Assembly: GCA_945883815.1 (NCBI GenBank)
Contig: CAMCYJ010000005.1
Location: 1-64,000, forward strand
Direction: 5' to 3'
DNA: 64,000 nt
Source: Akkermansia muciniphila
Lineage (GTDB): Bacteria > Verrucomicrobiota > Verrucomicrobiia > Limisphaerales > UBA9464
In this document: in pieces, positions 1 through 64,000 of the stretch
Numbering within the stretch: position 1 is the stretch's first letter
Layout of the letters: the number at the start of each line of letters is the position of its first letter
The notes under the pieces: generated by a model
The model's database searches: none
What the model saw: the letters and a program-made list of their open reading frames with translations, nothing else
Told to the model about the DNA's origin: nothing
Translations under genes and position numbers: made by a program

Positions 1-120
1 CTGCCGACCTGCCGACCTGCCGACCTGCCGTCCTGCCGACCTGCCGAACTGCCGACCTGCCGACCTGCCGACCTGCCGACCTGCCGACCTGCCGACCTGC
101 CGACCTGCCGACCTGCGTAC
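1..120. repeat. Octamer tandem repeat (CTGCCGAC)n
   Basis: Fourteen consecutive copies of CTGCCGAC fill 1-112, with single-base variants at copy 4 (CTGCCGTC) and copy 6 (CTGCCGAA), followed by a degenerate copy CTGCGTAC at 113-120. The array continues off the left edge, so its full length is unknown. An 8-nt unit is not a multiple of three, so length changes would shift any reading frame crossing it. No gene is clearly fused to it inside the window; the next gene starts about 150 bases later. Confidence 0.97.
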
Positions 121-272
121 TTGACTCCAGCCGCAGCTCAGATGTTCCCACCACCTTCAACTCCACGGTCAGGAATTGCTACGCAAGCTTTTTCTCCAAA
201 CCACGCCTCCCCTCTAAAGGCCCAGCAATGTTTCCCACTGTAAGTACAGAGAAACTTAAATATTTTGTTAAA

Positions 273-857
273 ATGAAACTCAAATCGTTTGCTCTATCTT
301 TGGTGGTAGCATCTTCTCAGCTACTGCTTGGTGTTTATCAAACTCAACTAAAAGCTGGGGAATGCTATCGTACTGTTGCCAAGTATCCTCTTGATACTTT
401 TTGTAAAGATAATTGTACTGATGGGAGTGGGAGCTGTTTTTCGAGCTATCAAAAAAAGTATCGTGATAATGTCCAAATTACGAGTTGCTTGCCTTACCAA
501 CTGAGCGGATTTATCAACTGTGAGCCCGGGAAAGAAGAGGTTGTTGGAACAAAATGGAAATGCAGTACAGAAGTCAATACAAAGGGTCTTGTATTGTGTA
601 TCACTGCTGCTGCAGGAACCGGTCTAGCAATTTATGCTGCAGCAATAGCTACCGGAGGAACGGTAGTTCTTTTGGGTATGACCGAAGCACAGTTGTTGGG
701 TCTCGGTGGTGGTGCTTTAACAGGTATTGCTTCTTATTTGGGTTGTGACTATTGTTCAACGCACAATTGTGTTGTAAACAGGTTCGATCCTGGAGAAGAT
801 CTAAAAGAGGTGGTGTCTGTCAAGATAAAGGGTCAATGTCCGATACCGAAGGTCTAA
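273..857 (+). CDS. Cysteine-rich exported protein of unknown function
   Basis: I do not recognise this 194-residue protein. The ATG at 273 is chosen because it places a typical export signal at the N-terminus (Met-Lys-Leu-Lys followed by a hydrophobic stretch to about residue 25); an in-frame ATG at 228 would add 15 residues before it. The mature part has twelve cysteines and a central Gly/Ala-rich hydrophobic segment (about residues 110-160) that could span or insert in a membrane. Disulfide-stabilised, periplasmic or outer-surface location is inferred. The gene is clearly more AT-rich than the rest of the window, and the next gene starts 11 bases after its stop, so the two are probably co-transcribed. 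Composition suggests a recent or foreign acquisition. Confidence 0.6.
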   Translation: MKLKSFALSLVVASSQLLLGVYQTQLKAGECYRTVAKYPLDTFCKDNCTDGSGSCFSSYQKKYRDNVQITSCLPYQLSGFINCEPGKEEVVGTKWKCSTEVNTKGLVLCITAAAGTGLAIYAAAIATGGTVVLLGMTEAQLLGLGGGALTGIASYLGCDYCSTHNCVVNRFDPGEDLKEVVSVKIKGQCPIPKV

Positions 858-868
858 CCTAGCTTTCA

Positions 869-1975
869 ATGAAAAAATGTATTTTATATTTGTGCTTTTT
901 TATTAAGATAAATGGATATTCGGATGCTGGATTTGATTCATTGTCGACTGCGGTTAACTCTCCGTTCCCCGATCTGATTCAAATGGATCTTCAGGTTTTT
1001 AGGTCAAATAGACCTGAGCAGGTAAAGCCATTTATCGAAGAAGTGTCAGGTTTGATTTCACAAACAAGCTCTTATCAAATCTGGAGTAATGCGGTTGAAA
1101 AAGTGACTCGGGATGTAATATTACGAAACGAAAAAATTTCCCGATGTGTTTTGAATTATCGATTCCAGAAAAGTGGTTTAAATGTAAGGATTGACTCTAT
1201 TGAAGATTTGAGTGGGAGAAAGGAAGAACCGAGTAGCTTGGACTTCCCGACTCAGATTCATCTTCGCCGCCGAAAATCTGCCCAATCACCTGTAGAAAGA
1301 TACTCACTTAGTCCCTATGTCAAAGCTGCAAGAATTTCCAACAGGGACTCCGGCATTCCGTTCGACTGGGTCGAAGGTTGGTTGGAGCACCCTCCATCAA
1401 TAAAAGTTATCGCAGCGTTGTATTTAAAAAGCCCTTCAGAGTTTGATTTTGGCAAAAAGAATGATTATGGAAGATTGCAGTTGTATGAAATGAGGATTAA
1501 CAGTTCTTCTTCAGTTCGACCACTACTCCAAGTAGTTTATGATTCAGCGACGTCAAAATGGTTGGGAGTTTTTCTACTGAATCCGAATGGTGGTGTGACT
1601 AGTGCTGCGGTCGCGTCTGTTGGTTTGGGTGGATTTGCATCTGAAAATATTTTTATTCAATTCGATAAATATCCGATTGGTGATAAGGGTGAGATCGGTG
1701 GTAGTGCCGTGGTTGTAAAAAAAATTTCGCTTGATGCTGTTGATCCTGTCCGGTTTGACCCAGTGATCCCATCGGATTGGTTGGTCGTTGATGAACGATC
1801 CGGCAAGGCGACTCAAAACGGTGTAGTTGTTGGCGATGTGGGGCCGGTAGATGAGGTTAGGCAACCCGATTCGCTCGTACCCACTAAGCGGTTGTTGATG
1901 CGATCGATCATCCTTTTAGGATTTGTGGTGTTACCGATTTTGATTTTCTTTGCTGTTAGAAAATACAGTATTTAA
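869..1975 (+). CDS. Exported, C-terminally membrane-anchored protein of unknown function
   Basis: A 368-residue protein with no family I recognise. It begins Met-Lys-Lys with a short hydrophobic signal-like stretch (to about residue 20) and ends with one strong transmembrane helix (about residues 342-362) followed by a short basic tail, so most of it should lie outside the cytoplasm, anchored by its C-terminus. There is no PEP motif before the helix, so it does not look like an exosortase substrate. It follows the cysteine-rich gene at 273-857 with an 11-base gap and shares its low GC, which is unlike the rest of the window. The pair probably functions together at the cell envelope; what it does cannot be read from the sequence. 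Confidence 0.6.
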   Translation: MKKCILYLCFFIKINGYSDAGFDSLSTAVNSPFPDLIQMDLQVFRSNRPEQVKPFIEEVSGLISQTSSYQIWSNAVEKVTRDVILRNEKISRCVLNYRFQKSGLNVRIDSIEDLSGRKEEPSSLDFPTQIHLRRRKSAQSPVERYSLSPYVKAARISNRDSGIPFDWVEGWLEHPPSIKVIAALYLKSPSEFDFGKKNDYGRLQLYEMRINSSSSVRPLLQVVYDSATSKWLGVFLLNPNGGVTSAAVASVGLGGFASENIFIQFDKYPIGDKGEIGGSAVVVKKISLDAVDPVRFDPVIPSDWLVVDERSGKATQNGVVVGDVGPVDEVRQPDSLVPTKRLLMRSIILLGFVVLPILIFFAVRKYSI

Positions 1976-2128
1976 TGGTCTCTGCTTGAATCGTCACTAA
2001 GTCAAAGTGCTGAAGAGGTCCGCGGGCCACCGATAGGTAAAGCTGAATACTTTTTGAGGGATGCGACCGAATCCAATTTGAAAATAGTCATACCGCTGGG
2101 CTCGCATTGTACGGCAGCGGTAAGGAGT

Positions 2129-2419
2129 AAAGGGGTCAGTTCTTGATATTGTTTACTCCCCACCCAGCTTCCTCCGGCGATACAAGAGATGGTTTAGGTA
2201 ACCGCGCGTGCCCATCGCCAGACGCTCGGCGATCCATCCCACTGTCATCGTCGTCTCCGCCCGTAAGCGCCTCCGCCGTCTCCGCGCGCTCCTCGTCGCA
2301 ATGCTCAGCCCTCATCCGCGCGCTCATCTGCGCCAGCATACTCGACCCTCAACTTGCGGGCCATGACTGGAGAGTGGCTTCGGCCGCTTTATGTATCAAT
2401 ATCAAGAACTGACCCCTTT
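2129..2419. mobile_element. Miniature RAYT-derived element (IS200/Y1 relic)
   Basis: A 291-bp segment is bounded by perfect 23-bp inverted repeats at 2129-2151 and 2397-2419 (core GGGGTCAGTTCTTGATATTG on the plus strand at the left end). Inside, on the minus strand, only the extreme N- and C-terminal codons of a REP-associated tyrosine transposase remain. No target duplication is visible, which fits Y1 transposases of the IS200/IS605 group. The element looks like a non-autonomous internal-deletion derivative that a full-length RAYT elsewhere in the genome could have mobilised. Confidence 0.8.
2153..2364 (-). pseudogene. REP-associated tyrosine transposase, internally deleted
   Basis: Reading from ATG at 2364 gives MARKLRVEYAGA, the usual N-terminus of RAYT transposases, then hits a stop after 19 codons. 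In another frame the last part reads TTMTVGWIAERLAMGTRGYL and then NHLLYRRRKLGGE before TAA at 2153-2155, the typical RAYT C-terminus with its helix-turn-helix-like segment. The whole catalytic middle, including the HUH motif and the active tyrosine, is missing. The two pieces are out of frame, so no transposase can be made. Assignment rests on recognising the two family-typical ends. Confidence 0.8.
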
Positions 2420-2556
2420 GCGCGTGTCTTGGAATCTCGCCGGTATTAGCCTCTGGGGCCGCCGCGCCTCAAAGGCGTTGGAGGATTGGGCCAGTCACCC
2501 ATGGATGCGCCGGGATCAGTCCGGCCCACTCGGTGGGTCGATTCAAGTCCCCCACC

Positions 2557-2745
2557 TCACCAACCCTTGCGGTAGGCGAGGATGAGGAAGGTGATGAACG
2601 CGGCGGCGAAGGCTACCAGGGCGAGGATGAGCAGGGCCTTGAGGACCTTGAAACCGAGCTTCAGGAAGAGCAGCACCAACGCCAGCCCCACCGCCGCAGC
2701 CACCGCGATGGCGATCCATTGCGCGGTGCTCAAGGCGGGGAGCAT
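2557..2745 (-). CDS. Small two-helix membrane protein
   Basis: A 62-residue protein consisting almost entirely of two hydrophobic helices (about residues 8-29 and 33-56) separated by a Lys/Gly turn, and ending in a short basic tail. It lies 53 bases downstream of the DAHP synthase gene on the same strand and is probably co-transcribed with it. I do not recognise a family and see no catalytic residues; an inner-membrane location is the only supported statement. Coding status is supported by the clean amphipathic/hydrophobic pattern and sensible start, but the gene is short. Confidence 0.55.
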   Translation of the reverse strand: MLPALSTAQWIAIAVAAAVGLALVLLFLKLGFKVLKALLILALVAFAAAFITFLILAYRKGW

Positions 2746-2798
2746 GGCTGGCGGGGGGTGGGTCGGTCCGGTCGTCAGTTCGTCGGGCCGTCAGATTG

Positions 2799-3893
2799 TC
2801 AGATCGTCGTCGTTGCAGCGGGCGTTGCGGCCGGGGTGCTGGCCACGCCCGATTTACGCAGTACCTCGGCGCCGTGCCGGAGCATGCGCTCGGTGACTTC
2901 CCAGCCCAGGCAGGCGTCGGTGATGCTGAGGCCGTACTTCAGGTCCTTGGGGTCCTTCAGCGACTGGGCCCCCTCGTTGAGGTGGCTCTCGACCATCACG
3001 CCGATGAGCGGCTTGCAGCCCTCGGCTCGCTGGGCGATGAGGTTCATCCACACGTCTTCCTGACGGGCATGCTGCTTGCCAGAATTGGCATGGCTGCAAT
3101 CGACCATGAGGGCTTCGGGCAGTTTGGCGGCCTTCAACTGGGCGGCAGCTTCGGCGATGGAGGCCGCGTCGAAATTGGTGCGGGCTCGTCCGCCCCGCAG
3201 GACGACATGGCCGTCGTCATTGCCGGTGGTCCGGACCACCGAGGTGACTCCCTCCTGATCCATGCCCAGAAAATGATGCGAGTGTCGGGCCGACAGCATC
3301 GCGTCGATGGCGATTTGCAGGGAACCGTCGGTGCCGTTCTTGAAGCCCACGGGCATGGAGAGACCACTGGCCATTTCGCGGTGGGTTTGGCTCTCGGTGG
3401 TTCGTGCGCCGATGGCGGCCCAGCTGATGAGGTCGGCCAAATATTGCGGCACCACGGGATCCAGAAATTCGGTGGCGGCCGGGAGACCCAGGTGGTTCAC
3501 CGCCAGGAGGAGTCGCCGTCCGATTCGAAGGCCGGTGTCGACATCATACGTGCCGTCCAGTTGGGGGTCGTTGATGAGACCCTTCCACCCGATCGTGGTG
3601 CGGGGCTTCTCGAAATAAACCCGCATCACCAGAAAGAGTTGATCCGACACCTCGGCCGACAGGGCGGCGAGTTTGCGCGCGTATTCCATCGCGGCCTCGG
3701 GATCGTGGATGGAGCACGGGCCGATTACCACCAGCAGGCGCGGATCTTCGCCGCGCAAGATGCGCTGCACGGTCAGGCGACCTTGGACCACGGTTTTGTT
3801 GGCGCGCTCGTCCATCGGCAGCGCTTCCTTGAGTTCGCGCGGTGCCGGGAGGCGTCGTGTGGCGACGACGCGGAGGTCGTTCGTCTTTTGCAT
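2799..3893 (-). CDS. aroF: 3-deoxy-7-phosphoheptulonate synthase (class I, AroFGH type)
   Basis: Catalyses the first step of aromatic amino acid synthesis, condensing phosphoenolpyruvate with erythrose 4-phosphate to DAHP in the cytoplasm. The 364-residue length is normal for the class I family. Seen motifs include [11 protein letters not shown] (about 55-65), the PEP-binding segment [12 protein letters not shown] followed by GFKNGTDGS (about 162-190), the metal/substrate segment [10 protein letters not shown], and ESHLNEG. The paralogue (AroF, AroG or AroH, i.e. which amino acid feeds back on it) cannot be decided by eye; the symbol is therefore a family label. The last ~15 residues are a low-complexity Ala/Thr/Pro tail that looks like an extension. 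A small membrane protein gene follows. Confidence 0.95.
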
Positions 3894-3920
3894 GTCGGGA
3901 AAGAGTGTAGGGGTAGAAAA

Positions 3921-5069
3921 CTAAGGTTGGAAGGGCTGCGGTGCGCCGGGCAGCAGCTTGACGCGGGCCTCAGCCCGGAGTCGGTCGCCGTATTCGGGAA
4001 TCCGAACCTCCATCTCGCGTTGGATCATCATTTCGCGGATTTGGTCGGCTACTTCGGCCATCGGGATGACCCGTGCCGGGACGTCATCCAGCTTCTTGAA
4101 GAGGTGGAATCCAAATTGGGTGGACACCACTTGGGTGTGCAGCGTGCCTGGCTTGAGATCCCAAACCGCCTTTTCGAACTCGGGGAACATCTGCCCTTTT
4201 TGGAAAACGTACTCTCCACCGCGTTCCCGCGAGGTCGGGTCGTCGCTCACTTGCTTGGCCAGGGTGGCAAAGTTGGTCCCCGCCTTAAGTTGGGCGAGCG
4301 CTTCTTCGGCCTTCTTCCGCTTGGCTTCGATGGCGTCGGCCGGGAGTTTTTCTCGGGTTTCCGGGTTGATGGTGGCGAAGAAGATCTGGGCGGCCTTCAC
4401 CTGGTCGGGCTTTTTCCAGCGGGTGTCATCCGAGTCGTAGTAGCCTTGGATGTCCGAATCCGGAATGCGGATGCGGTTCTTCACTTCCCGGTCGATGATG
4501 TTCACCGTCAGCGCTTCCTCGAACTTCTCCTGCCGGAACGTCTCCTCGGTGAGACCCGCCTGGGCCAGGGTCCGGAAGAAGACTTCCGGGGAGGGGGCGC
4601 TCTTGATCATGCTTTCGATTCGGCTCTTGGATTCAAAGAGGGCCCGGTTGGTGTCGCCCTGATCGGCCCGACGCAGGACCAGTTGCACGAAGATGAGGGT
4701 GTCGAGGGTGCGTCCGCGGAGGACGTTGAGGTCGCGATCCGAAAGCGAACGGCCCGCGGCGGCGGCCTCAGCGACCGCTCGTGACACCTTGGCACCGACC
4801 GCACTGGCGGTGATGCGGATGCCGTCGCCTTCAGCCCAGACCGATTCCGCATTGGTTGAGACCGTGGGAACCTTGTCGATGGTGCTGGCCGCAGCGGCAG
4901 GGGGCGTGGTGGAAGGGGGGCGAGCGGCCGGTGCCGTGAACGCGTCTAGCGAGTTGGTCAGCACTAGTTTGGGCACGGGACGGCCCGTGGCTGATGGCGG
5001 CGTGGAGCCATTTTGCGCCAAGACCATCGGCAGGAGCCACATCCACAGGGAAGCAATCAACAACCTCAT
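3921..5069 (-). CDS. Exported parvulin-type peptidyl-prolyl isomerase (SurA/PpiC-like)
   Basis: A 382-residue periplasmic folding factor. It has an N-terminal signal peptide (to about residue 18, ending LAQ), a Pro/Ala/Thr-rich linker to about residue 75, a helical SurA-N-like region (about 80-215) and one parvulin domain (about 225-330) with the family-typical AAQIFFATI, GGEYVFQKGQMFPEF and STQFGFHLFKKLDD segments. The C-terminal helix returns to the SurA-like lobe. Expected role is chaperone/isomerase action on outer-membrane or secreted proteins. It lies 27 bases upstream of the DAHP synthase gene on the same strand, which suggests co-transcription without an obvious functional link. Confidence 0.9.
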   Translation of the reverse strand: MRLLIASLWMWLLPMVLAQNGSTPPSATGRPVPKLVLTNSLDAFTAPAARPPSTTPPAAAASTIDKVPTVSTNAESVWAEGDGIRITASAVGAKVSRAVAEAAAAGRSLSDRDLNVLRGRTLDTLIFVQLVLRRADQGDTNRALFESKSRIESMIKSAPSPEVFFRTLAQAGLTEETFRQEKFEEALTVNIIDREVKNRIRIPDSDIQGYYDSDDTRWKKPDQVKAAQIFFATINPETREKLPADAIEAKRKKAEEALAQLKAGTNFATLAKQVSDDPTSRERGGEYVFQKGQMFPEFEKAVWDLKPGTLHTQVVSTQFGFHLFKKLDDVPARVIPMAEVADQIREMMIQREMEVRIPEYGDRLRAEARVKLLPGAPQPFQP

Positions 5070-5235
5070 GAAGGAATCAGCCTAACCCCGGGGTCCGGGG
5101 AAAACCAGCGTGGAACCTGTCGTCCGCACCCTGCGAACGGTGTGGCCCTGTAGCCTGGGGACTTTGGGTTGAATTTCCCGAGGGCGTCCCCTCCTCAGGA
5201 GCGCTGCAGAACCCAGTGAGGATGAGTGCCTGGGC

Positions 5236-6666
5236 TCAGTTCCGGAATCCGAGTCGGTCCAGGCCGGTTTGTACCTCGGGGCAGGACATGAAGAGGCGCC
5301 AGAGCAGGCCGGTACGATGGTTTTCCAGCATGACCACGATGGGGCCCTGATCGATGGCGAGGTACCAGGGTTTGCACCACCGGTGATGGAGGCTGAAGCC
5401 GTCGTAGAATCCATAGGGGCCGTAAATCCAATGGCCGAGGTCGTCGTGGAAATGGCGGAGCGCCCGCAGGCTTTCCCGGGGGGTGTACGGGAAGGACGAC
5501 AAGGCGGCCGTTGGGGAGATCACTCCCAGGTCTTCGTCCGGGCGGTGTGCCGCGTAAAACCCCACCGAGTATCCAGCGGTCAGTCCCCAGCAGTACGGGC
5601 CATAGCCGCGGTAGCCGTGCGGGTTGTCGATGCAGTGCTGCAGGTTGATCCGCGTGTGCTTCACGTTGTGCCGCCAGTAGTCGGCGTAGCGGTCACGGAG
5701 TCCGCGCGGGTCGAGTCCTAAGAAAGAATAGTGTGACCAGAAGAGGGGGCCGCCCGACCGGGAATCTCCCTGATGGTTGAGTTCCAAATGCGGCCCCGGG
5801 GTTTTTGGATCGGTGTTGTTCCGGATGCGCCCAGCGCGCGCCCAGCCCTCGTGGTAGGCCGCCGCGGGGATGGGGTGTGTCGGGGACGAGGCCGCCAGCA
5901 CGTAGGTGATCAGGCATTCGTTGTAGCCCTCGATTCGAAAATTCATGGCCCAGCCCTTGTCGGGCGACCAATGCCAGTAGAGCGCGTTCTGTCCGCCGCG
6001 TTGGTACCAGTCCCATTCCACGCCTTGCCACAGGCGGTCGATGCGTTCGGCCAGGGCTTGTTCCGCCGGGGAACCGTCGCGGAAGTATTGCCGCACGCAG
6101 AGAAGGCCTTGGACCAGGAACGACGTCTCGACAAGGTCCCCGCCATTGTCATCGCGGCTGAAGGGTTTGACCCGGCCGGTGGGGCCTTCCATCCAGTGGG
6201 GCCAGGCTCCATGGAAGCGGTCGGACTTCTCCAAGAACCCCACGATGCGCGTCAGGCGCTCGGCCCCCTCGGTCCGCTTTATGAACCCGCGCTCGATGCC
6301 CACCAGCAGGGCCATGACTCCGAAGCCCGTGCCTCCGGAAGTGACGATGTGCGCGTCGTGGTCGGGGTAGTCGCCGTCGACGTGGAAGCGTTCGCGCGCG
6401 GCCCCGGAGTGGGGTTCGGCACCGTCCCAGAAGTAGCGGAAGGTGCGGTGTTGGACTTCGCGGATGAGGGCGCTATCGCTCAGGCGTTGCGGGCTCGTGC
6501 CCGGTTCGCGGACCCGCGGGTTTCCCCGGAGTTCCACGCGGGACGGGCTGAGTGTCGATTCTAGGGCTGCGCCCACGGCGGGTCGGGTCGCGAGGGTCAC
6601 GAGGAGGAGGACCCAGAGAGTGGTCGATCGGAGCAAGATCGATCGGAGCAGGACGCCTCGGAACAT
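5236..6666 (-). CDS. Exported GH144-type glucoamylase-like protein
   Basis: The 476-residue protein has a signal peptide (about residues 1-32, ending AVGA) followed by a glycoamylase-like (alpha/alpha)6 domain: RTFRYFWDGAEP, TSGGTGFGVMALLVG, and near the C-terminus FYDGFS and the long WYLAIDQGPI segment. These are hallmarks of the PF10091/GH144 family, whose characterised members are endo-beta-1,2-glucanases; related enzymes act on other beta-glucans. A periplasmic or secreted glycosidase is expected. There is no neighbouring transporter or other glycosidase, so the substrate cannot be inferred from context. Downstream is the PPIase gene after 166 bases of non-coding DNA. Confidence 0.88.
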   Translation of the reverse strand: MFRGVLLRSILLRSTTLWVLLLVTLATRPAVGAALESTLSPSRVELRGNPRVREPGTSPQRLSDSALIREVQHRTFRYFWDGAEPHSGAARERFHVDGDYPDHDAHIVTSGGTGFGVMALLVGIERGFIKRTEGAERLTRIVGFLEKSDRFHGAWPHWMEGPTGRVKPFSRDDNGGDLVETSFLVQGLLCVRQYFRDGSPAEQALAERIDRLWQGVEWDWYQRGGQNALYWHWSPDKGWAMNFRIEGYNECLITYVLAASSPTHPIPAAAYHEGWARAGRIRNNTDPKTPGPHLELNHQGDSRSGGPLFWSHYSFLGLDPRGLRDRYADYWRHNVKHTRINLQHCIDNPHGYRGYGPYCWGLTAGYSVGFYAAHRPDEDLGVISPTAALSSFPYTPRESLRALRHFHDDLGHWIYGPYGFYDGFSLHHRWCKPWYLAIDQGPIVVMLENHRTGLLWRLFMSCPEVQTGLDRLGFRN

Positions 6667-6788
6667 GGCGGTTAGGAGCTATGGAGCGACGGGGCGGGTT
6701 CGGTGGGTTTTTCTGGACCGATGGGCTGACGGGAAAGGGTGGCCAAGAGTCCCAGTGGTCCCTGGGGACTCCCGCCGAGGTCCTCCCA

Positions 6789-7550
6789 TCAATGCCTCGG
6801 GTTCGAGGCCGGTTTCGACCAGCTGTCCTGGGCTTTCTTGAGCTGCTTGGCGCTGAGACCAAAGGCCTTCAGCACCCCGGTGGCCATCATGCGATTGCCC
6901 TCGGGATTCATGTGGACCCCGTCGCTCGTGAGCAGGTTGCCCTTGTGATCGGGACCGGCCTTGGCGATGGCGGATTGCATGTCGGCGTTCAGATCGGCCA
7001 ATCGGCACTTCTTCTTCTTGGCCAAGTCGCGCAGGAAGGCGTTGTAAGTGGCGAGCTTCTGGTTGTTGGAGTTGGGGGCATCTTCGCCGATCATGGTGGA
7101 CGTCAGGATCATCACCTTCACGCCGGCGGCCTGACACTTCTCCACAATTTCAGTGATGTTCTTTTTGTAGGGCTCCAGCGGGATGCCGTTGGCCCCGTGC
7201 CACACATCGTTGACGCCGCAGCTCAAGGTCATCCAGTCGGGTTTCTTGCTCAGGACATCACGATCCAGGCGCTCGAGCATCTGGTTGGACTTGTGACCGC
7301 TGATGCCCGCCGGGATGGAACTTACCTGGATGCCGTTGGCCTCGAGGCCTCGGATGACCAAGGTCACATAGCCCTGGGGCTCGGCACCGGCCTGGGTGAT
7401 GGAGTCTCCCATGAAGCCGATCTTCTGGCCGTTCTTGAGGGGGATGCTCGCCGCCTCGACGGGTGCGGTGATCACGGTCATCGAAAGCAGGAGGGTCGAC
7501 ATCAGGGTGGCGACCGTTCCTGGGACGCTGTGGCGGGATGGAATGCTCAT
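6789..7550 (-). CDS. Exported SGNH/GDSL-type esterase
   Basis: Start at ATG 7550 gives a 253-residue protein with a clean signal peptide (about 1-33, ending VEA); a longer in-frame reading would run into the preceding gene and is rejected. The SGNH blocks are visible: block I FMGDSITQAG (nucleophile Ser), block II Gly in AGISGHKS, block III SCGVNDVW (oxyanion Asn), and block V DGVHMNPEG (catalytic Asp and His). Expected activity is hydrolysis of esters, often acetyl groups on polysaccharides, in the periplasm. It lies between the GH144 gene and a large membrane protein, all on the minus strand, so a role in carbohydrate processing with GH144 is plausible but unproven. Confidence 0.9.
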   Translation of the reverse strand: MSIPSRHSVPGTVATLMSTLLLSMTVITAPVEAASIPLKNGQKIGFMGDSITQAGAEPQGYVTLVIRGLEANGIQVSSIPAGISGHKSNQMLERLDRDVLSKKPDWMTLSCGVNDVWHGANGIPLEPYKKNITEIVEKCQAAGVKVMILTSTMIGEDAPNSNNQKLATYNAFLRDLAKKKKCRLADLNADMQSAIAKAGPDHKGNLLTSDGVHMNPEGNRMMATGVLKAFGLSAKQLKKAQDSWSKPASNPRH

Positions 7551-7633
7551 GTAAACCGGCAAGGTGCCCGGAGCCTCGTCGGCGGTCACGAGGGTTTTCC
7601 TCCGGGTGGTTTTCCCCGGGGTTTCCCTCGGGC

Positions 7634-9634
7634 TCAGAACATCCGTTCGGTGTTCGGAGTGGCGGAAGGCCAGGGCCAGTCCCGATCTTCGCTGATGCTG
7701 TTGTTTTTCCGGTTCCGGGTGCGGTAAATCCCGCCGTCGTCCTTCCCATCCGGGCCCACGCTCCAGAGTTCGAAGCGGCCGTCCTCCGTGCGCCGGTAGC
7801 TGAAGGGTTGGCCGCTCATCCAATCGTCCGGCAGGGCTTTCAACGTCGCCGGCCCCAGGTCAGACAGCGATTCGGGATAGCGCCCGTGGGCGCGGTGGTG
7901 TCGCTCGAGGGCGCAGGCGACGGCTCCCAGGCGCGCCAGGGTGATGGCGCGCTGGGCACGCTGCGACGCCTTGCCCAGCGACGGTAAGAGTCGGCGGACC
8001 AGGAAGTTGCGCGGGGTCGTGTGGGCGCTGGCCTCGATCAGGAATCGATCGGCGACCTCGTCCAAGGCCTGGGCCTCCTTCAGCGCCTCCGTGCGAGCGG
8101 CGGGCTTCATGGCGGTCCGAGCCGAGTCGAGCAGGTTCTGGTAGCCCTGCATCAGTTGGGCCTGGTTTTGTCGGAACCAGCCGTCGGGCATCAGGATGGA
8201 GATCGCGGTCAGGAGCTCTTCAACTTCGCTGGGCGAGTTGTTTCCGCCCAGGGCTTCCAATTGATGCAACCGGCCGAGGCGATCGGCGAGGATGCGCTCG
8301 AGTTCGTAGCCCGCGATGTTCCGCTCGCATTCGATGGCCCGGATGCTGCCCGGGGCGTAGTCGCGTCGGGTCAGAACGTCTTGAAACCGGGCCAACTGCT
8401 CGTCCGACCACCGATGGTCGATCAGGCCTTCCCACATCGCGTGCAGGGCGATGGCATCGCACGCGTAGCGCACCAATTGGCTGATGAGGTAAGGGTCCTC
8501 GCGCAGGCTGTCCCCCAATCGGAAGGCCAGCACCACATCCGCAGCGGCCTCGGCGGTTTGCCCTTGGGTCAACTGCGCGGCGGAGCGCAGAGCGACGGAT
8601 CGGGTCGCCGATTTCATGGCGCTCAGCGGCATTAGCAGGGTGCTGAAGCCGTCTTCATAATGGTAGGGATATCGGTTGTGCGGGCGATCGGAGGCCGCCT
8701 GGAACTCGGCGAGGATGGGGTCGAGTTTCGTGAGGGCCTGGAGCACATCGGTCGCGGGGTTTCCCGGGGTTTCCGGGATCGGATAGGCGACCCACTGGAC
8801 ATAGGAACCGCGAGCGGGGCGATGGAAGGCGTTGGAGGTCGAGGTGCGGAAGGCGGTGGCCCAGGCCGCCAAATCGGTCCGGCCTTCCGGCGTTTTCTCC
8901 GGTGGCACTCCCAGTCGGTTTTTGGACGTCGGCAGGTTCGGGAGAGACAACTCCCGTTGGAGCGTACCCCAGTTGGTGTCGGCCCATCGGTTGGTGCTGT
9001 TTCGGCCCGAGGCGTCGGTCGTCCGGGTGTAGTGGAAATGGCTCCAGAACGGCGTGGCGAAGAAGTTCTCCTCGTCGCGGACCGGGGCCGGGATGATGCA
9101 GGCCAACTCCAGGCATTCGCCCCGGGCTTTCAGGGTCGCCCGGGTTTGTCGCCATACCAAGGCCCCGCGTGCGTTCTCGATCGCATGGAAGAGGAGTAGG
9201 GGAGTCGCTCCGAAGACGAGTGCGGCATAGATGACTGCCGGGATAGAGCCTTTCCAGAACGGCAACTGGGCCTGCAGTGTCGGTTGGAAGATCTCTGGCG
9301 AGGCCGCTAGGCGTTGGGCCCGATGGTTCCAACAGCGCCTCGACAGGAGGCTCCACGAAAGTCCGGCCAACGCCCCGAATTCGGCTGCGGCTCCGGTCAT
9401 CCAGCCTTGCATGGAGGCCAACAACTCCGAGGCCTCCGCCGAGGCGACGCCGCTGAGCGCCAGCCAGAATCCACCCCACGAAACCAACGCTGCCAGGCCG
9501 CCCCCGGCCGCAGTGACCGTCAGCACGCGAATCCACGAATACCGGGCCGCCCGACGCGGCACCCAGGGCCGGACGAACCCCCAACACAAAGGGCGTTCGT
9601 TCCAGCGGAGCAGAAATTCAGGCAGGGAGAGCAT
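7634..9634 (-). CDS. Large membrane-anchored protein of unknown function
   Basis: A 666-residue protein with hydrophobic segments near the N-terminus (about 37-60 and 118-142) that should span the inner membrane, then a long, mainly helical extracytoplasmic part. The final ~80 residues (ALERHHRAHGRYP, SDLG, DDWMSGQPF, LWSVGPDGKDDGG) resemble the C-terminal part of GspG-like pseudopilin domains found at the end of many large verrucomicrobial proteins. I do not recognise an enzyme. It follows the ECF sigma factor and the anti-sigma-like gene on the same strand and could be part of that regulatory unit. Confidence 0.75.
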   Translation of the reverse strand: MLSLPEFLLRWNERPLCWGFVRPWVPRRAARYSWIRVLTVTAAGGGLAALVSWGGFWLALSGVASAEASELLASMQGWMTGAAAEFGALAGLSWSLLSRRCWNHRAQRLAASPEIFQPTLQAQLPFWKGSIPAVIYAALVFGATPLLLFHAIENARGALVWRQTRATLKARGECLELACIIPAPVRDEENFFATPFWSHFHYTRTTDASGRNSTNRWADTNWGTLQRELSLPNLPTSKNRLGVPPEKTPEGRTDLAAWATAFRTSTSNAFHRPARGSYVQWVAYPIPETPGNPATDVLQALTKLDPILAEFQAASDRPHNRYPYHYEDGFSTLLMPLSAMKSATRSVALRSAAQLTQGQTAEAAADVVLAFRLGDSLREDPYLISQLVRYACDAIALHAMWEGLIDHRWSDEQLARFQDVLTRRDYAPGSIRAIECERNIAGYELERILADRLGRLHQLEALGGNNSPSEVEELLTAISILMPDGWFRQNQAQLMQGYQNLLDSARTAMKPAARTEALKEAQALDEVADRFLIEASAHTTPRNFLVRRLLPSLGKASQRAQRAITLARLGAVACALERHHRAHGRYPESLSDLGPATLKALPDDWMSGQPFSYRRTEDGRFELWSVGPDGKDDGGIYRTRNRKNNSISEDRDWPWPSATPNTERMF

Positions 9635-9694
9635 AGGAATGGGGTTAAAAATGATTCGATCACTGTATCGTTGAGCTTCGGAAACCTCGCTTTG

Positions 9695-10189
9695 TCAGAT
9701 TGGACATTCGATGGGGAACCTTTGGAACGGAGGCCGATGCTCGTGGCCCAGGATCGGAACTGCGGGGCTGCGGAGTTGGGAACGCGGGCGCGGCGTTCGG
9801 GATCGATCGGCGGGTTCGAGGAGACGCCGCGGCGGTGTCTGCGTCGACGCGGGCTCGTCGAGCGATTCCCTCACGTGGGCCAGCTCCCACAGGGCCAACC
9901 GCTCGGCCCGGACCACGGCCGCTTGCTCCGGTGCCAAGCGAGGCGTTGAACGGGCCAACGGGTCGATCTCGCTGCGGCTCAACGTCAGCATCGCCAAGGC
10001 ACCGGCCCACAATAGTCCCAAGGTCCTCCAGACTGGCGCGCTGTCGCCGTCACCGGCCGAGGCGCGATGGGGATGCGGCTCCGGGCGGGCCTGATGGGTC
10101 CGGATGGCCCGGGCAAGGTCGTCGATGACTTCCGGGGGCGCCGACCGCAAAGCGTGCCGGCTCAGTCGTTGTTCAAACTCATCGTTCAT
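9695..10189 (-). CDS. Single-pass membrane protein, possible anti-sigma factor
   Basis: A 164-residue protein whose gene starts 27 bases after the ECF sigma factor stop. It has a cytoplasmic N-terminal region of about 50 residues, one probable membrane helix (about 55-72, LGLLWAGALAMLTL) and a basic, proline-rich outer part. That architecture and position fit a membrane-bound anti-sigma factor, but no zinc-binding HxxxCxxC motif of the ZAS family is present, so the role is an inference from synteny. It may instead be a small accessory protein of unknown function. Confidence 0.6.
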   Translation of the reverse strand: MNDEFEQRLSRHALRSAPPEVIDDLARAIRTHQARPEPHPHRASAGDGDSAPVWRTLGLLWAGALAMLTLSRSEIDPLARSTPRLAPEQAAVVRAERLALWELAHVRESLDEPASTQTPPRRLLEPADRSRTPRPRSQLRSPAVPILGHEHRPPFQRFPIECPI

Positions 10190-10216
10190 GGAGGTGGAGG
10201 GATCGGGGACGGTGGA

Positions 10217-10732
10217 TCAGTGAAGCTGGTTGTAGAGCGAGCGCAGGAGTGACCGGAGTTTCTCAAGGCCATAGCGGTAGCGGCTGGCCGCCGTGTTGGG
10301 CGAGATCTCCAGGGTCCGTCCGATGGACTCGAAGGTCATGCCTTCCCACAGTTTCAGGTGCACCACGGCGCGTTGATCGGCGGGCAGTTCGCCGAGGGCG
10401 GCGCTCAACGCCTCGGCGTGGGCAGCGTCATCGGGGTTGGCGGGCAGGTTGAAGAGATCGGCGCGGGCCTGACCGGCCGCCTCGTGCGCCCGGAGTCGGG
10501 AGGCGCGGCTGCGCAGGTGGTCCAGAGCCAGATTGTGGGCCGACCGGAACAGGAACGCCCGTGGCTCACGAACCCCGTCCAGCCGTTCGGGGTGCCGGGC
10601 CAGCGAGACGAACAGTTCCTGGAGCAGGTCCCGGGTGTCGGCCTCGTTGCGCGTAAGGTTCAGCAGGAAGGGGAACAGCGCCGGCGTATGCTCGCGGCAG
10701 AGGTCTTCCAGTGCTGAAGGATCGCGGTTCAC
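10217..10732 (-). CDS. ECF-type RNA polymerase sigma factor
   Basis: The 171-residue protein has a sigma-70 region 2 (about residues 10-75, with TRDLLQELFVSLARHP and AFLFRSAHNLALDHLRSR) and a region 4 helix-turn-helix (about 110-162, LPADQRAVVHLKLWEGMTFESIGRTLEISPNTAAS in two parts), the classic extracytoplasmic-function layout. It would direct RNA polymerase to a dedicated promoter set after an envelope signal. A probable membrane-bound partner and a large membrane protein follow downstream on the same strand, so the three may form one unit. The divergent 423-bp AT-rich region upstream carries a 14-bp palindrome at 11034-11047 that could be regulatory. Confidence 0.92.
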   Translation of the reverse strand: MNRDPSALEDLCREHTPALFPFLLNLTRNEADTRDLLQELFVSLARHPERLDGVREPRAFLFRSAHNLALDHLRSRASRLRAHEAAGQARADLFNLPANPDDAAHAEALSAALGELPADQRAVVHLKLWEGMTFESIGRTLEISPNTAASRYRYGLEKLRSLLRSLYNQLH

Positions 10733-11155
10733 GGTGGGGGCAATTCCAACACCACGACGGATCTCAGTGAATCTTTTGTCTACCGGCGGCGCGGGAGTCG
10801 GGCGCTTCCCAATAATTTTGCTCGGTCTCCGGTTTTCTGGACCGACACGGCCGATGGGACTCGATCACGAGGGAGCGGGGTCGGGATGGGGATTCCAGGG
10901 ACAGGCTCCACCGGGGGGCGGATAGGGCTTTTGGTGTTGCCAAATCCGGGGAAAAACAAAAAAAGCTAATCTTTGTGAGATAGGTTGACGATGGTCAGAG
11001 GGAGCCCCATGGACGGTGGCTTCATGAAGTGATACCCAAGCTTGGGTCACCTATGATTAGGACGAAGAAGTCATATGAATAAATCGGATTGAACCTGGAA
11101 ACGAATCAAAAGATAAATTGTCTGTACAAAATAATGTGAATAAATAATTTTTTAA
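10733..11155. other. Non-coding, AT-rich divergent intergenic region
   Basis: 423 bases between the minus-strand sigma factor gene and the plus-strand pseudopilin gene. The right half (about 11050-11155) is strongly AT-rich compared with the window and probably contains the promoters. A perfect 14-bp palindrome, ACCCAAGCTTGGGT, sits at 11034-11047. No convincing gene or RNA fold was recognised. Confidence 0.6.
11034..11047. promoter_or_regulatory. Perfect 14-bp palindrome, possible operator
   Basis: ACCCAAGCTTGGGT is self-complementary over its full length and is extended imperfectly by GTGAT/GTCAC on its flanks. It lies in the divergent region, about 110 bases before the pseudopilin start and 300 bases before the sigma factor start. 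A dimeric regulator site is possible; chance occurrence cannot be excluded. Confidence 0.3.
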
Positions 11156-12127
11156 TTGAAACGATTGAAAACAACTCCCCCTCGTTCCAAAGCAGGTGGT
11201 TCAATCCCCTGCGGACTCAGTCAGAGTGATGGATTCCTCTACAGTGATTCTCACTCGCTGACGCACCAGATCCGTTCATGCTCTCAGCCGTCGCGGGCCT
11301 TCACTCTGGTGGAATTGCTGGTAGTGATCGCCATCATCGCGATTCTGGCGGGGTTGCTCCTGCCGGGTCTGGCAACGGCCCGGTCGAAGGCCGTTTCGGT
11401 GCAGTGTCTCAATCACCTGCGGCAGTGGGGGTTGGGAATGCAGCTTTACGCCACCGATGAGCGCGATGCCATCCCGCGCGATGGGACCGATGGCGGTGGC
11501 CAATACGGCGTCGACACCGGCGCGGTGGAGGGACCCGGCAGTCCGCGAGATCCCTTGGCTTGGTTCAACGCCCTGCCGCCCTTCCTCGGACAGCAGTCGT
11601 TGGCCAGGTTCTCCACCAACGCCAGTGCGACTGATCCGCGGCAGATGTGGCCGTTTCCCGGCAAGCAGGGCGGATTTTTCCACTGCGCCGGGGCCCGGGC
11701 GGCCAGTGGCGACAACTTCATGAAAGGGGGGGCCTTCGGACTCTTCAGTTATGGCATGAACATCGATCTGAAGCTTCAGTCCTCCATTCGCAATGGAGTC
11801 CAGGGCAACAGTTACGAGTATCCGATGATGCCCCCGCTCAGCGCGGTGCCCAACCCGGCGGCGACCGTGTCGCTATTGGATCAGGCTTTCAGTCCGACGC
11901 TGGAGACTTGCACTCCGGATCCGACACGGAACGGGGTGTTTCCGGCGGCCCGCAGCGAGCGATTGGCGCTGCGGCATGGGTTGGGGAATCGTGGCGGGGC
12001 CAATCTGACCTTCCTCGACGGGCATGCCCAATTCTTCCGCCGCGATTATCTGATGAATTCCACTTCAGGGCGTGAGGAGAAGTTCCTGAGCGATGTGATC
12101 TGGAATCCCAACCGAGATCGGTACTGA
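11156..12127 (+). CDS. Type II secretion/type IV pseudopilin-like protein (FTLVELL)
   Basis: The protein has the prepilin signature [23 protein letters not shown], with the prepilin peptidase site just before the Phe and Glu at +5, followed by the long N-terminal helix. The body carries cysteine and Gly-rich segments and ends with the H-x-n-DG block (LRHGLG...[12 protein letters not shown]) of the DUF1559-like pseudopilins that are highly expanded in PVC bacteria. The start is uncertain: an in-frame TAA lies at 11153-11155 and no ATG precedes the prepilin motif, so TTG at 11156 (323 residues) is the upstream limit; the leader is unusually long and no ribosome binding site is evident. Probably a minor pseudopilin or exported structural protein. 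Confidence 0.85.
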
Positions 12128-12378
12128 TCCCAGTGGGATTTCAGTGGAACGCAGTTTCTTCCGAAAGGAAGTGGTGGACTTCTGGCAGAAATAGCGCCCG
12201 AAGTCCGGGTTTTCCGAGCCATTCGGCTTTCAAAAAAGGCCTTCGACCCACCAAGGAAGGGTAATAACTGTCAAAAATATATTAACATCCAAGATCTGGA
12301 TCCCGATTGGTGCGTTGACTGCCTGAACGTGTTGGTTTCTATCAATAGACGGCTTGGATTTTATAATTTTTATCGTAA

Positions 12379-14085
12379 ATGAAACCCAATTTGCCTGCTA
12401 TAGGGCGACTTTTCCATCCGAGCGGAGCTTTTGACCAGACACGGGCTATCGTATTCCTTTGCGCGCTCATCTTTGGCAGTGTGTGTGGAACGGTTCACGC
12501 GATCGATGATATCCCGGAAGGCGGATTCCGGTGGATTCAGGGTTATGACGGCAATGAGCCCACGGTCGGTTTTCGGGTTGATGGACGGCTTCGCATTGAA
12601 GCCCCGGACGAGCCCCAGTCGGTGGGCATCAATCTCAGTTCAGGGCGAATTGACGTGGGCACCACCGGAGAGATTCTTGTGCAATACGGCCCGGGTGGTT
12701 CCCGGTTCATCAACGGCGATCTGGTGAACGAGGGGTTGGTTACCCTCAAGTCGGTGCTCCTCTTCAGCCGGGATGGGGCCGAGTGGGTCAATCGGGGTGT
12801 CATCGAGGCCGCCACCTACATGGGGCTGGGAATCACCGGCAAGGGGGCTCGTTTCCGACAAGTCTCCGGGGAGATCCGTGTGGCCGGACCTTCAAGCCGT
12901 TTTGAATTCTACAATCAAAGCCGTTTCATCTACGAGGGGGGCCGAGTGTTGGCCCGGCCCTTGTTGGTTGCAGCCTCGGCGGAGGTTGCGTCCGAGACGA
13001 CGCAAGAACTAGCCCTCCGGTTTGCGGCCCAGGGATCGACTCTTGAAGGTCGTTTTCCGAGCGATTTGTCCGTTGCCGTGGCCTCGGACGAAGCCTTTGG
13101 TCCCGGCAGCCTGCTTCTGAACTCGGTCACACCCATCGAGGGGGTGATTGAGTTGGTGGCCGCTTCCGGAAGCCCTGGAGCTTTGCTGCAATTGCCCGAT
13201 TCAGGAATGACGCTGGCGCCGCGGGGCGTGTTGCGGGTGAAGCCCGGGGCCGGCTTGTCCGAGATCCGTGGAGGATTGGCCGTAGAGGGGTTGCTGGACA
13301 TCCAAGGGTCCGCCCGATGGTCTACCTCTGGGAAAGCACTCACCCATCGGGGCAAGATCCGCCTGCCGTTCGGTGGACGGCTCCTGGTCACCGCGCCCTT
13401 GGTCCAGACCGGTGGTACCCTCCAGGTCGAAGGCGGAGAATTGGTATTCTCTCAGGGGTTGAGCATCGAGGGCGGGACTGTGATCGCGGCGGGCATTTTG
13501 TCGGGACACCTCACCAATGGGGCTCTTGCGGTGGTCGATCAGGAGCAACCAGGGCGAGTTCGCGGAGAATGGACTCAGACCTCCGCGGGCACTCTTCAAG
13601 TGAAGGTTCGCGAAACGTCTGTCGCGTCCGGGGCGGCCTTGCAGGTGACGGGTCCATTGAACTTGCGGGGTACCTTGGAGGTCGTCCTGGCTGATGGAGT
13701 CCAGCTTTCCCGAGGTGCGGTGTTGAAGCTGGTACAGGCCGACAGCCTGAACGGTTGGTTCGAACGGCTCGTACTGCCCCCGCTGGGTGCCGGGTTGCAC
13801 TGGCAAGTGGTGCCTTCCGAGGATGAAGTTTGCTTGAGAGTCCGAGACACGCCTCCGCCAGTGCTCATTGAGTGGGTGCAGCGCGCCTCGGGCGACCGTG
13901 TGCGAGTCAGCGGTCCCTGGAGTCTGGAGACCCAGGCGGCGTTTCGGGTCTCCCACGACCTGAAGAGCTGGACGACCGTCGAGCGCAGGAGTCCCTTTGC
14001 GGGCCTGACCTGGTTCCCGGTGCCCAAGCCGGATGAACCCGGTGCCGCAGCTCTGACGGTGTATCAGGCGATCCTCAGCCCGTAG
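12379..14085 (+). CDS. Secreted beta-solenoid-like protein of unknown function
   Basis: A 568-residue protein with a signal peptide (hydrophobic core about 25-38, cleavage near VHA) and a body of short, Gly-rich beta-strand repeats (IDVGTTGEILVQY, VNEGLVTLKS, VNRGVIEAA and similar), the pattern seen in autotransporter-like or PEP-CTERM-associated passenger regions of planctomycetes and verrucomicrobia. There is no autotransporter barrel and no PEP-CTERM anchor at the end. The last ~90 residues resemble an Ig-like or autotransporter-associated end domain (VRVSGPWSLETQAAF). It is expected to be secreted or surface-bound. The upstream 250 bases are AT-rich and likely hold its promoter. Confidence 0.7.
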   Translation: MKPNLPAIGRLFHPSGAFDQTRAIVFLCALIFGSVCGTVHAIDDIPEGGFRWIQGYDGNEPTVGFRVDGRLRIEAPDEPQSVGINLSSGRIDVGTTGEILVQYGPGGSRFINGDLVNEGLVTLKSVLLFSRDGAEWVNRGVIEAATYMGLGITGKGARFRQVSGEIRVAGPSSRFEFYNQSRFIYEGGRVLARPLLVAASAEVASETTQELALRFAAQGSTLEGRFPSDLSVAVASDEAFGPGSLLLNSVTPIEGVIELVAASGSPGALLQLPDSGMTLAPRGVLRVKPGAGLSEIRGGLAVEGLLDIQGSARWSTSGKALTHRGKIRLPFGGRLLVTAPLVQTGGTLQVEGGELVFSQGLSIEGGTVIAAGILSGHLTNGALAVVDQEQPGRVRGEWTQTSAGTLQVKVRETSVASGAALQVTGPLNLRGTLEVVLADGVQLSRGAVLKLVQADSLNGWFERLVLPPLGAGLHWQVVPSEDEVCLRVRDTPPPVLIEWVQRASGDRVRVSGPWSLETQAAFRVSHDLKSWTTVERRSPFAGLTWFPVPKPDEPGAAALTVYQAILSP

Positions 14086-14278
14086 AGTTCTCCGGACGGT
14101 CCCTGATCCGCTCCCCCGCTCTCGACGGCCCAACGGGCACTTTGAAACAATTTTCCCCCCGGCCAATCCATCGCCGGGCGATCCCGTAGCCCTGGATCCC
14201 GTCACCGTGAGGGTAGGGAAGATCCGTGACGGTCGTGATTTGACCCCGGGGACTGCTTGGCAGCACTTTGTGCGGCAC

Positions 14279-14530
14279 ATGACGGCATTGGAATCAGAGA
14301 TCTTGGAGGCGTTGATTCGCCTGGAGAATGCGGCCACCGGGGCAACGACGGGCCAACGGGAAAGTGTTCTGCCCCTCGTGCAACGCGTGAGTGAACTCAC
14401 CCACGCGCTGCCTCCGGGAACCTCGCCGGACTTGTTGCATTACCTCCACAAGCGCAGCTACGAGAAGGCCCGCTTCTGGCTTCAGGGGCGCGATGCAGAG
14501 AATGCCCAAGGCAATTGTGGTCACGTTTGA
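14279..14530 (+). CDS. Small conserved-looking cytoplasmic protein upstream of mnmE
   Basis: From ATG 14279 the protein has 83 residues, mostly alpha-helical and charged, with no signal or membrane segment (TALESEILEALIRLE, RVSELTHALPPGTSP, LLHYLHKRSYEKARFWL). A GTG at 14207 would add 24 residues; neither start has a good ribosome binding site, so the start is unsure. It ends 15 bases before mnmE and is probably co-transcribed with it. I do not recognise the family. Confidence 0.6.
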   Translation: MTALESEILEALIRLENAATGATTGQRESVLPLVQRVSELTHALPPGTSPDLLHYLHKRSYEKARFWLQGRDAENAQGNCGHV

Positions 14531-14545
14531 GGTCGAGGCGCTGTT

Positions 14546-15901
14546 GTGAATCCTGCCGACACCATCGCAGCGGTGGCGACACCTCCAGGCACCGGAGGTC
14601 TGGCCGTCTTGCGCCTCTCGGGAAGGGAGGCCCTCAACGTGGCCGATCGATGCCTGCGGTCGGCCGGCGGACGATTGCCTTCCTCGTTCATGCCGCGGAT
14701 GGCCGTACTCGGTGAAGTTCACCGTCATGGACTTCGCGTGGATGAGGTTGTGATCACGGTCTTCCGGGGCGCCAAGTCTTTCACAGGCGAGGACACGGTG
14801 GAGGTCGCCTGCCATGGCGGCATCCTTCTGACCCGTCGGGTCTTGGAGACTTTGCTGGCCGCGGGAGCCCGACCGGCGGAACCCGGCGAGTTCACCGCCC
14901 GTGCATTCCTCAATGGTCGCATGGACCTCGCTCAGGCCGAGGCCGTTGCCGACCTGATCCACGCCCAGACCGACCGCGCCTTGGGCACCGCGCATGCTCA
15001 GTTGGCCGGAGCGTTGTCGCGCCGCATCGAAGGCCTGCGCGATTCCCTGATGGGCGTTCTCGCGCACATCGAGGCCCACATCGATTTTCCGGATGAGGAC
15101 ATTTCCCCGGACACCACCGCCGTGCTGACGACGAAGCTCGTGTCGTCACTGGATGGAATCGACGCGTTGTTGCGCACCGCGCGCGAGGGCCGTTTCTTGC
15201 GCCAAGGGGTTCGCACTGCCTTGGTGGGGCGACCCAATGCGGGCAAGTCTTCGTTGCTCAATCGCCTGTTGGGACATGAGCGAGCGATCGTCTCTCCGGT
15301 GGCAGGCACAACCCGGGACACCTTGGAGGAAGTGGCCCAGGTTCGGGGCATTCCGCTGGTCCTGGTAGATACGGCCGGCCTTCGCGAATCCGAGGATGCG
15401 GTGGAACGGGAAGGAATCCGGCGGAGCCGCGAGGCGGCTGCGGAGGCGGAGTTGATCTTGCACATCGTGGATGCCGCGGTGCCGTGGTCCATCGAGGAAG
15501 ATGCGCTGGTGGAGGCGTGGGCCGGCAAAGTACGGATTTGCGTTTCCAACAAGTGCGATTTGCCTGGGGCACAGGTTCATCCGGGCTCGGTGCCGGTGAG
15601 TTGCCGAACCGGAGTCGGCTTGGACGACTTGGAGCGGGCCATCGAAGAACGACTGATCTCGCGGAGCATCGGTGGCAGCGGAGACGATGGAGTGGCCATT
15701 GGAGTCCGCCATCAGCGTGCGCTGGAGCAGGCTCGGGAGGCCGTTCTCCAGACCTGTTCCGGGCTCGAGAACCAACAGACCTTGGAGTTGGTGGCCTTCG
15801 AGCTGCGGGTGGCGCTGAGTGCTTTGGGTGAGGTGGTGGGCAAGACCTCCGTCGACGATTTGTTGGACTCCATCTTCAGTCAGTTCTGCCTCGGCAAGTG
15901 A
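14546..15901 (+). CDS. mnmE: tRNA modification GTPase MnmE
   Basis: The 451-residue protein matches the full family length. The N-terminal folate-binding domain (DTIAAVATPPGTGGLAVLRLSG) is followed by a helical region with an inserted G domain: G1 GRPNAGKSS (about 228-236), G2/G3 GTTRDT and DTAG, G4 NKCDLPG, and the invariant C-terminal Cys in FCLGK. With MnmG it makes 5-carboxymethylaminomethyluridine at the wobble position of several tRNAs, using 5-formyl/methylene-tetrahydrofolate. The start is GTG at 14546; the protein sequence begins at the family-typical DTIAA segment, which supports it. Confidence 0.97.
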   Translation: MNPADTIAAVATPPGTGGLAVLRLSGREALNVADRCLRSAGGRLPSSFMPRMAVLGEVHRHGLRVDEVVITVFRGAKSFTGEDTVEVACHGGILLTRRVLETLLAAGARPAEPGEFTARAFLNGRMDLAQAEAVADLIHAQTDRALGTAHAQLAGALSRRIEGLRDSLMGVLAHIEAHIDFPDEDISPDTTAVLTTKLVSSLDGIDALLRTAREGRFLRQGVRTALVGRPNAGKSSLLNRLLGHERAIVSPVAGTTRDTLEEVAQVRGIPLVLVDTAGLRESEDAVEREGIRRSREAAAEAELILHIVDAAVPWSIEEDALVEAWAGKVRICVSNKCDLPGAQVHPGSVPVSCRTGVGLDDLERAIEERLISRSIGGSGDDGVAIGVRHQRALEQAREAVLQTCSGLENQQTLELVAFELRVALSALGEVVGKTSVDDLLDSIFSQFCLGK

Positions 15902-16097
15902 GTGGCCACCGCCGGGTTTCGACGGCATGAGATGGGTGCGCTGGGCAAGTTTTGTCGGCCTCCTGACAAGCCGGGGTGAGCCCTGGAAATCGAATTGAAG
16001 GAGTTTCTGTGCAGCGAATCCTGTCGGCAGATTTCCCAGTGATAATGGCCGCAGGATCCAAGAAAAAACCAGTCCGGGCACGAAACACCAAACCATT

Positions 16098-16367
16098 ATG
16101 CACTCCGACCTCAATCATCCCCTCGTTGTCGATTTTCCCGAGTACAAGGGAACCATCCATGCGCTGAAGTTGAGCAATGCCCACTTCAAGCACCTCCTCG
16201 AGCAATACCAAACAGTGGACGAAGAAATTGTTCGGATTGAAACCGAGTTGGAGCCAGCTACGGACGCACGGACGGAGCAGTTGAAGCGTCGACGCCTCCA
16301 GCTGAAAGACGAGTTGATGGCGTTAGTCTTATCCGTCCGGGAGGTCCATCGGGCGGTTATGGGCTGA
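16098..16367 (+). CDS. YdcH/DUF465 family protein
   Basis: An 89-residue protein of the small YdcH family. The family pattern is seen as FPEYKGTIHALKLSNAHFKHL, then a coiled-coil half (EQYQTVDEEIVRIETELE) and the basic-acidic terminal segment LKRRRLQLKDELMALV. Two long amphipathic helices are expected and no signal peptide is present. The family's function is not established. It stands alone, 196 bases after mnmE. Confidence 0.85.
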   Translation: MHSDLNHPLVVDFPEYKGTIHALKLSNAHFKHLLEQYQTVDEEIVRIETELEPATDARTEQLKRRRLQLKDELMALVLSVREVHRAVMG

Positions 16368-16740
16368 GTGGGACGGCATGGGTGCCGGGACAAATCATTC
16401 TTCAACCCGCCGCATAGAAAAATGCCCCTGATAATCAGCGGATCGTGATTTGGTCTCAAATTGAGAGGGTTTGCTCGATCAGGCTATCCACATCTCGAGA
16501 GCAGTGGCGTGTAGCAAGCGGGGCATCTTGTCGGGATGAGGCTGACCGAGGATTCATGACACCCTCGCTGCTGCATCCCAAGGCGAAGCATGTCCGCAAA
16601 TTCGCAAAAGTGACTTGGGAACGGCGAACACATTCCATCCGGATGGCGGTGAATTAGGCTTCGTCAGCGATTTTGCTCAAACCTCAGACCTTGAACCCGA
16701 GGCCCTGTAAGGCGACGATTGACCAACAGGACCCCTCCAG
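16368..16740. other. Intergenic region upstream of fdsGBAD
   Basis: 373 bases with only short, unconvincing open frames. It should contain the promoter of the formate dehydrogenase operon, but no clear -35/-10 pair or palindromic operator was recognised. A weak AGGA ribosome binding site lies near 16727-16730, about 10 bases before the fdsG start. Confidence 0.5.
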
Positions 16741-17265
16741 ATGGATTCACGGCTTCAAGCCAACACATCGCCCACAGTGCCCGGGACTCCGGATCCCTTG
16801 GCCACGATCGACTCGGTGATCGTGGCCATGCGGTCCTTGCCCGGAGCCCTGCTCCCCATGCTGCACGGCATCCAAGATGTGCTCGGTCATGTCCCCGGCG
16901 CTGCGGTGCCCCGGTTGGCCGAAGCACTGAACCTGTCGCAGGCGGAGGTTCATGGCGTGCTCAGCTTTTATCACGATTTCCGCACGGTGCCTCCTGGCCG
17001 CCACATCTTGCGGTTGTGCCGTGCCGAGGCCTGCCAAGCCATGGGTTGTGACGCGCTGGAAACCCACCTGCAAAAACGGCACGGCCTGACTTTCCATGAA
17101 ACGGCCACCGACGGCTCCGTCACCTTGGAGCCAGTCTATTGTATGGGAAATTGTGCCTGTGCTCCTTCCGTGATGGTCGATGGTGAAGTCCGGGGCCGCG
17201 TGACCGCAGGGAAGCTTGACCAGTGGGTTCAGCAATGGCGCGCCAATGCAGGAGGAAACCCATGA
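16741..17265 (+). CDS. fdsG: NAD-dependent formate dehydrogenase gamma subunit (NuoE-like)
   Basis: A 174-residue protein of the thioredoxin-like [2Fe-2S] NuoE family. The four cysteines for the cluster are visible as C-RAEA-C and C-MGN-C ([23 protein letters not shown]), and the N-terminal helix bundle contains [19 protein letters not shown]. In FdsABGD enzymes this subunit relays electrons between the alpha subunit and FMN in the beta subunit. Its stop codon overlaps the start of the next gene (ATGA, 17262-17265), which shows translational coupling. The neighbouring fdsB, fdsA and fdsD identify it as FdsG and not complex I NuoE. Confidence 0.93.
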
Positions 17266-18845
17266 GCGTCACCGTCTACGTCCCCAACGATTCGGCCGCG
17301 ATCGGCATCGGCGCCAACGCCACGGCGCAGGCCATCTCCAAAATGGCCGCGGAGCGGGGGATTCCCATTCGCGTGATCCGCAATGGTTCGCGCGGTCTCT
17401 TCTGGCTTGAACCGTTCGTTGAAGTCGTCACCAGCGAGGGACGCATCGGATATGGGCCGGTGGAAGCGCAGGATGTCCCGTCTTTGTTCGACGCCCGATT
17501 TCTCGATGGAGGACCCCATCGTTTGCGAATAGGGCGCCCGGAATCCATCCCCTATCTGGCCCAGCAAGAACGCCTCACCTTCAGCCGCGTCGGCATCACC
17601 GATCCCCTCAGCATCCCCGACTACGAGGCCCATGGCGGGGGACGAGGGTTGCGGGTTGCGTTGCAGGCCCCGCCGGCGGACTTGGTCGAGGAGATCACGA
17701 AATCCGGCCTGCGTGGGCGAGGCGGGGCGGCCTTCCCGGCAGGCATCAAGTGGAAGACCGTCATGAATGCCCGGGCCGAGCAGAAGTACATCGTCTGCAA
17801 CGCCGACGAGGGCGATTCGGGCACCTTCTCCGACCGGATGATCCTTGAGGGAGACCCCTTCGTCCTCATCGAAGGCATGGTCATTGCCGGACTCGCCGTG
17901 GGTGCCACCGAAGGCTACATCTACTTGCGGTCCGAGTATCCGCACGCCTGGGTGATTTTGCTCGCCGCCATCCAGAAGGCCCAAGACGCGGGGTATCTGG
18001 GGTCGAACATTCTGGGAAGTGGCCGGCGCTTCGAGTTGCACGTCCGCCGCGGGGCGGGGGCCTACATTTGCGGCGAGGAAACCGCCATGCTGGAGAGCCT
18101 CGAGGGCAAGCGTGGCATGGTGCGCCCGAAGCCTCCGATCCCTGCACTGTTCGGCCTGTGGGGGCGGCCCACGCTCATCCACAACGTCATGACCTTGGCT
18201 GCCGTGCCAGTGATTGTGGACAAAGGAGGTGCCTTTTACGCCGGTTTCGGTGCGGGTCGATCCCGGGGCACGCTCCCTTTCCAACTGGCGGGCAACATCA
18301 AACGGGGCGGATTGGTCGAGAAGTCCTTCGGCGTCACTTTGCGCGAGATGCTCTATGATTTCGGCGGAGGTTCCGCCTCCGGGCGGCCCATCCGTGCGGT
18401 CCAGGTGGGTGGTCCTCTGGGAGCTTATCTGCCCGAGTCGAAGTTCGATACCTCGCTGGATTACGAGGCCTTTTCCGCCTCAGGTGGCATGGTCGGGCAC
18501 GGCGGCATCGTCGTCTTTGACGACACGGTCGACATGGCCAGGATGGCCCGCTATGCCATGGAGTTTTGCGCCATCGAATCTTGCGGGAAATGCACTCCAT
18601 GCCGCATCGGAAGCACTCGCGGCGTGGAAGTGATCGACCGAGTGATCCAAGGCCGGCAGCGGACTGAAAATCTCACGTTGCTGCGGGATCTCTGCGACAC
18701 GCTGTCCAGCGCTTCCCTGTGTGCCATGGGCGGTCTCACCCCGTCGCCGGTGCTCAGCGCGCTGACCCATTTCCCGGAGGATTTCCAACGCCCGCCAGCC
18801 CTAGCCCCGGGCGGACGCGCTTCCAGAACTATTCGCCGTCATTGA
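17262..18845 (+). CDS. fdsB: NAD-dependent formate dehydrogenase beta subunit (NuoF-like)
   Basis: The start is ATG 17262, inside the ATGA overlap and after a strong AGGAGG at about 17250-17255; an upstream ATG at 17223 is ignored. The 527-residue protein has an N-terminal thioredoxin-like domain (about 1-115) and the flavin/NADH-binding complex I 51-kDa fold: [46 protein letters not shown]. The C-terminal [4Fe-4S] motif is [13 protein letters not shown] with its fourth Cys further on (SLCAMGG). It carries FMN, passes electrons to NAD+, and completes the diaphorase half of the enzyme. Confidence 0.95.
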
Positions 18846-18863
18846 CCAGAAAAACCTGCTCCC

Positions 18864-21692
18864 ATGTATTCGACCAAAGAACCGGACGCAGGCACACCCG
18901 CCCGGGTGTCGAGCCAACTCGTCACGCTGCAAATCGATGGCATGTCCGTGACGGTGCCCGCCGGGACTTCGGTGATGCGCGCCGCCTTTGACGCAGGAGT
19001 GCGCGTCCCGAAACTGTGCGCCACCGATCACTTGGAGGCGTTCGGTTCCTGTCGGCTTTGCCTGGTAGAGATCGAAGGCCGTCGCGGATTCCCGGCTTCT
19101 TGCACCACACCGGTGGAAGCCGGCATGAGGGTCACCACGCAGAGCGACAAACTAGCCAAGTTGCGGCGCAACACGATGGAGTTGTACATCAGCGACCATC
19201 CGCTGGATTGCCTGACCTGTCCGGCCAACGGGAATTGCGAGCTTCAGGACATGGCCGGCGTCGTGGGTCTGCGGGAGGTGCGCTACGGCACCGAAGGCGA
19301 GAACCACCTCGTCGGCACCAAGGATACGTCAAACCCCTATTTCAGTTTCGATCCGACCAAGTGCATCGTCTGCTCTCGTTGCGTGCGTGCGTGTGAAGAG
19401 GTCCAAGGCACCTTCGCACTTACAGTCGATGGGCGGGGCTTCCAGTCCAAGATCGCCCCGGGTCCCACCGATTTCCTCGAGTCGGAATGCGTGTCGTGCG
19501 GCGCCTGTGTCCAAGCGTGTCCCACTGCGACCTTGATGGAAAAATCCATCACGGACCTGGGGCAACCCGATCACTCGGTGGTGACGACGTGCGCCTACTG
19601 TGGCGTCGGTTGCTCATTCCGCGCGGAAATGAAGGGCAATCAGGTGGTGCGCATGGTTCCCAACAAAAACGGGCAGGCCAACCACGGGCATTCCTGCGTC
19701 AAAGGCCGCTTTGCCTGGGGTTACGCCACCCACCCGGATCGCCTCAAGCACCCCATGATCCGCGCCAAGATCACCGACCCCTGGCGCGTGGTGTCGTGGG
19801 AGGAGGCTCTTGCCCACGCGGCGAGCGAATTCCGGCGCATTCAGGAAAAACATGGCCGAGGCTCGATCGGTGGGATCACCTCGTCGCGCTGCTCGAATGA
19901 GGAGACGTATCTGGTCCAGAAACTCGTCCGCGCGGCCTTCGGCAACAACAACGTCGATACCTGCGCCCGCGTCTGCCATTCGCCCACGGGCTACGGCCTG
20001 AAGGCCACCCTCGGTGAATCGGCCGGCACTCAGAACTTCGATTCCGTCGATGCCGCCGATGTGGTGATGGTCATGGGAGCCAATCCGACGGATGCCCACC
20101 CTGTGTTTGCTTCGCGCATGAAACGGCGTTTGCGTGAAGGGGCTCGCTTGATCGTCATCGATCCGCGCCGGATCGACCTCGTTCGCCAACCGCATATCGA
20201 AGCCGAGTTCCATCTGGCCCTCCGTCCCGGAACCAACGCCGCCATCCTCAACGCCATGGCGCATGTCATTGTGGAGGAAGGCCTGGCCCGGGAGGAATAC
20301 ATCCGGCAACGGTGCGACCTGCCCGAGTTCGAAAAGTGGAAGCGATTCATTCTGGAGCCCAAGAATTCTCCAGAAGCCCTTCAAGAGGCCACGGGCGTGC
20401 CCGCCGATCAGGTGCGCGGTGCCGCGCGTCTCTATGCCACCGGAGGCAATGCCGCCATTTACTATGGTTTGGGTGTGACCGAGCACAGCCAGGGTTCCAC
20501 CACCGTGATGGCCATCGCCAACCTGGCCATGCTCACGGGCAATGTCGGCCGTCCCGGTGTGGGTGTGAATCCGTTGCGCGGCCAGAACAACGTGCAGGGG
20601 AGTTGTGACATGGGTTCATTTCCCCACGAGTTGCCGGGCTATCGTCATGTGTCCGATCCCGCGGTCCGCGAATTGTTCAGCACCACCTGGGGTGTGCCCA
20701 TCGACTCCGAACCCGGGTTGCGCATTCCCAACATGTTCGATGCCGCCATCGACGGTTCCTTCAAGGGCCTCTACGTGCAGGGCGAAGACATCGCCCAGTC
20801 CGATCCGGACACCCAACACGTCACGCGGGCTCTCAGCGCGATGGAATGTCTGGTCGTTCAGGACATCTTCCTGAACGAAACCGCCAAGTTCGCCCATGTC
20901 TTGCTGCCCGGCTCCTCGTTCCTCGAGAAGGATGGCACTTTCACCAATGCCGAACGCCGCATTTCGCGCGTGCGGAAGGTGATGCCGCCGCTCGCCGGCT
21001 ACGCCGACTGGCAGGTCACCGTCGAGTTGGCCAAGGCCCTGGGCTATCCCATGCATTATGAGCATCCGTCCCAGATCATGGACGAGATCGCCGCATTGAC
21101 CCCCACCTTCACCGGCGTGAGCTACGAACGGTTGGAACGTCTGGGCAGCATCCAGTGGCCGTGCAATGCCCAGGCCCCGGAAGGCACGCCGGTCATGCAT
21201 GTGGATGCCTTCGTCCGGGGCAAGGGGCGTTTCGTCGTCACGGAGTATGTCCCCACTCCGGAGAGGACTTCCCGCAAGTTCCCGCTCATCCTCACCACTG
21301 GCCGCATCCTGAGCCAATACAACGTCGGCGCCCAGACGCGGCGCACTCAGAACGGTGCTTGGCATGACGCCGACCGGCTCGAACTGCATCCTCATGACGC
21401 CGAGAATCGCGGCATCCGGGATGGCGACTGGGTGTCCATCCGGAGCCGGGCCGGAGAAACCGCCCTGCGTGCGAAAATCACCGAGCGGATGCAGCCGGGG
21501 ATTGTCTACACCACGTTCCACCACCCGGACTCCGGGGCCAACGTGGTCACCACCGACAACTCGGACTGGGCCACCAATTGCCCGGAATACAAGGTCACGG
21601 CCGTTGAAGTGACGCCCACCACGAAACCCTCGGATTGGCAGAAGGATTTCCAACGGTTCACCGATGCACAGGCCGCATTGATGCCGCAATGA
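18864..21692 (+). CDS. fdsA: NAD-dependent formate dehydrogenase alpha subunit (Mo-bisMGD)
   Basis: The 942-residue catalytic subunit oxidises formate to CO2. In order: an N-terminal [2Fe-2S] domain (about 17-95; C-x11-C-x2-C-x13-C), a NuoG-like Cys/His motif (SDHPLDCLTCPANGNCELQ), two ferredoxin-type [4Fe-4S] motifs (CIVCSRCVRAC and CVSCGACVQACP, about 165-215), the Mo-proximal [4Fe-4S] motif CAYCGVGC...CVKGRF (about 236-285), then the molybdopterin domains. The catalytic ligand is cysteine at residue 371 (ARVCHSPTGYG), not selenocysteine. The C-terminal molybdopterin-dinucleotide-binding domain contains FPLILTTGRILSQYN. Cofactor insertion normally needs an FdhD/FdsC-type sulfurtransferase, which is not in this window. 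Confidence 0.96.
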   Translation: MYSTKEPDAGTPARVSSQLVTLQIDGMSVTVPAGTSVMRAAFDAGVRVPKLCATDHLEAFGSCRLCLVEIEGRRGFPASCTTPVEAGMRVTTQSDKLAKLRRNTMELYISDHPLDCLTCPANGNCELQDMAGVVGLREVRYGTEGENHLVGTKDTSNPYFSFDPTKCIVCSRCVRACEEVQGTFALTVDGRGFQSKIAPGPTDFLESECVSCGACVQACPTATLMEKSITDLGQPDHSVVTTCAYCGVGCSFRAEMKGNQVVRMVPNKNGQANHGHSCVKGRFAWGYATHPDRLKHPMIRAKITDPWRVVSWEEALAHAASEFRRIQEKHGRGSIGGITSSRCSNEETYLVQKLVRAAFGNNNVDTCARVCHSPTGYGLKATLGESAGTQNFDSVDAADVVMVMGANPTDAHPVFASRMKRRLREGARLIVIDPRRIDLVRQPHIEAEFHLALRPGTNAAILNAMAHVIVEEGLAREEYIRQRCDLPEFEKWKRFILEPKNSPEALQEATGVPADQVRGAARLYATGGNAAIYYGLGVTEHSQGSTTVMAIANLAMLTGNVGRPGVGVNPLRGQNNVQGSCDMGSFPHELPGYRHVSDPAVRELFSTTWGVPIDSEPGLRIPNMFDAAIDGSFKGLYVQGEDIAQSDPDTQHVTRALSAMECLVVQDIFLNETAKFAHVLLPGSSFLEKDGTFTNAERRISRVRKVMPPLAGYADWQVTVELAKALGYPMHYEHPSQIMDEIAALTPTFTGVSYERLERLGSIQWPCNAQAPEGTPVMHVDAFVRGKGRFVVTEYVPTPERTSRKFPLILTTGRILSQYNVGAQTRRTQNGAWHDADRLELHPHDAENRGIRDGDWVSIRSRAGETALRAKITERMQPGIVYTTFHHPDSGANVVTTDNSDWATNCPEYKVTAVEVTPTTKPSDWQKDFQRFTDAQAALMPQ

Positions 21693-21753
21693 CCCGGGCC
21701 GGGGCCGATCGAGTCCGTTCCTCCCAAACCCTTTCCTCCATCCTTTCGAATCC

Positions 21754-21987
21754 ATGGACCCGAAGAAACTCGTCAAGATGGCCAATGACATCGCCACGTT
21801 CTTCGACGCTGAACCGGACCGAGCGGCCCGTCTTTCCGGAATTAGCGGTCACATCAAGCGCTTCTGGGATCCCAGAATGCGCTTGGCCCTGTTCCATCAT
21901 CTGGATCAGGACGCAGGTGTCGGATTGAAGGAATCCGTCATCGAGGCGTTGACGGTGAGTCGGGATTCCCTGCTGCCCAAGCCGTAG
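21754..21987 (+). CDS. fdsD: Formate dehydrogenase delta subunit
   Basis: A 77-residue protein matching the FdsD family: KLVKMANDIATFFDAEPD, followed by ISGHIKRFWDPRMR and a short C-terminal helical part. FdsD is needed for formation or stability of the active soluble complex. It lies 61 bases after fdsA and closes the fdsGBAD operon. In other bacteria fdsC stands between fdsA and fdsD; here that gene is absent. Confidence 0.9.
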   Translation: MDPKKLVKMANDIATFFDAEPDRAARLSGISGHIKRFWDPRMRLALFHHLDQDAGVGLKESVIEALTVSRDSLLPKP

Positions 21988-22024
21988 TGGGTGTTCGGCC
22001 GACGGTGCTCGCTGTGAATGCCTT

Positions 22025-22966
22025 TCAGCGCTCCGTGGCTTCGAATTCGCACACGACTGGACGGTGGTCGGAAGCCACACCCCAGTCGGGCAACGTGGGT
22101 AAGAAACTCCCCTCACGACGCCATTCACGGGCCATTCCGGTGCTGAGCAGGATGTAGTCGATGCGGCTGTACGTGTCTTCTTTCCCGTAGAAATGGGTCC
22201 AACTCACATGGCGCGGATCCCAGCGTGGATTCTCAGAGGCTGCCTGATCGCCATTGCGCTCCACCGGGCGGGTGTCCACCAGCGATCGATTGCCCGATCG
22301 GCCCAATAGCGCCTTGAGGGCAGGGCTGTCCTTGGTGTCGTTGAAGTCGCCGCAGATCAGCACATTGGCCTTGGGTTCTGTGGCCAGGCGGTTCTCCACC
22401 AGGCGACGCAGGGTCCGCGCTTCCTGCTCGCGCATCTCGGCCTGGTCAGCGGAACCAATGGTGCGCTTGGACTTCAGGTGCGCGGTGAACAGGGTGAATC
22501 GATAAGACGGACTGACTTCCAGATCCACCTCCAAGAACCCACGACTGGTTTTGAATCGGCGGCCTTCCAGAAGAAAGTCTTCCTGGGAATGGGGGCGGCG
22601 AGCGACGATGGGAAAGCGACTCAAGACCGCCACGAAGATGTTGGTGTCGTAGCCGGAGACGTGTTCCCAATGCGGAAGGTCCAGCCCGGCCTGACGGAGG
22701 CGCGATTGGAGTTCCAGGAGGGCGTTGGTGGGCCCGATCTCTTGGAGTGCCAACACATCGGGCCGGATGTTGGTGAGGGTTTCAGTGACCTTGCGGCGGG
22801 CGGCCTCGGGTTTGGGATCCCGGGTGCCGGAGCCCTCCACGAGGTAATTTTCCACGTTGTAGGTGGCAACCTTGAAACGCGGGGTTTCGGCGCTCAGCAG
22901 CAAAGCCCCGAATAGGTGTGCCAGGAACAGTCGATACGAATTCATACATTGCAATATTCGCTTCAT
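22025..22966 (-). CDS. Exported endonuclease/exonuclease/phosphatase family protein
   Basis: The 313-residue reading from ATG 22966 has a signal peptide (about residues 1-27). An ATG at 22945 would remove the first seven residues and is also possible. EEP-fold motifs are present: VATYNVENYL (metal Asn/Glu), LALQEIGP (Glu), ICGDFNDTKDSPA (Asp-Asn), SRIDYILLS, and the terminal ASDHRPVVC (Asp-His). The enzyme is metal dependent and should be extracytoplasmic; substrate (DNA, phospholipid or sugar phosphate) cannot be told. It is convergent with fdsD and divergent from folE2, sharing a ~130-base intergenic region with the latter. Confidence 0.85.
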   Translation of the reverse strand: MKRILQCMNSYRLFLAHLFGALLLSAETPRFKVATYNVENYLVEGSGTRDPKPEAARRKVTETLTNIRPDVLALQEIGPTNALLELQSRLRQAGLDLPHWEHVSGYDTNIFVAVLSRFPIVARRPHSQEDFLLEGRRFKTSRGFLEVDLEVSPSYRFTLFTAHLKSKRTIGSADQAEMREQEARTLRRLVENRLATEPKANVLICGDFNDTKDSPALKALLGRSGNRSLVDTRPVERNGDQAASENPRWDPRHVSWTHFYGKEDTYSRIDYILLSTGMAREWRREGSFLPTLPDWGVASDHRPVVCEFEATER

Positions 22967-22997
22967 GTCACCGGAATCTTTTTTTGCACGATCATTT

Positions 22998-23015
22998 CGT
23001 GATGATAGTATCACG
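22998..23015. promoter_or_regulatory. 18-bp interrupted palindrome upstream of folE2
   Basis: CGTGAT-GATAGT-ATCACG, two 6-bp arms around a 6-bp centre, in an AT-rich stretch between the divergent nuclease-like gene and folE2, 80 bases before the folE2 start. FolE2 genes in many bacteria are zinc-repressed through Zur because FolE2 replaces zinc-dependent FolE; this site could be such an operator, but it does not match a Zur consensus closely, so that role is only a suggestion. Confidence 0.3.
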
Positions 23016-23094
23016 GGTGTTGACACAAGAACACTCCTCAACAGACGTCGCCCCGGTTTCAACGGAAGGTTCAGCCCATCCGAAGCCGGCTCCT

Positions 23095-23862
23095 ATGGCC
23101 GACCAACAGAACGAGCGCGATCACCGGCAACTGCGCATCGACAAAGTGGGGGTCCGCAACCTGCGCTTTCCGGTTCAAATCCGCGACAAGGCCCATGAGT
23201 TGCAAAACACTGTCGCCACCATCGGCCTCTTCGTGGACCTGCCTGAGGAATTCAAGGGAACCCACATGAGCCGGTTTGTCGAGGTTCTCAACTCGCATGG
23301 TTCCGTCATTCATGTGGAGAATATCCCGGATATTCTGAAGGCGATGCAAACCCGTCTCCATGCCCATGCGGCCCATCTGGAGATGCGCTTTCCGTTCTTC
23401 ATGACCAAGAAGGCACCTGTTTCGGGCAAGGAGGGCGTGATGGACTACGAGGTGGGTTTCGATGCCGCCTTGGAAGGGGAAAAATTGGATTTCGTCCTCA
23501 CCGTCAAAGCCAATGTCACCACGCTGTGCCCCTGTTCGAAGGCCATCAGCCAATACGGGGCCCACAATCAACGGGGTGAGGTCACTGTTCAAATTCGTTC
23601 CAGCAAACTCATCTGGATTGAAGACTTGATCCGCTGGATCGAATCCTGTGGTTCCAGCGAGATGTATTCGCTGCTCAAGCGGGTCGATGAAAAAGCCGTG
23701 ACCGAGCGGGCCTACGAGAACCCTGTTTTCGTGGAGGACCTGGTGCGCAATGTGGCCCTGAGGCTCAATGAGCATCCGGACATCCTTTGGTATCAGGTGG
23801 AGGCTGAGAATCAGGAGAGCATCCACAATCACAACGCCTACGCCTGTATCCGTAAGGCCTGA
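23095..23862 (+). CDS. folE2: GTP cyclohydrolase FolE2 (type IB)
   Basis: Converts GTP to 7,8-dihydroneopterin triphosphate, the entry to folate and queuosine-type pathways. From ATG 23095 the protein has 255 residues, the family's usual length, beginning just before RIDKVGVRNLRFPV; an ATG at 23002 would add a 31-residue atypical extension. Diagnostic motifs are EFKGTHMSRFVE, ANVTTLCPCSKAISQYGAHNQRG (metal-binding Cys) in two halves, and FVEDLVRNVALRL. FolE2 uses metals other than zinc. The gene is followed by a bidirectional terminator. Confidence 0.95.
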   Translation: MADQQNERDHRQLRIDKVGVRNLRFPVQIRDKAHELQNTVATIGLFVDLPEEFKGTHMSRFVEVLNSHGSVIHVENIPDILKAMQTRLHAHAAHLEMRFPFFMTKKAPVSGKEGVMDYEVGFDAALEGEKLDFVLTVKANVTTLCPCSKAISQYGAHNQRGEVTVQIRSSKLIWIEDLIRWIESCGSSEMYSLLKRVDEKAVTERAYENPVFVEDLVRNVALRLNEHPDILWYQVEAENQESIHNHNAYACIRKA

Positions 23863-23945
23863 GAAGGCGGTGTCTGAGGGCTTTGTGCGGTGGCTTACCT
23901 GAGGAGAGGAAACTTGGGTGGCTGGATCTGAAAACAAAAACGAAA

Positions 23946-23980
23946 AACAAAAACGGCACCCAGTGGGTGCCGTTTTTGTT
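23946..23980. terminator. Bidirectional intrinsic terminator between folE2 and rpsT
   Basis: A perfect 16-bp stem (23946-23961 with 23965-23980) around an AGT loop. The arms contain GGCACCC/GGGTGCC capped by A-rich and T-rich outer halves, so it has a U-tract in both directions. It separates the convergent folE2 (plus) and rpsT (minus) genes. Confidence 0.92.
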
Positions 23981-24107
23981 GATCATCCACGGAGAATGCC
24001 CTGTGGACTGACCACTCCGCAGTTGGGTCTTCCGGTACCTCCGGTTCGCGGAGTGTTTTCAGTGTTGGGATGGTTCGGGAGAAACCAACCTTGCGCTGAA
24101 GTGCGGA

Positions 24108-24398
24108 TCAGGCCTTCGGGGCGGCAGCCTTGGCTGCGGTCACCCGATTGAGCTGCAGTTGCAGACGGGAGGCCTTGCGGTTGGCGGTCTCGCGCTTGAG
24201 CACTCCACCCTTGGCAGCGCGGGCGTAAGCAGAGGTCGCCACAGAAAGAGCCGCCTTGGCCTCGTCCAGCTTGCCAGCAGTCGCGAGATCCAAAAACTTC
24301 TTCTCGAAGGTCTTCACGCTCGACTTGACGGACTGATTGCGAGCGGCCTTGCGGGCGTTGCTGCGGACGCGTTTCTCGGCTGACTTCGTATTCGGCAT
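24108..24398 (-). CDS. rpsT: 30S ribosomal protein bS20
   Basis: A 96-residue, very basic protein with the family start MPNTKSAEKRVRSNARKAARN and the helical core SVKTFEKKFL and KGGVLKRETANRKASRL. It binds 16S rRNA in the body of the small subunit. An Ala/Lys-rich tail ends the protein. The gene is monocistronic here, with its terminator at 23946-23980. Confidence 0.97.
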   Translation of the reverse strand: MPNTKSAEKRVRSNARKAARNQSVKSSVKTFEKKFLDLATAGKLDEAKAALSVATSAYARAAKGGVLKRETANRKASRLQLQLNRVTAAKAAAPKA

Positions 24399-24840
24399 AA
24401 TCGGTTCCTAGAAAAGGTGAACTTGATACGGTGTGTCGGCCTGCCTTGTCAACGGGATGTTTGGCTTGTTTGGTCTCAGATGGCGGACGGAGTCTTCTCG
24501 CTGAACGGATGGCGAGGAGCGATGTCACCCATCGGCCATCCCTTGGGGCGTCTTCTTGAGCCGGATTGGGAGCGAATGCAAAGAGCTCGAGCCATGGGGT
24601 TTCTGGAGCCGGTTGAAGCGCTAGTCATGGTGACCTGGGGCCTAGTCGGACCGGCTCCCCGAGGCTTTCAGCCACACAGTGCACAACGAAGGTCGGCAGC
24701 TCTGCTTCTTGTTGTCGGGCCGACAATCCATCACGACCGACCGAAAGTTTGAAAGGTTGATCCGGGCGGCTGCGAATTCATACACAGCCACCTCATGTGG
24801 GGTGAGCCAACAACATCAACATCAACAAACAAGTAATGTC
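24399..24840. other. Non-coding region between rpsT and an exported protein
   Basis: 442 bases. One 111-codon frame crosses it but has no family resemblance and poor amino-acid composition, so I see no gene. It should carry the promoter of rpsT on the minus strand and that of the exported protein on the plus strand. The last 60 bases are rich in CAACA/CATCAA short repeats. Confidence 0.5.
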
Positions 24841-25278
24841 ATGAAGACCCTCCAAAACTCCATCATCCATCGTCTCGCACTGGCTGCCCTCGTCTTGGGC
24901 GTGGCCGGTTCAATGGCTGCCGCCGAAACCACGACCCCCGGGGCTGCTGTCAAAACCAGCGAAACCCGCCGGATGTCCGCTCGCAAATCGACCTATCCGT
25001 TCCGCGGTGAAGTTGCTGCCGTGGAAGGCAAGTCCATCGTTCTGGCTAAGAAGTCCGGGACCCGGCCCATCGAGGTGGCCGACGACAGCGTGATCGAGCG
25101 CGACGGCGAGGCCATCCGTTTGGATGACGTCAAGCCGGGCGACTACCTGCGCGGCATGCTGCAGAAGACCGACTCGGGCGGCGAGTCCCTGGTTCGGGCC
25201 AGCGCGGGCGGCAAGTACGACAAGCCGGTCGCCAAGGTCAGCAAGTCCACCGCCAAGTTGGACAAGGCCGAACGCTGA
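24841..25278 (+). CDS. Small exported beta-rich protein
   Basis: ATG 24841 gives 145 residues with a good signal peptide (about 1-27, ending MAAAE). The mature part has a short beta-domain (YPFRGEVAAVEGKSIVLAKK, IEVADDSVIERDGE, RLDDVKPGDYLRGML), similar in pattern to DUF5666-like or OB-type repeats, then a Lys-rich basic tail. An upstream in-frame start at 24679 would put non-signal sequence before the signal peptide and is rejected. The function is unknown; it is presumably periplasmic. Confidence 0.7.
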   Translation: MKTLQNSIIHRLALAALVLGVAGSMAAAETTTPGAAVKTSETRRMSARKSTYPFRGEVAAVEGKSIVLAKKSGTRPIEVADDSVIERDGEAIRLDDVKPGDYLRGMLQKTDSGGESLVRASAGGKYDKPVAKVSKSTAKLDKAER

Positions 25279-25336
25279 ACCCTCACGGGTGTTTCCGACG
25301 GGTCGGTGCCCGGGACTCGGGCACCGGCCCTCTCTT

Positions 25337-26977
25337 TCAGGGGGTGGCAGGGCTTGGCGGGTCGGATTTGGCCAGTTGCTCCCGTAGTTCAGAGGCCTGT
25401 CGACTGAGAGTCGCGAGTTGCTCCGGTGCTATGCGGGTCAAATTGCGGACTTGCAGGCTCATGCGCGGATTCTTGGCCAGAAGCGCTTGGTGCCGAGCCA
25501 GGAAGTCCCAATACAAGGTGGTGAACGGACAGGCCTTGGGGCCGGTGGCCTGGGCTGGGTCGAATCGGCAGCCCTGGCAGTAGTTTGACATCCGTTGGAT
25601 GTACTTCCCGGTGGCGATGTAGGGCTTCGAGGCCATCACGCCCCCGTCTGCATACTGGGACATGCCCAGCGTGTTGGGCAGCTCGACCCATTCCACGGCG
25701 TCCACATAGACTGCCAAGTACCAAGCGTGGACTTCCTTGGGGTGCACGCCCACCAGCAGCGAAAAAAGCCCCGTGACCATGAGGCGTTGGATGTGGTGCG
25801 CATAGCCCAGGTCGAGCGTTTGGCGGAGCGAGTGGCGCAGGCAGTTGAACTCGGTGTCTCCGGTCCAGAAAAACCGGGGCAGCGGTTGATGAGCACCCAA
25901 GGCGTTCCGCTCGAGGTAGCCCGGCATCGAATGCCAATACACGCCCCGCACATATTCGCGCCATCCGAGGATTTGCCGGATAAACCCCTCGGCCGCCGGC
26001 AGGGGCACTCGACCGGAGCGGTAGGCGTTTTCGGTCGCGTCCAAAACTGTTCGCGGGTGCAGCAGCTTGAGATTGAGCACGGCGCTGAGGCGGGAGTGGT
26101 AGAGCCAGGGTTCTCCCGTCCACATGGCATCTTGCCAACGACCAAACTCCGGCAGTCGGTGCGCGATGAAATCGTCCAAGGTCGACTGGGCTTCGGCCGA
26201 GGTCAGGGGCCAGTCAAAGGCCGCCACGGAGCCGGGGTGGGAGCCGAATCGCTCCTGGACCATCGCCAAGACTTCCTGGGTCAACGCATCCGGGGGAAAC
26301 CGGCGCGGCGCGGGCACGAAACCGGGGCCTTGTTTCCCAAAAGATTCCCGGTTTTCGGCGTCATAGTTCCATTGGCCACCGGCCGGTTGATCCCCGTCCA
26401 TCAGGAACCCGGTCCGTTGCCGCAGTTCGCGGTAGAAGAACTCCAATCGCAGTTGCTTGCGGCCTCGGGCGTGAGCGGCGAAATCCTCGGGGGAGCTGAA
26501 AAAATGCTGATCGGGTCGGGTCACCCAAGGGATGCCCGCGGCTCGGGCGACTTCCTGCAGTTGATCCTTCAATCGCCACTCTCCGGGATCCACTGCATGG
26601 ACTTCTGCCGGACGCAGTCGATCGAGCGTGAGGGCCAGTTGGCTAGCCAAGGTCTCCGCACCTTCGGCGAGTCCGAGGTCGGCTCTGTCACCAAAGCTCC
26701 ACTGCGAACCTGAGACGTTCAGTTGCCGATAGGCCACCGGCCAACCCCGCTCTCGAAGCCGGTCGCGAAAGTGGCGCATCGCGGCCAGAAAAATCGCAAT
26801 CCGGCACAGGGAGTTCCACACATGCGTGGCCTCGCCCGCCACCTCGGCCATCCAGATCCAGTCGAGCTCCGGATCGAAACCCTCGAATACCGTGGAGTCG
26901 GCGTCCAACTGGTCCCCCAACACCACGATGAGCCGTCGGCAGGGGTGGACTGGGGCTGTTGAATTCGGTGGCCTCAT
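25337..26977 (-). CDS. FeS-type cryptochrome/photolyase-related protein
   Basis: The 546-residue protein belongs to the deoxyribodipyrimidine photolyase-related (FeS-BCP/CryPro, PF04244) family: N-terminal alpha/beta domain beginning LIVVLGDQLDADS, then the helical FAD domain (PLPAAEGFIRQILGWREYVRG; YADGGVMASKPYIATGKYI). Cysteines in YCQGC...ACPFTTLYWDFL near residue 480 fit the family's [4Fe-4S] cluster. Characterised members repair (6-4) photoproducts with light. The start ATG overlaps the stop of the preceding SDR gene by 4 bases, so the two are translated together. Confidence 0.92.
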   Translation of the reverse strand: MRPPNSTAPVHPCRRLIVVLGDQLDADSTVFEGFDPELDWIWMAEVAGEATHVWNSLCRIAIFLAAMRHFRDRLRERGWPVAYRQLNVSGSQWSFGDRADLGLAEGAETLASQLALTLDRLRPAEVHAVDPGEWRLKDQLQEVARAAGIPWVTRPDQHFFSSPEDFAAHARGRKQLRLEFFYRELRQRTGFLMDGDQPAGGQWNYDAENRESFGKQGPGFVPAPRRFPPDALTQEVLAMVQERFGSHPGSVAAFDWPLTSAEAQSTLDDFIAHRLPEFGRWQDAMWTGEPWLYHSRLSAVLNLKLLHPRTVLDATENAYRSGRVPLPAAEGFIRQILGWREYVRGVYWHSMPGYLERNALGAHQPLPRFFWTGDTEFNCLRHSLRQTLDLGYAHHIQRLMVTGLFSLLVGVHPKEVHAWYLAVYVDAVEWVELPNTLGMSQYADGGVMASKPYIATGKYIQRMSNYCQGCRFDPAQATGPKACPFTTLYWDFLARHQALLAKNPRMSLQVRNLTRIAPEQLATLSRQASELREQLAKSDPPSPATP

Positions 26978-27834
26978 CCGCCCGTTTGGAAATCGGTGGC
27001 GGTGGCGATCGATTCCTGCTCGTCGGCGACCTTGTTCAGTTCCGCGGCCCGGTCCCGCAGCTTTTTGACCACGTAGCGCCCGAGCGGCATGCGGAAGGGC
27101 GGATTGCCCGCGTGCACCATGGTCACGATGGCCTGAGCGGCTCGGGCCGGATCGCCCGGTTGTTTGCCGTCGATGACCTTCAGGAACTGGGCAAACTTGC
27201 CGGAACTGCGGTCGTAATCGCTCAATCGCTGGGGAACCGGCTCCAGGGAACGGCCGATGAAGTCCGTCCGGAAAGGGCCCGGCTCGACCAAGGTGACCCG
27301 GATACCCAAGCCCAGCGTTTCGGCCCGAAGGCTTTCAGACAACGCCTCCACGGCCGCCTTGGCTGCGCCATACACTCCGAATCCGGCGTAATTCGAAATG
27401 GCCGCCGCCGCGCTCAGGTTGATGATATGCCCGGCACGCTGGGCCCGCAGTCGGGGCAGCACGGCTCGGATCACATTCAACGTTCCGAAGAAGTTGGTCT
27501 CCATGCAGCGCCGGATTTGGTCGGGCTGGCACTCTTCGATGGCCCCGATCAATCCATAGCCCGCGTTGTTGACCACCACATCCAACGGGCCGAAGCGCTC
27601 GATGGCCGCATCAAGGGCGGCGTGGATCTGGTCCTCACGTGTGATGTCCAGAGCGAGCGCGAGGGCTTGATCCGGAACGACGGCCGCAAGGGGTTCGATG
27701 GTGGAAACATCCCGGGCGGTCAGCACCACCCGGTCGCCTGCTTGGAGGGCTGCCTCAGCGATGGCGCGACCGAACCCGGAAGAACAGCCGGTGATGAACC
27801 AGGTTCGTGGACCGCCCGATGGAATGGAGCTCAT
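26974..27834 (-). CDS. Short-chain dehydrogenase/reductase
   Basis: A 286-residue classical SDR: the NAD(P)-binding motif is TGCSSGFG (about 15-22), NNAGYG (about 89-94), catalytic Ser in NLSAAAA and YGAAK with the Tyr/Lys pair (about 155-159), then PGPFRTDF. An oxidation-reduction of an alcohol/carbonyl is expected; substrate unknown. The TGA stop overlaps the ATG of the photolyase-related gene (26974-26977), a tight coupling that suggests a joint light or stress response, though no biochemical link is known to me. Confidence 0.9.
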   Translation of the reverse strand: MSSIPSGGPRTWFITGCSSGFGRAIAEAALQAGDRVVLTARDVSTIEPLAAVVPDQALALALDITREDQIHAALDAAIERFGPLDVVVNNAGYGLIGAIEECQPDQIRRCMETNFFGTLNVIRAVLPRLRAQRAGHIINLSAAAAISNYAGFGVYGAAKAAVEALSESLRAETLGLGIRVTLVEPGPFRTDFIGRSLEPVPQRLSDYDRSSGKFAQFLKVIDGKQPGDPARAAQAIVTMVHAGNPPFRMPLGRYVVKKLRDRAAELNKVADEQESIATATDFQTGG

Positions 27835-27956
27835 AGAAGGGGCACGCTAACCCCAGTCTCCGGTCCCGCAAACGAGACGCCCCCCATCGGTCGTTTCGCA
27901 GGACTTGGCTGTGCTTGCGGTTGTTCTGCGAGGACGCCTAACCTCGATGAATCGCC

Positions 27957-29987
27957 GTGGCCTTGTTTCGTTTCCATTCGAGTCGCTGGTCTCGTCCGCT
28001 CCTGTGCGGTTTGGCCTGGTTGGGCCTGGTTTCAGCGCGACTGTCCGCGGCGGATTTCTGGGCCGATCATGTCGAGCCCATCCTCAAAGAGCATTGCGTC
28101 GAATGTCACAGCCCCACCCGCTCCAAGAGTCGGCTGGACCTCTCGACCTTTCAGAACGCCTTGCGCGGAGGTGACCGAGGGGCGGGCTTTGTTCCGGGCC
28201 GTCCGGAGGAGAGTAGCCTGTATTTGCTGCTCAAGCCGGGAGCCGATCCGCACATGCCGCCGAAAAAACAGCTTTCGGACGAGCAACTGGCCTTGATCCG
28301 CACTGGTATCGAAAAACTGGAGGCCAAGCCCGCCGCGGCCGCGCCAACCGAGACGGCATCGAATTCATCGACCTCATCGGCCATGGGTGCGTTGGCCGTG
28401 CGCAAACCCGTGTGGGTGCCTCCGGCCGGAATGGCCCCATCGGCGGTGATCGATGGATTCCTGGAGCGGGGTTGGAAGGCCCGCAAGGTCCGGCCTGCGG
28501 CCCGCGCGGACGACGCGACTTGGCTGCGGCGTATCCATTTGGATCTCGTGGGGCGGATTCCCACCGAAGAGGAGGCGGCCCGTTTTCAACGACTGCCCGC
28601 CCGGAAGCGGCGTGAAACCACGGTCGATGGATTGCTGGCCCACCCCGAGCATCCGCGGCACCTCCGGGAGATGTTTGATGTGCTCTGGATGGGACGTCCG
28701 ACGGGCAATGCCGAGGCCCAGCGTCGCGATCACCGGTGGTACGAGTTCCTCGAAACCTCGTTCCGCGAGAATCGCCCGTGGGATGCGATGGTGCGCGATC
28801 TCATCGTGGCTCGGCCCGCGAAGCCGGAGCAGCGCGGCCTGGTGCAATTCCTCTACGAGCGGCAGAACAATCCGCAGGCCATGGCCGAGGCGGTGGCCCC
28901 GCTGGTCTTCGGCCTGCAAATCGGGTGCGCCCAATGCCACGACCACATGGTGGCCCGCGAGATCAAGCAGGCCCATTACTGGGGCATGGTCGCGGCCTTC
29001 AACCGGTCCAAGAACGTGGATTCCGACGCGGGCTTTGGTTTGGCCGAGTCGGCCATCGGCGGGTTCGTGAGCTTTGCCAATCTCAAGAAGGAGTCCCAGC
29101 AGGCGCGGTTGGTGTTTTTCAATGGGCGCACCGTCGATGAACCCTGGCCCGCCGAAGGGGCCAAAGAAGTGGATGCCCCCGATAAGTACCGGGTGCCGCC
29201 GCCCAAGAACAAGGAGCGCCCGCCAGCGCCGGCCGAGCCGCAGTTTTCGCGCCGGCAGGCCTTGGCCGAGGCGGTCACTCGGGGTAATCCATTGCTGGCC
29301 CGCGCGGCCGTCAATCGCGTGTGGGCGATGTTTCTGGGCCGTGGTTTGGTTCATCCGGTGGACCTCATGGATTCCCAGCATGCTCCCAGTCACCCCGAAT
29401 TGCTGGACTGGTTGGCCCAAGACTTCGAGCACAGCGGCTACGATGTGCGGCGATTGATCCGCAATTTGGTGCTCTCTCAGGCCTACCAACTCGATTCGCG
29501 TCCCGCGCCCGGCAAAGCCCCGGCCGACGAGGCCTTCGCCCGGGCCATCGAGAAGCCGCTGTCGGCCGAGCAATTGGCCCGTTCGTTGATCTTGGCTGCT
29601 GGTCCTTGGAAGGCCGATGCGAAGTCGCCGGCGGCTGCGGTGACCCTCGACCCCACGTCGCTCCAGCGAGCCCTGGTCCGCGATTTCCCCAACCTGTTCG
29701 CGCCGGAGTACAACGCCACGCTTCAGCAGGCCTTGTTCCTCTCGAACTCTCCAGTCCTCGAATCGCTGCTCCAACCGCGATCAGGCAACCTGGCAGAACG
29801 CTTGGCGGCCTTGGCCGATGATCCAACCCGCGTGAAGACCGCCTTCCAGGCCGTGTTGGGTCGCAGTCCCGATCGTGACGAATTGCAGGCCAGCGTGGCC
29901 TATCTCCAAGAGCATCCGGGGCAGGGTGGTCGGTCGCAGTTCCTGTGGGCGTTGTTGTCCGGGGCGGAATTCCAGGTGAACCACTGA
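27957..29987 (+). CDS. PSCyt1-DUF1549-DUF1553 exported protein
   Basis: A 676-residue protein typical of the PVC group. It starts at GTG 27957 with a signal peptide (to about residue 33, ending LSAA), then a planctomycete-type cytochrome C domain with heme motif CVECH (about 47-51) and its distal Met in PHMPPKKQL, a DUF1549 domain (about 160-330, with a second CAQCH motif) and a DUF1553 domain (about 425-675; NRVWAMFLGRGLVHPVD, SHPELLDWLA). It should be periplasmic. Function is not established; such proteins commonly accompany DUF1501 proteins, as here, 4 bases downstream. Confidence 0.9.
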   Translation: MALFRFHSSRWSRPLLCGLAWLGLVSARLSAADFWADHVEPILKEHCVECHSPTRSKSRLDLSTFQNALRGGDRGAGFVPGRPEESSLYLLLKPGADPHMPPKKQLSDEQLALIRTGIEKLEAKPAAAAPTETASNSSTSSAMGALAVRKPVWVPPAGMAPSAVIDGFLERGWKARKVRPAARADDATWLRRIHLDLVGRIPTEEEAARFQRLPARKRRETTVDGLLAHPEHPRHLREMFDVLWMGRPTGNAEAQRRDHRWYEFLETSFRENRPWDAMVRDLIVARPAKPEQRGLVQFLYERQNNPQAMAEAVAPLVFGLQIGCAQCHDHMVAREIKQAHYWGMVAAFNRSKNVDSDAGFGLAESAIGGFVSFANLKKESQQARLVFFNGRTVDEPWPAEGAKEVDAPDKYRVPPPKNKERPPAPAEPQFSRRQALAEAVTRGNPLLARAAVNRVWAMFLGRGLVHPVDLMDSQHAPSHPELLDWLAQDFEHSGYDVRRLIRNLVLSQAYQLDSRPAPGKAPADEAFARAIEKPLSAEQLARSLILAAGPWKADAKSPAAAVTLDPTSLQRALVRDFPNLFAPEYNATLQQALFLSNSPVLESLLQPRSGNLAERLAALADDPTRVKTAFQAVLGRSPDRDELQASVAYLQEHPGQGGRSQFLWALLSGAEFQVNH

Positions 29988-29991
29988 CGTC

Positions 29992-31344
29992 ATGACACCG
30001 CCCCAAGACCCGCACACCCCGATTCCCGGAATGGCCGGTGCCACCTGCGGTCAACCCGATCACGTCCTGCACCGGCGGAAGTTTCTGACCGGCCTGGGCG
30101 CGGCCGGAACCGTGTCGCTCGGCAGTTGGGCAGGGCTCTTCTCGCTGCCGGCCTTCGCCCAGCAGGCCAAGCGCACGGCCAAGCGATGCATTCTCCTGTG
30201 GCTTTGTGGTGCGCCGAGCCAATTCGAAACGTGGGATCCCAAGCCCGGACGTATTAGTGCCGGCCCGTTTCGCTCGATCCCCACGAAGCTTCCGGGTGTC
30301 CACTTCAGCAGCTTGATGTCCCGTTGCGCCACCATCGCCGACAAGCTCGCGGTGGTGCGCTGCATGAAGACCGACCAGAACGAGCACTTGCAGGGCATCA
30401 ACTTGCTCAATCGGGGTTCGGCACCCCGGCCGCCCTTCGTGCGTCCGGTGCTCGGGTCGGTGTTGGCCCAGCAGTTGGGGCACCTTGATAATCCGGTGCC
30501 CAATTTCATCCTCCTGGACCCGTGTCCCGAGGGGAACGAGTTCAAGGAATTCAAGGCCGGCAACTGGGCCGGATGGTTGGGGGCGCAGTATGGGCCGGTT
30601 CGCGTGGGCGGCGACTACCGCATCGAAAACGTCCTGCGGCAGGCCGAGTTGTCTGCCGAGGATCATGAGTCTCGCAACGCCCTGCGGCGGTTCCTCACGC
30701 GAAAGTACGAGAACGACCGCAAGTCGGCCGCCGCCGCATCGCAGAATGCCGTGTTTGAGCGGGTCAAGGGACTGATGAGCTGTGCCGACCTCTTCGACCT
30801 CGAGAAGCTCCCGGCCAAGGATCGCGAACGCTACGGCCCCGGGGCCTTCGCCCAGCACACGCTTCAAGCCCGGCATCTGGTGGAGAATGGCGCGCCCTTC
30901 GTGATGGTCTCCAATGGCATGCCTTGGGACAGCCACGTGTTCCACAACGAGATTTACCAAATGCTCACGCCGGAGCTCGACAACGTGATCTTCCAGTTGA
31001 TCACCGACCTGGAGCAGCGGGGCATGCTCGATTCCACCCTCGTGGTGGCTATGGGAGAATTCGGCCGCACGCCCTGGCTCAATCAGGCCCGGGGTCGCGA
31101 CCACTATTCCAAGGCCTGGTCCTTGATGCTGGCCGGTTGCGGGATCAAGCGAGGTGTGGTGGTGGGCGGTAGCGATGCCGAAGGGGCTGAGGTGGATGGC
31201 CAGGCCTTCAACGAGAAGAACCTCTTCGCGACAATTTTCTCCGCCTTGGGAATCGATCCCTACGCTCTGTACGACATCGGAGATTTGCCGAGTTTCCGCC
31301 GCGTCGAAGACCGGGCCGAACCCATCCGGGAGGTCTTGGCGTGA
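29992..31344 (+). CDS. Tat-exported DUF1501 protein
   Basis: The 450-residue protein carries a twin-arginine signal (HRRKFLTGLGAAG, about 27-39) and the DUF1501/sulfatase-like fold: CILLWLCGAPSQFETWDPKPG at the start of the domain, VSNGMPWDSH in the middle and VAMGEFGRTPWLNQARGRDHY near the end. DUF1501 proteins resemble the alkaline phosphatase superfamily. It begins 4 bases after the DUF1553 gene stop and is in the same operon; the two are usually thought to work as an extracytoplasmic pair. Confidence 0.9.
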   Translation: MTPPQDPHTPIPGMAGATCGQPDHVLHRRKFLTGLGAAGTVSLGSWAGLFSLPAFAQQAKRTAKRCILLWLCGAPSQFETWDPKPGRISAGPFRSIPTKLPGVHFSSLMSRCATIADKLAVVRCMKTDQNEHLQGINLLNRGSAPRPPFVRPVLGSVLAQQLGHLDNPVPNFILLDPCPEGNEFKEFKAGNWAGWLGAQYGPVRVGGDYRIENVLRQAELSAEDHESRNALRRFLTRKYENDRKSAAAASQNAVFERVKGLMSCADLFDLEKLPAKDRERYGPGAFAQHTLQARHLVENGAPFVMVSNGMPWDSHVFHNEIYQMLTPELDNVIFQLITDLEQRGMLDSTLVVAMGEFGRTPWLNQARGRDHYSKAWSLMLAGCGIKRGVVVGGSDAEGAEVDGQAFNEKNLFATIFSALGIDPYALYDIGDLPSFRRVEDRAEPIREVLA

Positions 31345-31398
31345 CGCGTTTCATTCAACCCATTCAACCCGTTCAACCCGATTGGGACATCGCCCACC

Positions 31399-32505
31399 AT
31401 GGCTGACACCGATCCCAAGTCGTCACCGACTCCGCCCGCAGAGCCCAAGCTGACCAAGGCGAAGGAAATTAAACTCCCTTCGGCAGTCCTGGCTCTCGAA
31501 TCCACTCCGGACGGGAAGACCTTGTTTGCCGCCTGTCTCGACGGCTCGGTTCAACGGGTGACGGTCGAGACGGGCGAGGCACTCGCCATCGGTCGCCATG
31601 ACAGTTACGCCAGTGGTGTGGCCTTGCTGCCGGGAGCCCAGCAATTGGTCTCGTCCGGTTATGACGGCGTCTTGCACTGGCTGGATCTGGCCTCCGGCAA
31701 AGAACTCCGATCGGTTCAAGCCCATCAGTTCTGGTCGTGGGATTTGGCGGCTTCTCCCGACGGGCGATGGGTGGCCAGTGTCACCGGTCAATACCGGGCC
31801 GGCAGCTACAAGTACGACCCGGCACCCGGCACCGAGCCCTCCGTCCGCGTGTTCGACGCGGCGAGCGGCGCGCTGAAGCACTCCTGGGACTTCCTGCCGC
31901 CGGTGCAAGCCGTGGCTTTCAGCCCGGACAGCCGCCGGGTGGCCGCTGGCAACCTCATGGGCGAGGTGGCGGTGTGGGACTTGGAGACCGGCCGCATTGT
32001 CTCGCAGTGGAAGACCGACGACCTGACCAGTTGGGGCATTATCAAGAGCCACCATTTCTTGGGCGGGGTGTTTGCACTCGAGTTCTCTCCAGACGGCGAG
32101 CGTCTCTACGCCTGCGGCATGGGTCCGATGCGCGATCCCATGGCGGGCAACGGCGTTCAGCGGTGGCAGTCCTTCGATTGGAAGACCGGCAAAAAGCTCG
32201 ATCAGACCCACGAGGGAGAGAGCGGGCAGGGGTTGATGGAGGCCTTGGCCTTCCACCCGGATGGGAAGCACTTCGTCATGGCCGGCCGGCTGTTCCAAGG
32301 CACCTGGAACCTCGCGCTCTTCGAAGCGGCCAGCGGTCGCAATCTCTTCAGCATCGACGCCAAGCACCGCATCACTGACGCCCGCTTCAGCGCCGACGGC
32401 CAACGGCTCTTCCTGGCCAAGGCCCGCCAGCAAGAACTCAAGAACGGCCGCTGGAACGACTTCGGCCTCCTCGAAATCCACTCCGTCTCCGGCCTCGGGG
32501 CCTGA
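31399..32505 (+). CDS. WD40-repeat protein of the DUF1553/DUF1501 cluster
   Basis: A 368-residue protein without a signal peptide. After a Pro/Lys-rich lead (about 1-28) it shows several WD40-type blades with the pattern h-x-h-S/T-P-D-G-x-x-h (TPDGKTLFAACLDGSV, SPDGRWVASV, SPDSRRVAAGNLMGEVAVWD, SPDGERLYACGM, HPDGKHFVMAG). It should form a beta-propeller for protein contact. It is the third gene of the triad, preceded by three short TTCAACCC repeats in the 54-base gap. Confidence 0.85.
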   Translation: MADTDPKSSPTPPAEPKLTKAKEIKLPSAVLALESTPDGKTLFAACLDGSVQRVTVETGEALAIGRHDSYASGVALLPGAQQLVSSGYDGVLHWLDLASGKELRSVQAHQFWSWDLAASPDGRWVASVTGQYRAGSYKYDPAPGTEPSVRVFDAASGALKHSWDFLPPVQAVAFSPDSRRVAAGNLMGEVAVWDLETGRIVSQWKTDDLTSWGIIKSHHFLGGVFALEFSPDGERLYACGMGPMRDPMAGNGVQRWQSFDWKTGKKLDQTHEGESGQGLMEALAFHPDGKHFVMAGRLFQGTWNLALFEAASGRNLFSIDAKHRITDARFSADGQRLFLAKARQQELKNGRWNDFGLLEIHSVSGLGA

Positions 32506-32543
32506 GCCTGAGCGAATCCGCCCGATCCCTCGTGGTCGGTAGC

Positions 32544-32578
32544 TTGACAACTGTATATGCACAGTATATACAGTTGTC
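32544..32578 (+). promoter_or_regulatory. Promoter with overlapping palindromic GntR operator
   Basis: The -35 box TTGACA (32544-32549) and -10 box TATACA (32567-32572) are separated by 17 bases. A perfect inverted repeat, GACAACTGTATAT (32546-32558) with its complement at 32566-32578 around a 7-base centre, covers both boxes. The predicted transcription start near 32579 is only a few bases before the ATG at 32582. The layout indicates autorepression by the GntR-type protein encoded next and an essentially leaderless mRNA. The operator resembles TGTATA-type sites of YtrA-subfamily regulators. Confidence 0.85.
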
Positions 32579-32581
32579 ACG

Positions 32582-32998
32582 ATGTCTGACCGGTCCCCAT
32601 CCTGGACTCTGCCGCTCATCTCGCCAGCGGCGCCAGGGGCGCTGTATGAGCAGATCATCGAAGGCATCCAGCGCGAGATCAGTGCCGGCCGTCTGCGCCC
32701 GGGCGACGCCCTGCCATCCTTCCGCCAACTCGCGACTGACCTGATGGTCAGTGTCATCACCGTGAAGCGCGCTTACGAAGAACTGGAGCGCGGAGGAATC
32801 CTCTACCGTCGGCAAGGGCTCGGGACCTTCGTGGCCGAGACCGGGCGGGATCGCAACCGGGAGGCCCGCCAGGCGGAAGCCTCGCAGCTCTTCCAGGCCG
32901 CGATCGCGTCCGCCCGACAAGCCGGTCTGTCCGATCGCGAGATCGTTTCCCTCGTTCGTGAATCCCTCCAGAGCCCCTCGAAAGAACTGAACCCATGA
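32582..32998 (+). CDS. GntR-family regulator, YtrA type
   Basis: A 138-residue regulator with an N-terminal winged helix of the GntR class (about 20-85: YEQIIEGIQREISAGRLRPG, LPSFRQLATDL, SVITVKRAYEELERGG and the wing RQGLGTFVA). The short helical C-terminal part (about 90-138) is the YtrA subfamily type, without an effector domain. These proteins control adjacent ABC transporter operons. Its stop overlaps the start of the ATPase gene by ATGA, and its promoter is covered by a palindrome, so autorepression is likely. Confidence 0.93.
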   Translation: MSDRSPSWTLPLISPAAPGALYEQIIEGIQREISAGRLRPGDALPSFRQLATDLMVSVITVKRAYEELERGGILYRRQGLGTFVAETGRDRNREARQAEASQLFQAAIASARQAGLSDREIVSLVRESLQSPSKELNP

Positions 32999-33867
32999 AT
33001 CCGAATGCCATCGAGATCCGCGGCCTGACCAAATCGTTCCGAAAGTTCCGCCTGGGTCCGCTCGACCTCACGGTTCCGCGCGGTTCCATCTACGGATTCG
33101 TCGGCCCCAACGGAGCCGGAAAGACTACCACGCTCGACCTGCTCCTGGGAATGGGCTCGCCGGATGGCGGGCGCATTCTCGTCGACGGGCTCGACCACGC
33201 CCGGGACGAGGTCGCGGTGAAGCAGCGCATCGGCTACGTCAGCCCCGACCTGGATTTCAGGATGTGGGGCAAGATAGGAAAAGCCATTCGCTTCGTGCGG
33301 GGGTTCCATCGGGGTTGGGACGACCGTCACTGCGGGCAGTTGTTGCAGACCTTCCGGCTCGGGCTCGACGACTCGATCGCCACGCTGTCCTACGGCAGCA
33401 AGATCAAGCTGGCCCTCGTGCTGGCGCTGGCCTGGCGCCCGTCCATCCTCATCCTCGACGAGCCCACCGTCGGACTCGACGCGGTGGCCCGGCGTGACCT
33501 GTATTCCGAGTTGCTGGAAACCGTTCGGGATGAAGATCGCACGGTGCTGATCTCGACTCACGCCCTGGGCGACGTTGAGCGGTTCGCCGATCGCCTGGGA
33601 TTCATCAAGGATGGGCGCATGCTCCTGGAGGGCGGGACCGCCGAACTCCTGCAGCGGTACCGGATGGTCGATTGCCAGACGAACGATCCGGGCCGCCTGC
33701 GGAACCAGCCTGGAGTGTTGATCGCCCGGAATGACGGGAATCGACTCCGGGTGCTCGTGGACCGCGGGGAGGAGTCCGAGGACTGGCTCCAGCAGTGCGG
33801 GGCGCAAGCCCTATTCTCGGCTCCGGTCACACTGGAGGAGTTGTTCATCACCCTGGCCAAGGACTGA
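32995..33867 (+). CDS. ABC transporter ATP-binding protein
   Basis: The 290-residue ATPase has Walker A GPNGAGKTTT (about 37-46), a signature replaced by LSYGSKIKLAL in place of LSGGQ, Walker B ILILDEPTVGLD and the H-loop in STHALGD. About 70 C-terminal residues extend past the ATPase core, as in export-type ABC proteins of the YtrB/BcrA class. It is translationally coupled to the GntR gene and followed by a membrane protein gene. The substrate is not evident; YtrA-type operons often respond to cell-envelope antibiotics. Confidence 0.93.
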   Translation: MNPNAIEIRGLTKSFRKFRLGPLDLTVPRGSIYGFVGPNGAGKTTTLDLLLGMGSPDGGRILVDGLDHARDEVAVKQRIGYVSPDLDFRMWGKIGKAIRFVRGFHRGWDDRHCGQLLQTFRLGLDDSIATLSYGSKIKLALVLALAWRPSILILDEPTVGLDAVARRDLYSELLETVRDEDRTVLISTHALGDVERFADRLGFIKDGRMLLEGGTAELLQRYRMVDCQTNDPGRLRNQPGVLIARNDGNRLRVLVDRGEESEDWLQQCGAQALFSAPVTLEELFITLAKD

Positions 33868-33869
33868 CC

Positions 33870-35312
33870 ATGAACCTCCATCCGTTGATTCTCCGAGACC
33901 ACTACCGGCGCTGGTGGTGGGCGCACCTCATGGGGTTTCTCCTGTTTGCAGCCATCGGGGTCGCGGTCGGTTTCGGGTTGGATCCTCACAAGATTCCGCT
34001 GGGGGCCGGGGCCGTTCTGATCGCGGTCACTCTCGGGGTGGCGTTCCACGCCCGTACCCTGTTGTCGTTGCCCATCCGCGCGAGCGAGCTGGGGACCACG
34101 TTGTGGTGGATCGCCGTGCCCCTGAGCGCGCTAGCCCCGACAGCGGGTCTAGCTATCGGATGGACGGTCTCAGGCCTCTTCGGAAGCACGGTTCTCGTCG
34201 ATGTCGCCGCCTTGTTCCGGTTTCTGCTGCTGACCCATGCGGTGAGCGCCTTCCAGTTCACCGTGCTCTGTTTCATGCCGAATGCCTACCCCTACGATCC
34301 GCGGGAGAAGATTCTGGGCGGGGTCACGGGGGCGTTCTGGGGAATCGGCCCCGGCGCGAGTTGTTGCTTCACCCTGTTCTGGTCCGAGTCGCGCGCCCTC
34401 TGGGACCCCCTTTCCTGCGGCATCCTGGCGATGGGCGCGGTGTGCGGCCTCGTGTCTTGGCATCGACGCACGGTGTTCCTGCTCCAACGAGCCCGGAAGA
34501 ATGAGGGCTCCACGCAGAGCGTCAGGTCCACGGTGGTTCTGCCCAAGCCCTCCTGCCTCGACGGATTCGCAGGGCTCTACCTGGCGATGTTTTCCTGGGG
34601 TGCCGCGTTCGGATTAGCCCTCAGTGGCGCGCTCTGGGCCTACATGGCTTTATCGCCGGATAGGATGGCGGCAATACGTCCACACGTGGTTCCAGCGCGC
34701 GCCCTAATTGAGGGCGTGACCGTCGTCACGAAGTTTACGGGGGATCTAGCGAGGGTACAGGGGGTTCTTATATTGATAATGGTGGTTATTCCAGTTTTTG
34801 CCGTCCGGCTATCCTTGGTGTCGCTGAGGCATTGGCGGACGCTTCCAATCTCCGCACAGAGCATGGCCTGGGTTCTTATTGGCCTGCATCTCAGCGGTTC
34901 GTTCGGTTGTATCTTGCCAATGCAAGCGCTGATGAAATGGCTAAACAGGCAATCGTCGTTGCTGGCCAGTCATCCGTTGGGGTGGTCAGACCTCGGATCG
35001 CTGATATTGGAAGCCGGGTTGCTCGCTATGGTGCCGGCGTTCGCACTGCGGTTCGACGTGAAGTTGTTCAGCCTGTGGTGGGTTGGGCTGCTGTCACCGT
35101 TCATCGTTTTTGTCGCCCAGTTGAAGTTGAGTCCGATCCTTGATCGGTTTTATGAACAGGGAGGAGAACACTTCGCCACTGTGGCGTCCGCCCTCACCGG
35201 AGTCATCCTGCTCTTCGTCGCTCAAGCATGGATCGCGCGAAGCCTGCGTCACCAGTCGCGCAACTTCTCTCCGGGATTCCATCAGTTCGGACGTCTCGAA
35301 AGGGGTTCCTGA
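33870..35312 (+). CDS. Multi-spanning membrane protein, probable ABC permease
   Basis: ATG 33870, two bases after the ATPase stop, gives a 480-residue protein with about ten or more hydrophobic helices distributed over its full length. No typical permease motif is recognised, but the position directly behind the ATPase in a GntR-ABC operon makes a permease role likely. From about 34640 to the end the codon use is visibly less GC-rich than in the first half. A longer in-frame reading from 33795 overlaps the ATPase gene and is rejected. Confidence 0.75.
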   Translation: MNLHPLILRDHYRRWWWAHLMGFLLFAAIGVAVGFGLDPHKIPLGAGAVLIAVTLGVAFHARTLLSLPIRASELGTTLWWIAVPLSALAPTAGLAIGWTVSGLFGSTVLVDVAALFRFLLLTHAVSAFQFTVLCFMPNAYPYDPREKILGGVTGAFWGIGPGASCCFTLFWSESRALWDPLSCGILAMGAVCGLVSWHRRTVFLLQRARKNEGSTQSVRSTVVLPKPSCLDGFAGLYLAMFSWGAAFGLALSGALWAYMALSPDRMAAIRPHVVPARALIEGVTVVTKFTGDLARVQGVLILIMVVIPVFAVRLSLVSLRHWRTLPISAQSMAWVLIGLHLSGSFGCILPMQALMKWLNRQSSLLASHPLGWSDLGSLILEAGLLAMVPAFALRFDVKLFSLWWVGLLSPFIVFVAQLKLSPILDRFYEQGGEHFATVASALTGVILLFVAQAWIARSLRHQSRNFSPGFHQFGRLERGS

Positions 35313-35378
35313 ACAGGGGTTCTGGTCGGGCAGATCCGGTGCAAGAAACTCCTGCCGCGCGTCCCAAGCTCAGGCGGT

Positions 35379-35672
35379 TTAGGCCGCTTTCAGCAAGGCC
35401 AATGGGCGGACTTTGGCGGTGATGGCCCGCTCCCGTTTCCGCAAATCGCGGAAGTCGCAGTTGCTTTGCACCCGGAACCAGAACTCCGAGGTCTGTTCGA
35501 AGAATTTGCCCAACTTCATCGATATTTCCGGCGTGATGGAACGCCTTCCCAGAACGATTTCATTGATGGCCCTCGGCGAGACACCGAGGGCGCGACCCAA
35601 GGCGTTCTGCGAAATTCCGAGCGGAATCAAGTACTCCTCCAAGAGAATCTCGCCGGGCGTGACGGGTTTCAT
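35379..35672 (-). CDS. higA: HigA-family antitoxin, apparently without a HigB partner
   Basis: From the ATG at 35672 the protein has 97 residues and matches Hig[21 protein letters not shown], the XRE helix-turn-helix ([34 protein letters not shown]) and the conserved WFRVQ segment after it. ATGs at 35681 and 35708 are alternatives. The toxin gene higB normally stands directly upstream on the same strand; here only about 50 bases separate the coding region from the end of a serine hydrolase gene, and none is present. An orphan antitoxin or autonomous regulator is likely. Confidence 0.9.
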
Positions 35673-35761
35673 GGATCTCATCCTAGGACCTCTTGGAAGG
35701 GTGTCCATCGGAGTCGAGGGCGTCTGTTTCTGAGCCTTCCCAGATTCCCGCGTTCGGCTGG

Positions 35762-36976
35762 TTACGGCTTGGCCAGGGCCTTGGCGGCGGATTGTTGGAA
35801 GGCGCGGCGGACGTCGCTGGCGTCGCTGTTGGGGAAGTTGGAGCGTTGTACCATCAGCACGTAGGCCACGCCCTGGACCGGGTCGATCCAGGCCTGGGTG
35901 CCCCAGGCGCCTCCGTGGCCGAAGGTCCCGGGCGAGAGCATCGCGGCGACGCCGTCATGGGGCGTCTTGAGCACGCAGGTGCCGAGGCCCCAGCCGTAGT
36001 TCAGTCCGCGTCGCCCGAAGGAATCGCCCTGGAAGAAGCCCGTGGGCAGGGTCGCGGGCGTCTGCGGCGTGGACATGAGTTTCACCGAAGCCTCGCTGAG
36101 GTAGCGGACGCCCCGGAAGGTTCCGCGGCCGAGCAGCATCTGGCAGAACTTTGCGTAGTCCTCGGCGGTGGAATACAGGCCGCCATTGCCCTGCGGCGGA
36201 CGGTCGCGGGGACCGAACTCCGGCCGGGGTGGCACGGCTTCGAGCGATCCGCTGGTCAAGTTCTTGGAGTAGGCGGTGACTTGACGAGCGCGTTCCGAGA
36301 CGCCCAGATAAAACGTCGTGCTCGTCATGCCCAGCGGCTGGAACAGGCGTTTGTCGAGAAAGGCATCGAAGCTCATCCCGCTGACCACCTCGACGACGCG
36401 GCCGGCGGCGTTGATGCCACTCTGGCAGTAGCCCCACCGGCTGCCCGGTTCGAATTGCATCGGAGCGGCCAACCAGAGCGGGACCAGGTCGGCCAGCGTC
36501 TTCGCCTCGCGGGCGGCCGGTCCGCCGGCTTCGCCCAGTCCGGAGGTGTGGGTGAGGATCTGAATCAGGGTGAGGTTCGCCGGCTGGCCGGACGGAGTCT
36601 TGAGACTCGCGAATTCGGGCAGGTACTTGGAGACCGGATCGTGGACATTCAGTTTACCTTCGTCTTGAAGCATGAGCACGGCCGCGGCTGTGATCGGCTT
36701 GGTCATCGAGGCGATCCAGAACACGGTGTCGGCCTGCATGGGTTTCCGGGCTGCCAGGTCGGCGAAGCCTGAGGCTTCGAGGTGCCGCACCTGATCGCGG
36801 GTGACCACCATCGTGACCGCACCGGCGATTTCGTGGCGGTCCATTTGCTCCTGCAGGGCCGCCCCGACGCCGGGCAGCTTGGGCGGCTCCGCGTGCAACG
36901 GGTTGGACAGAACGGCGGAGCAGAGCAGGGGGATGACGGCAGCCCAAGCGCGGACAGGGATCATGCCCCCGAGCAT
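35762..36976 (-). CDS. Exported serine hydrolase (class C beta-lactamase/esterase family)
   Basis: A 404-residue protein with a signal peptide (about 1-29; ATG 36964 would shorten it by four residues). The beta-lactamase-like domain shows the S-x-x-K motif in [10 protein letters not shown], a Y-x-S type second motif in WGYCQSG, and the HGGAWGTQ segment equivalent to K-T-G. Family members include carboxylesterases, D-aminopeptidases and AmpC-like enzymes; the missing KTG argues against a classical beta-lactamase. It should act in the periplasm. Its neighbours on both sides are toxin-antitoxin-type genes. Confidence 0.88.
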
Positions 36977-37449
36977 TCGCCAGCGCTCCGAGCCCCGTCA
37001 ATCGGGACCCGACTTGAAACATACCTGACTCAATGCATGACGAGCCCCCGGTTCGCACCTATGCGGCGGGAAACGGGGGCAGGGAACGATTCTCGAGTTT
37101 GGATCCGCGGGTGGTTGCGGAAGATCCCGTTGTCGGGGATGGCCGGAAGGTCTCCGCGTCCCGGGTTGGGCTCCGCGGGACTTGACCTGCGCGCGCAGGG
37201 AAGCTCGAAGGCAGAACGGCTTTCGCGCGGCGCGCCAGGGATGAGGTTGATTGCTTCCAGTGCTTGCTCCGGTCTGGCCCCGCTGCCGCCAGGGTTGCCT
37301 GAACTAGCGAACTGGCCGCCGATCACCCCACGATCTTCGTCCCAAGCCGGGAACCCTAAATACCCACCGGCCAGCCCCTTGGGCAGAGAAAGGTGTTCTA
37401 CCGATGGCGTCTGCCAGAATCGGAAATCGTTTCCTGCCCCCCGTCCCCA
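36977..37449. other. Non-coding region between serine hydrolase and TA pair
   Basis: 473 bases. The long open frames here have no family resemblance and appear to be high-GC chance frames. It should contain the promoter of the serine hydrolase gene on the minus strand. No repeat or structured RNA was recognised. Confidence 0.5.
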
Positions 37450-37680
37450 TCAAGTGGGTTTCTGCGAGAGGCGTTGCCGGATCTCCATGAGAAGTTTTCG
37501 GCCACGGGCCGGGTTGCCCCGTTGCTGGCGTGCTAGGAACCGGGCTTCCGCCTGACGTTCGGCGATGACATGCGTCACGAAGTTGTCGAAGAGCCGTTGG
37601 ACACTGGTCCCGGATTCTCGCGCCACGCTCAGCAAGGCCTTGTGCCGCGATTCGTCGCACCGATAAGGAATTGTTTTCAT
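37450..37680 (-). CDS. Ribbon-helix-helix-type antitoxin
   Basis: A 76-residue basic protein beginning MKTIPYRCDESRHKALLSVA with a ribbon-helix-helix pattern in the first 50 residues and a basic tail. Its ATG overlaps the stop of the PIN-domain gene (37677-37680), a typical toxin-antitoxin layout, here with toxin first. The antitoxin identity rests on context and size more than on a clear family match. Confidence 0.7.
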   Translation of the reverse strand: MKTIPYRCDESRHKALLSVARESGTSVQRLFDNFVTHVIAERQAEARFLARQQRGNPARGRKLLMEIRQRLSQKPT

Positions 37681-38099
37681 GGTATGGCTTTCAGATGTTG
37701 CGCCGGGGTCACCACCTGCGGCGAAGTGAACTTGAGTTCGCCTCGTCCGAAGTCCCGAAGGTTGTGCGTGACCAAGTGTTCCACACCGCCGGCGATCGCA
37801 AGCTCCAGGACATGATCATCCCCCGCATCCGGCAGATTGGGTCGCCACCGGAAATAAATGGGCTGCCAGAGGGCCGCGGCGCAGAAGTCGTCCAGCAATG
37901 CCTCACGTTCTTCCGCTGTGACCGGCACCCGCCGCCACAGGCTTTCCCGATGGATCAGTTCTTCATATTCCGCGAACAGAGCTGCCCCCATGACCGCCTG
38001 ATCCGCCCGGGCCAGACACCGGTCCAGAACCTCCGCACTGGCTCCCTCTGCGCTGCGCAGAGCCGCGACGAAGACGTTGGTGTCCTGCACGATTTCCAC
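37677..38099 (-). CDS. PIN-domain ribonuclease toxin
   Basis: A 140-residue PIN protein. The acidic active-site residues are visible: Asp in VQDTNVFVAAL (about 6), Glu in YEELI (about 46), and Asp pair DAGDDHVLELA (about 92-97), followed by LVTHNLRDF. This matches the 'putative toxin component, PIN family' class (COG1569-like). It is expected to cleave RNA when freed from its antitoxin, the overlapping downstream gene. Confidence 0.9.
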   Translation of the reverse strand: MEIVQDTNVFVAALRSAEGASAEVLDRCLARADQAVMGAALFAEYEELIHRESLWRRVPVTAEEREALLDDFCAAALWQPIYFRWRPNLPDAGDDHVLELAIAGGVEHLVTHNLRDFGRGELKFTSPQVVTPAQHLKAIP

Positions 38100-38258
38100 C
38101 GAAGCACGATGGTATCACCGGTGATGTCAGTCAAGCGGCTGGTCGCAAGCGTTCACTGATTCGAGTTTCCGTTTGAGCGCAGGTCTGGTCCCTCGGGAAC
38201 GACACGGGGCATCCACCGGATCCGCCGCAGTCGTACCAAGCCCCGGGAGGTGAGACCC

Positions 38259-38308
38259 GGGTCAGGGAACAAATCCCGCACCTGGGTCAGGGAACAAATC
38301 CCGCACCT
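38259..38308. repeat. Tandem 25-bp REP-like repeat, two copies
   Basis: Two exact, adjacent copies of a 25-base unit at 38259-38283 and 38284-38308. Each unit contains GGGA-ACAAA-TCCC, a small hairpin, so the array looks like a REP-type sequence. It lies in the 258-base gap upstream of the DUF4143 ATPase gene. Since a RAYT relic exists in the window, a genomic REP/RAYT system is possible, but sequence identity to the RAYT ends is limited to GGGTCAG. Confidence 0.75.
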
Positions 38309-38358
38309 GATTCGACGTCAGTTCGAGGGCCGGAAGGATCGGATTCTTTCAACGTTCC

Positions 38359-39606
38359 ATGGGGAGTGATGGAAGGGTTTTGGCAAAAATGCAGTCTGGT
38401 GAAATATTGCCAAACATCTGGTTTGGGAGAACCTACGAGCAGATTCTGCGGCGCCACTCCGAGGCCCTCCGGCTGTTTCCTGTCTGGTTGTTCCTCGGGC
38501 CTCGGCAGGTCGGCAAGAGTTCCCTCCTTCGGCGCTGCGCCGAACCCGACCGCCAGATCGTTAATCTCGACGACTTAGCCACCCGGGGTCGGGCGCATCG
38601 CGATCCGGCGCTGTTTGCCGCCGATCTGCGACTGCCGCTCCTGATCGATGAAATCCAGTATGCGCCCGCCTTGCTGAGTGCCATCAAGCAGTTGGCCGAT
38701 CGACCGACGACGCCCCCGGGGGCCATCTGGCTGACCGGATCCCAGAGCTTCGAGGTCATGCAGGGCGTGCGGGAATCGCTGGCCGGCCGGGTGGCCGTCC
38801 TGAACCTCTTTGGACTCTCCGACGAAGAGAAGGGTACTGCTCCGACGACGCCGAAGGCGGCGTTCGAGCGGATCTGGTCGACCTCGTTTCCCAAGCTCCA
38901 GGGCGTTTCCGGAACGGATGCCGTTGATTTGTATCTGTCCAGCTACCTCCAGACTTACATCGAACGGGATGTGCGGGAACTTCTGGGCATCCAGAAGCGC
39001 CGGGAATTCGAGATCTTCGTTCGGATGTGCGCCCTGCGAACGGGGCAGGTTCTGAATACGGTGGAAATCGCCCGGGATGCGGGAATTTCGCCCAACACCG
39101 CCAAGGAGTGGATCAGCCTCTTGGAAAACAGTTTTCTCATCCGCCTGGTTCATCCGCATCACTCCAACCGGACGTTGAGGATGATCAAAAGCCCGAAACT
39201 CTATTTCCTCGATGCCGGCTTGGCGGCGTGGTTGGCCGGTTGGCGCGACCCCGAGACGATCCGACTGTCCCCGATGGCCGGTGCGATCTACGAAACCCAG
39301 GTTTTTGGCGAGTTGCTCCGGCACTACCGGCATCGCGCCCGGAAGGTGGACATTACCTACTGGCGCACCCGCGACGGTGAGGAGATTGATTTCCTGGTCG
39401 AGGCCGCGGGCCGGGTGTGTCCGATTGAGGTCAAGATGGGCACTCCCGATGGGCGTGGGTTGCCCAGACTGGAGCGGATGTCCGACTCGCGTTGGGATGT
39501 CGGGCGCGTGGTTTCTTTGCTGCACTTGGCCCCCGACTCCCTGCCCGCGACGATCGCCGCCGGTTGGCAGGGCGCCTCCGCCTCGGATCTGTCGTTTCTC
39601 CCCTGA
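38359..39606 (+). CDS. AAA ATPase with DUF4143 domain
   Basis: The 415-residue protein has an AAA_14 N-terminal domain with Walker A GPRQVGKSS (about 47-55) and Walker B PLLIDEIQYAP (about 94-104), the sensor WLTGSQSF, and a C-terminal DUF4143 domain (about 205-370) that contains a winged helix and a nuclease-like fold (EEIDFLVEAAG and CPIEVKMG, the D/E-x-K pattern). Family members are common in accessory regions and their function is not firmly known. It lies next to the PIN/RHH pair and a REP-like repeat. Confidence 0.9.
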   Translation: MGSDGRVLAKMQSGEILPNIWFGRTYEQILRRHSEALRLFPVWLFLGPRQVGKSSLLRRCAEPDRQIVNLDDLATRGRAHRDPALFAADLRLPLLIDEIQYAPALLSAIKQLADRPTTPPGAIWLTGSQSFEVMQGVRESLAGRVAVLNLFGLSDEEKGTAPTTPKAAFERIWSTSFPKLQGVSGTDAVDLYLSSYLQTYIERDVRELLGIQKRREFEIFVRMCALRTGQVLNTVEIARDAGISPNTAKEWISLLENSFLIRLVHPHHSNRTLRMIKSPKLYFLDAGLAAWLAGWRDPETIRLSPMAGAIYETQVFGELLRHYRHRARKVDITYWRTRDGEEIDFLVEAAGRVCPIEVKMGTPDGRGLPRLERMSDSRWDVGRVVSLLHLAPDSLPATIAAGWQGASASDLSFLP

Positions 39607-39642
39607 TCGGGCCGCGACGGGGCGGGGGATCGGGCCGGCGGG

Positions 39643-39831
39643 TCAGTGGCCCTCTTCGCAAGTGTTGATGCCCAGAAGCGGGCACAGCGGGCAGAAGACG
39701 ATGGCTGCGGTGAGCATGAGAATAACGCCCAAGAGTCCGCAGGGAGTCGCGAGGGCGGTGCCCAGACCCAGGAGTGTAAGGCCGATGAAGAGACGGATGG
39801 TGCGATCGGAAAGGCCGATGTGGGTCTTCAT
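39643..39831 (-). CDS. DUF2892 small membrane protein
   Basis: A 62-residue protein with two hydrophobic segments (about 11-30 and 30-50) and the family pattern SDRTIRLFIGLTLLGLG followed by CPLCPLLGINTC. The DUF2892/YgaP-like membrane domain is often linked to rhodanese or thiosulfate proteins; no such partner is here. It is convergent with the DUF4143 gene and divergent from valS. Confidence 0.85.
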   Translation of the reverse strand: MKTHIGLSDRTIRLFIGLTLLGLGTALATPCGLLGVILMLTAAIVFCPLCPLLGINTCEEGH

Positions 39832-39957
39832 GAGTGGTCTGTTCTCGGCCCCTTTGGAATCCCGGACGACACGGACATGATGCCTTCGTCACGCGGCCTC
39901 TCCTGCAGCGACCTGTTGCCGAGACTCCGGGAGGTCCGGTAGGTTTGCCGGACCGAA

Positions 39958-42681
39958 ATGAGCGAGATTTCCAAGGCCTACGAGCCGCAGTCCGTTGAGT
40001 CCAAGTGGTACCAGTTCTGGGAAGACCAAGGCTGCTTCACGGCCGATCCGGCCCGTGTCTCGGCCACGCGGCCCGCCTATTCCATCGTCATCCCTCCGCC
40101 CAACGTCACCGGCGTGCTGACCATGGGCCACGTGCTCAACAACACCATCCAGGACATCCTGGCCCGCAAGGCGCGCATGGACGGCAAGGAAGTCTTGTGG
40201 CTGCCGGGCACCGATCACGCGGGCATCGCCACCCAGAACGTCGTCGAGAAGACCCTCAAGAAGGCCGGCCAGATCAAGCACCGCGACGACCTCGGGCGCG
40301 AGGCGCTGGTGGCCAAGATCTGGGAATGGAAGGAGACCTACGGCGGAATTATTCTCAAGCAGTTGCGCGCGCTCGGTGCCTCCTGCGACTGGACCCGCAC
40401 CCGCTTCACGATGGATCCGGAGTATTCCCGGTGCGTGCAGCAGGTGTTTGTTGATCTCTACAAGAAAGGCCTGATTTACCGTGGCAAACGCATGGTGAAC
40501 TGGTGTCCGGCCTCGCTCACGGCACTGTCCGACGAGGAGGTCACCATGAAGGAACAGAAGGGCTTCATGTACCACTTCCGCGTGGAGGTGGTGGAGCTTC
40601 CGGGTACCTTCCTGACCATCGCCACCACCCGGCCGGAGACGATCCCCGCTGACACGGCCGTGGCCGTGAACCCCAACGATCCCCGCTACACGCACCTCAT
40701 CGGCAAGCACGTCTACCGAGCTCTGCCGCTGGATGTGCCGAAGGAGCAGCGGATCATCCCCATCATTGCCGACGAGCACGTGACCTTCGACTTCGGCACC
40801 GGCGTGCTGAAGGTGACCCCGGCCCACGACAAGGCAGACTTCGAGATCGGCCTGCGCCACAAGCTGCCGGTCATCGATGTGCTCACTCCGGACGGCAAGC
40901 TCACGGCCGAGGCCGGTGCTGATTTGGCGGGGCTGGATCGGTTTGTCGGTCGCAAGCGGTCGGCCGAATTGCTCGAGGCCGCGGGGGCTCTGGACAAGGC
41001 CGAGCCCTACACCAACAACGTGGGCTTCAGCGAGCGGGCCGATGTGCCCATTGAGCCGCGCCTGAGCGAACAGTGGTTCCTCAAGTACCCCAGCGTGGAG
41101 GCATCGAAGGCCTGCGTGGCCCAACCCGGCTCCGACGCTCCGGCCCCGATGCGCTTCTTCCCGGATCGCTGGGCCAAGGTGTACGACCACTGGATGGGCG
41201 GCATCCAAGACTGGTGCATTAGCCGTCAGCTCTGGTGGGGCCATCGCATCCCGGTTTGGTATCGCGACTCGGAGGTTTACTGCGGCCTCGAGACCCCCGC
41301 CGGCGACGGTTGGACTCAAGATCCCGATGTGCTCGACACGTGGTTCAGTTCCTGGCTGTGGCCCTTCGCCACGATGGGCTGGGTCGATGACAAGGACGCC
41401 GACGCGAAGAACGCGACCCTGAAGGCCTTCTATCCCACGACCGACCTCGTCACCGGGCCGGATATCATCTTCTTCTGGGTCGCCCGCATGATCATGGCGG
41501 GCTACGAGTGGATGGGCGACCTGCCGTTCCGGAACGTCTATTTCACGGGCATCATCCGCGACAAGCAGGGGCGCAAGATGTCCAAGTCGCTGGGCAACTC
41601 GCCCGACCCGCTCGACCTCATCGCCAAGTACGGCGCCGATGCGCTGCGCTTCGGTGTGATGCGCGCCGCGCCGCTCGGTCAGGACGTGCTCTTCGACGAA
41701 CAGACCGTCGAACTCGGACGCAACTTCTGCAACAAGCTGTGGAACGCCTGCCGCTTCCGCCAGATGGTCGGCGGCGCGGAGACTCAGACCGAGGCCGAGA
41801 TCAACCCGGCGCTGCTCACGTCGGACGACCGTTGGATTCTCCTCCGGCTCGACCAAGCCATCCGCGAGGTGACCGGAGCCTTCGCCGAGTACAAATTCAG
41901 CGACGCCACGACCACGTTGTACCGCTTCTTCTGGAACGAGTACTGCGACTGGTACGTCGAGGCCTCCAAGGCAGTCATCTACGGCAGCGACGAGGCCCTC
42001 AAGGTCAACAAGGTCGCGGTCATCGACTTCGTCTTGGGCCAATTGCTGCGGCTCTTCCATCCGTTCCTGCCCTTCATCACCGAAGAACTTTGGCATGGGA
42101 TGGGTTTCGCGAAGGACATGCCCGAGAATCAGGGCGGCAAGACCTTGATGTTCGCGCTGTGGCCCAAGCCGCTGAGCGACGATGAGAAGGAATACTTCGG
42201 TCTCGACGACACCGCCGACGCGGTGGCCCAGGCCAAGTACGACCTCGTCAGCCTTGGCCGCGGATTGCGCCGGGACTGCAAGATTGATCCGGCCAAGAAA
42301 ATTCGATTCACCGTGCGACCGGCGGGCACATTGTCCCCTTCGGATGTCGAGGTGCTCAAGCTCCTGCTCAACGCCGAAGCGCTGGATGTCGTGGATGCGG
42401 CCTGGACACCCGATCGCGGCACGCCGGTGGCGGTCAACGCCCTGGGTGAACTCTTCCTGCCGTTGGCTGGCCTGATTGATTTTGAGGCCGAACGCACGCG
42501 CCTCACCAAGGAATTGGAGCGCGTCAAAATCGAGGTGACCAAGGTTCAGGAGAAGCTCGCCAATCCGGCCTTCGCCGCCAAGGTGCCTGCCAAGGTGCTC
42601 GAAGAGCATCAAGCCCGCCTGCAAGATTGGCAGGCCAAGGAAGCCCAGATTGCGGCTTCATTGGCGAACCTGCCCGCTTGA
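39958..42681 (+). CDS. valS: Valine--tRNA ligase
   Basis: The 907-residue class I synthetase attaches valine to tRNA-Val. The HIGH-type motif is in PPPNVTGVLTMGHVLNN (about 42-58), the CP1 editing domain spans about 180-400 (TTRPETIPADTAVAVNP), and KMSKS is at about 540-544 (GRKMSKSLGNS). The C-terminus has the anticodon-binding helices and a coiled coil (RTRLTKELERVKIEVTKVQEK), as in other bacterial ValRS. A minus-strand frame of similar length in the same interval is a shadow. Confidence 0.98.
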   Translation: MSEISKAYEPQSVESKWYQFWEDQGCFTADPARVSATRPAYSIVIPPPNVTGVLTMGHVLNNTIQDILARKARMDGKEVLWLPGTDHAGIATQNVVEKTLKKAGQIKHRDDLGREALVAKIWEWKETYGGIILKQLRALGASCDWTRTRFTMDPEYSRCVQQVFVDLYKKGLIYRGKRMVNWCPASLTALSDEEVTMKEQKGFMYHFRVEVVELPGTFLTIATTRPETIPADTAVAVNPNDPRYTHLIGKHVYRALPLDVPKEQRIIPIIADEHVTFDFGTGVLKVTPAHDKADFEIGLRHKLPVIDVLTPDGKLTAEAGADLAGLDRFVGRKRSAELLEAAGALDKAEPYTNNVGFSERADVPIEPRLSEQWFLKYPSVEASKACVAQPGSDAPAPMRFFPDRWAKVYDHWMGGIQDWCISRQLWWGHRIPVWYRDSEVYCGLETPAGDGWTQDPDVLDTWFSSWLWPFATMGWVDDKDADAKNATLKAFYPTTDLVTGPDIIFFWVARMIMAGYEWMGDLPFRNVYFTGIIRDKQGRKMSKSLGNSPDPLDLIAKYGADALRFGVMRAAPLGQDVLFDEQTVELGRNFCNKLWNACRFRQMVGGAETQTEAEINPALLTSDDRWILLRLDQAIREVTGAFAEYKFSDATTTLYRFFWNEYCDWYVEASKAVIYGSDEALKVNKVAVIDFVLGQLLRLFHPFLPFITEELWHGMGFAKDMPENQGGKTLMFALWPKPLSDDEKEYFGLDDTADAVAQAKYDLVSLGRGLRRDCKIDPAKKIRFTVRPAGTLSPSDVEVLKLLLNAEALDVVDAAWTPDRGTPVAVNALGELFLPLAGLIDFEAERTRLTKELERVKIEVTKVQEKLANPAFAAKVPAKVLEEHQARLQDWQAKEAQIAASLANLPA

Positions 42682-42732
42682 GCCTTTTTGGAGACCGCTC
42701 GCCCACCGACCATCACGAAACCGCCGCAAATC

Positions 42733-44190
42733 ATGCAAGACTACGCCAACTTCATCGGAGGCAATTGGGTGCCAGCCGCATCCGGGGCCACCTTCACGAC
42801 CACCAATCCTGCGGACACCCGGGAGACGGTGGCTCGCTACCCGTTGTCGGACGCGCCGGAGTTTGCGGCGGCCACAGCTGCGGCTCAGAAGGCGTTCCCG
42901 GCCTGGGCGGCGCTGACACCGGTGGCGCGTGGGCGTTTCCTCAGCAAGGCCTCGCAAATTCTCGAAGCCCGCAAGGCCGATCTGGCCCTGCTGCTTGTCC
43001 GTGAAGAGGGTAAGACACTGACCGAGGCCACCGGCGAGGTTCAGAGGGCGGCCGATATCTTCAGGTTTTTTGGCGGCCTGAGTTACACGGTCGGTGGACA
43101 GACCATTCCCCACGATTTGCCGGGCAATCTGTTGTTCACTCGTCGTGAACCGCTGGGTGTGGTGTCGCTCATTACTCCGTGGAATTTCCCCATCGCCATC
43201 CCAGCATGGAAACTTGTTCCAGCCTTGCTGTGCGGGAACGCGGTCGTTCTCAAGCCCGCCTCGCAGGCTCCGGCCATGGCGCTTGAGCTGGCCAAGGTTC
43301 TGGCCGAGGCCGGTTTGCCGGCGGGCGTGCTCAACGTGGTCACGGGTTCCGGTCGGGCGTTCGGTTCCGAGATCGCCTCCAACTCCGCCATTCAGGCGTT
43401 GAGTTTTACGGGCTCCCACGGGGTGGGCACGGCGTTGTATCAAACGCTCGCGCCGCGGCGGATTCGCGTTCAGTTAGAAATGGGTTCCAAGAATCCCACG
43501 ATCGTGCTGGCCGATGCCGACCTGGATTTGGCGGCGCGTTTGGTGGCTATCGCCGGATTCGGCCTCACGGGTCAGGCGTGCACGGCGACGAGCCGCGTGA
43601 TCGTGGAGCGATCGGTGCTCGAAGCCTTCACCGAGAAGTTGGTGGCGCTGGCCAAGACCTGGAAGGTCGGGCCCGGTGCGCAGCCCGGTGTCCAAATGGG
43701 CCCGGCGGTGAACGCCGACGAATTTGAGGGCAACTTTGCGGCCATCCAGCAGGCGATCGGTGAGGGTGCTGAATTGGTTTGGGGTGGAGCCCGGCTTAAC
43801 GAGGGCGAACTGGCCCATGGCTATTTCATGCAGCCGGCTATTCTCGGCAAGGTGACCCCGTCGATGCGCATCGCGCAGGAAGAAGTCTTCGGCCCCGTGG
43901 TGGTCATCCTGGCGGTCGATTCGTTTGATGAGGCTATCGCCGTGGCCAATGGCGTGAAGTACGGCCTCAGCGCCAGCCTGGTGACGCGCGATTTCAAGAA
44001 GGCCATGCAGTACGCCGAGCGCATTGAGTGCGGTGTGGTGAAGGTGAATCAAATCAGCACGGGCCTCGCCCTTCAGGCTCCTTTCGGCGGCGTGAAGGAC
44101 AGCTCCACCGATTCGTACAGAGAGCAGGGCACCGCGGCGTTGGATTTCTACAGCCGCACCAAGACCGTGTACTTCGACTATTCGGCCTAA
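42733..44190 (+). CDS. NAD(P)-dependent aldehyde dehydrogenase
   Basis: Start at ATG 42733 (485 residues), in agreement with family N-termini (DYANFIGGNWV); a TTG at 42688 would add 15 residues. Catalytic motifs are complete: TPWNFPIAIPAWKLVPAL, the Glu in VQLEMGSKNP (about 250) and the nucleophilic Cys at residue 283 (GQACTATSR), and EEVFGPVV. The protein resembles succinate-semialdehyde or 2-oxoglutarate-semialdehyde dehydrogenases; the substrate is not decided by sequence inspection. The stop TAA at 44188-44190 doubles as the flank of a palindromic element. Confidence 0.92.
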   Translation: MQDYANFIGGNWVPAASGATFTTTNPADTRETVARYPLSDAPEFAAATAAAQKAFPAWAALTPVARGRFLSKASQILEARKADLALLLVREEGKTLTEATGEVQRAADIFRFFGGLSYTVGGQTIPHDLPGNLLFTRREPLGVVSLITPWNFPIAIPAWKLVPALLCGNAVVLKPASQAPAMALELAKVLAEAGLPAGVLNVVTGSGRAFGSEIASNSAIQALSFTGSHGVGTALYQTLAPRRIRVQLEMGSKNPTIVLADADLDLAARLVAIAGFGLTGQACTATSRVIVERSVLEAFTEKLVALAKTWKVGPGAQPGVQMGPAVNADEFEGNFAAIQQAIGEGAELVWGGARLNEGELAHGYFMQPAILGKVTPSMRIAQEEVFGPVVVILAVDSFDEAIAVANGVKYGLSASLVTRDFKKAMQYAERIECGVVKVNQISTGLALQAPFGGVKDSSTDSYREQGTAALDFYSRTKTVYFDYSA

Positions 44191-44355
44191 GCCGGAACGA
44201 TGCAGTTGGATCGGTCGTGCTGGCTGCGTCTTCTTCCGCAAGAGCTTCGTTGCTCGCTCGTTACGGGCCTTCAATCGGCCCGCGCCTCGCTCTCGCCTCG
44301 TCTTGCGAAAGAATCCACCACGCCATCCCGTTCCTCCCAACTGCATCGTTCCGGC
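44191..44355. mobile_element. MITE-like 165-bp palindromic element
   Basis: Perfect 19-bp terminal inverted repeats (44191-44209 and 44337-44355), a second nested pair 44231-44243/44301-44313 (12 of 13 bases) and an inner pair CGGGCC/GGCCCG (44264-44269/44277-44282) are all centred on 44273, so the whole element can fold into a single long hairpin. TAA directly abuts both ends (44188-44190 and 44356-44358), as a 3-bp target duplication would. There is no coding potential. It separates the aldehyde dehydrogenase and beta-propeller genes and could also act as a terminator. Confidence 0.8.
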
Positions 44356-44423
44356 TAAGCGGTGCCCGGTCTTCGGGCCGGGTTTCTATCGCGCCTTGTG
44401 CCGGGGCGGGCTACACCTCGTGC

Positions 44424-45830
44424 ATGATGCTCAGAGGTCCGTGGCTAGAGGCTTGCCGACAGTGGTGGTCTTGGATCTTGGTGGTGGCCGCTGGCACCGG
44501 CATCCTGTGCGCCGAAGCGGCCACGAATCCACCGGCGCCACGGACCGCCCCGGCGGCGTTGCAGGGCACCGCGCTGGCCTGGCCCCAATGGCGGGGCCCC
44601 TTGGCCACGGGTGTATCGCCGACGGCTCAGCCGCCCTTGCAGTGGAGTGAAACCAAACACGTCCGCTGGAAGCTTCCGCTACCGGGCAAGGGGCATTCCT
44701 CTCCCATCATCCTTGGGGATCGCGTGGTGGTCATGACGGCGCTTCCCGTGGGTGAGCCCCAGAAGCCCGTCTTCGATCAGGCCCCGGGTGTGCACGACAG
44801 CGTGCCGGTCACGCATCGCCATGAATACGCGGTGTTGTCGGTGTCCCGGAAGGACGGCCGGCTGGCCTGGAAGGCGATCGTCCGCGAGGACTGGCCCCAT
44901 GAAGGCGGGCACACCACCGGCAGTCCGGAGTCCCATTCCCCGGTGACCGACGGACAAGCCATTTACGCCTTGTTCGGCTCCCGCGGGCTTTACTGCCTGG
45001 AGGCCGACGGCCGGATTCGCTGGCGCAAGGACCTCGGCCGCATGAACACCTTGCATGCCCATGGCGAGGGGAGTTCTCCGGTGGTCCACGGCGGTCTGCT
45101 GGTGGTGAACTGGGACCACGAGGGCGGATCGTTCATCCAGGCCTTCGATGCCCGCACCGGCGACTCCCGATGGAAGACCGACCGCGACGAGAAGACCTCG
45201 TGGTCCACGCCCATCGTCGTTGACGTCGATGGCAAACCCCAGGTGATCGTGAGCGCCACCCGGCGGGTGCGTGGGTACGACCTGGCCACCGGCGCCTTGA
45301 TTTGGGAATGCGCGGGTCTCACCGACAACGTGGTGGCCTCGCCCGTCGTTCACCGCGGAACCCTCATCGCCGGCAACAGTTACTACACCCAGGCCATGCT
45401 GGCGCTGCGGTTGTCGGGGGCACGTGGTGATGTGAGTGGCTCCGATCACGTGCTGTGGCGGATGAATCGACTGACCCCTTACGTGGCATCGCCGTTGTTG
45501 TACGACGACACGCTGTACCACCTGAGGCACAACCAGAACGTGCTCGTGCGTCTGGATCCGACCACCGGGAAACTTCGGGGAGAACTGCTGCGGTTGGAAG
45601 GCATCCGCGACTTCATCTTTGCCTCGCCGGTTGGAGCCGCGGGCCGGATTTACATCACCGGTCGCGATGGAACGACCGTGGTCCTCCAGCATCCGTCCGG
45701 GAATGAGGCGTTCGAAAACGCGGTGTTGGCGGTGAATCGGCTGGAAGATTCCTTCAGTGCCTCACCGGCGATGGTGGACCGGGAATTTTATCTGCGCGGC
45801 GAGCGCTTCCTGTATTGCCTGGCCGAGTGA
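44424..45830 (+). CDS. Exported PQQ-like beta-propeller protein
   Basis: ATG 44424 gives a 468-residue protein with a signal peptide (to about residue 32, ending CAEA). The body is a beta-propeller with PQQ-type blades (WPQWRGPLATG; ARTGDSRWKT; DLATGALIWE; DPTTGKLRGEL), a fold common in exported PVC proteins. No PQQ-dependent dehydrogenase active site is evident, so this is likely a binding or structural protein. The longer open reading frame back to 44028 would cross the palindrome and is rejected. Confidence 0.88.
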   Translation: MMLRGPWLEACRQWWSWILVVAAGTGILCAEAATNPPAPRTAPAALQGTALAWPQWRGPLATGVSPTAQPPLQWSETKHVRWKLPLPGKGHSSPIILGDRVVVMTALPVGEPQKPVFDQAPGVHDSVPVTHRHEYAVLSVSRKDGRLAWKAIVREDWPHEGGHTTGSPESHSPVTDGQAIYALFGSRGLYCLEADGRIRWRKDLGRMNTLHAHGEGSSPVVHGGLLVVNWDHEGGSFIQAFDARTGDSRWKTDRDEKTSWSTPIVVDVDGKPQVIVSATRRVRGYDLATGALIWECAGLTDNVVASPVVHRGTLIAGNSYYTQAMLALRLSGARGDVSGSDHVLWRMNRLTPYVASPLLYDDTLYHLRHNQNVLVRLDPTTGKLRGELLRLEGIRDFIFASPVGAAGRIYITGRDGTTVVLQHPSGNEAFENAVLAVNRLEDSFSASPAMVDREFYLRGERFLYCLAE

Positions 45831-45891
45831 CTCTCACCGCCGCTGCTGCGGGATCGGAGCCGGAGGCCGGTGGGCGCTCCCTCAGGCCGAC

Positions 45892-46698
45892 TTATTGGGT
45901 CGCCATGGCCTTGGGGCGGGAAGTGACTTCGCGGAAGCGGGACTCGTACTCCGGATGATTCGTGCCCATGAGCCGGTCCCACACATTGAGATAAAGGCTG
46001 TAGTTCCCCCGCATTTTCTCGTGATGCATGATGTGGTTGGTGGGGGTGTTGATGAACTTGCCCAACCACGAGTCCATGAGCCATCTCGGATAGAACTCAT
46101 AGCCGGTGTGGCCCATCACGTTGAAGAAAATCTGCCACAGCATGAAGATCGTGAAGGCCACCGGGTGGATGGGCATCACCAGCAAGGCCAGCGGAAAGAT
46201 GCCTGCCTCCACCACCGCCTCGGCCGGCGCGAAGGAGTAGGACGCCCAAGGCGAGGGGTTATTGGAAAGATGGTGCACCCGATGGAACACCGCGAAGAGC
46301 CGCGGATGGTGCATCAGGCGATGGGTCCAATAGAACCAGGTGTCATGCAGTACGATCGTGCAGGCGATGCTGCCCCAGAACCAAACGATGCTGTGTTGGT
46401 TGATCTGCCAATACATCTGAGTCCAACCGGACCGCGCCGCCAGGATGGTGCTGGCTCCGACCAATCCGAAGATGAACAAAGTCTGCAAGGAATAGCGGAT
46501 TTCCCGTCGGATATCGGCAGACCCTGGAAAATGGGGGATGATCTTGCGATGGGCCCAGCGTTGCCGGAACCACCAATAGCCCAGAACCCAACCAATCCCC
46601 GCGAAGATCAAGTAGCGCAGCGTGGCATCGACCGTGGTGGCTCCAGCGATCTTGAAGAAGCTCCAGGGCGAATTGAGGACGCGCTCCAGCGGTGTCAT
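45892..46698 (-). CDS. Sterol desaturase/fatty acid hydroxylase family membrane enzyme
   Basis: A 268-residue integral membrane protein with several hydrophobic helices and the histidine clusters that bind the di-iron centre: HDTWFYWTHRLMHH (about 117-130), HRVHH (about 138-142), and HIMHHEKMRGNYSLY (about 222-236). Expected reaction is O2-dependent hydroxylation or desaturation of a lipid; no substrate can be named. Its start region abuts the RhuM-HsdR remnant, and a longer reading into that remnant is a shadow. Confidence 0.9.
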   Translation of the reverse strand: MTPLERVLNSPWSFFKIAGATTVDATLRYLIFAGIGWVLGYWWFRQRWAHRKIIPHFPGSADIRREIRYSLQTLFIFGLVGASTILAARSGWTQMYWQINQHSIVWFWGSIACTIVLHDTWFYWTHRLMHHPRLFAVFHRVHHLSNNPSPWASYSFAPAEAVVEAGIFPLALLVMPIHPVAFTIFMLWQIFFNVMGHTGYEFYPRWLMDSWLGKFINTPTNHIMHHEKMRGNYSLYLNVWDRLMGTNHPEYESRFREVTSRPKAMATQ

Positions 46699-46828
46699 TG
46701 CGGTTGATTCTGATCCGTCGCCGATTCGGTGGCGATGCCTTCTTGAACACCGGAGATATTCGACTCGGACGTTCCCTTCGATTCGCGTTCAAGCGATGGG
46801 GGCACACTGGCTTTGAGTCCGTGCAACT

Positions 46829-47431
46829 GGCAAGCCGGATGAGTTTTTGGATAATCTCTCGAGTGCTGATGGCGGGGTTGTCTTGCGCCTTCAGTGACTG
46901 CTTCAGCATTTCGCCAAAAATATGGCTCCGCGGTAGCTTGCGTTTGGATCGCTCCTTCAGCTTCTTTCCGAGGATCGAGCCATCGTTCTTCAGCCGCTCG
47001 TCATCCATCGCGAAGTCCTTGATCGTGAAGGACTCGATGATGCCGGTGGCCCACTTTCGGAATTGGACCGCCCGCCCGGAGTTGACCTTGTAGCCAATAG
47101 CGATGATGGCCGAGAGGTTGTAGTGGCCCATGGCGTATGACTTTCCGTCGGCGGCAGTTATCCGAAAAAATTGGAGTACTGACCCCTCCTCCAACTCGTG
47201 GTCAGCAAAGATCGTCTTGAGGTGGTAGCTGATTGTGCGGACGTCTGCGTCATACAGCGACCCCATCATCTTCTGGCTCAGCCAGACATTCTCCTACGCG
47301 TACACCGCCTCTTCGCCTCCCTGATCGGACGCAGCGATAAACGTCGGGTATTCCGCTGCCGAGGACCCGACCAAGGATGCAGCCGACTTCCGCTTGCCAC
47401 GCCCACCGGGCTGGGGAGAGGAATCGCTCAT
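46829..47431 (-). pseudogene. Fused remnant of RhuM and HsdR C-terminus
   Basis: From ATG 47431 (preceded by AAGGAG) the frame begins a RhuM family protein but reaches an in-frame TAG directly before ENVWLSQKMMGSLYD. Past this stop it continues with clear RhuM sequence (TISYHLKTIFADHELEEGSV, FRITAADGKSY, NSGRAVQFRKWATGIIES, MDDERLKN) to about 46984. It then passes without frame change to RSKRKLPRSHIFGEMLKQSL and NPAISTREIIQKLIRLA, which match the C-terminal region of type I restriction subunit HsdR (DUF3387-like), ending at about 46829. RhuM genes commonly sit inside hsd operons, so this is the scar of a deleted type I restriction-modification locus. Confidence 0.75.
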
Positions 47432-47610
47432 GGGCTCCTTGTGGATTGGAATCGGCGTTGGTGAAGAGTACCGAAGGGGAGTGCCAAAATAGGGAGTCCT
47501 TTCTGCGTGTCCATCGCGACAACCCTGGGCGGTACTAATGATGCTTGAGTTGGAACCTGAAATGCCGCGACAACGGGATGATGAGCCTTTGTGAGCCTAA
47601 TGGGCCCAAC

Positions 47611-47642
47611 AAAAAGGCCGCTTTCCCGAAGGAAAACGGCCT
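47611..47642 (-). terminator. Intrinsic terminator of tRNA-fMet
   Basis: On the minus strand, just beyond the tRNA 3' end, a stem of AGGCCG/CGGCCT extended by TTTCC/GGAAA around CGAA (47615-47642) is followed by a U-rich run (47611-47614). The hairpin has one internal mismatch. It lies 7 bases after the tRNA. Confidence 0.85.
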
Positions 47643-47648
47643 GAAAGT

Positions 47649-47725
<77 letters not shown>

Positions 47726-47852
47726 ATCCCGAGGCGCAAAGTGATACGGGATGGTGGCCTCTACGGCAAGGATGAAGGCGAAGTTTCTTCAGACAAGTCG
47801 CTGACGGGAGGCCCGGCAGGAGGCTCCCAAAGACCCCCTCGTCCGACGGCGA

Positions 47853-48593
47853 TCAGCGTCCCAGCGCCTTGCGCTCGACCTTCTTGATTTCTTTGGCCAA
47901 TGCCGGGCCCCGGGTCTGTGGGGGCAGGAAAGAGTTGGCCCACTCCGGTGCGGGAGCCCCGGTTGGCAGGGCTTTTACCAGGCTTTGAAGGGCCTCCGAG
48001 GTGTATCCGCTTCGTGCTGCCAACTGAGTGCCTCCGCGCAGCGCTTCGAGGGCTTGGGCATCGCTGAGGGAGGTCGCAACGGGCGTTGAACCGATGCTGG
48101 CGGAATCTACCCCCGGTTGGACCAGTGAGGTGCGGATCAGTTCGGTGGCCACCAAGGTCGCGGCCAGTTGATTGAAGGCCGTCAATTGCTGGTTCCGGTC
48201 ATCGGTCACCGGCTTGCGGGCCTTTTTGGTCGGAATTTCCGCGGGATCGGGCAATGCCGCCACGCCGCTCGGTGCATCGGCACAACGCCGCAGGAATTCG
48301 GCGAGATAACCCGGGCAGTCGGAGTCACGGCCAATCGCCACGGCCAGGCGGGACCACAGTTCCAGCGTGTCTTCGCTCACCAACACTTGCCTGCCCTGGG
48401 TTACCAGCCTCGGGCTCTTGCCCTCTGTCACCCGCACCGGCGGTTGGGCCAAGGCAGATCGTTGCGGCGGGGTTAGTGTTTCGATCAGGCGGCCATTGAT
48501 CTTTTCGACCCACGGACGCCATTCAGACTCGGCGTTGAGTCGGAAAAAACCGACGTGGATGAACACGAGGGACAGGCAAAAGAGGCGGGTCAT
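47853..48593 (-). CDS. Exported protein of unknown function
   Basis: A 246-residue protein with a signal peptide (about 1-21, ending LNA) and an otherwise helical, Ala/Leu/Ser-rich body. It contains a region (VLVSEDTLELWSRLAVAIG) typical of globular helical domains, and a Gln/Thr-rich centre. No family is recognised. Its start is 27 bases downstream of the metF stop on the same strand, so it may be co-transcribed with metF. Confidence 0.65.
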   Translation of the reverse strand: MTRLFCLSLVFIHVGFFRLNAESEWRPWVEKINGRLIETLTPPQRSALAQPPVRVTEGKSPRLVTQGRQVLVSEDTLELWSRLAVAIGRDSDCPGYLAEFLRRCADAPSGVAALPDPAEIPTKKARKPVTDDRNQQLTAFNQLAATLVATELIRTSLVQPGVDSASIGSTPVATSLSDAQALEALRGGTQLAARSGYTSEALQSLVKALPTGAPAPEWANSFLPPQTRGPALAKEIKKVERKALGR

Positions 48594-48620
48594 GGTGTCC
48601 GGTCAGTCGTACTTTATTAC

Positions 48621-49514
48621 TCAGGCATGACCCAGATTCTTGAGGATTTCAACCGTCGAGTGAGCCTTGTTCAGGGTGTAGAAGTGCACGCCCGGAGCGC
48701 CCCCTCGGATGAGTTCCTCGATTTGCCGTGTGCAGTATTCGATGCCGAAGGCGGTCACGGCGGCATCGTCGTCGCCCAAGGTTTCGAGGCGGGAGAGGAA
48801 GTGCTCGGGTAACCGCGCGCCGCAGAGGGCCGTGAACTTCTTGGTTTGGTTGCGTGCCACGACGGGCAGGAGGCCCGGAATCAACGGCACATCCACGCCG
48901 AGCGTCTTGGTCAGATGGTCCCGCATGGCGAAGTAGTCGTCGTTGTTGAAGAACAACTGGGTTACCACAAAATCCGCTCCTTGGCGGATCTTGTCGGCCA
49001 AATGCTGCCAGTCTTGATGTTTGCCGGCAGTTTGGGCGATGTGACCCTCTGGGAAACCGGCCGTGCCAATGCTGACGCCCCCCAATTCCCGCAGGTAAGC
49101 CACGAGTTCCGAGGAATACTGGAAGCCGCCCTCGGTTTGAACCCAGTCACCGGAACCGCCCGGCGGATCTCCCCGCAGTGCCAGAATATTCCGCACACCG
49201 CGCGCCTTGGCTTCGTCGATGACCGATCCCAGTTCGGCCTTGCTGGCGTTGACGCAGGTCAGGTGCATCACCGTCGTCAATCCGAAGTCGCGCTGGATGC
49301 GCTCGACGATCCCCAGGGTCTTCTCTCGGGTAGACCCGCCGGCACCGTAGGTTACCGAACAGTAGTCCGGCCGAGCGGCCAAAAGGGCAGGGAGGGTCTT
49401 CTCGAACAACGCCCGCTCGCCCTCCTCGGTCTTGGGCGGAAAGAACTCAATGGAATACGAGGGACGGCCCCGTCCGGCGTTCTCCCGGTGGATCTCGTGG
49501 ATGTGGCGGATCAT
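48621..49514 (-). CDS. metF: 5,10-methylenetetrahydrofolate reductase
   Basis: From ATG 49514 the protein has 297 residues, the normal length of bacterial MetF; the in-frame extension to 49550 is atypical. Family segments are YSIEFFPPKTEEGE (about 19-32), CSVTYGAGGSTRE, MHLTCVNASKAEL, ILALRGDPPG, KIRQGADFVVTQLFF and HFYTLNKAHSTVEIL. With FAD it reduces 5,10-methylene-THF to 5-methyl-THF for methionine synthesis in the cytoplasm. A possible user, a short MetE-like protein, occurs at 62425. Confidence 0.97.
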   Translation of the reverse strand: MIRHIHEIHRENAGRGRPSYSIEFFPPKTEEGERALFEKTLPALLAARPDYCSVTYGAGGSTREKTLGIVERIQRDFGLTTVMHLTCVNASKAELGSVIDEAKARGVRNILALRGDPPGGSGDWVQTEGGFQYSSELVAYLRELGGVSIGTAGFPEGHIAQTAGKHQDWQHLADKIRQGADFVVTQLFFNNDDYFAMRDHLTKTLGVDVPLIPGLLPVVARNQTKKFTALCGARLPEHFLSRLETLGDDDAAVTAFGIEYCTRQIEELIRGGAPGVHFYTLNKAHSTVEILKNLGHA

Positions 49515-49907
49515 TGGTGCTGATGGTGTAAGGTTCGGGTGGGGAATCAAGAGTCAAATCAATCAATCCTGATGGGATGATATGTATACCGGGAGTCTCC
49601 AGTGACAGGTCCGCAGTTTGAGCAAGGCCTGAATCGCCGCTTTTGGGCTCGGCAGCGACGTTGCCCCTAGTGCGGACCCAGGTCTTTTGGCCGGCGATCA
49701 CAACAGAGTGACAGGTTCAAAGTGTTGGTTCGGCCCCGATCACAACAGAGTGACAGGTTCAAAGTGTTGGTTCGGCCCAGCCTTGGCGCGGGGTGGTGAT
49801 AAAGTGACAGGTTCAAAGTACTCGAAGGTCTGGCCGGGTAGACTTTAGACCTGCCTTGGGCCCGGAGCGGGCTTGAGTTGGCGGGCACAACCGTCTAGCA
49901 CAGGCGC
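49515..49907. other. Intergenic region with short tandem repeats
   Basis: 393 bases without a credible gene between divergent metF and the oxidoreductase. It contains the 42-bp repeat array described separately, which accounts for the only repetitive frame seen on the minus strand. Promoters for both neighbours should be here; no clear box pair was recognised. Confidence 0.55.
49696..49820. repeat. 42-bp tandem repeat with third partial copy
   Basis: Two nearly identical 42-base units at 49696-49737 and 49738-49779 share the core GTGACAGGTTCAAAGTG; the core AGTGACAGGTTCAAAGT occurs a third time at about 49803-49819. A fourth, weaker relative, AGTGACAGGT, lies near 49600-49609. The spacing is not constant beyond two units and there are no spacers, so it is not a CRISPR array. 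It might bind a protein or belong to a genomic REP-like family. Confidence 0.85.
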
Positions 49908-51260
49908 ATGACACGCCGAAAGTTTCTCCAGACGGGCGCAGCCTTGTCGGCCGCGACCTTTGTTCCCACGACCTTCGCCCAAGACAAAGCCCTGCGGGTG
50001 GGCTTGATTGGCACGGGTTGGTACGGCAAGTGCGATTTGCTGCGACTCATTCAGGTCGCCCCGGTGGACGTGGTTTCGCTGTGCGATGTCGATCGCCGTA
50101 TGCTGGCCGATGCAGCCGCCCTAGTGGCCCAGCGGCAGAAGTCCGGCAAGCAGCCTCGGACTTACGGCGATTACCGGAAGATGCTGGCCGAGAAAGATTT
50201 GGATGTGGTGCTCATCGGCACTCCGGATCACTGGCACGCTCTGCCGATGATCGAGGCCTGCAAGGCGGGCGCGGACATCTACGTGCAGAAGCCGACGGGC
50301 GTGGATATCGTCGAGAGCCAAGCCATGGTGGCGGCCGCCCGGAAATACGGCCGGACGGTGCAAGTGGGCACCCAGCGTCGCAGCACCCCCCACCTCATCG
50401 AGGCCCGCGATCGTATTTTGCGCGAGGGCAAGTTGGGCAACATCGCCCACGTGGAAATTTGCTGCTACTGGCACATGCGAGCCCGCGACACGCTGGCCAG
50501 CGCCCCGGATACCACCGCTCCGGAATGGCTGGATTATGAGATGTGGACCGGCCCGGCCCCGATGCGGCCTTACAACAAAATGGTGCATCCCCGCGGATGG
50601 CGGGCGTTCATGGAGTACGGCAATGGCATCGTGGGTGACATGTGCATCCACATGCTGGACATGGTGCGCTGGATGATGGACCTCGGATGGCCCGTCTCGG
50701 TGAGCTCCAACGGCGGCATCCTGGTGGACAAGGCCAGCCGGGCCAACATCACTGATACTCAGACCGCGACCTTCGACTTCGGCAACCTCCAGGTGCGCTG
50801 GACGCACCGGACCTGGGGTGAGGGCGGCGATCCCAAATACCCCTGGAGTGCGACCTTCTACGGCGACAAGGGAACCCTCAAAGCCAGCGTCTTCGGCTAC
50901 GACTACACGCCGCAGGGCCCCGGCAATCCGGTGCACAAAGATGTCGGCATGGAGCTCGATCAGTATCCGGAGGACCAGACCGAGAAGGACTTGGAGAAGC
51001 ACTGCGCTCCGGCCATCCGCGGTCACATGCGCAATTTGTTGGATTGCCGTAAGAGCGGAGCTAAGCCGGTGGCCGACATCGAGCAGGGGCACATTTCGAC
51101 GGCCTCTTGCGTCCTGGCCAATTTGTCGCAGCAACTCGGCGGACGCACCCTGCGTTGGGATCCCAAGACCCACACCATTGTTGGGGACACCGAGGCCAAT
51201 GGACTCCTGGCGCGCCCCTACCGCAGTCCGTGGGTGCATCCGACCGCCGCATCGGTGTGA
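49908..51260 (+). CDS. Tat-exported Gfo/Idh/MocA-family oxidoreductase
   Basis: The 450-residue protein has a twin-arginine signal (TRRKFLQTGAAL, then Ala-rich to about residue 24), the Rossmann motif VGLIGTGWYGKCDLL (about 31-45) and the EKP-equivalent YVQKPTGVD in the active-site region. The C-terminal domain fits the family (GNGIVGDMCIHMLDMVRW). Tat-exported oxidoreductases of this type are widespread in PVC bacteria and act on sugars or inositols, often with tightly bound NAD(P). It stands alone and its substrate is not clear. Confidence 0.9.
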   Translation: MTRRKFLQTGAALSAATFVPTTFAQDKALRVGLIGTGWYGKCDLLRLIQVAPVDVVSLCDVDRRMLADAAALVAQRQKSGKQPRTYGDYRKMLAEKDLDVVLIGTPDHWHALPMIEACKAGADIYVQKPTGVDIVESQAMVAAARKYGRTVQVGTQRRSTPHLIEARDRILREGKLGNIAHVEICCYWHMRARDTLASAPDTTAPEWLDYEMWTGPAPMRPYNKMVHPRGWRAFMEYGNGIVGDMCIHMLDMVRWMMDLGWPVSVSSNGGILVDKASRANITDTQTATFDFGNLQVRWTHRTWGEGGDPKYPWSATFYGDKGTLKASVFGYDYTPQGPGNPVHKDVGMELDQYPEDQTEKDLEKHCAPAIRGHMRNLLDCRKSGAKPVADIEQGHISTASCVLANLSQQLGGRTLRWDPKTHTIVGDTEANGLLARPYRSPWVHPTAASV

Positions 51261-51356
51261 GGATGAGTCACGGGCCAGGTCGGCCGATTCCAGCCGATAA
51301 TGCCTTTGCGGCGTTTGTCATTTGCTGAGCAAGCGAAGGAGGATATTTTTTAGAAA

Positions 51357-52283
51357 ATGTCTCGTTTTCCAGTTCCGGCCCCGGCAACTTCCACCCAAGT
51401 GACCAGTCAGAAAGCTCCATCAGCCCCCAGTTCGGGCGTTCGTCGCACCCAGGTTTTCACCTTGGTGGCAGTCCTAGTGCCTTGGATCGGTTTTATGACG
51501 GCCGCTGCGCTGGCGTGGAACAAGATCCTCCGCCCGTTGGATGTCATCCTCTTTGTGATCATGTATTTGATCGCTGGGTTTGGTGTCACTGGGGGCTACC
51601 ACCGCCTCTTCACCCACCGCAGTTTCGCCTGCCCCGGATTCATCCGCGCTTTGTTTGGCATTGCCGGATCCATGGCTGTCCAAGGACCGCTGTTCTTCTG
51701 GGTGGCCACGCACCGTCGGCATCATCAGCACAGCGATGTGCAGGGCGACCCGCATTCGCCCCACGAACACGGTGAGGGCATGAAGGGCTTGATGCTCGGT
51801 TTCTGGCACTCTCACATGGGCTGGATGTTCCGCGGCGCTGACGCCATGACCGTTCGCAGCTTGCCCGACCTGTCCAAGGATCCGGTGGCTCGTGTGATCC
51901 ACCGCGGCTTTGTTTGGTGGGCACTGGGCGGACTGGTCCTTCCCGGGATTCTCGGAGGCTTGATCACCCAGACTTGGATGGGGGCCTTGACGGGCTTCCT
52001 TTGGGGCGGCTTGGCCCGGGTGTTCATGGGACACCACGCGACTTGGAGTGTGAACTCCATTTGCCATCTTTGGGGTACCCGTCCGTTCAAGACTCGCGAT
52101 GAGAGCCGCAACAACGCAGCCGTCGCGGTGGTTTCGCTCGGCGAGGGCTGGCACAATAATCACCACGCTCATCCGCAGTCGGCCCGGCATGGACTTCGCT
52201 GGTATCAGTTCGATTTGACCTGGATTTTGATCCGGATGCTCAATGTCTTCGGTTTGGCCTCGAATGTTCAGGTGGCCCACTGA
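51357..52283 (+). CDS. Acyl-CoA/fatty acid desaturase (delta-9 type)
   Basis: A 308-residue membrane desaturase with the three histidine boxes: GGYHRLFTHRSF (about 79-90), THRRHHQHSDV (about 118-128) and GEGWHNNHHAHP (about 261-272), plus four hydrophobic helices. It introduces a cis double bond into acyl chains with O2 and electrons from a ferredoxin- or cytochrome-type donor. A good ribosome binding site AAGGAGG precedes the ATG at about 51336-51342. The intrinsic terminator at 52368-52423 follows. Confidence 0.93.
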   Translation: MSRFPVPAPATSTQVTSQKAPSAPSSGVRRTQVFTLVAVLVPWIGFMTAAALAWNKILRPLDVILFVIMYLIAGFGVTGGYHRLFTHRSFACPGFIRALFGIAGSMAVQGPLFFWVATHRRHHQHSDVQGDPHSPHEHGEGMKGLMLGFWHSHMGWMFRGADAMTVRSLPDLSKDPVARVIHRGFVWWALGGLVLPGILGGLITQTWMGALTGFLWGGLARVFMGHHATWSVNSICHLWGTRPFKTRDESRNNAAVAVVSLGEGWHNNHHAHPQSARHGLRWYQFDLTWILIRMLNVFGLASNVQVAH

Positions 52284-52367
52284 GGCTCCCTGCGACGGGC
52301 TTTTCAGAAGATCTTTTTGATTTCAACCGAGTGCCTCTCTGAGATTTCTCGAGGGGTGTTCCTACAG

Positions 52368-52423
52368 CAACAGGGTCCGCTTCAATCGGTTTCACACCGA
52401 TGAGACGGGCCCTGTTGGTTTTT
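52368..52423 (+). terminator. Intrinsic terminator after desaturase gene
   Basis: Arms CAACAGGG...CGGT and ACCG...CCCTGTTGG pair with a few internal mismatches around a short TTTCAC loop and are followed by TTTTT. It lies 85 bases after the desaturase stop. A smaller hairpin, ACCGGTTT-AGA-AACCGGT, at 52462-52480 sits at the end of the convergent gcvT gene. Confidence 0.8.
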
Positions 52424-52479
52424 AGACCTGATTTCAGGCCAGCTTTCGGGCGGCTTTCCCGACCGGTTTAGAAACCGGT

Positions 52480-53613
52480 TTAGGCCTTGCGATAGAAGGG
52501 CTTCTTGACCACTTCGGCGGCAAACCGCTTGCCTCGGATTTCGATCTGAAGGGCAGTTCCCGGGGTGGCGAAGGCGGGCGGAACGTAGGCCATGCCAATG
52601 CCCGCATTCAGAGTAGGGCTTTGGGTGCCGCTGACCACCGTGCCAACCGCGGCATCGGCCACCAAGACCGGATAGCCCGGACGAGGCGGGGCTGACTTTT
52701 CGGTCATCCGAAAAGCGACACACTTTTTGGAGGGCCCCCCTTCCTTTTGTTTCAACAGCGCAGAGCGTCCGACAAAGTCCCCCTTGTCCCAGGCGATGAA
52801 GAAGCCCAATCCGGCCTCCACCGGTGAGGTGTGTTCGTCGAGCTCGTGTCCGTAGAGGGGATAGCAGACTTCCGTCCGCAAGGTGTCTCGCGCTCCGAGG
52901 CCACAGGCGCGGATGCCTACGGAGGCCCCGGCGGCGAGGGCCGCTTGCCAGAGGGGTTCCAACAAGGCGTTGGGAGCCACCACCTCGAATCCATCCTCAC
53001 CAGTGTAGCCGGTGCGGGCCAGCCAGAGAGCCTGACCGGCCCGGTCCCACCGTCCGATCTGATTCTTCTGGAGTGCCGAGGCCGGGACTCCGGCGGCACC
53101 GCCCAGTGAGGGACCGGGAAACAAGGCGTCGATGAACTCGGCCACCCGGGGCCCTTGAATGGCAATGGCGCCGGTGGTGTCCGAGGCGTGCTCCATGTGC
53201 ACTTCAGCTCGATCCGGGAAAGCCTTCCAACGGGCCTCCAGCCAGGCGACGTCGGCGTCGATGCGGCCGGCATTGATGACGAGCAGGTAGGTTTCTTCGG
53301 CGACCCGGTAGGCGTACAAGTCATCGATGGTGCCTCCGGTTTCCAGGCACAGGTGGGTGTATTGGCCAAGGCCCACGGTCAGTTTCCGCAGATCGTTGGT
53401 GAGCAATCCATTGAGGAATGCCAAGGCCTTGGGTCCTTCGAACCAGACTTCGCCCATGTGGCTGATGTCGAAGACTCCGGCGGCCCGGCGTACCGCATGG
53501 TGCTCCTCGACGATCGAGGTGTACTGGACGGGCATTTCCCAGCCTCCGAACTCGATGAGCTTGCCGCCGAGTTGCTGGTGCGCTGCGAAGAGGGGGGTGC
53601 GTTTCAGAGACAT
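52480..53613 (-). CDS. gcvT: Aminomethyltransferase (glycine cleavage T protein)
   Basis: ATG 53613 gives a 377-residue protein of normal length beginning SLKRTPLFAAHQQLGGKLIEF; an in-frame extension to 53727 is rejected. Diagnostic parts are GGWEMPVQYTSIVEEHHAVR, GVFDISHMGEV, LTNDLRKL, TGYTGEDGFEV and GLGARDTLRTEVCYPLYGHEL. It transfers the aminomethyl group from the H protein to tetrahydrofolate, giving methylene-THF and ammonia. The gcvP and gcvH genes are not in the window. No glycine riboswitch was recognised upstream. Confidence 0.96.
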   Translation of the reverse strand: MSLKRTPLFAAHQQLGGKLIEFGGWEMPVQYTSIVEEHHAVRRAAGVFDISHMGEVWFEGPKALAFLNGLLTNDLRKLTVGLGQYTHLCLETGGTIDDLYAYRVAEETYLLVINAGRIDADVAWLEARWKAFPDRAEVHMEHASDTTGAIAIQGPRVAEFIDALFPGPSLGGAAGVPASALQKNQIGRWDRAGQALWLARTGYTGEDGFEVVAPNALLEPLWQAALAAGASVGIRACGLGARDTLRTEVCYPLYGHELDEHTSPVEAGLGFFIAWDKGDFVGRSALLKQKEGGPSKKCVAFRMTEKSAPPRPGYPVLVADAAVGTVVSGTQSPTLNAGIGMAYVPPAFATPGTALQIEIRGKRFAAEVVKKPFYRKA

Positions 53614-53763
53614 GGATGGAATCGGAGCTGTGGCGGAGGTAATCGGCGACACCGGACAACCCAGAAGGACGGCGACGACGCTCTCAGCACAGGTTCCAAC
53701 GATGCCCCTGAAACCTTCCAAATCCAACCCCGGGTTTTTGGCTCGGAATGAGCGTGTTCCGCG

Positions 53764-55224
53764 TCAGGCGACCACCGACCGAACGACTTCTCCGGCCACA
53801 TCGGTCAGCCGGAAATTGCGCCCGTTGTTGAAGAAGGTGAGTCGCTCATGGTCCAGCCCCATCAGGTGCAGGATGGTGGCGTGCAGATCATTGACGCTGA
53901 CCTTGTCGACCTCGGCCTTGTGGCCAAAGGGATCGGTGGCGCCGTGATGCACGCCGCCACGGACCCCGCCGCCGGCCATCCAATAAGTGAAGGCATGCGG
54001 GTTGTGGTCTCGACCCGGATTGCCGCCCTTTTGGGAAACGGGTAGTCGGCCGAACTCACCGCCCCAGATCACCAGCGTCTCGTCGAGCAGGCCCCGTTGT
54101 TCGAGATCGGCCAAGAGTCCGGCGATGGGTTGATCGGTCTCGCGGGCGAAACCCCGATGATTGCCGATGATGTCTTCGTGACCGTCCCAACTGCGCTGGT
54201 TGTCCATGCCGCCGGAGTAGATTTGAACGAAGCGGACGCCCCGTTCGACCATGCGGCGGGCCATCAGGCATTGGGCTGCGAAGTGACGGCAGTGGGATTG
54301 GTCCAAGCCATAGAGGTGTTTGAGATGTTCCGGCTCGCGCTCGATACCGAAGGCTTCTGGCGCAGCCGTTTGCATGCGGTAGGCCAATTCGAAGCTCTCG
54401 ATCCGTGCTCCCAGTTCGCTTTCGGATCCAGCCTGGGCCAAGTGGTGCTGGTTGAGGGAGCGCAGCAAATCCAATTGGGCGCGTTGGGCCTCCGCATTCA
54501 TGCCGGTCGCTCGATTGAGGTTGTCGATCGGGTCCCCCTTGGGCCGCAGCCAAGTGCCCTGATAGACGCTGGGTAGGAAGCCGGCGCCCCAGTTGCTGGC
54601 CTGTCCCTTGGGCAGCCCGCGGTCCAACGGATCGCTCATCACCACGAAGGAGGGCAGGTCGCGGCTTTCGCTGCCCAGGCCATAAGTCATCCAGGAGCCG
54701 ACGCAGGGGAAGCCCATGCGCGTCGAGCCTGTGTTGATCATGAAAAGCGCGGGGCTGTGGTTGTTCGACTCGGTGTGGCAGGAGTGCAGGAAGGCCATCT
54801 TGTCCACATGCCGGGACAGGTGAGGAAACAGGTCGCTGGCCCAGGTGCCGCTCTGGCCGTGCTGGGCCCAAGCGAAGGGCGACTTCATCAAGGGCCCCAC
54901 CGAGTCGGTGAAGAATCCGGTCTTTTTGTCGAAACCCGGCAACTCCTGACCGTGGCGGCGGGTCAGCTCCGGCTTGTAGTCCCAGGTGTCCACTTGGCTT
55001 GGGCCCCCGTTCATGAAGAGCCAGATTACCGATTTGGCCCGGGTCTTGAGTTGCGGGGGCCGAGGGGCCAGAGGGTCGCCCGAAGGGGCGGCCATCGCCC
55101 GGGGCATCAGCAGTCGCTGGTCATCGAGCAATCCGGCCAAGGCCAGCAGGCCGGCACCGTGACCGGCACGGCGGAACAGGTCGCGACGCGAAAGGAGGCC
55201 GTTCAGAGCAGTAGGGGGATTCAT
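53764..55224 (-). CDS. Tat-exported DUF1501 protein (second cluster)
   Basis: A 486-residue DUF1501 protein with a twin-arginine-type signal (SRRDLFRRAGHGAGLL, about 12-27). The domain shows VIWLFMNGGPSQVDTWDYKPEL, SSCHTE-type metal-site-like HSCHTESNNHSPA and VIWGGEFGRLPVSQ, then GRDHNPHAFTYWMAGGGV. Its start overlaps the sulfatase stop (ATGA at 55221-55224), so it is the last gene of a PSCyt-sulfatase-DUF1501 operon. Periplasmic location is expected. Confidence 0.92.
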   Translation of the reverse strand: MNPPTALNGLLSRRDLFRRAGHGAGLLALAGLLDDQRLLMPRAMAAPSGDPLAPRPPQLKTRAKSVIWLFMNGGPSQVDTWDYKPELTRRHGQELPGFDKKTGFFTDSVGPLMKSPFAWAQHGQSGTWASDLFPHLSRHVDKMAFLHSCHTESNNHSPALFMINTGSTRMGFPCVGSWMTYGLGSESRDLPSFVVMSDPLDRGLPKGQASNWGAGFLPSVYQGTWLRPKGDPIDNLNRATGMNAEAQRAQLDLLRSLNQHHLAQAGSESELGARIESFELAYRMQTAAPEAFGIEREPEHLKHLYGLDQSHCRHFAAQCLMARRMVERGVRFVQIYSGGMDNQRSWDGHEDIIGNHRGFARETDQPIAGLLADLEQRGLLDETLVIWGGEFGRLPVSQKGGNPGRDHNPHAFTYWMAGGGVRGGVHHGATDPFGHKAEVDKVSVNDLHATILHLMGLDHERLTFFNNGRNFRLTDVAGEVVRSVVA

Positions 55225-56795
55225 GGCGCGGTGGGGTTCTTGGGTCGGATGCCGGGAATGGGGACAGGGAAGACAGGGTTTTCAGCGACTTGATCTCGCA
55301 GGATTGCCTCGGCTTTGGCGATGAGTTCCGGGTGCCGGCCTGCGAGGTCGGTTTGTTCGTTGGGATCGCTCTTCAGGTTGTAGAGTTCCCAGGCTCCGGG
55401 TTGGGGCGTCTTGAGCCGCTGCCGGACCGCCTTGAAGTCGTTCATGCGCACGGCTACTTGGCCTCCGTACTCCGGGAAGACCCACACCATCGGGCGGTGC
55501 TGGCCTGGGTTTTTTCGGCCCATGAGCTGCGGCCAGAGGCTTTGCCCGTCCAGACCACGGGGAGTCTTCAGGTGGGCTGAGTCACACAGCGTGGGAAACC
55601 AGTCGGCGAAGTAGCTCGGCCGATCGTTCACCGAACCGGCTGGAATTCGCCCGGGAAGTCGGACAATCAGGGGGACTCGGAGACCGCCCTCATACACCGA
55701 GCCCTTGTAGCCCCGCAGGCCCGCCGTGCTGTTGAAGAAGCCCGAATCCACGCCTCCGGTGCCGAAGCGGGGGTTCTTGCCGGCCGGATGGGTGGTCCCG
55801 TTGTCGCTCGTGAAGACCACCAGTGTGCGGTCGGTCAGCCCGGCGGAATCCAAGGCCTGCATCACCCGGCCGACGTGGTCATCCAGGTCCGAAATCATGG
55901 CCGCGTAGGCGGCTCGAGGGCGGGGATGGGGCAGGTAGCCGTTTTGACCGCGGTAGGGCTCATCGTCCCAGGAGGTCGGGAAGCGATCGACCGACGCCTT
56001 CGGGGGATGCATTGCCACATGGGGCTCGATGAAGGCGAGGTAGAGGAAAAACCGGTCCTTCCGATGCTCGGCGATGAATTGCTCCGCCTCGGCGACCATC
56101 CGGGTCGGGGCATAATGTTCGGCCGTCTGCGCCTCCAGTCGCACCTCGCCCGAGGGTTGAGGGCGGTGGCCGGGGACTGGGTGGTCATTGAAGGGAACCC
56201 GCTCGGCATTTCGCCACAGGTGGGTCGGGTAATAGCTGTGGGCAAGCGACTGGCAGTTGTAGCCAAAGAAGAGGTCGAATCCCTGGGTGTTCGGATCACC
56301 GGTGCTGCCCACCGGGCCCAGGCCCCACTTGCCGATGGCCCCCGTGGCATAACCCGCCTTCCGGAAGACTTGGGCGACTGTCAGTGCCCGAGCACTGAGC
56401 GGATATTGCCCCTCTGTGAACTGGGGAAAGGTCTTCTGGGCCTGGATGTTGCCGCGGATCTCTGCATGGCCCATGTGGCGACCGGTCAGCAGCACGCAAC
56501 GCGATGGCGCACAGACGGGAGCTCCACTGTAGTGGCGGGTGAAGCGCATGCCCTGCGAGGCCAACCGGTCGAGGTGGGGTGTTGGAATCTTTTGTTGGCC
56601 ATAGCAACCCAACTCACCCCAGCCGAGGTCGTCGGCGAGAATGAAGACCACGTTGAGGGCCCGCTGGTCGGAGTTGATCCCGGCCGGTTCTGCCCATGCG
56701 GTTCGGACGAGAAGCAGCAGCAGAATCGACAGGCTGGCGAGCCATCTTTGGCCCTGCGGGAAGAGCGCCCCGAGTAAACGAGGATCAGTCCACAT
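55221..56795 (-). CDS. Exported sulfatase (type I, CxPSR)
   Basis: The 524-residue protein has a signal segment (hydrophobic core about 20-31, ending AWA), the metal Asp pair in ILADDLGWGE (55-56) and the modification motif CAPSR at residues 95-99, whose Cys must be turned into formylglycine, followed by LLTGRHMG. Further family landmarks are YATGAIGKWGLG, FTSDNGTTHPAG. A sulfate ester, often on a polysaccharide, is the likely substrate. Its first 11 bases overlap the end of the DUF1553 gene and its stop overlaps the DUF1501 start, so all three are tightly coupled. A formylglycine maturase is not in the window. Confidence 0.93.
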   Translation of the reverse strand: MWTDPRLLGALFPQGQRWLASLSILLLLLVRTAWAEPAGINSDQRALNVVFILADDLGWGELGCYGQQKIPTPHLDRLASQGMRFTRHYSGAPVCAPSRCVLLTGRHMGHAEIRGNIQAQKTFPQFTEGQYPLSARALTVAQVFRKAGYATGAIGKWGLGPVGSTGDPNTQGFDLFFGYNCQSLAHSYYPTHLWRNAERVPFNDHPVPGHRPQPSGEVRLEAQTAEHYAPTRMVAEAEQFIAEHRKDRFFLYLAFIEPHVAMHPPKASVDRFPTSWDDEPYRGQNGYLPHPRPRAAYAAMISDLDDHVGRVMQALDSAGLTDRTLVVFTSDNGTTHPAGKNPRFGTGGVDSGFFNSTAGLRGYKGSVYEGGLRVPLIVRLPGRIPAGSVNDRPSYFADWFPTLCDSAHLKTPRGLDGQSLWPQLMGRKNPGQHRPMVWVFPEYGGQVAVRMNDFKAVRQRLKTPQPGAWELYNLKSDPNEQTDLAGRHPELIAKAEAILRDQVAENPVFPVPIPGIRPKNPTAP

Positions 56796-59700
56796 AGATC
56801 ACCTCATTGAGACTGAGAAGGGTGTGGAGCAAGTCGATCGTGGCCAGCAACTCGGGCTGGGGGGCTCCGGAACTCCGATACCGCGCGCTCTGTCGGGATA
56901 GGAAGTCGAGGGAAGCCCGGGATTCCGCGGCGCTGGGAGGCCGCTGCACGGCTCGCTGGTAGGCGCTAGTAACCCATAGCGCCGGCTCAAGGGTCCTGCC
57001 TTGGGTCGATTGTTTGGCCCAATGAGTGGCCCACTCCCGGACTTTGGGGTTGTTCATGAGCCACAGGGCCTGGGGTGCAACGGTAGTTGCGGGTCGGGTG
57101 CCTTGGCTGACCAGGGGCTCCGGGGCATCGAAAATCTGCATGGCCGGGATCAATTGGCTCCGCTTGACCGTGAAGTAAATGCTCCGGCGGCGGCTGGATT
57201 CTTCGAGGGTGCCGGGACCAAACGGGGTCGCATCGAGCGCACCGGTGATGCAGAGCAGGGTGTCTCGAATGGCTTCGGCCTCCAGGCGGGCGGGAACGTG
57301 TCGGGAGAGTAGCGTGTTGTTCGGATCGCGTTGAGTCTTTGCTTCGGAGGGTGCCGAGGATTGGCGATAAGTGCGGCTGGTCATCATTAGCCGATGCAGC
57401 GGCTTGAGTCGCCAGCCGCCACGGATGAGTTCGCCGGCCAGCCAATCGAGCAGTTCCGGGTGCGAGGGTTTGGCACCTTGGACTCCGAAATCATTGGGCG
57501 TGGCAACAAGCCCCTGACCCAAGTGGTGTTGCCACAGTCGATTGACCATCACTCGGGCCAGGAGGTGGCCAGCGCCGTCCTGGCTGTCGGTCATCCAGAG
57601 GGCCAGCGAGCGGCGGCGGCCCGAAAACGGAGATCCGGCCGGTGGTTGCCAGCGCCACTGGGAATCCGAGTCAGGTGACTTCATGAGCACTTGCAGGAAG
57701 CTCTGGCTGGCGATCCCGCGTTTCTGGTCGGCGCTGCCTCGGTGCAAGAAATGGGTCTCCTGCAAGAAGTCTCCGCCCTGAGTGTGCATGCGAACGGCCG
57801 GATAGCCCTCGCCGCACATGAGGACCTGCGTCAGTTGGGGCTTGGGGCGGTCTTTCTCGTGGGCTTCGAGCCTTTGGTGGGCTTGGCGCCAGCCCTCGTC
57901 CGAAGTCTTCCACCAGCCCATCAGCGCGCTCCGGTCGCTGGACGGGAGTGAGGTAGGGCCGTTTCCTGGAGTCTGGAGTTGCTTCAGCAGACTGGCGATC
58001 CCAGCCGGAACGCCCTCCGAGTCGAATGGGGCCGCGGCCGTCGAGGTCACCGAAATGCGTGGTCGCCCGATGTGGTGGCGGCTGTTGACCTTGAACTCCA
58101 ACTCGACAGTTAAGCGGACGCCTCCGGGCATGCGGATCGGAGACTCGAAATCCACAATGGCGGCCTGTCGGGTTCCGAACTTGGGGTCCACGGCCCATCC
58201 GGTGTGCGGGTCGTTGTCCAGCGACCCGGCGATGGACAGGTTGCCGGAGTTTTGTTCGAAGGTGGCTCGCGGTCGCACCAGACGGATTTCCTGCCGCTCA
58301 CCTCCCGAAATGGGTTGGGCAAAAACCCGGATGCGGCTCAGCCCCAGGTTTCCATTGTCGGCCCGACCGGGTCCGCCATGTGGCAGGCTTGGATCGGGCA
58401 GCGCCTCCAATCGCAGCGATCGCAGCATCGAGCTCGGGCTTTGCCCGGTGACGGTATAGGTGTCGTGGTCGGCGTTCTTGCCCTCGGCCAAGACGGATCC
58501 GTCGGCCATCGGTTTGAAGTGGGCGCCGCTCTGGGACTTCCAGTCCGGGGACTCCAGCAATTCCCAGTCGGCCGGGGCCTTCGGTGCGGTCCCGGATCCC
58601 AGCCACGTCTCGAAGCGTCCCGGGAGCACCGTCTGCTCATACCGGGTGAGTTCGGCCTGATATCGGGCATGCTCGGCCTCGAATGCGGCCTGGCGTCGTT
58701 GGGTTTGCTCCGGATTCAGGTCGAGTTGCCGCTGGCTTCGGACGGTCGTGGTGAAGGTGGACAGCAGTCGGTAGTAATCCCGAGTGGGAATGGGGTCGAA
58801 CTTGTGATCATGGCACCGGGCACACCCCACGGTCAGACCCAGCATGGCTGAAGTTGTGGTGGACAGCATGTCGTCCATCGCGTCGTAGCGGGTCCGCTCC
58901 ACCTCGTTGGCTGTGATTTGCGTGGGGAACACTCCGGCTCCGAGAAACCCTGTGGCCATCAATGCCAGCGGGTTCTCCGGCTCGAACTCGTCACCGGCCA
59001 GCTGCCACTGCACGAATTGGTCGTAGGGCATGTCTGCATTCAGAGCCTTGATGACAAAATCCCGGAAGTGATGGGCTCCGGGACGGTCGTAGTCGTGTTC
59101 GAATCCGGAGCTTTCGGCGAATCGGGCCACATCCAACCAATGCCGCGCCCAGCGTTCGCCGTGCTGAGGTTTGGCCAGCAGAAGGTCAATCGCCCGTTCC
59201 CAGGCTCCAGGGGTGGAATCTTGTTCAAAGGCCACCAGAGCCTCCGGGGTCGGGGGCAGGCCGAGCAGGTCGAAGGAAGCCCGGCGGAGCAGGGTGCGTC
59301 GATCGGCCTCGGGATTGAGCGACAGAGTCTTTTCGCTCAGGCGGGCCTGAATGAAGGCATCGATCGGGTGGGAACCTGCCGAGGGGATTTCCGGGGGCGT
59401 GACCTGGGCCAGCGTTTGGTAGGGCCATCCGGTGAAGGGTTTGAGCGTCTTTGAATCGGACCCAGACTGGGTTCCGCTGGAGCGTCCGGCAATGAGCGGG
59501 CCGTCATAGGGGGCTCCGTTGTGGATCCACTCGGAGAGGGCTTGGACCGAGGCCTCGGGCAAAGGCTCTCCCTTGGAGGGCATGTGGGGCTTCTCGGTGC
59601 GGGAGACCAAGCGGACCAGCTTGCTGCCCGGCCCGTCAAACAGGCGGATGGCCAAACCCTCGGCTCCGCCCTTCAAAAGATCTTCGCGGGTGGCCAAACT

Positions 59701-59928
59701 GAAGTCGCTTTGGACCTTTTCGCCGCCGTGGCATTTCAGGCAGTGGGTGGTCAGGAGCGGTCGGATTTCCTTTCGGAACAGCTCCAGGCCGCGGTTAAAG
59801 CGTTCCGCGTGGTCTGCCGGAAGGGGAACGGCAAGTTCAGCGGCCGCCAATCGAAAGCTCACGATCAGAAGTCCGAGTGTTGCGGCAAATGGGCCGAAAT
59901 ACCGCACCAGGTGGGGAGGGACAGTCAT
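56785..59928 (-). CDS. PSCyt1-DUF1549-DUF1553 exported protein (second cluster)
   Basis: A 1047-residue protein with a signal peptide (about 1-30, ending LAAAE), a planctomycete cytochrome C domain with CLKCH (about 63-67) and PHMPSKGEPLPE, a DUF1549 domain (about 195-400; CARCHDHKFDPIPTRDYY), a long central beta-rich region (about 470-680, concanavalin-like pattern) and DUF1553 (about 760-1040; VMVNRLWQHHLGQGLVATPND, SHPELLDWLA). It is first in an operon with the sulfatase and DUF1501 genes. Its role is unknown; the heme motif suggests redox or electron transfer. Confidence 0.92.
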   Translation of the reverse strand: MTVPPHLVRYFGPFAATLGLLIVSFRLAAAELAVPLPADHAERFNRGLELFRKEIRPLLTTHCLKCHGGEKVQSDFSLATREDLLKGGAEGLAIRLFDGPGSKLVRLVSRTEKPHMPSKGEPLPEASVQALSEWIHNGAPYDGPLIAGRSSGTQSGSDSKTLKPFTGWPYQTLAQVTPPEIPSAGSHPIDAFIQARLSEKTLSLNPEADRRTLLRRASFDLLGLPPTPEALVAFEQDSTPGAWERAIDLLLAKPQHGERWARHWLDVARFAESSGFEHDYDRPGAHHFRDFVIKALNADMPYDQFVQWQLAGDEFEPENPLALMATGFLGAGVFPTQITANEVERTRYDAMDDMLSTTTSAMLGLTVGCARCHDHKFDPIPTRDYYRLLSTFTTTVRSQRQLDLNPEQTQRRQAAFEAEHARYQAELTRYEQTVLPGRFETWLGSGTAPKAPADWELLESPDWKSQSGAHFKPMADGSVLAEGKNADHDTYTVTGQSPSSMLRSLRLEALPDPSLPHGGPGRADNGNLGLSRIRVFAQPISGGERQEIRLVRPRATFEQNSGNLSIAGSLDNDPHTGWAVDPKFGTRQAAIVDFESPIRMPGGVRLTVELEFKVNSRHHIGRPRISVTSTAAAPFDSEGVPAGIASLLKQLQTPGNGPTSLPSSDRSALMGWWKTSDEGWRQAHQRLEAHEKDRPKPQLTQVLMCGEGYPAVRMHTQGGDFLQETHFLHRGSADQKRGIASQSFLQVLMKSPDSDSQWRWQPPAGSPFSGRRRSLALWMTDSQDGAGHLLARVMVNRLWQHHLGQGLVATPNDFGVQGAKPSHPELLDWLAGELIRGGWRLKPLHRLMMTSRTYRQSSAPSEAKTQRDPNNTLLSRHVPARLEAEAIRDTLLCITGALDATPFGPGTLEESSRRRSIYFTVKRSQLIPAMQIFDAPEPLVSQGTRPATTVAPQALWLMNNPKVREWATHWAKQSTQGRTLEPALWVTSAYQRAVQRPPSAAESRASLDFLSRQSARYRSSGAPQPELLATIDLLHTLLSLNEVIYVD

Positions 59929-60050
59929 GGCATCGGGAGGATCGATGAGTTTTGTTTTGTCGGAGCCTCAGATGCAACTCCGGGATGAATGGATCGAAGG
60001 TCAATCTTTGGCATCCACTTCCGGCGGGGGTTTCTGATAGTCTCTCTCTC

Positions 60051-61523
60051 GTGATCGCTGACTATCTTGACCAGTGCCGCAGTCTTCTGGACACGGCCGT
60101 CGCCCAAGAGGAGACCATCGCGGAGGCTGCGAGCCTCTTTGCCGAGACTATCTTGGCCGGCCGAATGGTGCATTGTTTTGGCTCCGGCCATAGCCGCATC
60201 CTCGTTGAGGAAATGTGGCCCCGGTACGGTTCGTTTCCAGGGTTCAACCCCATTGTGGAGCTTTCCCTGAGCTTCCACAACCTCGTGGTGGGTGCCAATG
60301 GACAGCGGCAGGCGATGTTCCTGGAGAACGTCCACGGACTGGCCGCCCGCATCCTCCGCAACTACGACCTTTCCCCCAAGGATACCGCCTTGGTGGCCTC
60401 TTCTTCGGGATGCAATCTGGTGCCCATTGAAATGGCCGAGGAGTTCAAGCGTCGGGGTGTGAAGGTGGTGGCCATCATCTCCAAAGCCCACAGCGAGGCC
60501 AGCCGCAGCCAGCGTCGTGATGGACGCAAGCTGCAGGACTTCGCCGACGTTGTTCTCGACACCGGAGCTCCGGTGGGCGACGCCATGATCGAGGTTCCTG
60601 GCCTCGAAACCCCCGTGGGCCCGGGCTCCACCATTGGTGGGTGCATGCTCATCAATGCCATCAAGGTCGAGGTCGCCGCGCTGCTCACCGAGGCCGGAAA
60701 GCCGCCGACAGTGCTCACGGCGCCCGCGCTGGTGGGCAATGAGAAGGCTTCCCAATTGTTCGAATCGGCCTACGACGAGCATGCCCGCCGCTTGGCCAAG
60801 TTGTATGCCCACATCGGTGAGGCTTCGACCGAGGCCCCGGCCGCCCGGCCGCGCCGCGAAGCCCGCCCGGAGCGCACCGAAGATCGCCCGCGTGAAGAGC
60901 GGAGTCCGGAACGTGCTCGCGATGACCGTGGAGAGCGCTCTGGAGGCCGTGAAGGCGGACGGGGTCGCGGGGGTGATCGCGATACACGCGGTGGAGCCCG
61001 TGAGAGCGCCGCGCCGCGTGAGAGCGTGGCGCCTCGCGAGGTTCGGGAAGTTCGTGAGGTTCGTGAGGTTCGGGAACCGCGTGAGGTCCGCGAAGTTCGT
61101 GAAGTTCGCGAGGTGCGTGAGGTTCGGGAACCGCGCGAGGTGCGTGAGCCGCGTGAAGAATTCCGGGGGCGTGCCGCCGAACGCGGTGCCAGTGAGCGGG
61201 GTGAACGTCCCGACCGTGGTGGCGAACGCAGCGAGGGTGGCCGTGCGCCTCGTCGCATGGAGGAGCCTTCGGAGCCTCCTCAACGAGCCCCGCAGCCCCA
61301 GGCGGAGTCCGCTCCCGAGTCTTTCGGAGGGACCGCTTCTGTCGAGACGCCCAAGCCGGCCAATTGGGACCGCATGGACGACATTGAACGTCGTCTCTGG
61401 TTGCGCGAGAACGGTCAGGCTCCGGCTCCTGCACCCCGTCCGGAGGGTGGCGAGCGCCGCGGACGTGAGGATCGTGGGCGCGACACTGGCAATCGCCGGG
61501 GTGGTCGTGGTCGCAGGAACTAA
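60051..61523 (+). CDS. SIS-domain protein with long Arg/Glu/Gly repeat tail
   Basis: The start is GTG 60051 (490 residues), which directly precedes the SIS fold; the longer in-frame reading to 59952 is not convincing. Residues 1-250 form a SIS sugar-phosphate domain (AGRMVHCFGSGHSRILVEEM, LVASSSGCNLVPIEMAEEF, VVAIISKAHSEA, GPGSTIGGCMLINA). After that come about 235 residues of low complexity: Arg/Glu/Ala-rich, then REV/REP tripeptides in a row (about 326-370), Gly/Arg-rich segments, a short conserved-looking NWDRMDDIERRLWLRENGQ, and an RGG-type end. Such tails are typical of RNA-binding proteins, not of sugar isomerases. purU follows 12 bases later. Confidence 0.85.
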   Translation: MIADYLDQCRSLLDTAVAQEETIAEAASLFAETILAGRMVHCFGSGHSRILVEEMWPRYGSFPGFNPIVELSLSFHNLVVGANGQRQAMFLENVHGLAARILRNYDLSPKDTALVASSSGCNLVPIEMAEEFKRRGVKVVAIISKAHSEASRSQRRDGRKLQDFADVVLDTGAPVGDAMIEVPGLETPVGPGSTIGGCMLINAIKVEVAALLTEAGKPPTVLTAPALVGNEKASQLFESAYDEHARRLAKLYAHIGEASTEAPAARPRREARPERTEDRPREERSPERARDDRGERSGGREGGRGRGGDRDTRGGARESAAPRESVAPREVREVREVREVREPREVREVREVREVREVREPREVREPREEFRGRAAERGASERGERPDRGGERSEGGRAPRRMEEPSEPPQRAPQPQAESAPESFGGTASVETPKPANWDRMDDIERRLWLRENGQAPAPAPRPEGGERRGREDRGRDTGNRRGGRGRRN

Positions 61524-61535
61524 AACCGTTCAACC

Positions 61536-62375
61536 ATGGCGGTCCTCCTGGTCGAGTGCCCCGATCAACGGGGCTTGGTACACGCCATTAGTGGCGTGCT
61601 GCTCCGCCATGGTTGCAATCTGGTCGGCAATCAGGAGTTCGTAGATGCCGCGTCGGGGCGCTTCTACATGCGCACCGAGTTTGACGGATCTCAGGGCTCA
61701 GCCACCGGGCAACAGCTCGTGGCGGAGACCCTGGCCAGTCTGCCGACCGGAGCGCAGGTCCGATTGGCGCAGCCCGGTCCCAAGCGGATCGTGGTGTTGG
61801 CCTCCCGCGAACACCACTGCCTGGCAGATCTGCTGATTCGCCATCAGTTCGGGGGCATCAACGCCCGAATTGAAGCCGTGGTCAGCAACCATGCCCTGAT
61901 GGGCGACCTGGTCCGCAAGTTTGAGGTGCCTTTCCATCACGTTCCCGCCGAAGGGTTGGACCGGATGGCCCATGAGGCTGCCGTGCGGCGTATCCTGGAT
62001 GGAATCCAGCCGGAGTTCCTCGTCTTGGCCAAATACATGCGGGTGTTGTCGCACGATTTTGTGGGCCAATACCCGTCGCGGATCATCAATATCCACCATT
62101 CCTTCCTTCCGGCCTTTGTGGGGGCCAAGCCCTACCATCAGGCCTTCCAGCGTGGGGTGAAGGTCATTGGGGCCACAGCCCATCTGGTGACCGATGACTT
62201 GGATGCCGGTCCAATTTTAGTCCAGCAAGTGATCCCTGTGGACCATACGCATGCCGCCGATGATCTCGTCCGGGCTGGACGCGACGTGGAGCAATTCGCC
62301 TTGGCGCAGGCGCTCCGGTTGGTCTTCGAAGACCGCGTGTTCTTGGCAGGCAACCGGACTGTCATCTTCGACTGA
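61536..62375 (+). CDS. purU: Formyltetrahydrofolate deformylase
   Basis: A 279-residue PurU: N-terminal ACT domain (about 1-80, VECPDQRGLVHAISGVLLRH), then the formyltransferase-like hydrolase domain with the catalytic Asn-His-Asp set in the segments INIHHSFLPAFVGAKPYHQA, KVIGATAHLVTDDLDAGPI. It hydrolyses 10-formyl-THF to formate and THF, and so can supply the formate dehydrogenase encoded at 16.7-22 kb. It lies 12 bases after the SIS gene and is co-directional with the MetE-like gene 49 bases downstream. Confidence 0.97.
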   Translation: MAVLLVECPDQRGLVHAISGVLLRHGCNLVGNQEFVDAASGRFYMRTEFDGSQGSATGQQLVAETLASLPTGAQVRLAQPGPKRIVVLASREHHCLADLLIRHQFGGINARIEAVVSNHALMGDLVRKFEVPFHHVPAEGLDRMAHEAAVRRILDGIQPEFLVLAKYMRVLSHDFVGQYPSRIINIHHSFLPAFVGAKPYHQAFQRGVKVIGATAHLVTDDLDAGPILVQQVIPVDHTHAADDLVRAGRDVEQFALAQALRLVFEDRVFLAGNRTVIFD

Positions 62376-62424
62376 GCCGCATCCGTTGTCCGAGTCTTCT
62401 GTTGCCGGAGTCCCTATCCACCCC

Positions 62425-63474
62425 ATGAATCAGAACCCACTGCGAACCTCGGTCATCGGCAGTTATCCGTTTCCTGCCTGGTTGGAGCATGCCTCGCAAC
62501 ATCTGGACCGTTTTGGTGCGGAGGACCGGCTTGAACTGCAATCCGATGCGGTGACCTGTGCGGTGAAGGATCAGTTGGCCGCCGGCTTGGATGTCATCAC
62601 CGATGGCGAACAAACCCGCTTGGACTTCAATCTCAGCTTCTACGGCTACCTCCAGGGAATTGATCTCGAGTCGGCCTCGCCCCGTCGTTGGGGCCCTCCC
62701 GCCCACGATCAACGGGGACGCCACGCGGTGGTGGCTCCATTGCTGGCCCCCCGCGGACTCGGAGCGGTCGAGGAATACCGTCGATTGGAGACCGTCGCCC
62801 GCGAATTGGGAGCGGCCGGCCGGGTGGCGCTCAAGGCGTCGATCCCGGGTCCCTACACCCTGTCAGGCCGCCTCTTGCCCAACGCCGATCTGGGCTACCC
62901 GGACCGCTGGTCCCTGACCGAAGCGCTCCTGCCTCTGGTGCGTCAAGAATTGGAAGCGTTGGTGGCGGCGGGATGCCGCGAGATCAGCGTCGATGAGCCC
63001 TCGATGAGTTGCTATGGCTACCGGGAAGACGTCCGCCGGTTTGTGGACATCTTCAACCGGACGGTGGAAACGGTCACCGGCAAGACCCGGGTTTGCATGC
63101 ACCTCTGCTTCGGCAACTACAAAGCTCGGGCCATCGGTCCGCGGCAGATTGCTCCGTTGTTTCCGGCCTTCCTGGACATGCACTGCGATGAGATGCACGT
63201 GGAGATGGCCAGTCGGGAGTTTTCGGAATTGGAGTTGATCGCGCAGGTGGCTCGGCATCGCGATGTGGCCGTGGGTATCGTGGACGTGAAGAGCTACTAC
63301 ATCGAGACGCCGGAGGACATCGCCGCCCGCGTGCGTCGGTGCCTGGAACATGTCCCGGCGGACCGGTTGGTTTTGGCTCCGGATTGCGGACTCAGTCAGA
63401 CGGCTCGCTGGGCGGCGCGACGCAAGCTGCTGGCGCTGTGTGCCGGTGCGGCTCTGGTGCGACGAACTCTTTGA
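62425..63474 (+). CDS. Short MetE-like (cobalamin-independent methionine synthase core) protein
   Basis: ATG 62425 gives 349 residues that begin SVIGSYPFPAWL, as in the C-terminal catalytic half of MetE; the N-terminal half of MetE is absent. Zinc ligands are expected as His226 and Cys228 (CMHLCFGNY) and Cys321 (APDCGLSQTARWAAR), and the substrate segments EISVDEPSMSCYGY and GIVDVKSYYIETPEDI are present. This corresponds to the core MetE-like families, some of which use methyl donors other than methyl-tetrahydropteroyl-polyglutamate. Methyl transfer to homocysteine is likely; the methyl donor is not known. Confidence 0.85.
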   Translation: MNQNPLRTSVIGSYPFPAWLEHASQHLDRFGAEDRLELQSDAVTCAVKDQLAAGLDVITDGEQTRLDFNLSFYGYLQGIDLESASPRRWGPPAHDQRGRHAVVAPLLAPRGLGAVEEYRRLETVARELGAAGRVALKASIPGPYTLSGRLLPNADLGYPDRWSLTEALLPLVRQELEALVAAGCREISVDEPSMSCYGYREDVRRFVDIFNRTVETVTGKTRVCMHLCFGNYKARAIGPRQIAPLFPAFLDMHCDEMHVEMASREFSELELIAQVARHRDVAVGIVDVKSYYIETPEDIAARVRRCLEHVPADRLVLAPDCGLSQTARWAARRKLLALCAGAALVRRTL

Positions 63475-63523
63475 AAAACATGGGCTTCGCTGCACGTCAT
63501 CCGAAGGGACTTGAGGAGCTGCG

Positions 63524-64000
63524 ATGATCCGCCCCATACAGCAGGACGACGTGTTTCTGGCCGATGTGGATCGGGCCCAGGGCTCGGCGGCACCGGATTC
63601 GCTGCACGTGTGGTGGTTGGGTCAAAGCGGATTTCTGCTGCAGTGGCAAGGGCATCGCCTGCTGCTCGATCCGTACCTTTCCGACTCCCTGACCCGCAAA
63701 TACGCCGCCACCGACAAGCCTCATGTGCGCATGACCGAACGGGTGGTGGATCCTTCCCGCCTATCAGGCATCACCGTCGTCACGGCTAGCCATGCTCACA
63801 CCGACCACCTCGATCCGGAAACCCTTGTCCCGTTGGTCCGCTCCAACCCGGGCCTGTGCCTAGTATTTCCCGAGGCCATTCGCAGTTTGGCCGCTGCCCG
63901 ATCTGGCCTGCCTCCCGAGTCGATGATCGGCCTGGACGCCCCGTCGCCCGGCCGGACTGTGGGACCCGGATCGATTTCGGAAGCAACCGTCGGCCCCTTT
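63524..64000 (+). CDS. UlaG-like metallo-beta-lactamase-fold hydrolase (partial)
   Basis: The frame starts at ATG 63524, after AGGAG at about 63514-63518, and is open to the window end (159 codons without a stop), so the 3' part is missing. The metal motif H-x-H-x-D-H is seen in SHAHTDHLD (about residues 88-96), and the first beta-strands read WWLGQSGFLLQWQGHRLLLDPYLSDS, typical of the UlaG/RomA-like branch of the family. Known relatives include L-ascorbate-6-phosphate lactonase and phospholipase-type enzymes. Its function here is unclear; it is co-directional with the MetE-like gene 49 bases upstream. Confidence 0.88.
   Translation, partial: MIRPIQQDDVFLADVDRAQGSAAPDSLHVWWLGQSGFLLQWQGHRLLLDPYLSDSLTRKYAATDKPHVRMTERVVDPSRLSGITVVTASHAHTDHLDPETLVPLVRSNPGLCLVFPEAIRSLAAARSGLPPESMIGLDAPSPGRTVGPGSISEATVGPF

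What the first reader, a model, noticed from the sequence alone, without database searches (positions are those of the whole stretch)
46829..47431. Fossil of a deleted type I restriction-modification locus, fused from RhuM and HsdR
One minus-strand frame joins the N-terminal half of RhuM, interrupted by a TAG directly before its conserved ENVWLSQ segment, to a stretch that resembles the C-terminal part of HsdR (RSKRKLPRSHIFGEM, NPAISTREIIQKLIRLA). RhuM genes are often embedded in hsd operons, so a single internal deletion between rhuM and hsdR would produce exactly this. The scar lies 218 bases from the 3' end of initiator tRNA, a type of position where islands frequently insert. I know of no functional RhuM-HsdR fusion; the stop codon argues for decay.
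Basis: partly seen in the sequence, partly recalled or inferred. Interest (0 to 1): 0.62.

Follow-up and report, generated by a model that had tools for sequence, protein, structure and literature searches.

The report
Decayed remnant of restriction-modification genes
Between an initiator tRNA gene and a sterol-desaturase-like gene of an uncultured verrucomicrobial bacterium lies a 600-base scar made of the front of a rhuM gene joined to a small inner piece of hsdR, with a stop codon; it is the dead remnant of a phage-defence locus at a spot where close relatives carry other gene debris or other restriction genes.

Summary
One minus-strand frame (47431-46829) holds RhuM codons 1-157 (PF13310 7.5e-23; 83% identical to intact RhuM from codon 47 on), with TAG at 47296-47294, followed directly by 44 codons of HsdR (PF11867 1.5e-5; 50-58% identical to many HsdR proteins at one fixed place). 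DNA alignments abut almost base to base: RhuM ends at 46962, HsdR spans 46960-46828, and the flank shared with four congeners resumes at 46825-46827. On the left, shared flank ends at 47584. The HsdR piece is internal (residues ~902-945 of ~1053), so besides the rhuM-hsdR deletion (about 3.6-3.8 kb on intact operons) a second breakpoint removed the hsdR end. Intact relatives have rhuM upstream of hsdR on the same strand. Both pieces break conserved positions more than intact copies do. In four congeners the same gap holds only the C-terminal remnant of an ABC-transporter ATPase. In another congener hsdM-dinD-like-hsdS follows the same tRNA, and a desaturase on a separate contig is preceded by a broken hsdR. 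The verdict is a decayed type I restriction-modification locus: ordinary gene decay, at a spot that seems to host such loci repeatedly. Insertion into the tRNA end itself is not supported.

The parts
47649..47725 (-). initiator tRNA gene (anticodon CAT), intact
   Evidence: ARAGORN; identical in congeners
47584..47648 (-). conserved flank after the tRNA, with its terminator hairpin; left edge of the block unique to this genome is near 47583
   Evidence: blastn to G018 and G003 ends at 47584, to G001 at 47599, to G010 at 47601
47432..47583 (-). unattributed 152 bases upstream of rhuM, absent from congeners at this site; AAGGAG just before the ATG
   Evidence: no match outside the tRNA flank in the loci held; sequence
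46961..47431 (-). 5' part of rhuM, codons 1-157 of about 355, with a TAG at 47296-47294
   Evidence: PF13310, PDC-S05; 79% DNA identity to G031:C6 over 46962-47410; protein alignments
46828..46960 (-). internal piece of hsdR, about 44 codons, equal to residues ~902-945 of a 1053-residue HsdR
   Evidence: PF11867; DNA match 46828-46960 to G025 and G030
46699..46827 (-). flank shared with congeners; contains the tail of the reading frame of an ABC-transporter ATPase C-terminal remnant (its TGA overlaps the next ATG)
   Evidence: blastn edge 46825-46827 in G018, G003:C118, G010, G001; frames
   Evidence: homologues in 13 of 19 genomes of the genus

Best explanation
It is a non-functional remnant of a type I restriction-modification locus. 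Shown: the pieces, their order, their edges, the stop codon, the excess of changes at conserved positions, and the absence of the block from the same gap in four congeners. Inferred: a locus with rhuM directly upstream of hsdR once occupied the gap between tRNA-fMet and the desaturase gene. hsdR probably lost constraint first, as expected when a restriction subunit must go before its methylase. A deletion of about 3.6-3.8 kb then joined rhuM codon 157 to hsdR codon ~902, a second deletion removed the hsdR end and most of an ABC-ATPase remnant next to it, and the rest of the operon was lost. A nonsense mutation ended rhuM at codon 46. Nothing is made from it that could work as RhuM or HsdR.
For: RhuM and HsdR identity. 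Abutting alignments at 46962/46960 and 46828/46827. Intact order hsdM-hsdS-GmrSD/Schlafen-like gene-rhuM-hsdR on one strand in L034, and hsdM, hsdS, rhuM, hsdR in L052. hsdM or hsdR homologues within 10 kb of 35 of the 80 nearest rhuM genes, hsdR downstream on the same strand in 20. Decay: the HsdR piece breaks 8 of 18 conserved columns, more than any of 52 intact segments (maximum 5); the RhuM part breaks 10 of 87, a level otherwise reached only by an outlier (L109) and by two copies that themselves carry stops (L011, L012), other copies 7 or fewer. The same gap in G018, G003:C118, G010 and G001 holds only an AAA_assoc_C remnant. An ABC-transporter ATPase frame stands before the desaturase in G015. 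In congener G014, hsdM (internally deleted), a Bro-N/DinD-like gene and hsdS follow tRNA-fMet, and a broken hsdR stands before a desaturase.
Against: No genome held shows the intact ancestor at this exact gap with this rhuM and this hsdR, so one common operon is inferred from other loci. The HsdR piece is more diverged from its relatives (58% identity at best) than the RhuM piece (83%), so the two could come from different systems. Substitutions in the RhuM part are still mostly at third codon positions (8, 10, 41), so it was constrained until recently. The genome is a draft assembly of 189 contigs and the junction is not verified by reads.
Confidence: 0.86

Rival explanations
1. rhuM and hsdR fragments come from two different systems that occupied the gap at different times and were joined by unrelated deletions, not from one operon.
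For: Different divergence of the two pieces. Congeners show remnants of a different hsdR before the desaturase with another junction (46764), so more than one system has visited such sites.
Against: Order and strand are exactly those of intact operons, where hsdR commonly follows rhuM by under 2 kb. The abutment needs only one deletion. The greater divergence of hsdR is explained by its earlier decay.
Confidence: 0.2
2. A shortened RhuM remains in use, by restart at the ATG at 47269 or by read-through of the TAG, with the HsdR piece as a tail.
For: The RhuM part still shows third-position bias, the frame is open for 308 codons from 47269, and a ribosome-site-like AAGGAG precedes the first ATG.
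Against: Over half of RhuM is missing and the restart drops the conserved start of the protein. Conserved residues are broken. The open frame runs on out of register into the desaturase gene. No other genome held has such a fusion. Stops in the G014 and G048 copies are at other positions, so there is no shared recoding.
Confidence: 0.04
3. The junction is an assembly chimera in a draft genome.
For: 189 contigs, 91% complete, 3% contamination; some congeneric contigs end near this gap.
Against: Both flanks keep the order seen in congeners on single contigs (tRNA on one side, desaturase on the other). The stop codon and point decay are independent signs of a pseudogene.
Confidence: 0.06

Closest known systems
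RhuM genes inside type I hsd operons (PF13310; PADLOC candidate PDC-S05)
   Same: Same gene, upstream of hsdR on the same strand, as in L034 and L052
   Different: Here only codons 1-157 remain, with a stop at codon 46, and hsdM/hsdS are gone
HsdR of the HindI-like group (PF11867 T1RH-like_C)
   Same: 44 codons match residues ~902-945 with 50-58% identity
   Different: No nuclease, helicase or C-terminal end remains; 8 of 18 conserved positions are changed
Ordinary bacterial pseudogenes left by partial deletion of restriction-modification loci
   Same: Fragment, in-frame deletion joint, nonsense mutation, found in one genome only
   Different: Nothing in kind; the repeated presence of hsd debris at comparable sites in congeners is the only unusual point

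Membership tests
RhuM family (PF13310) | match to the RhuM domain profile | tested here: met
   81.5 bits against a cut-off of 33.7, but only profile positions 1-70 of 252
RhuM family (PF13310) | full-length uninterrupted reading frame | tested here: not met
   TAG at codon 46; frame leaves RhuM after codon 157 of about 355
HsdR / type I restriction subunit R | match to the C-terminal T1RH-like profile | tested here: inconclusive
   25.0 bits, cut-off 26.8; identity as an HsdR fragment secured
HsdR / type I restriction subunit R | HSDR_N nuclease and SWI2/SNF2 helicase domains | tested here: not met
   absent from the scar; PF04313 in this genome only at C14 and C30
working type I restriction-modification locus | hsdM, hsdS and hsdR together | tested here: not met
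   none intact between 46699 and 47648
genomic island inserted at a tRNA 3' end | duplicated tRNA 3' end (att repeat) | tested here: not met
   no second copy of the tRNA 3' end in the window with up to 3 mismatches
genomic island inserted at a tRNA 3' end | integrase gene next to the tRNA | not tested
   no profile search for an integrase was made; the gap is too small to hold one

The most novel reading that the evidence does not exclude
The gap between tRNA-fMet and this desaturase gene is a recurrent landing and decay spot for type I restriction-modification loci in this genus: this genome, G014 and probably the lineage behind G003:C25 carry debris of different hsd loci there, with different junctions, while sisters keep an ABC-transporter remnant.
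Probability: 0.5. Interest if true: 0.35.

Novelty: new member of a known kind. Interest (0 to 1): 0.2.

Why it matters
It is one more well-resolved example of how a defence locus dies. Both deletion edges can be placed to a few bases by comparison with sisters, and the greater decay of hsdR than of rhuM fits loss of restriction first. The comparison also points to a spot in this genus that seems to exchange restriction genes repeatedly. It does not reveal a new system.

Tried and rejected
NCBIfam gave no match. The HsdR piece against plasmids gave one weak HsdR hit, against solved structures only chance armadillo-repeat hits. A tRNA-end duplication was sought and not found, and no telling direct repeat flanks the block. 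Sense recoding of TAG was considered because the G014 and G048 copies also carry stops; these lie at other codons and come with a frameshift or an insertion, so rejected. A different filler in congeners was first read as an empty site; frames showed it is the C-terminal remnant of an ABC-transporter ATPase. Microhomology at the rhuM-hsdR joint was looked for; the known relatives are too distant to decide. Papers naming RhuM with type I restriction were few; they were listed but not read.

Full report
What is there. The minus-strand frame 47431-46829 reads 201 codons with one stop, TAG at 47296-47294, directly before ENVWLSQ. tRNA-Met with anticodon CAT lies at 47649-47725. From ENVWLSQ on, the frame matches Pfam RhuM (7.5e-23) and then T1RH-like_C, the C-terminal region of HindI-type HsdR (8.7e-5; 1.5e-5 for the last 48 codons alone, 25.0 bits against a cut-off of 26.8). 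PADLOC candidate-defence models PDC-S05 match the RhuM part at up to 8.9e-48.

The HsdR call is not chance. In whole-genome searches the last 49 residues match HsdR frames of many genomes at the same place, about 50% identical, E to 3.5e-8 for one genome. At DNA level 133 bases match two genomes of the same family at 69%. Against intact operons the piece aligns to residues 897-945 of a 1053-residue HsdR in L034 and to the same place in L052. About 108 residues of HsdR should follow and are missing, so it is an internal piece.

Edges. RhuM DNA homology to G031 runs 47410-46962 and HsdR homology to G025/G030 runs 46960-46828. The right flank shared with congeners G018, G003:C118, G010 and G001 begins at 46825-46827, and the left flank ends at 47584 in G018 and G003. 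So the block unique to this genome is about 757 bases: 152 unattributed, 471 of rhuM, 133 of hsdR. Measured on L034 and L052, the deletion between rhuM codon 157 and hsdR codon ~902 is about 3.6 and 3.8 kb (arithmetic).

Intact relatives. L034 holds hsdM, hsdS, a GmrSD-N/Schlafen-type gene, rhuM and hsdR on one strand. Of the 80 nearest rhuM loci at least 35 have hsdM or hsdR homologues within the 10 kb held on each side (a lower bound, few queries); hsdR lies downstream on the same strand in 20 of 27 with hsdR. No relative has both pieces in one frame.

Decay. At columns conserved in 85% of relatives, the HsdR piece differs in 8 of 18, more than any of 52 intact segments (maximum 5). The RhuM part differs in 10 of 87, including the stop. 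Among 74 relatives only an outlier (L109, 19) and two copies that carry stops themselves (L011, 17; L012, 10) reach this; others have 7 or fewer. RhuM substitutions against the nearest relative fall 8, 10, 41 on codon positions 1, 2, 3, so its decay is recent. The stronger drift of hsdR suggests that it lost constraint first; that order is inference, in line with the general rule that restriction must be lost before its methylase.

The site in relatives. In G018, G003:C118, G010 and G001 the gap holds the C-terminal AAA_assoc_C part of an ABC-transporter ATPase (PF09821 1.3e-15 for G018); in G015 an ABC-transporter ATPase frame lies before the desaturase. The tail of that frame is still present in this genome between 46827 and the desaturase start. 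G011 has about 3 kb of other genes there. In G014 tRNA-fMet is followed by hsdM with an internal deletion, a Bro-N/DinD-like gene and hsdS up to the contig end, and on another contig a desaturase is preceded by an hsdR fragment and an IS66 transposase. The same hsdR-desaturase junction occurs in G003:C25. That the two G014 contigs join is inferred.

What does not hold. The tRNA end is not duplicated, and the block begins after the tRNA terminator, so tRNA-directed integration is not supported. A single deletion does not explain the missing end of hsdR. This genome does keep another hsdM, a rhuM-like gene (41% identical) and an HSDR_N frame of 1078 residues on contig C14.

Verdict. The possible hot spot is the part worth a further look.

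Noticed in passing
window 43000-51000 against G018:C193 and G003:C118: The desaturase side is 95-96% identical to G018/G003, while 47865-49585 on the other side of the tRNA is only about 80% identical, as if a recombination edge lay at the tRNA-scar region.
   Followed up: partly
L156, L157, L159, L161 (congeners), between tRNA-fMet and desaturase: An open frame of about 110 codons with the C-terminal AAA_assoc_C domain of an ABC-transporter ATPase is kept in four congeners without the ATPase part; it may be a remnant or a stand-alone domain.
   Followed up: partly
L164:5005-7810 (G014:C21): hsdM with an internal in-frame deletion, a Bro-N/DinD-like gene and hsdS directly downstream of tRNA-fMet in a congener.
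   Followed up: partly
L163:2970-3100 and L169:2290-2420: Two congeneric contigs share the same junction of an hsdR fragment to the desaturase upstream region; G003 carries two versions of this region, possibly from mixed strains.
   Followed up: partly
L149:949-2023 and L150:150-1000: Two further broken rhuM genes in the same family, with stops at other codons than here and a frameshift or insertion.
   Followed up: partly
L171:4343-8099 and L229 (G000:C14): A second type I locus of this genome: hsdM, a rhuM-like gene, an hsdS-like frame, a phosphoesterase-like gene and an HSDR_N frame of 1078 residues.
   Followed up: no
window 49696-49766: A 29-base segment present in at least two near copies between the folate-reductase-like gene and the next gene; both match a single place in G018, G003 and G011.
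   Followed up: no
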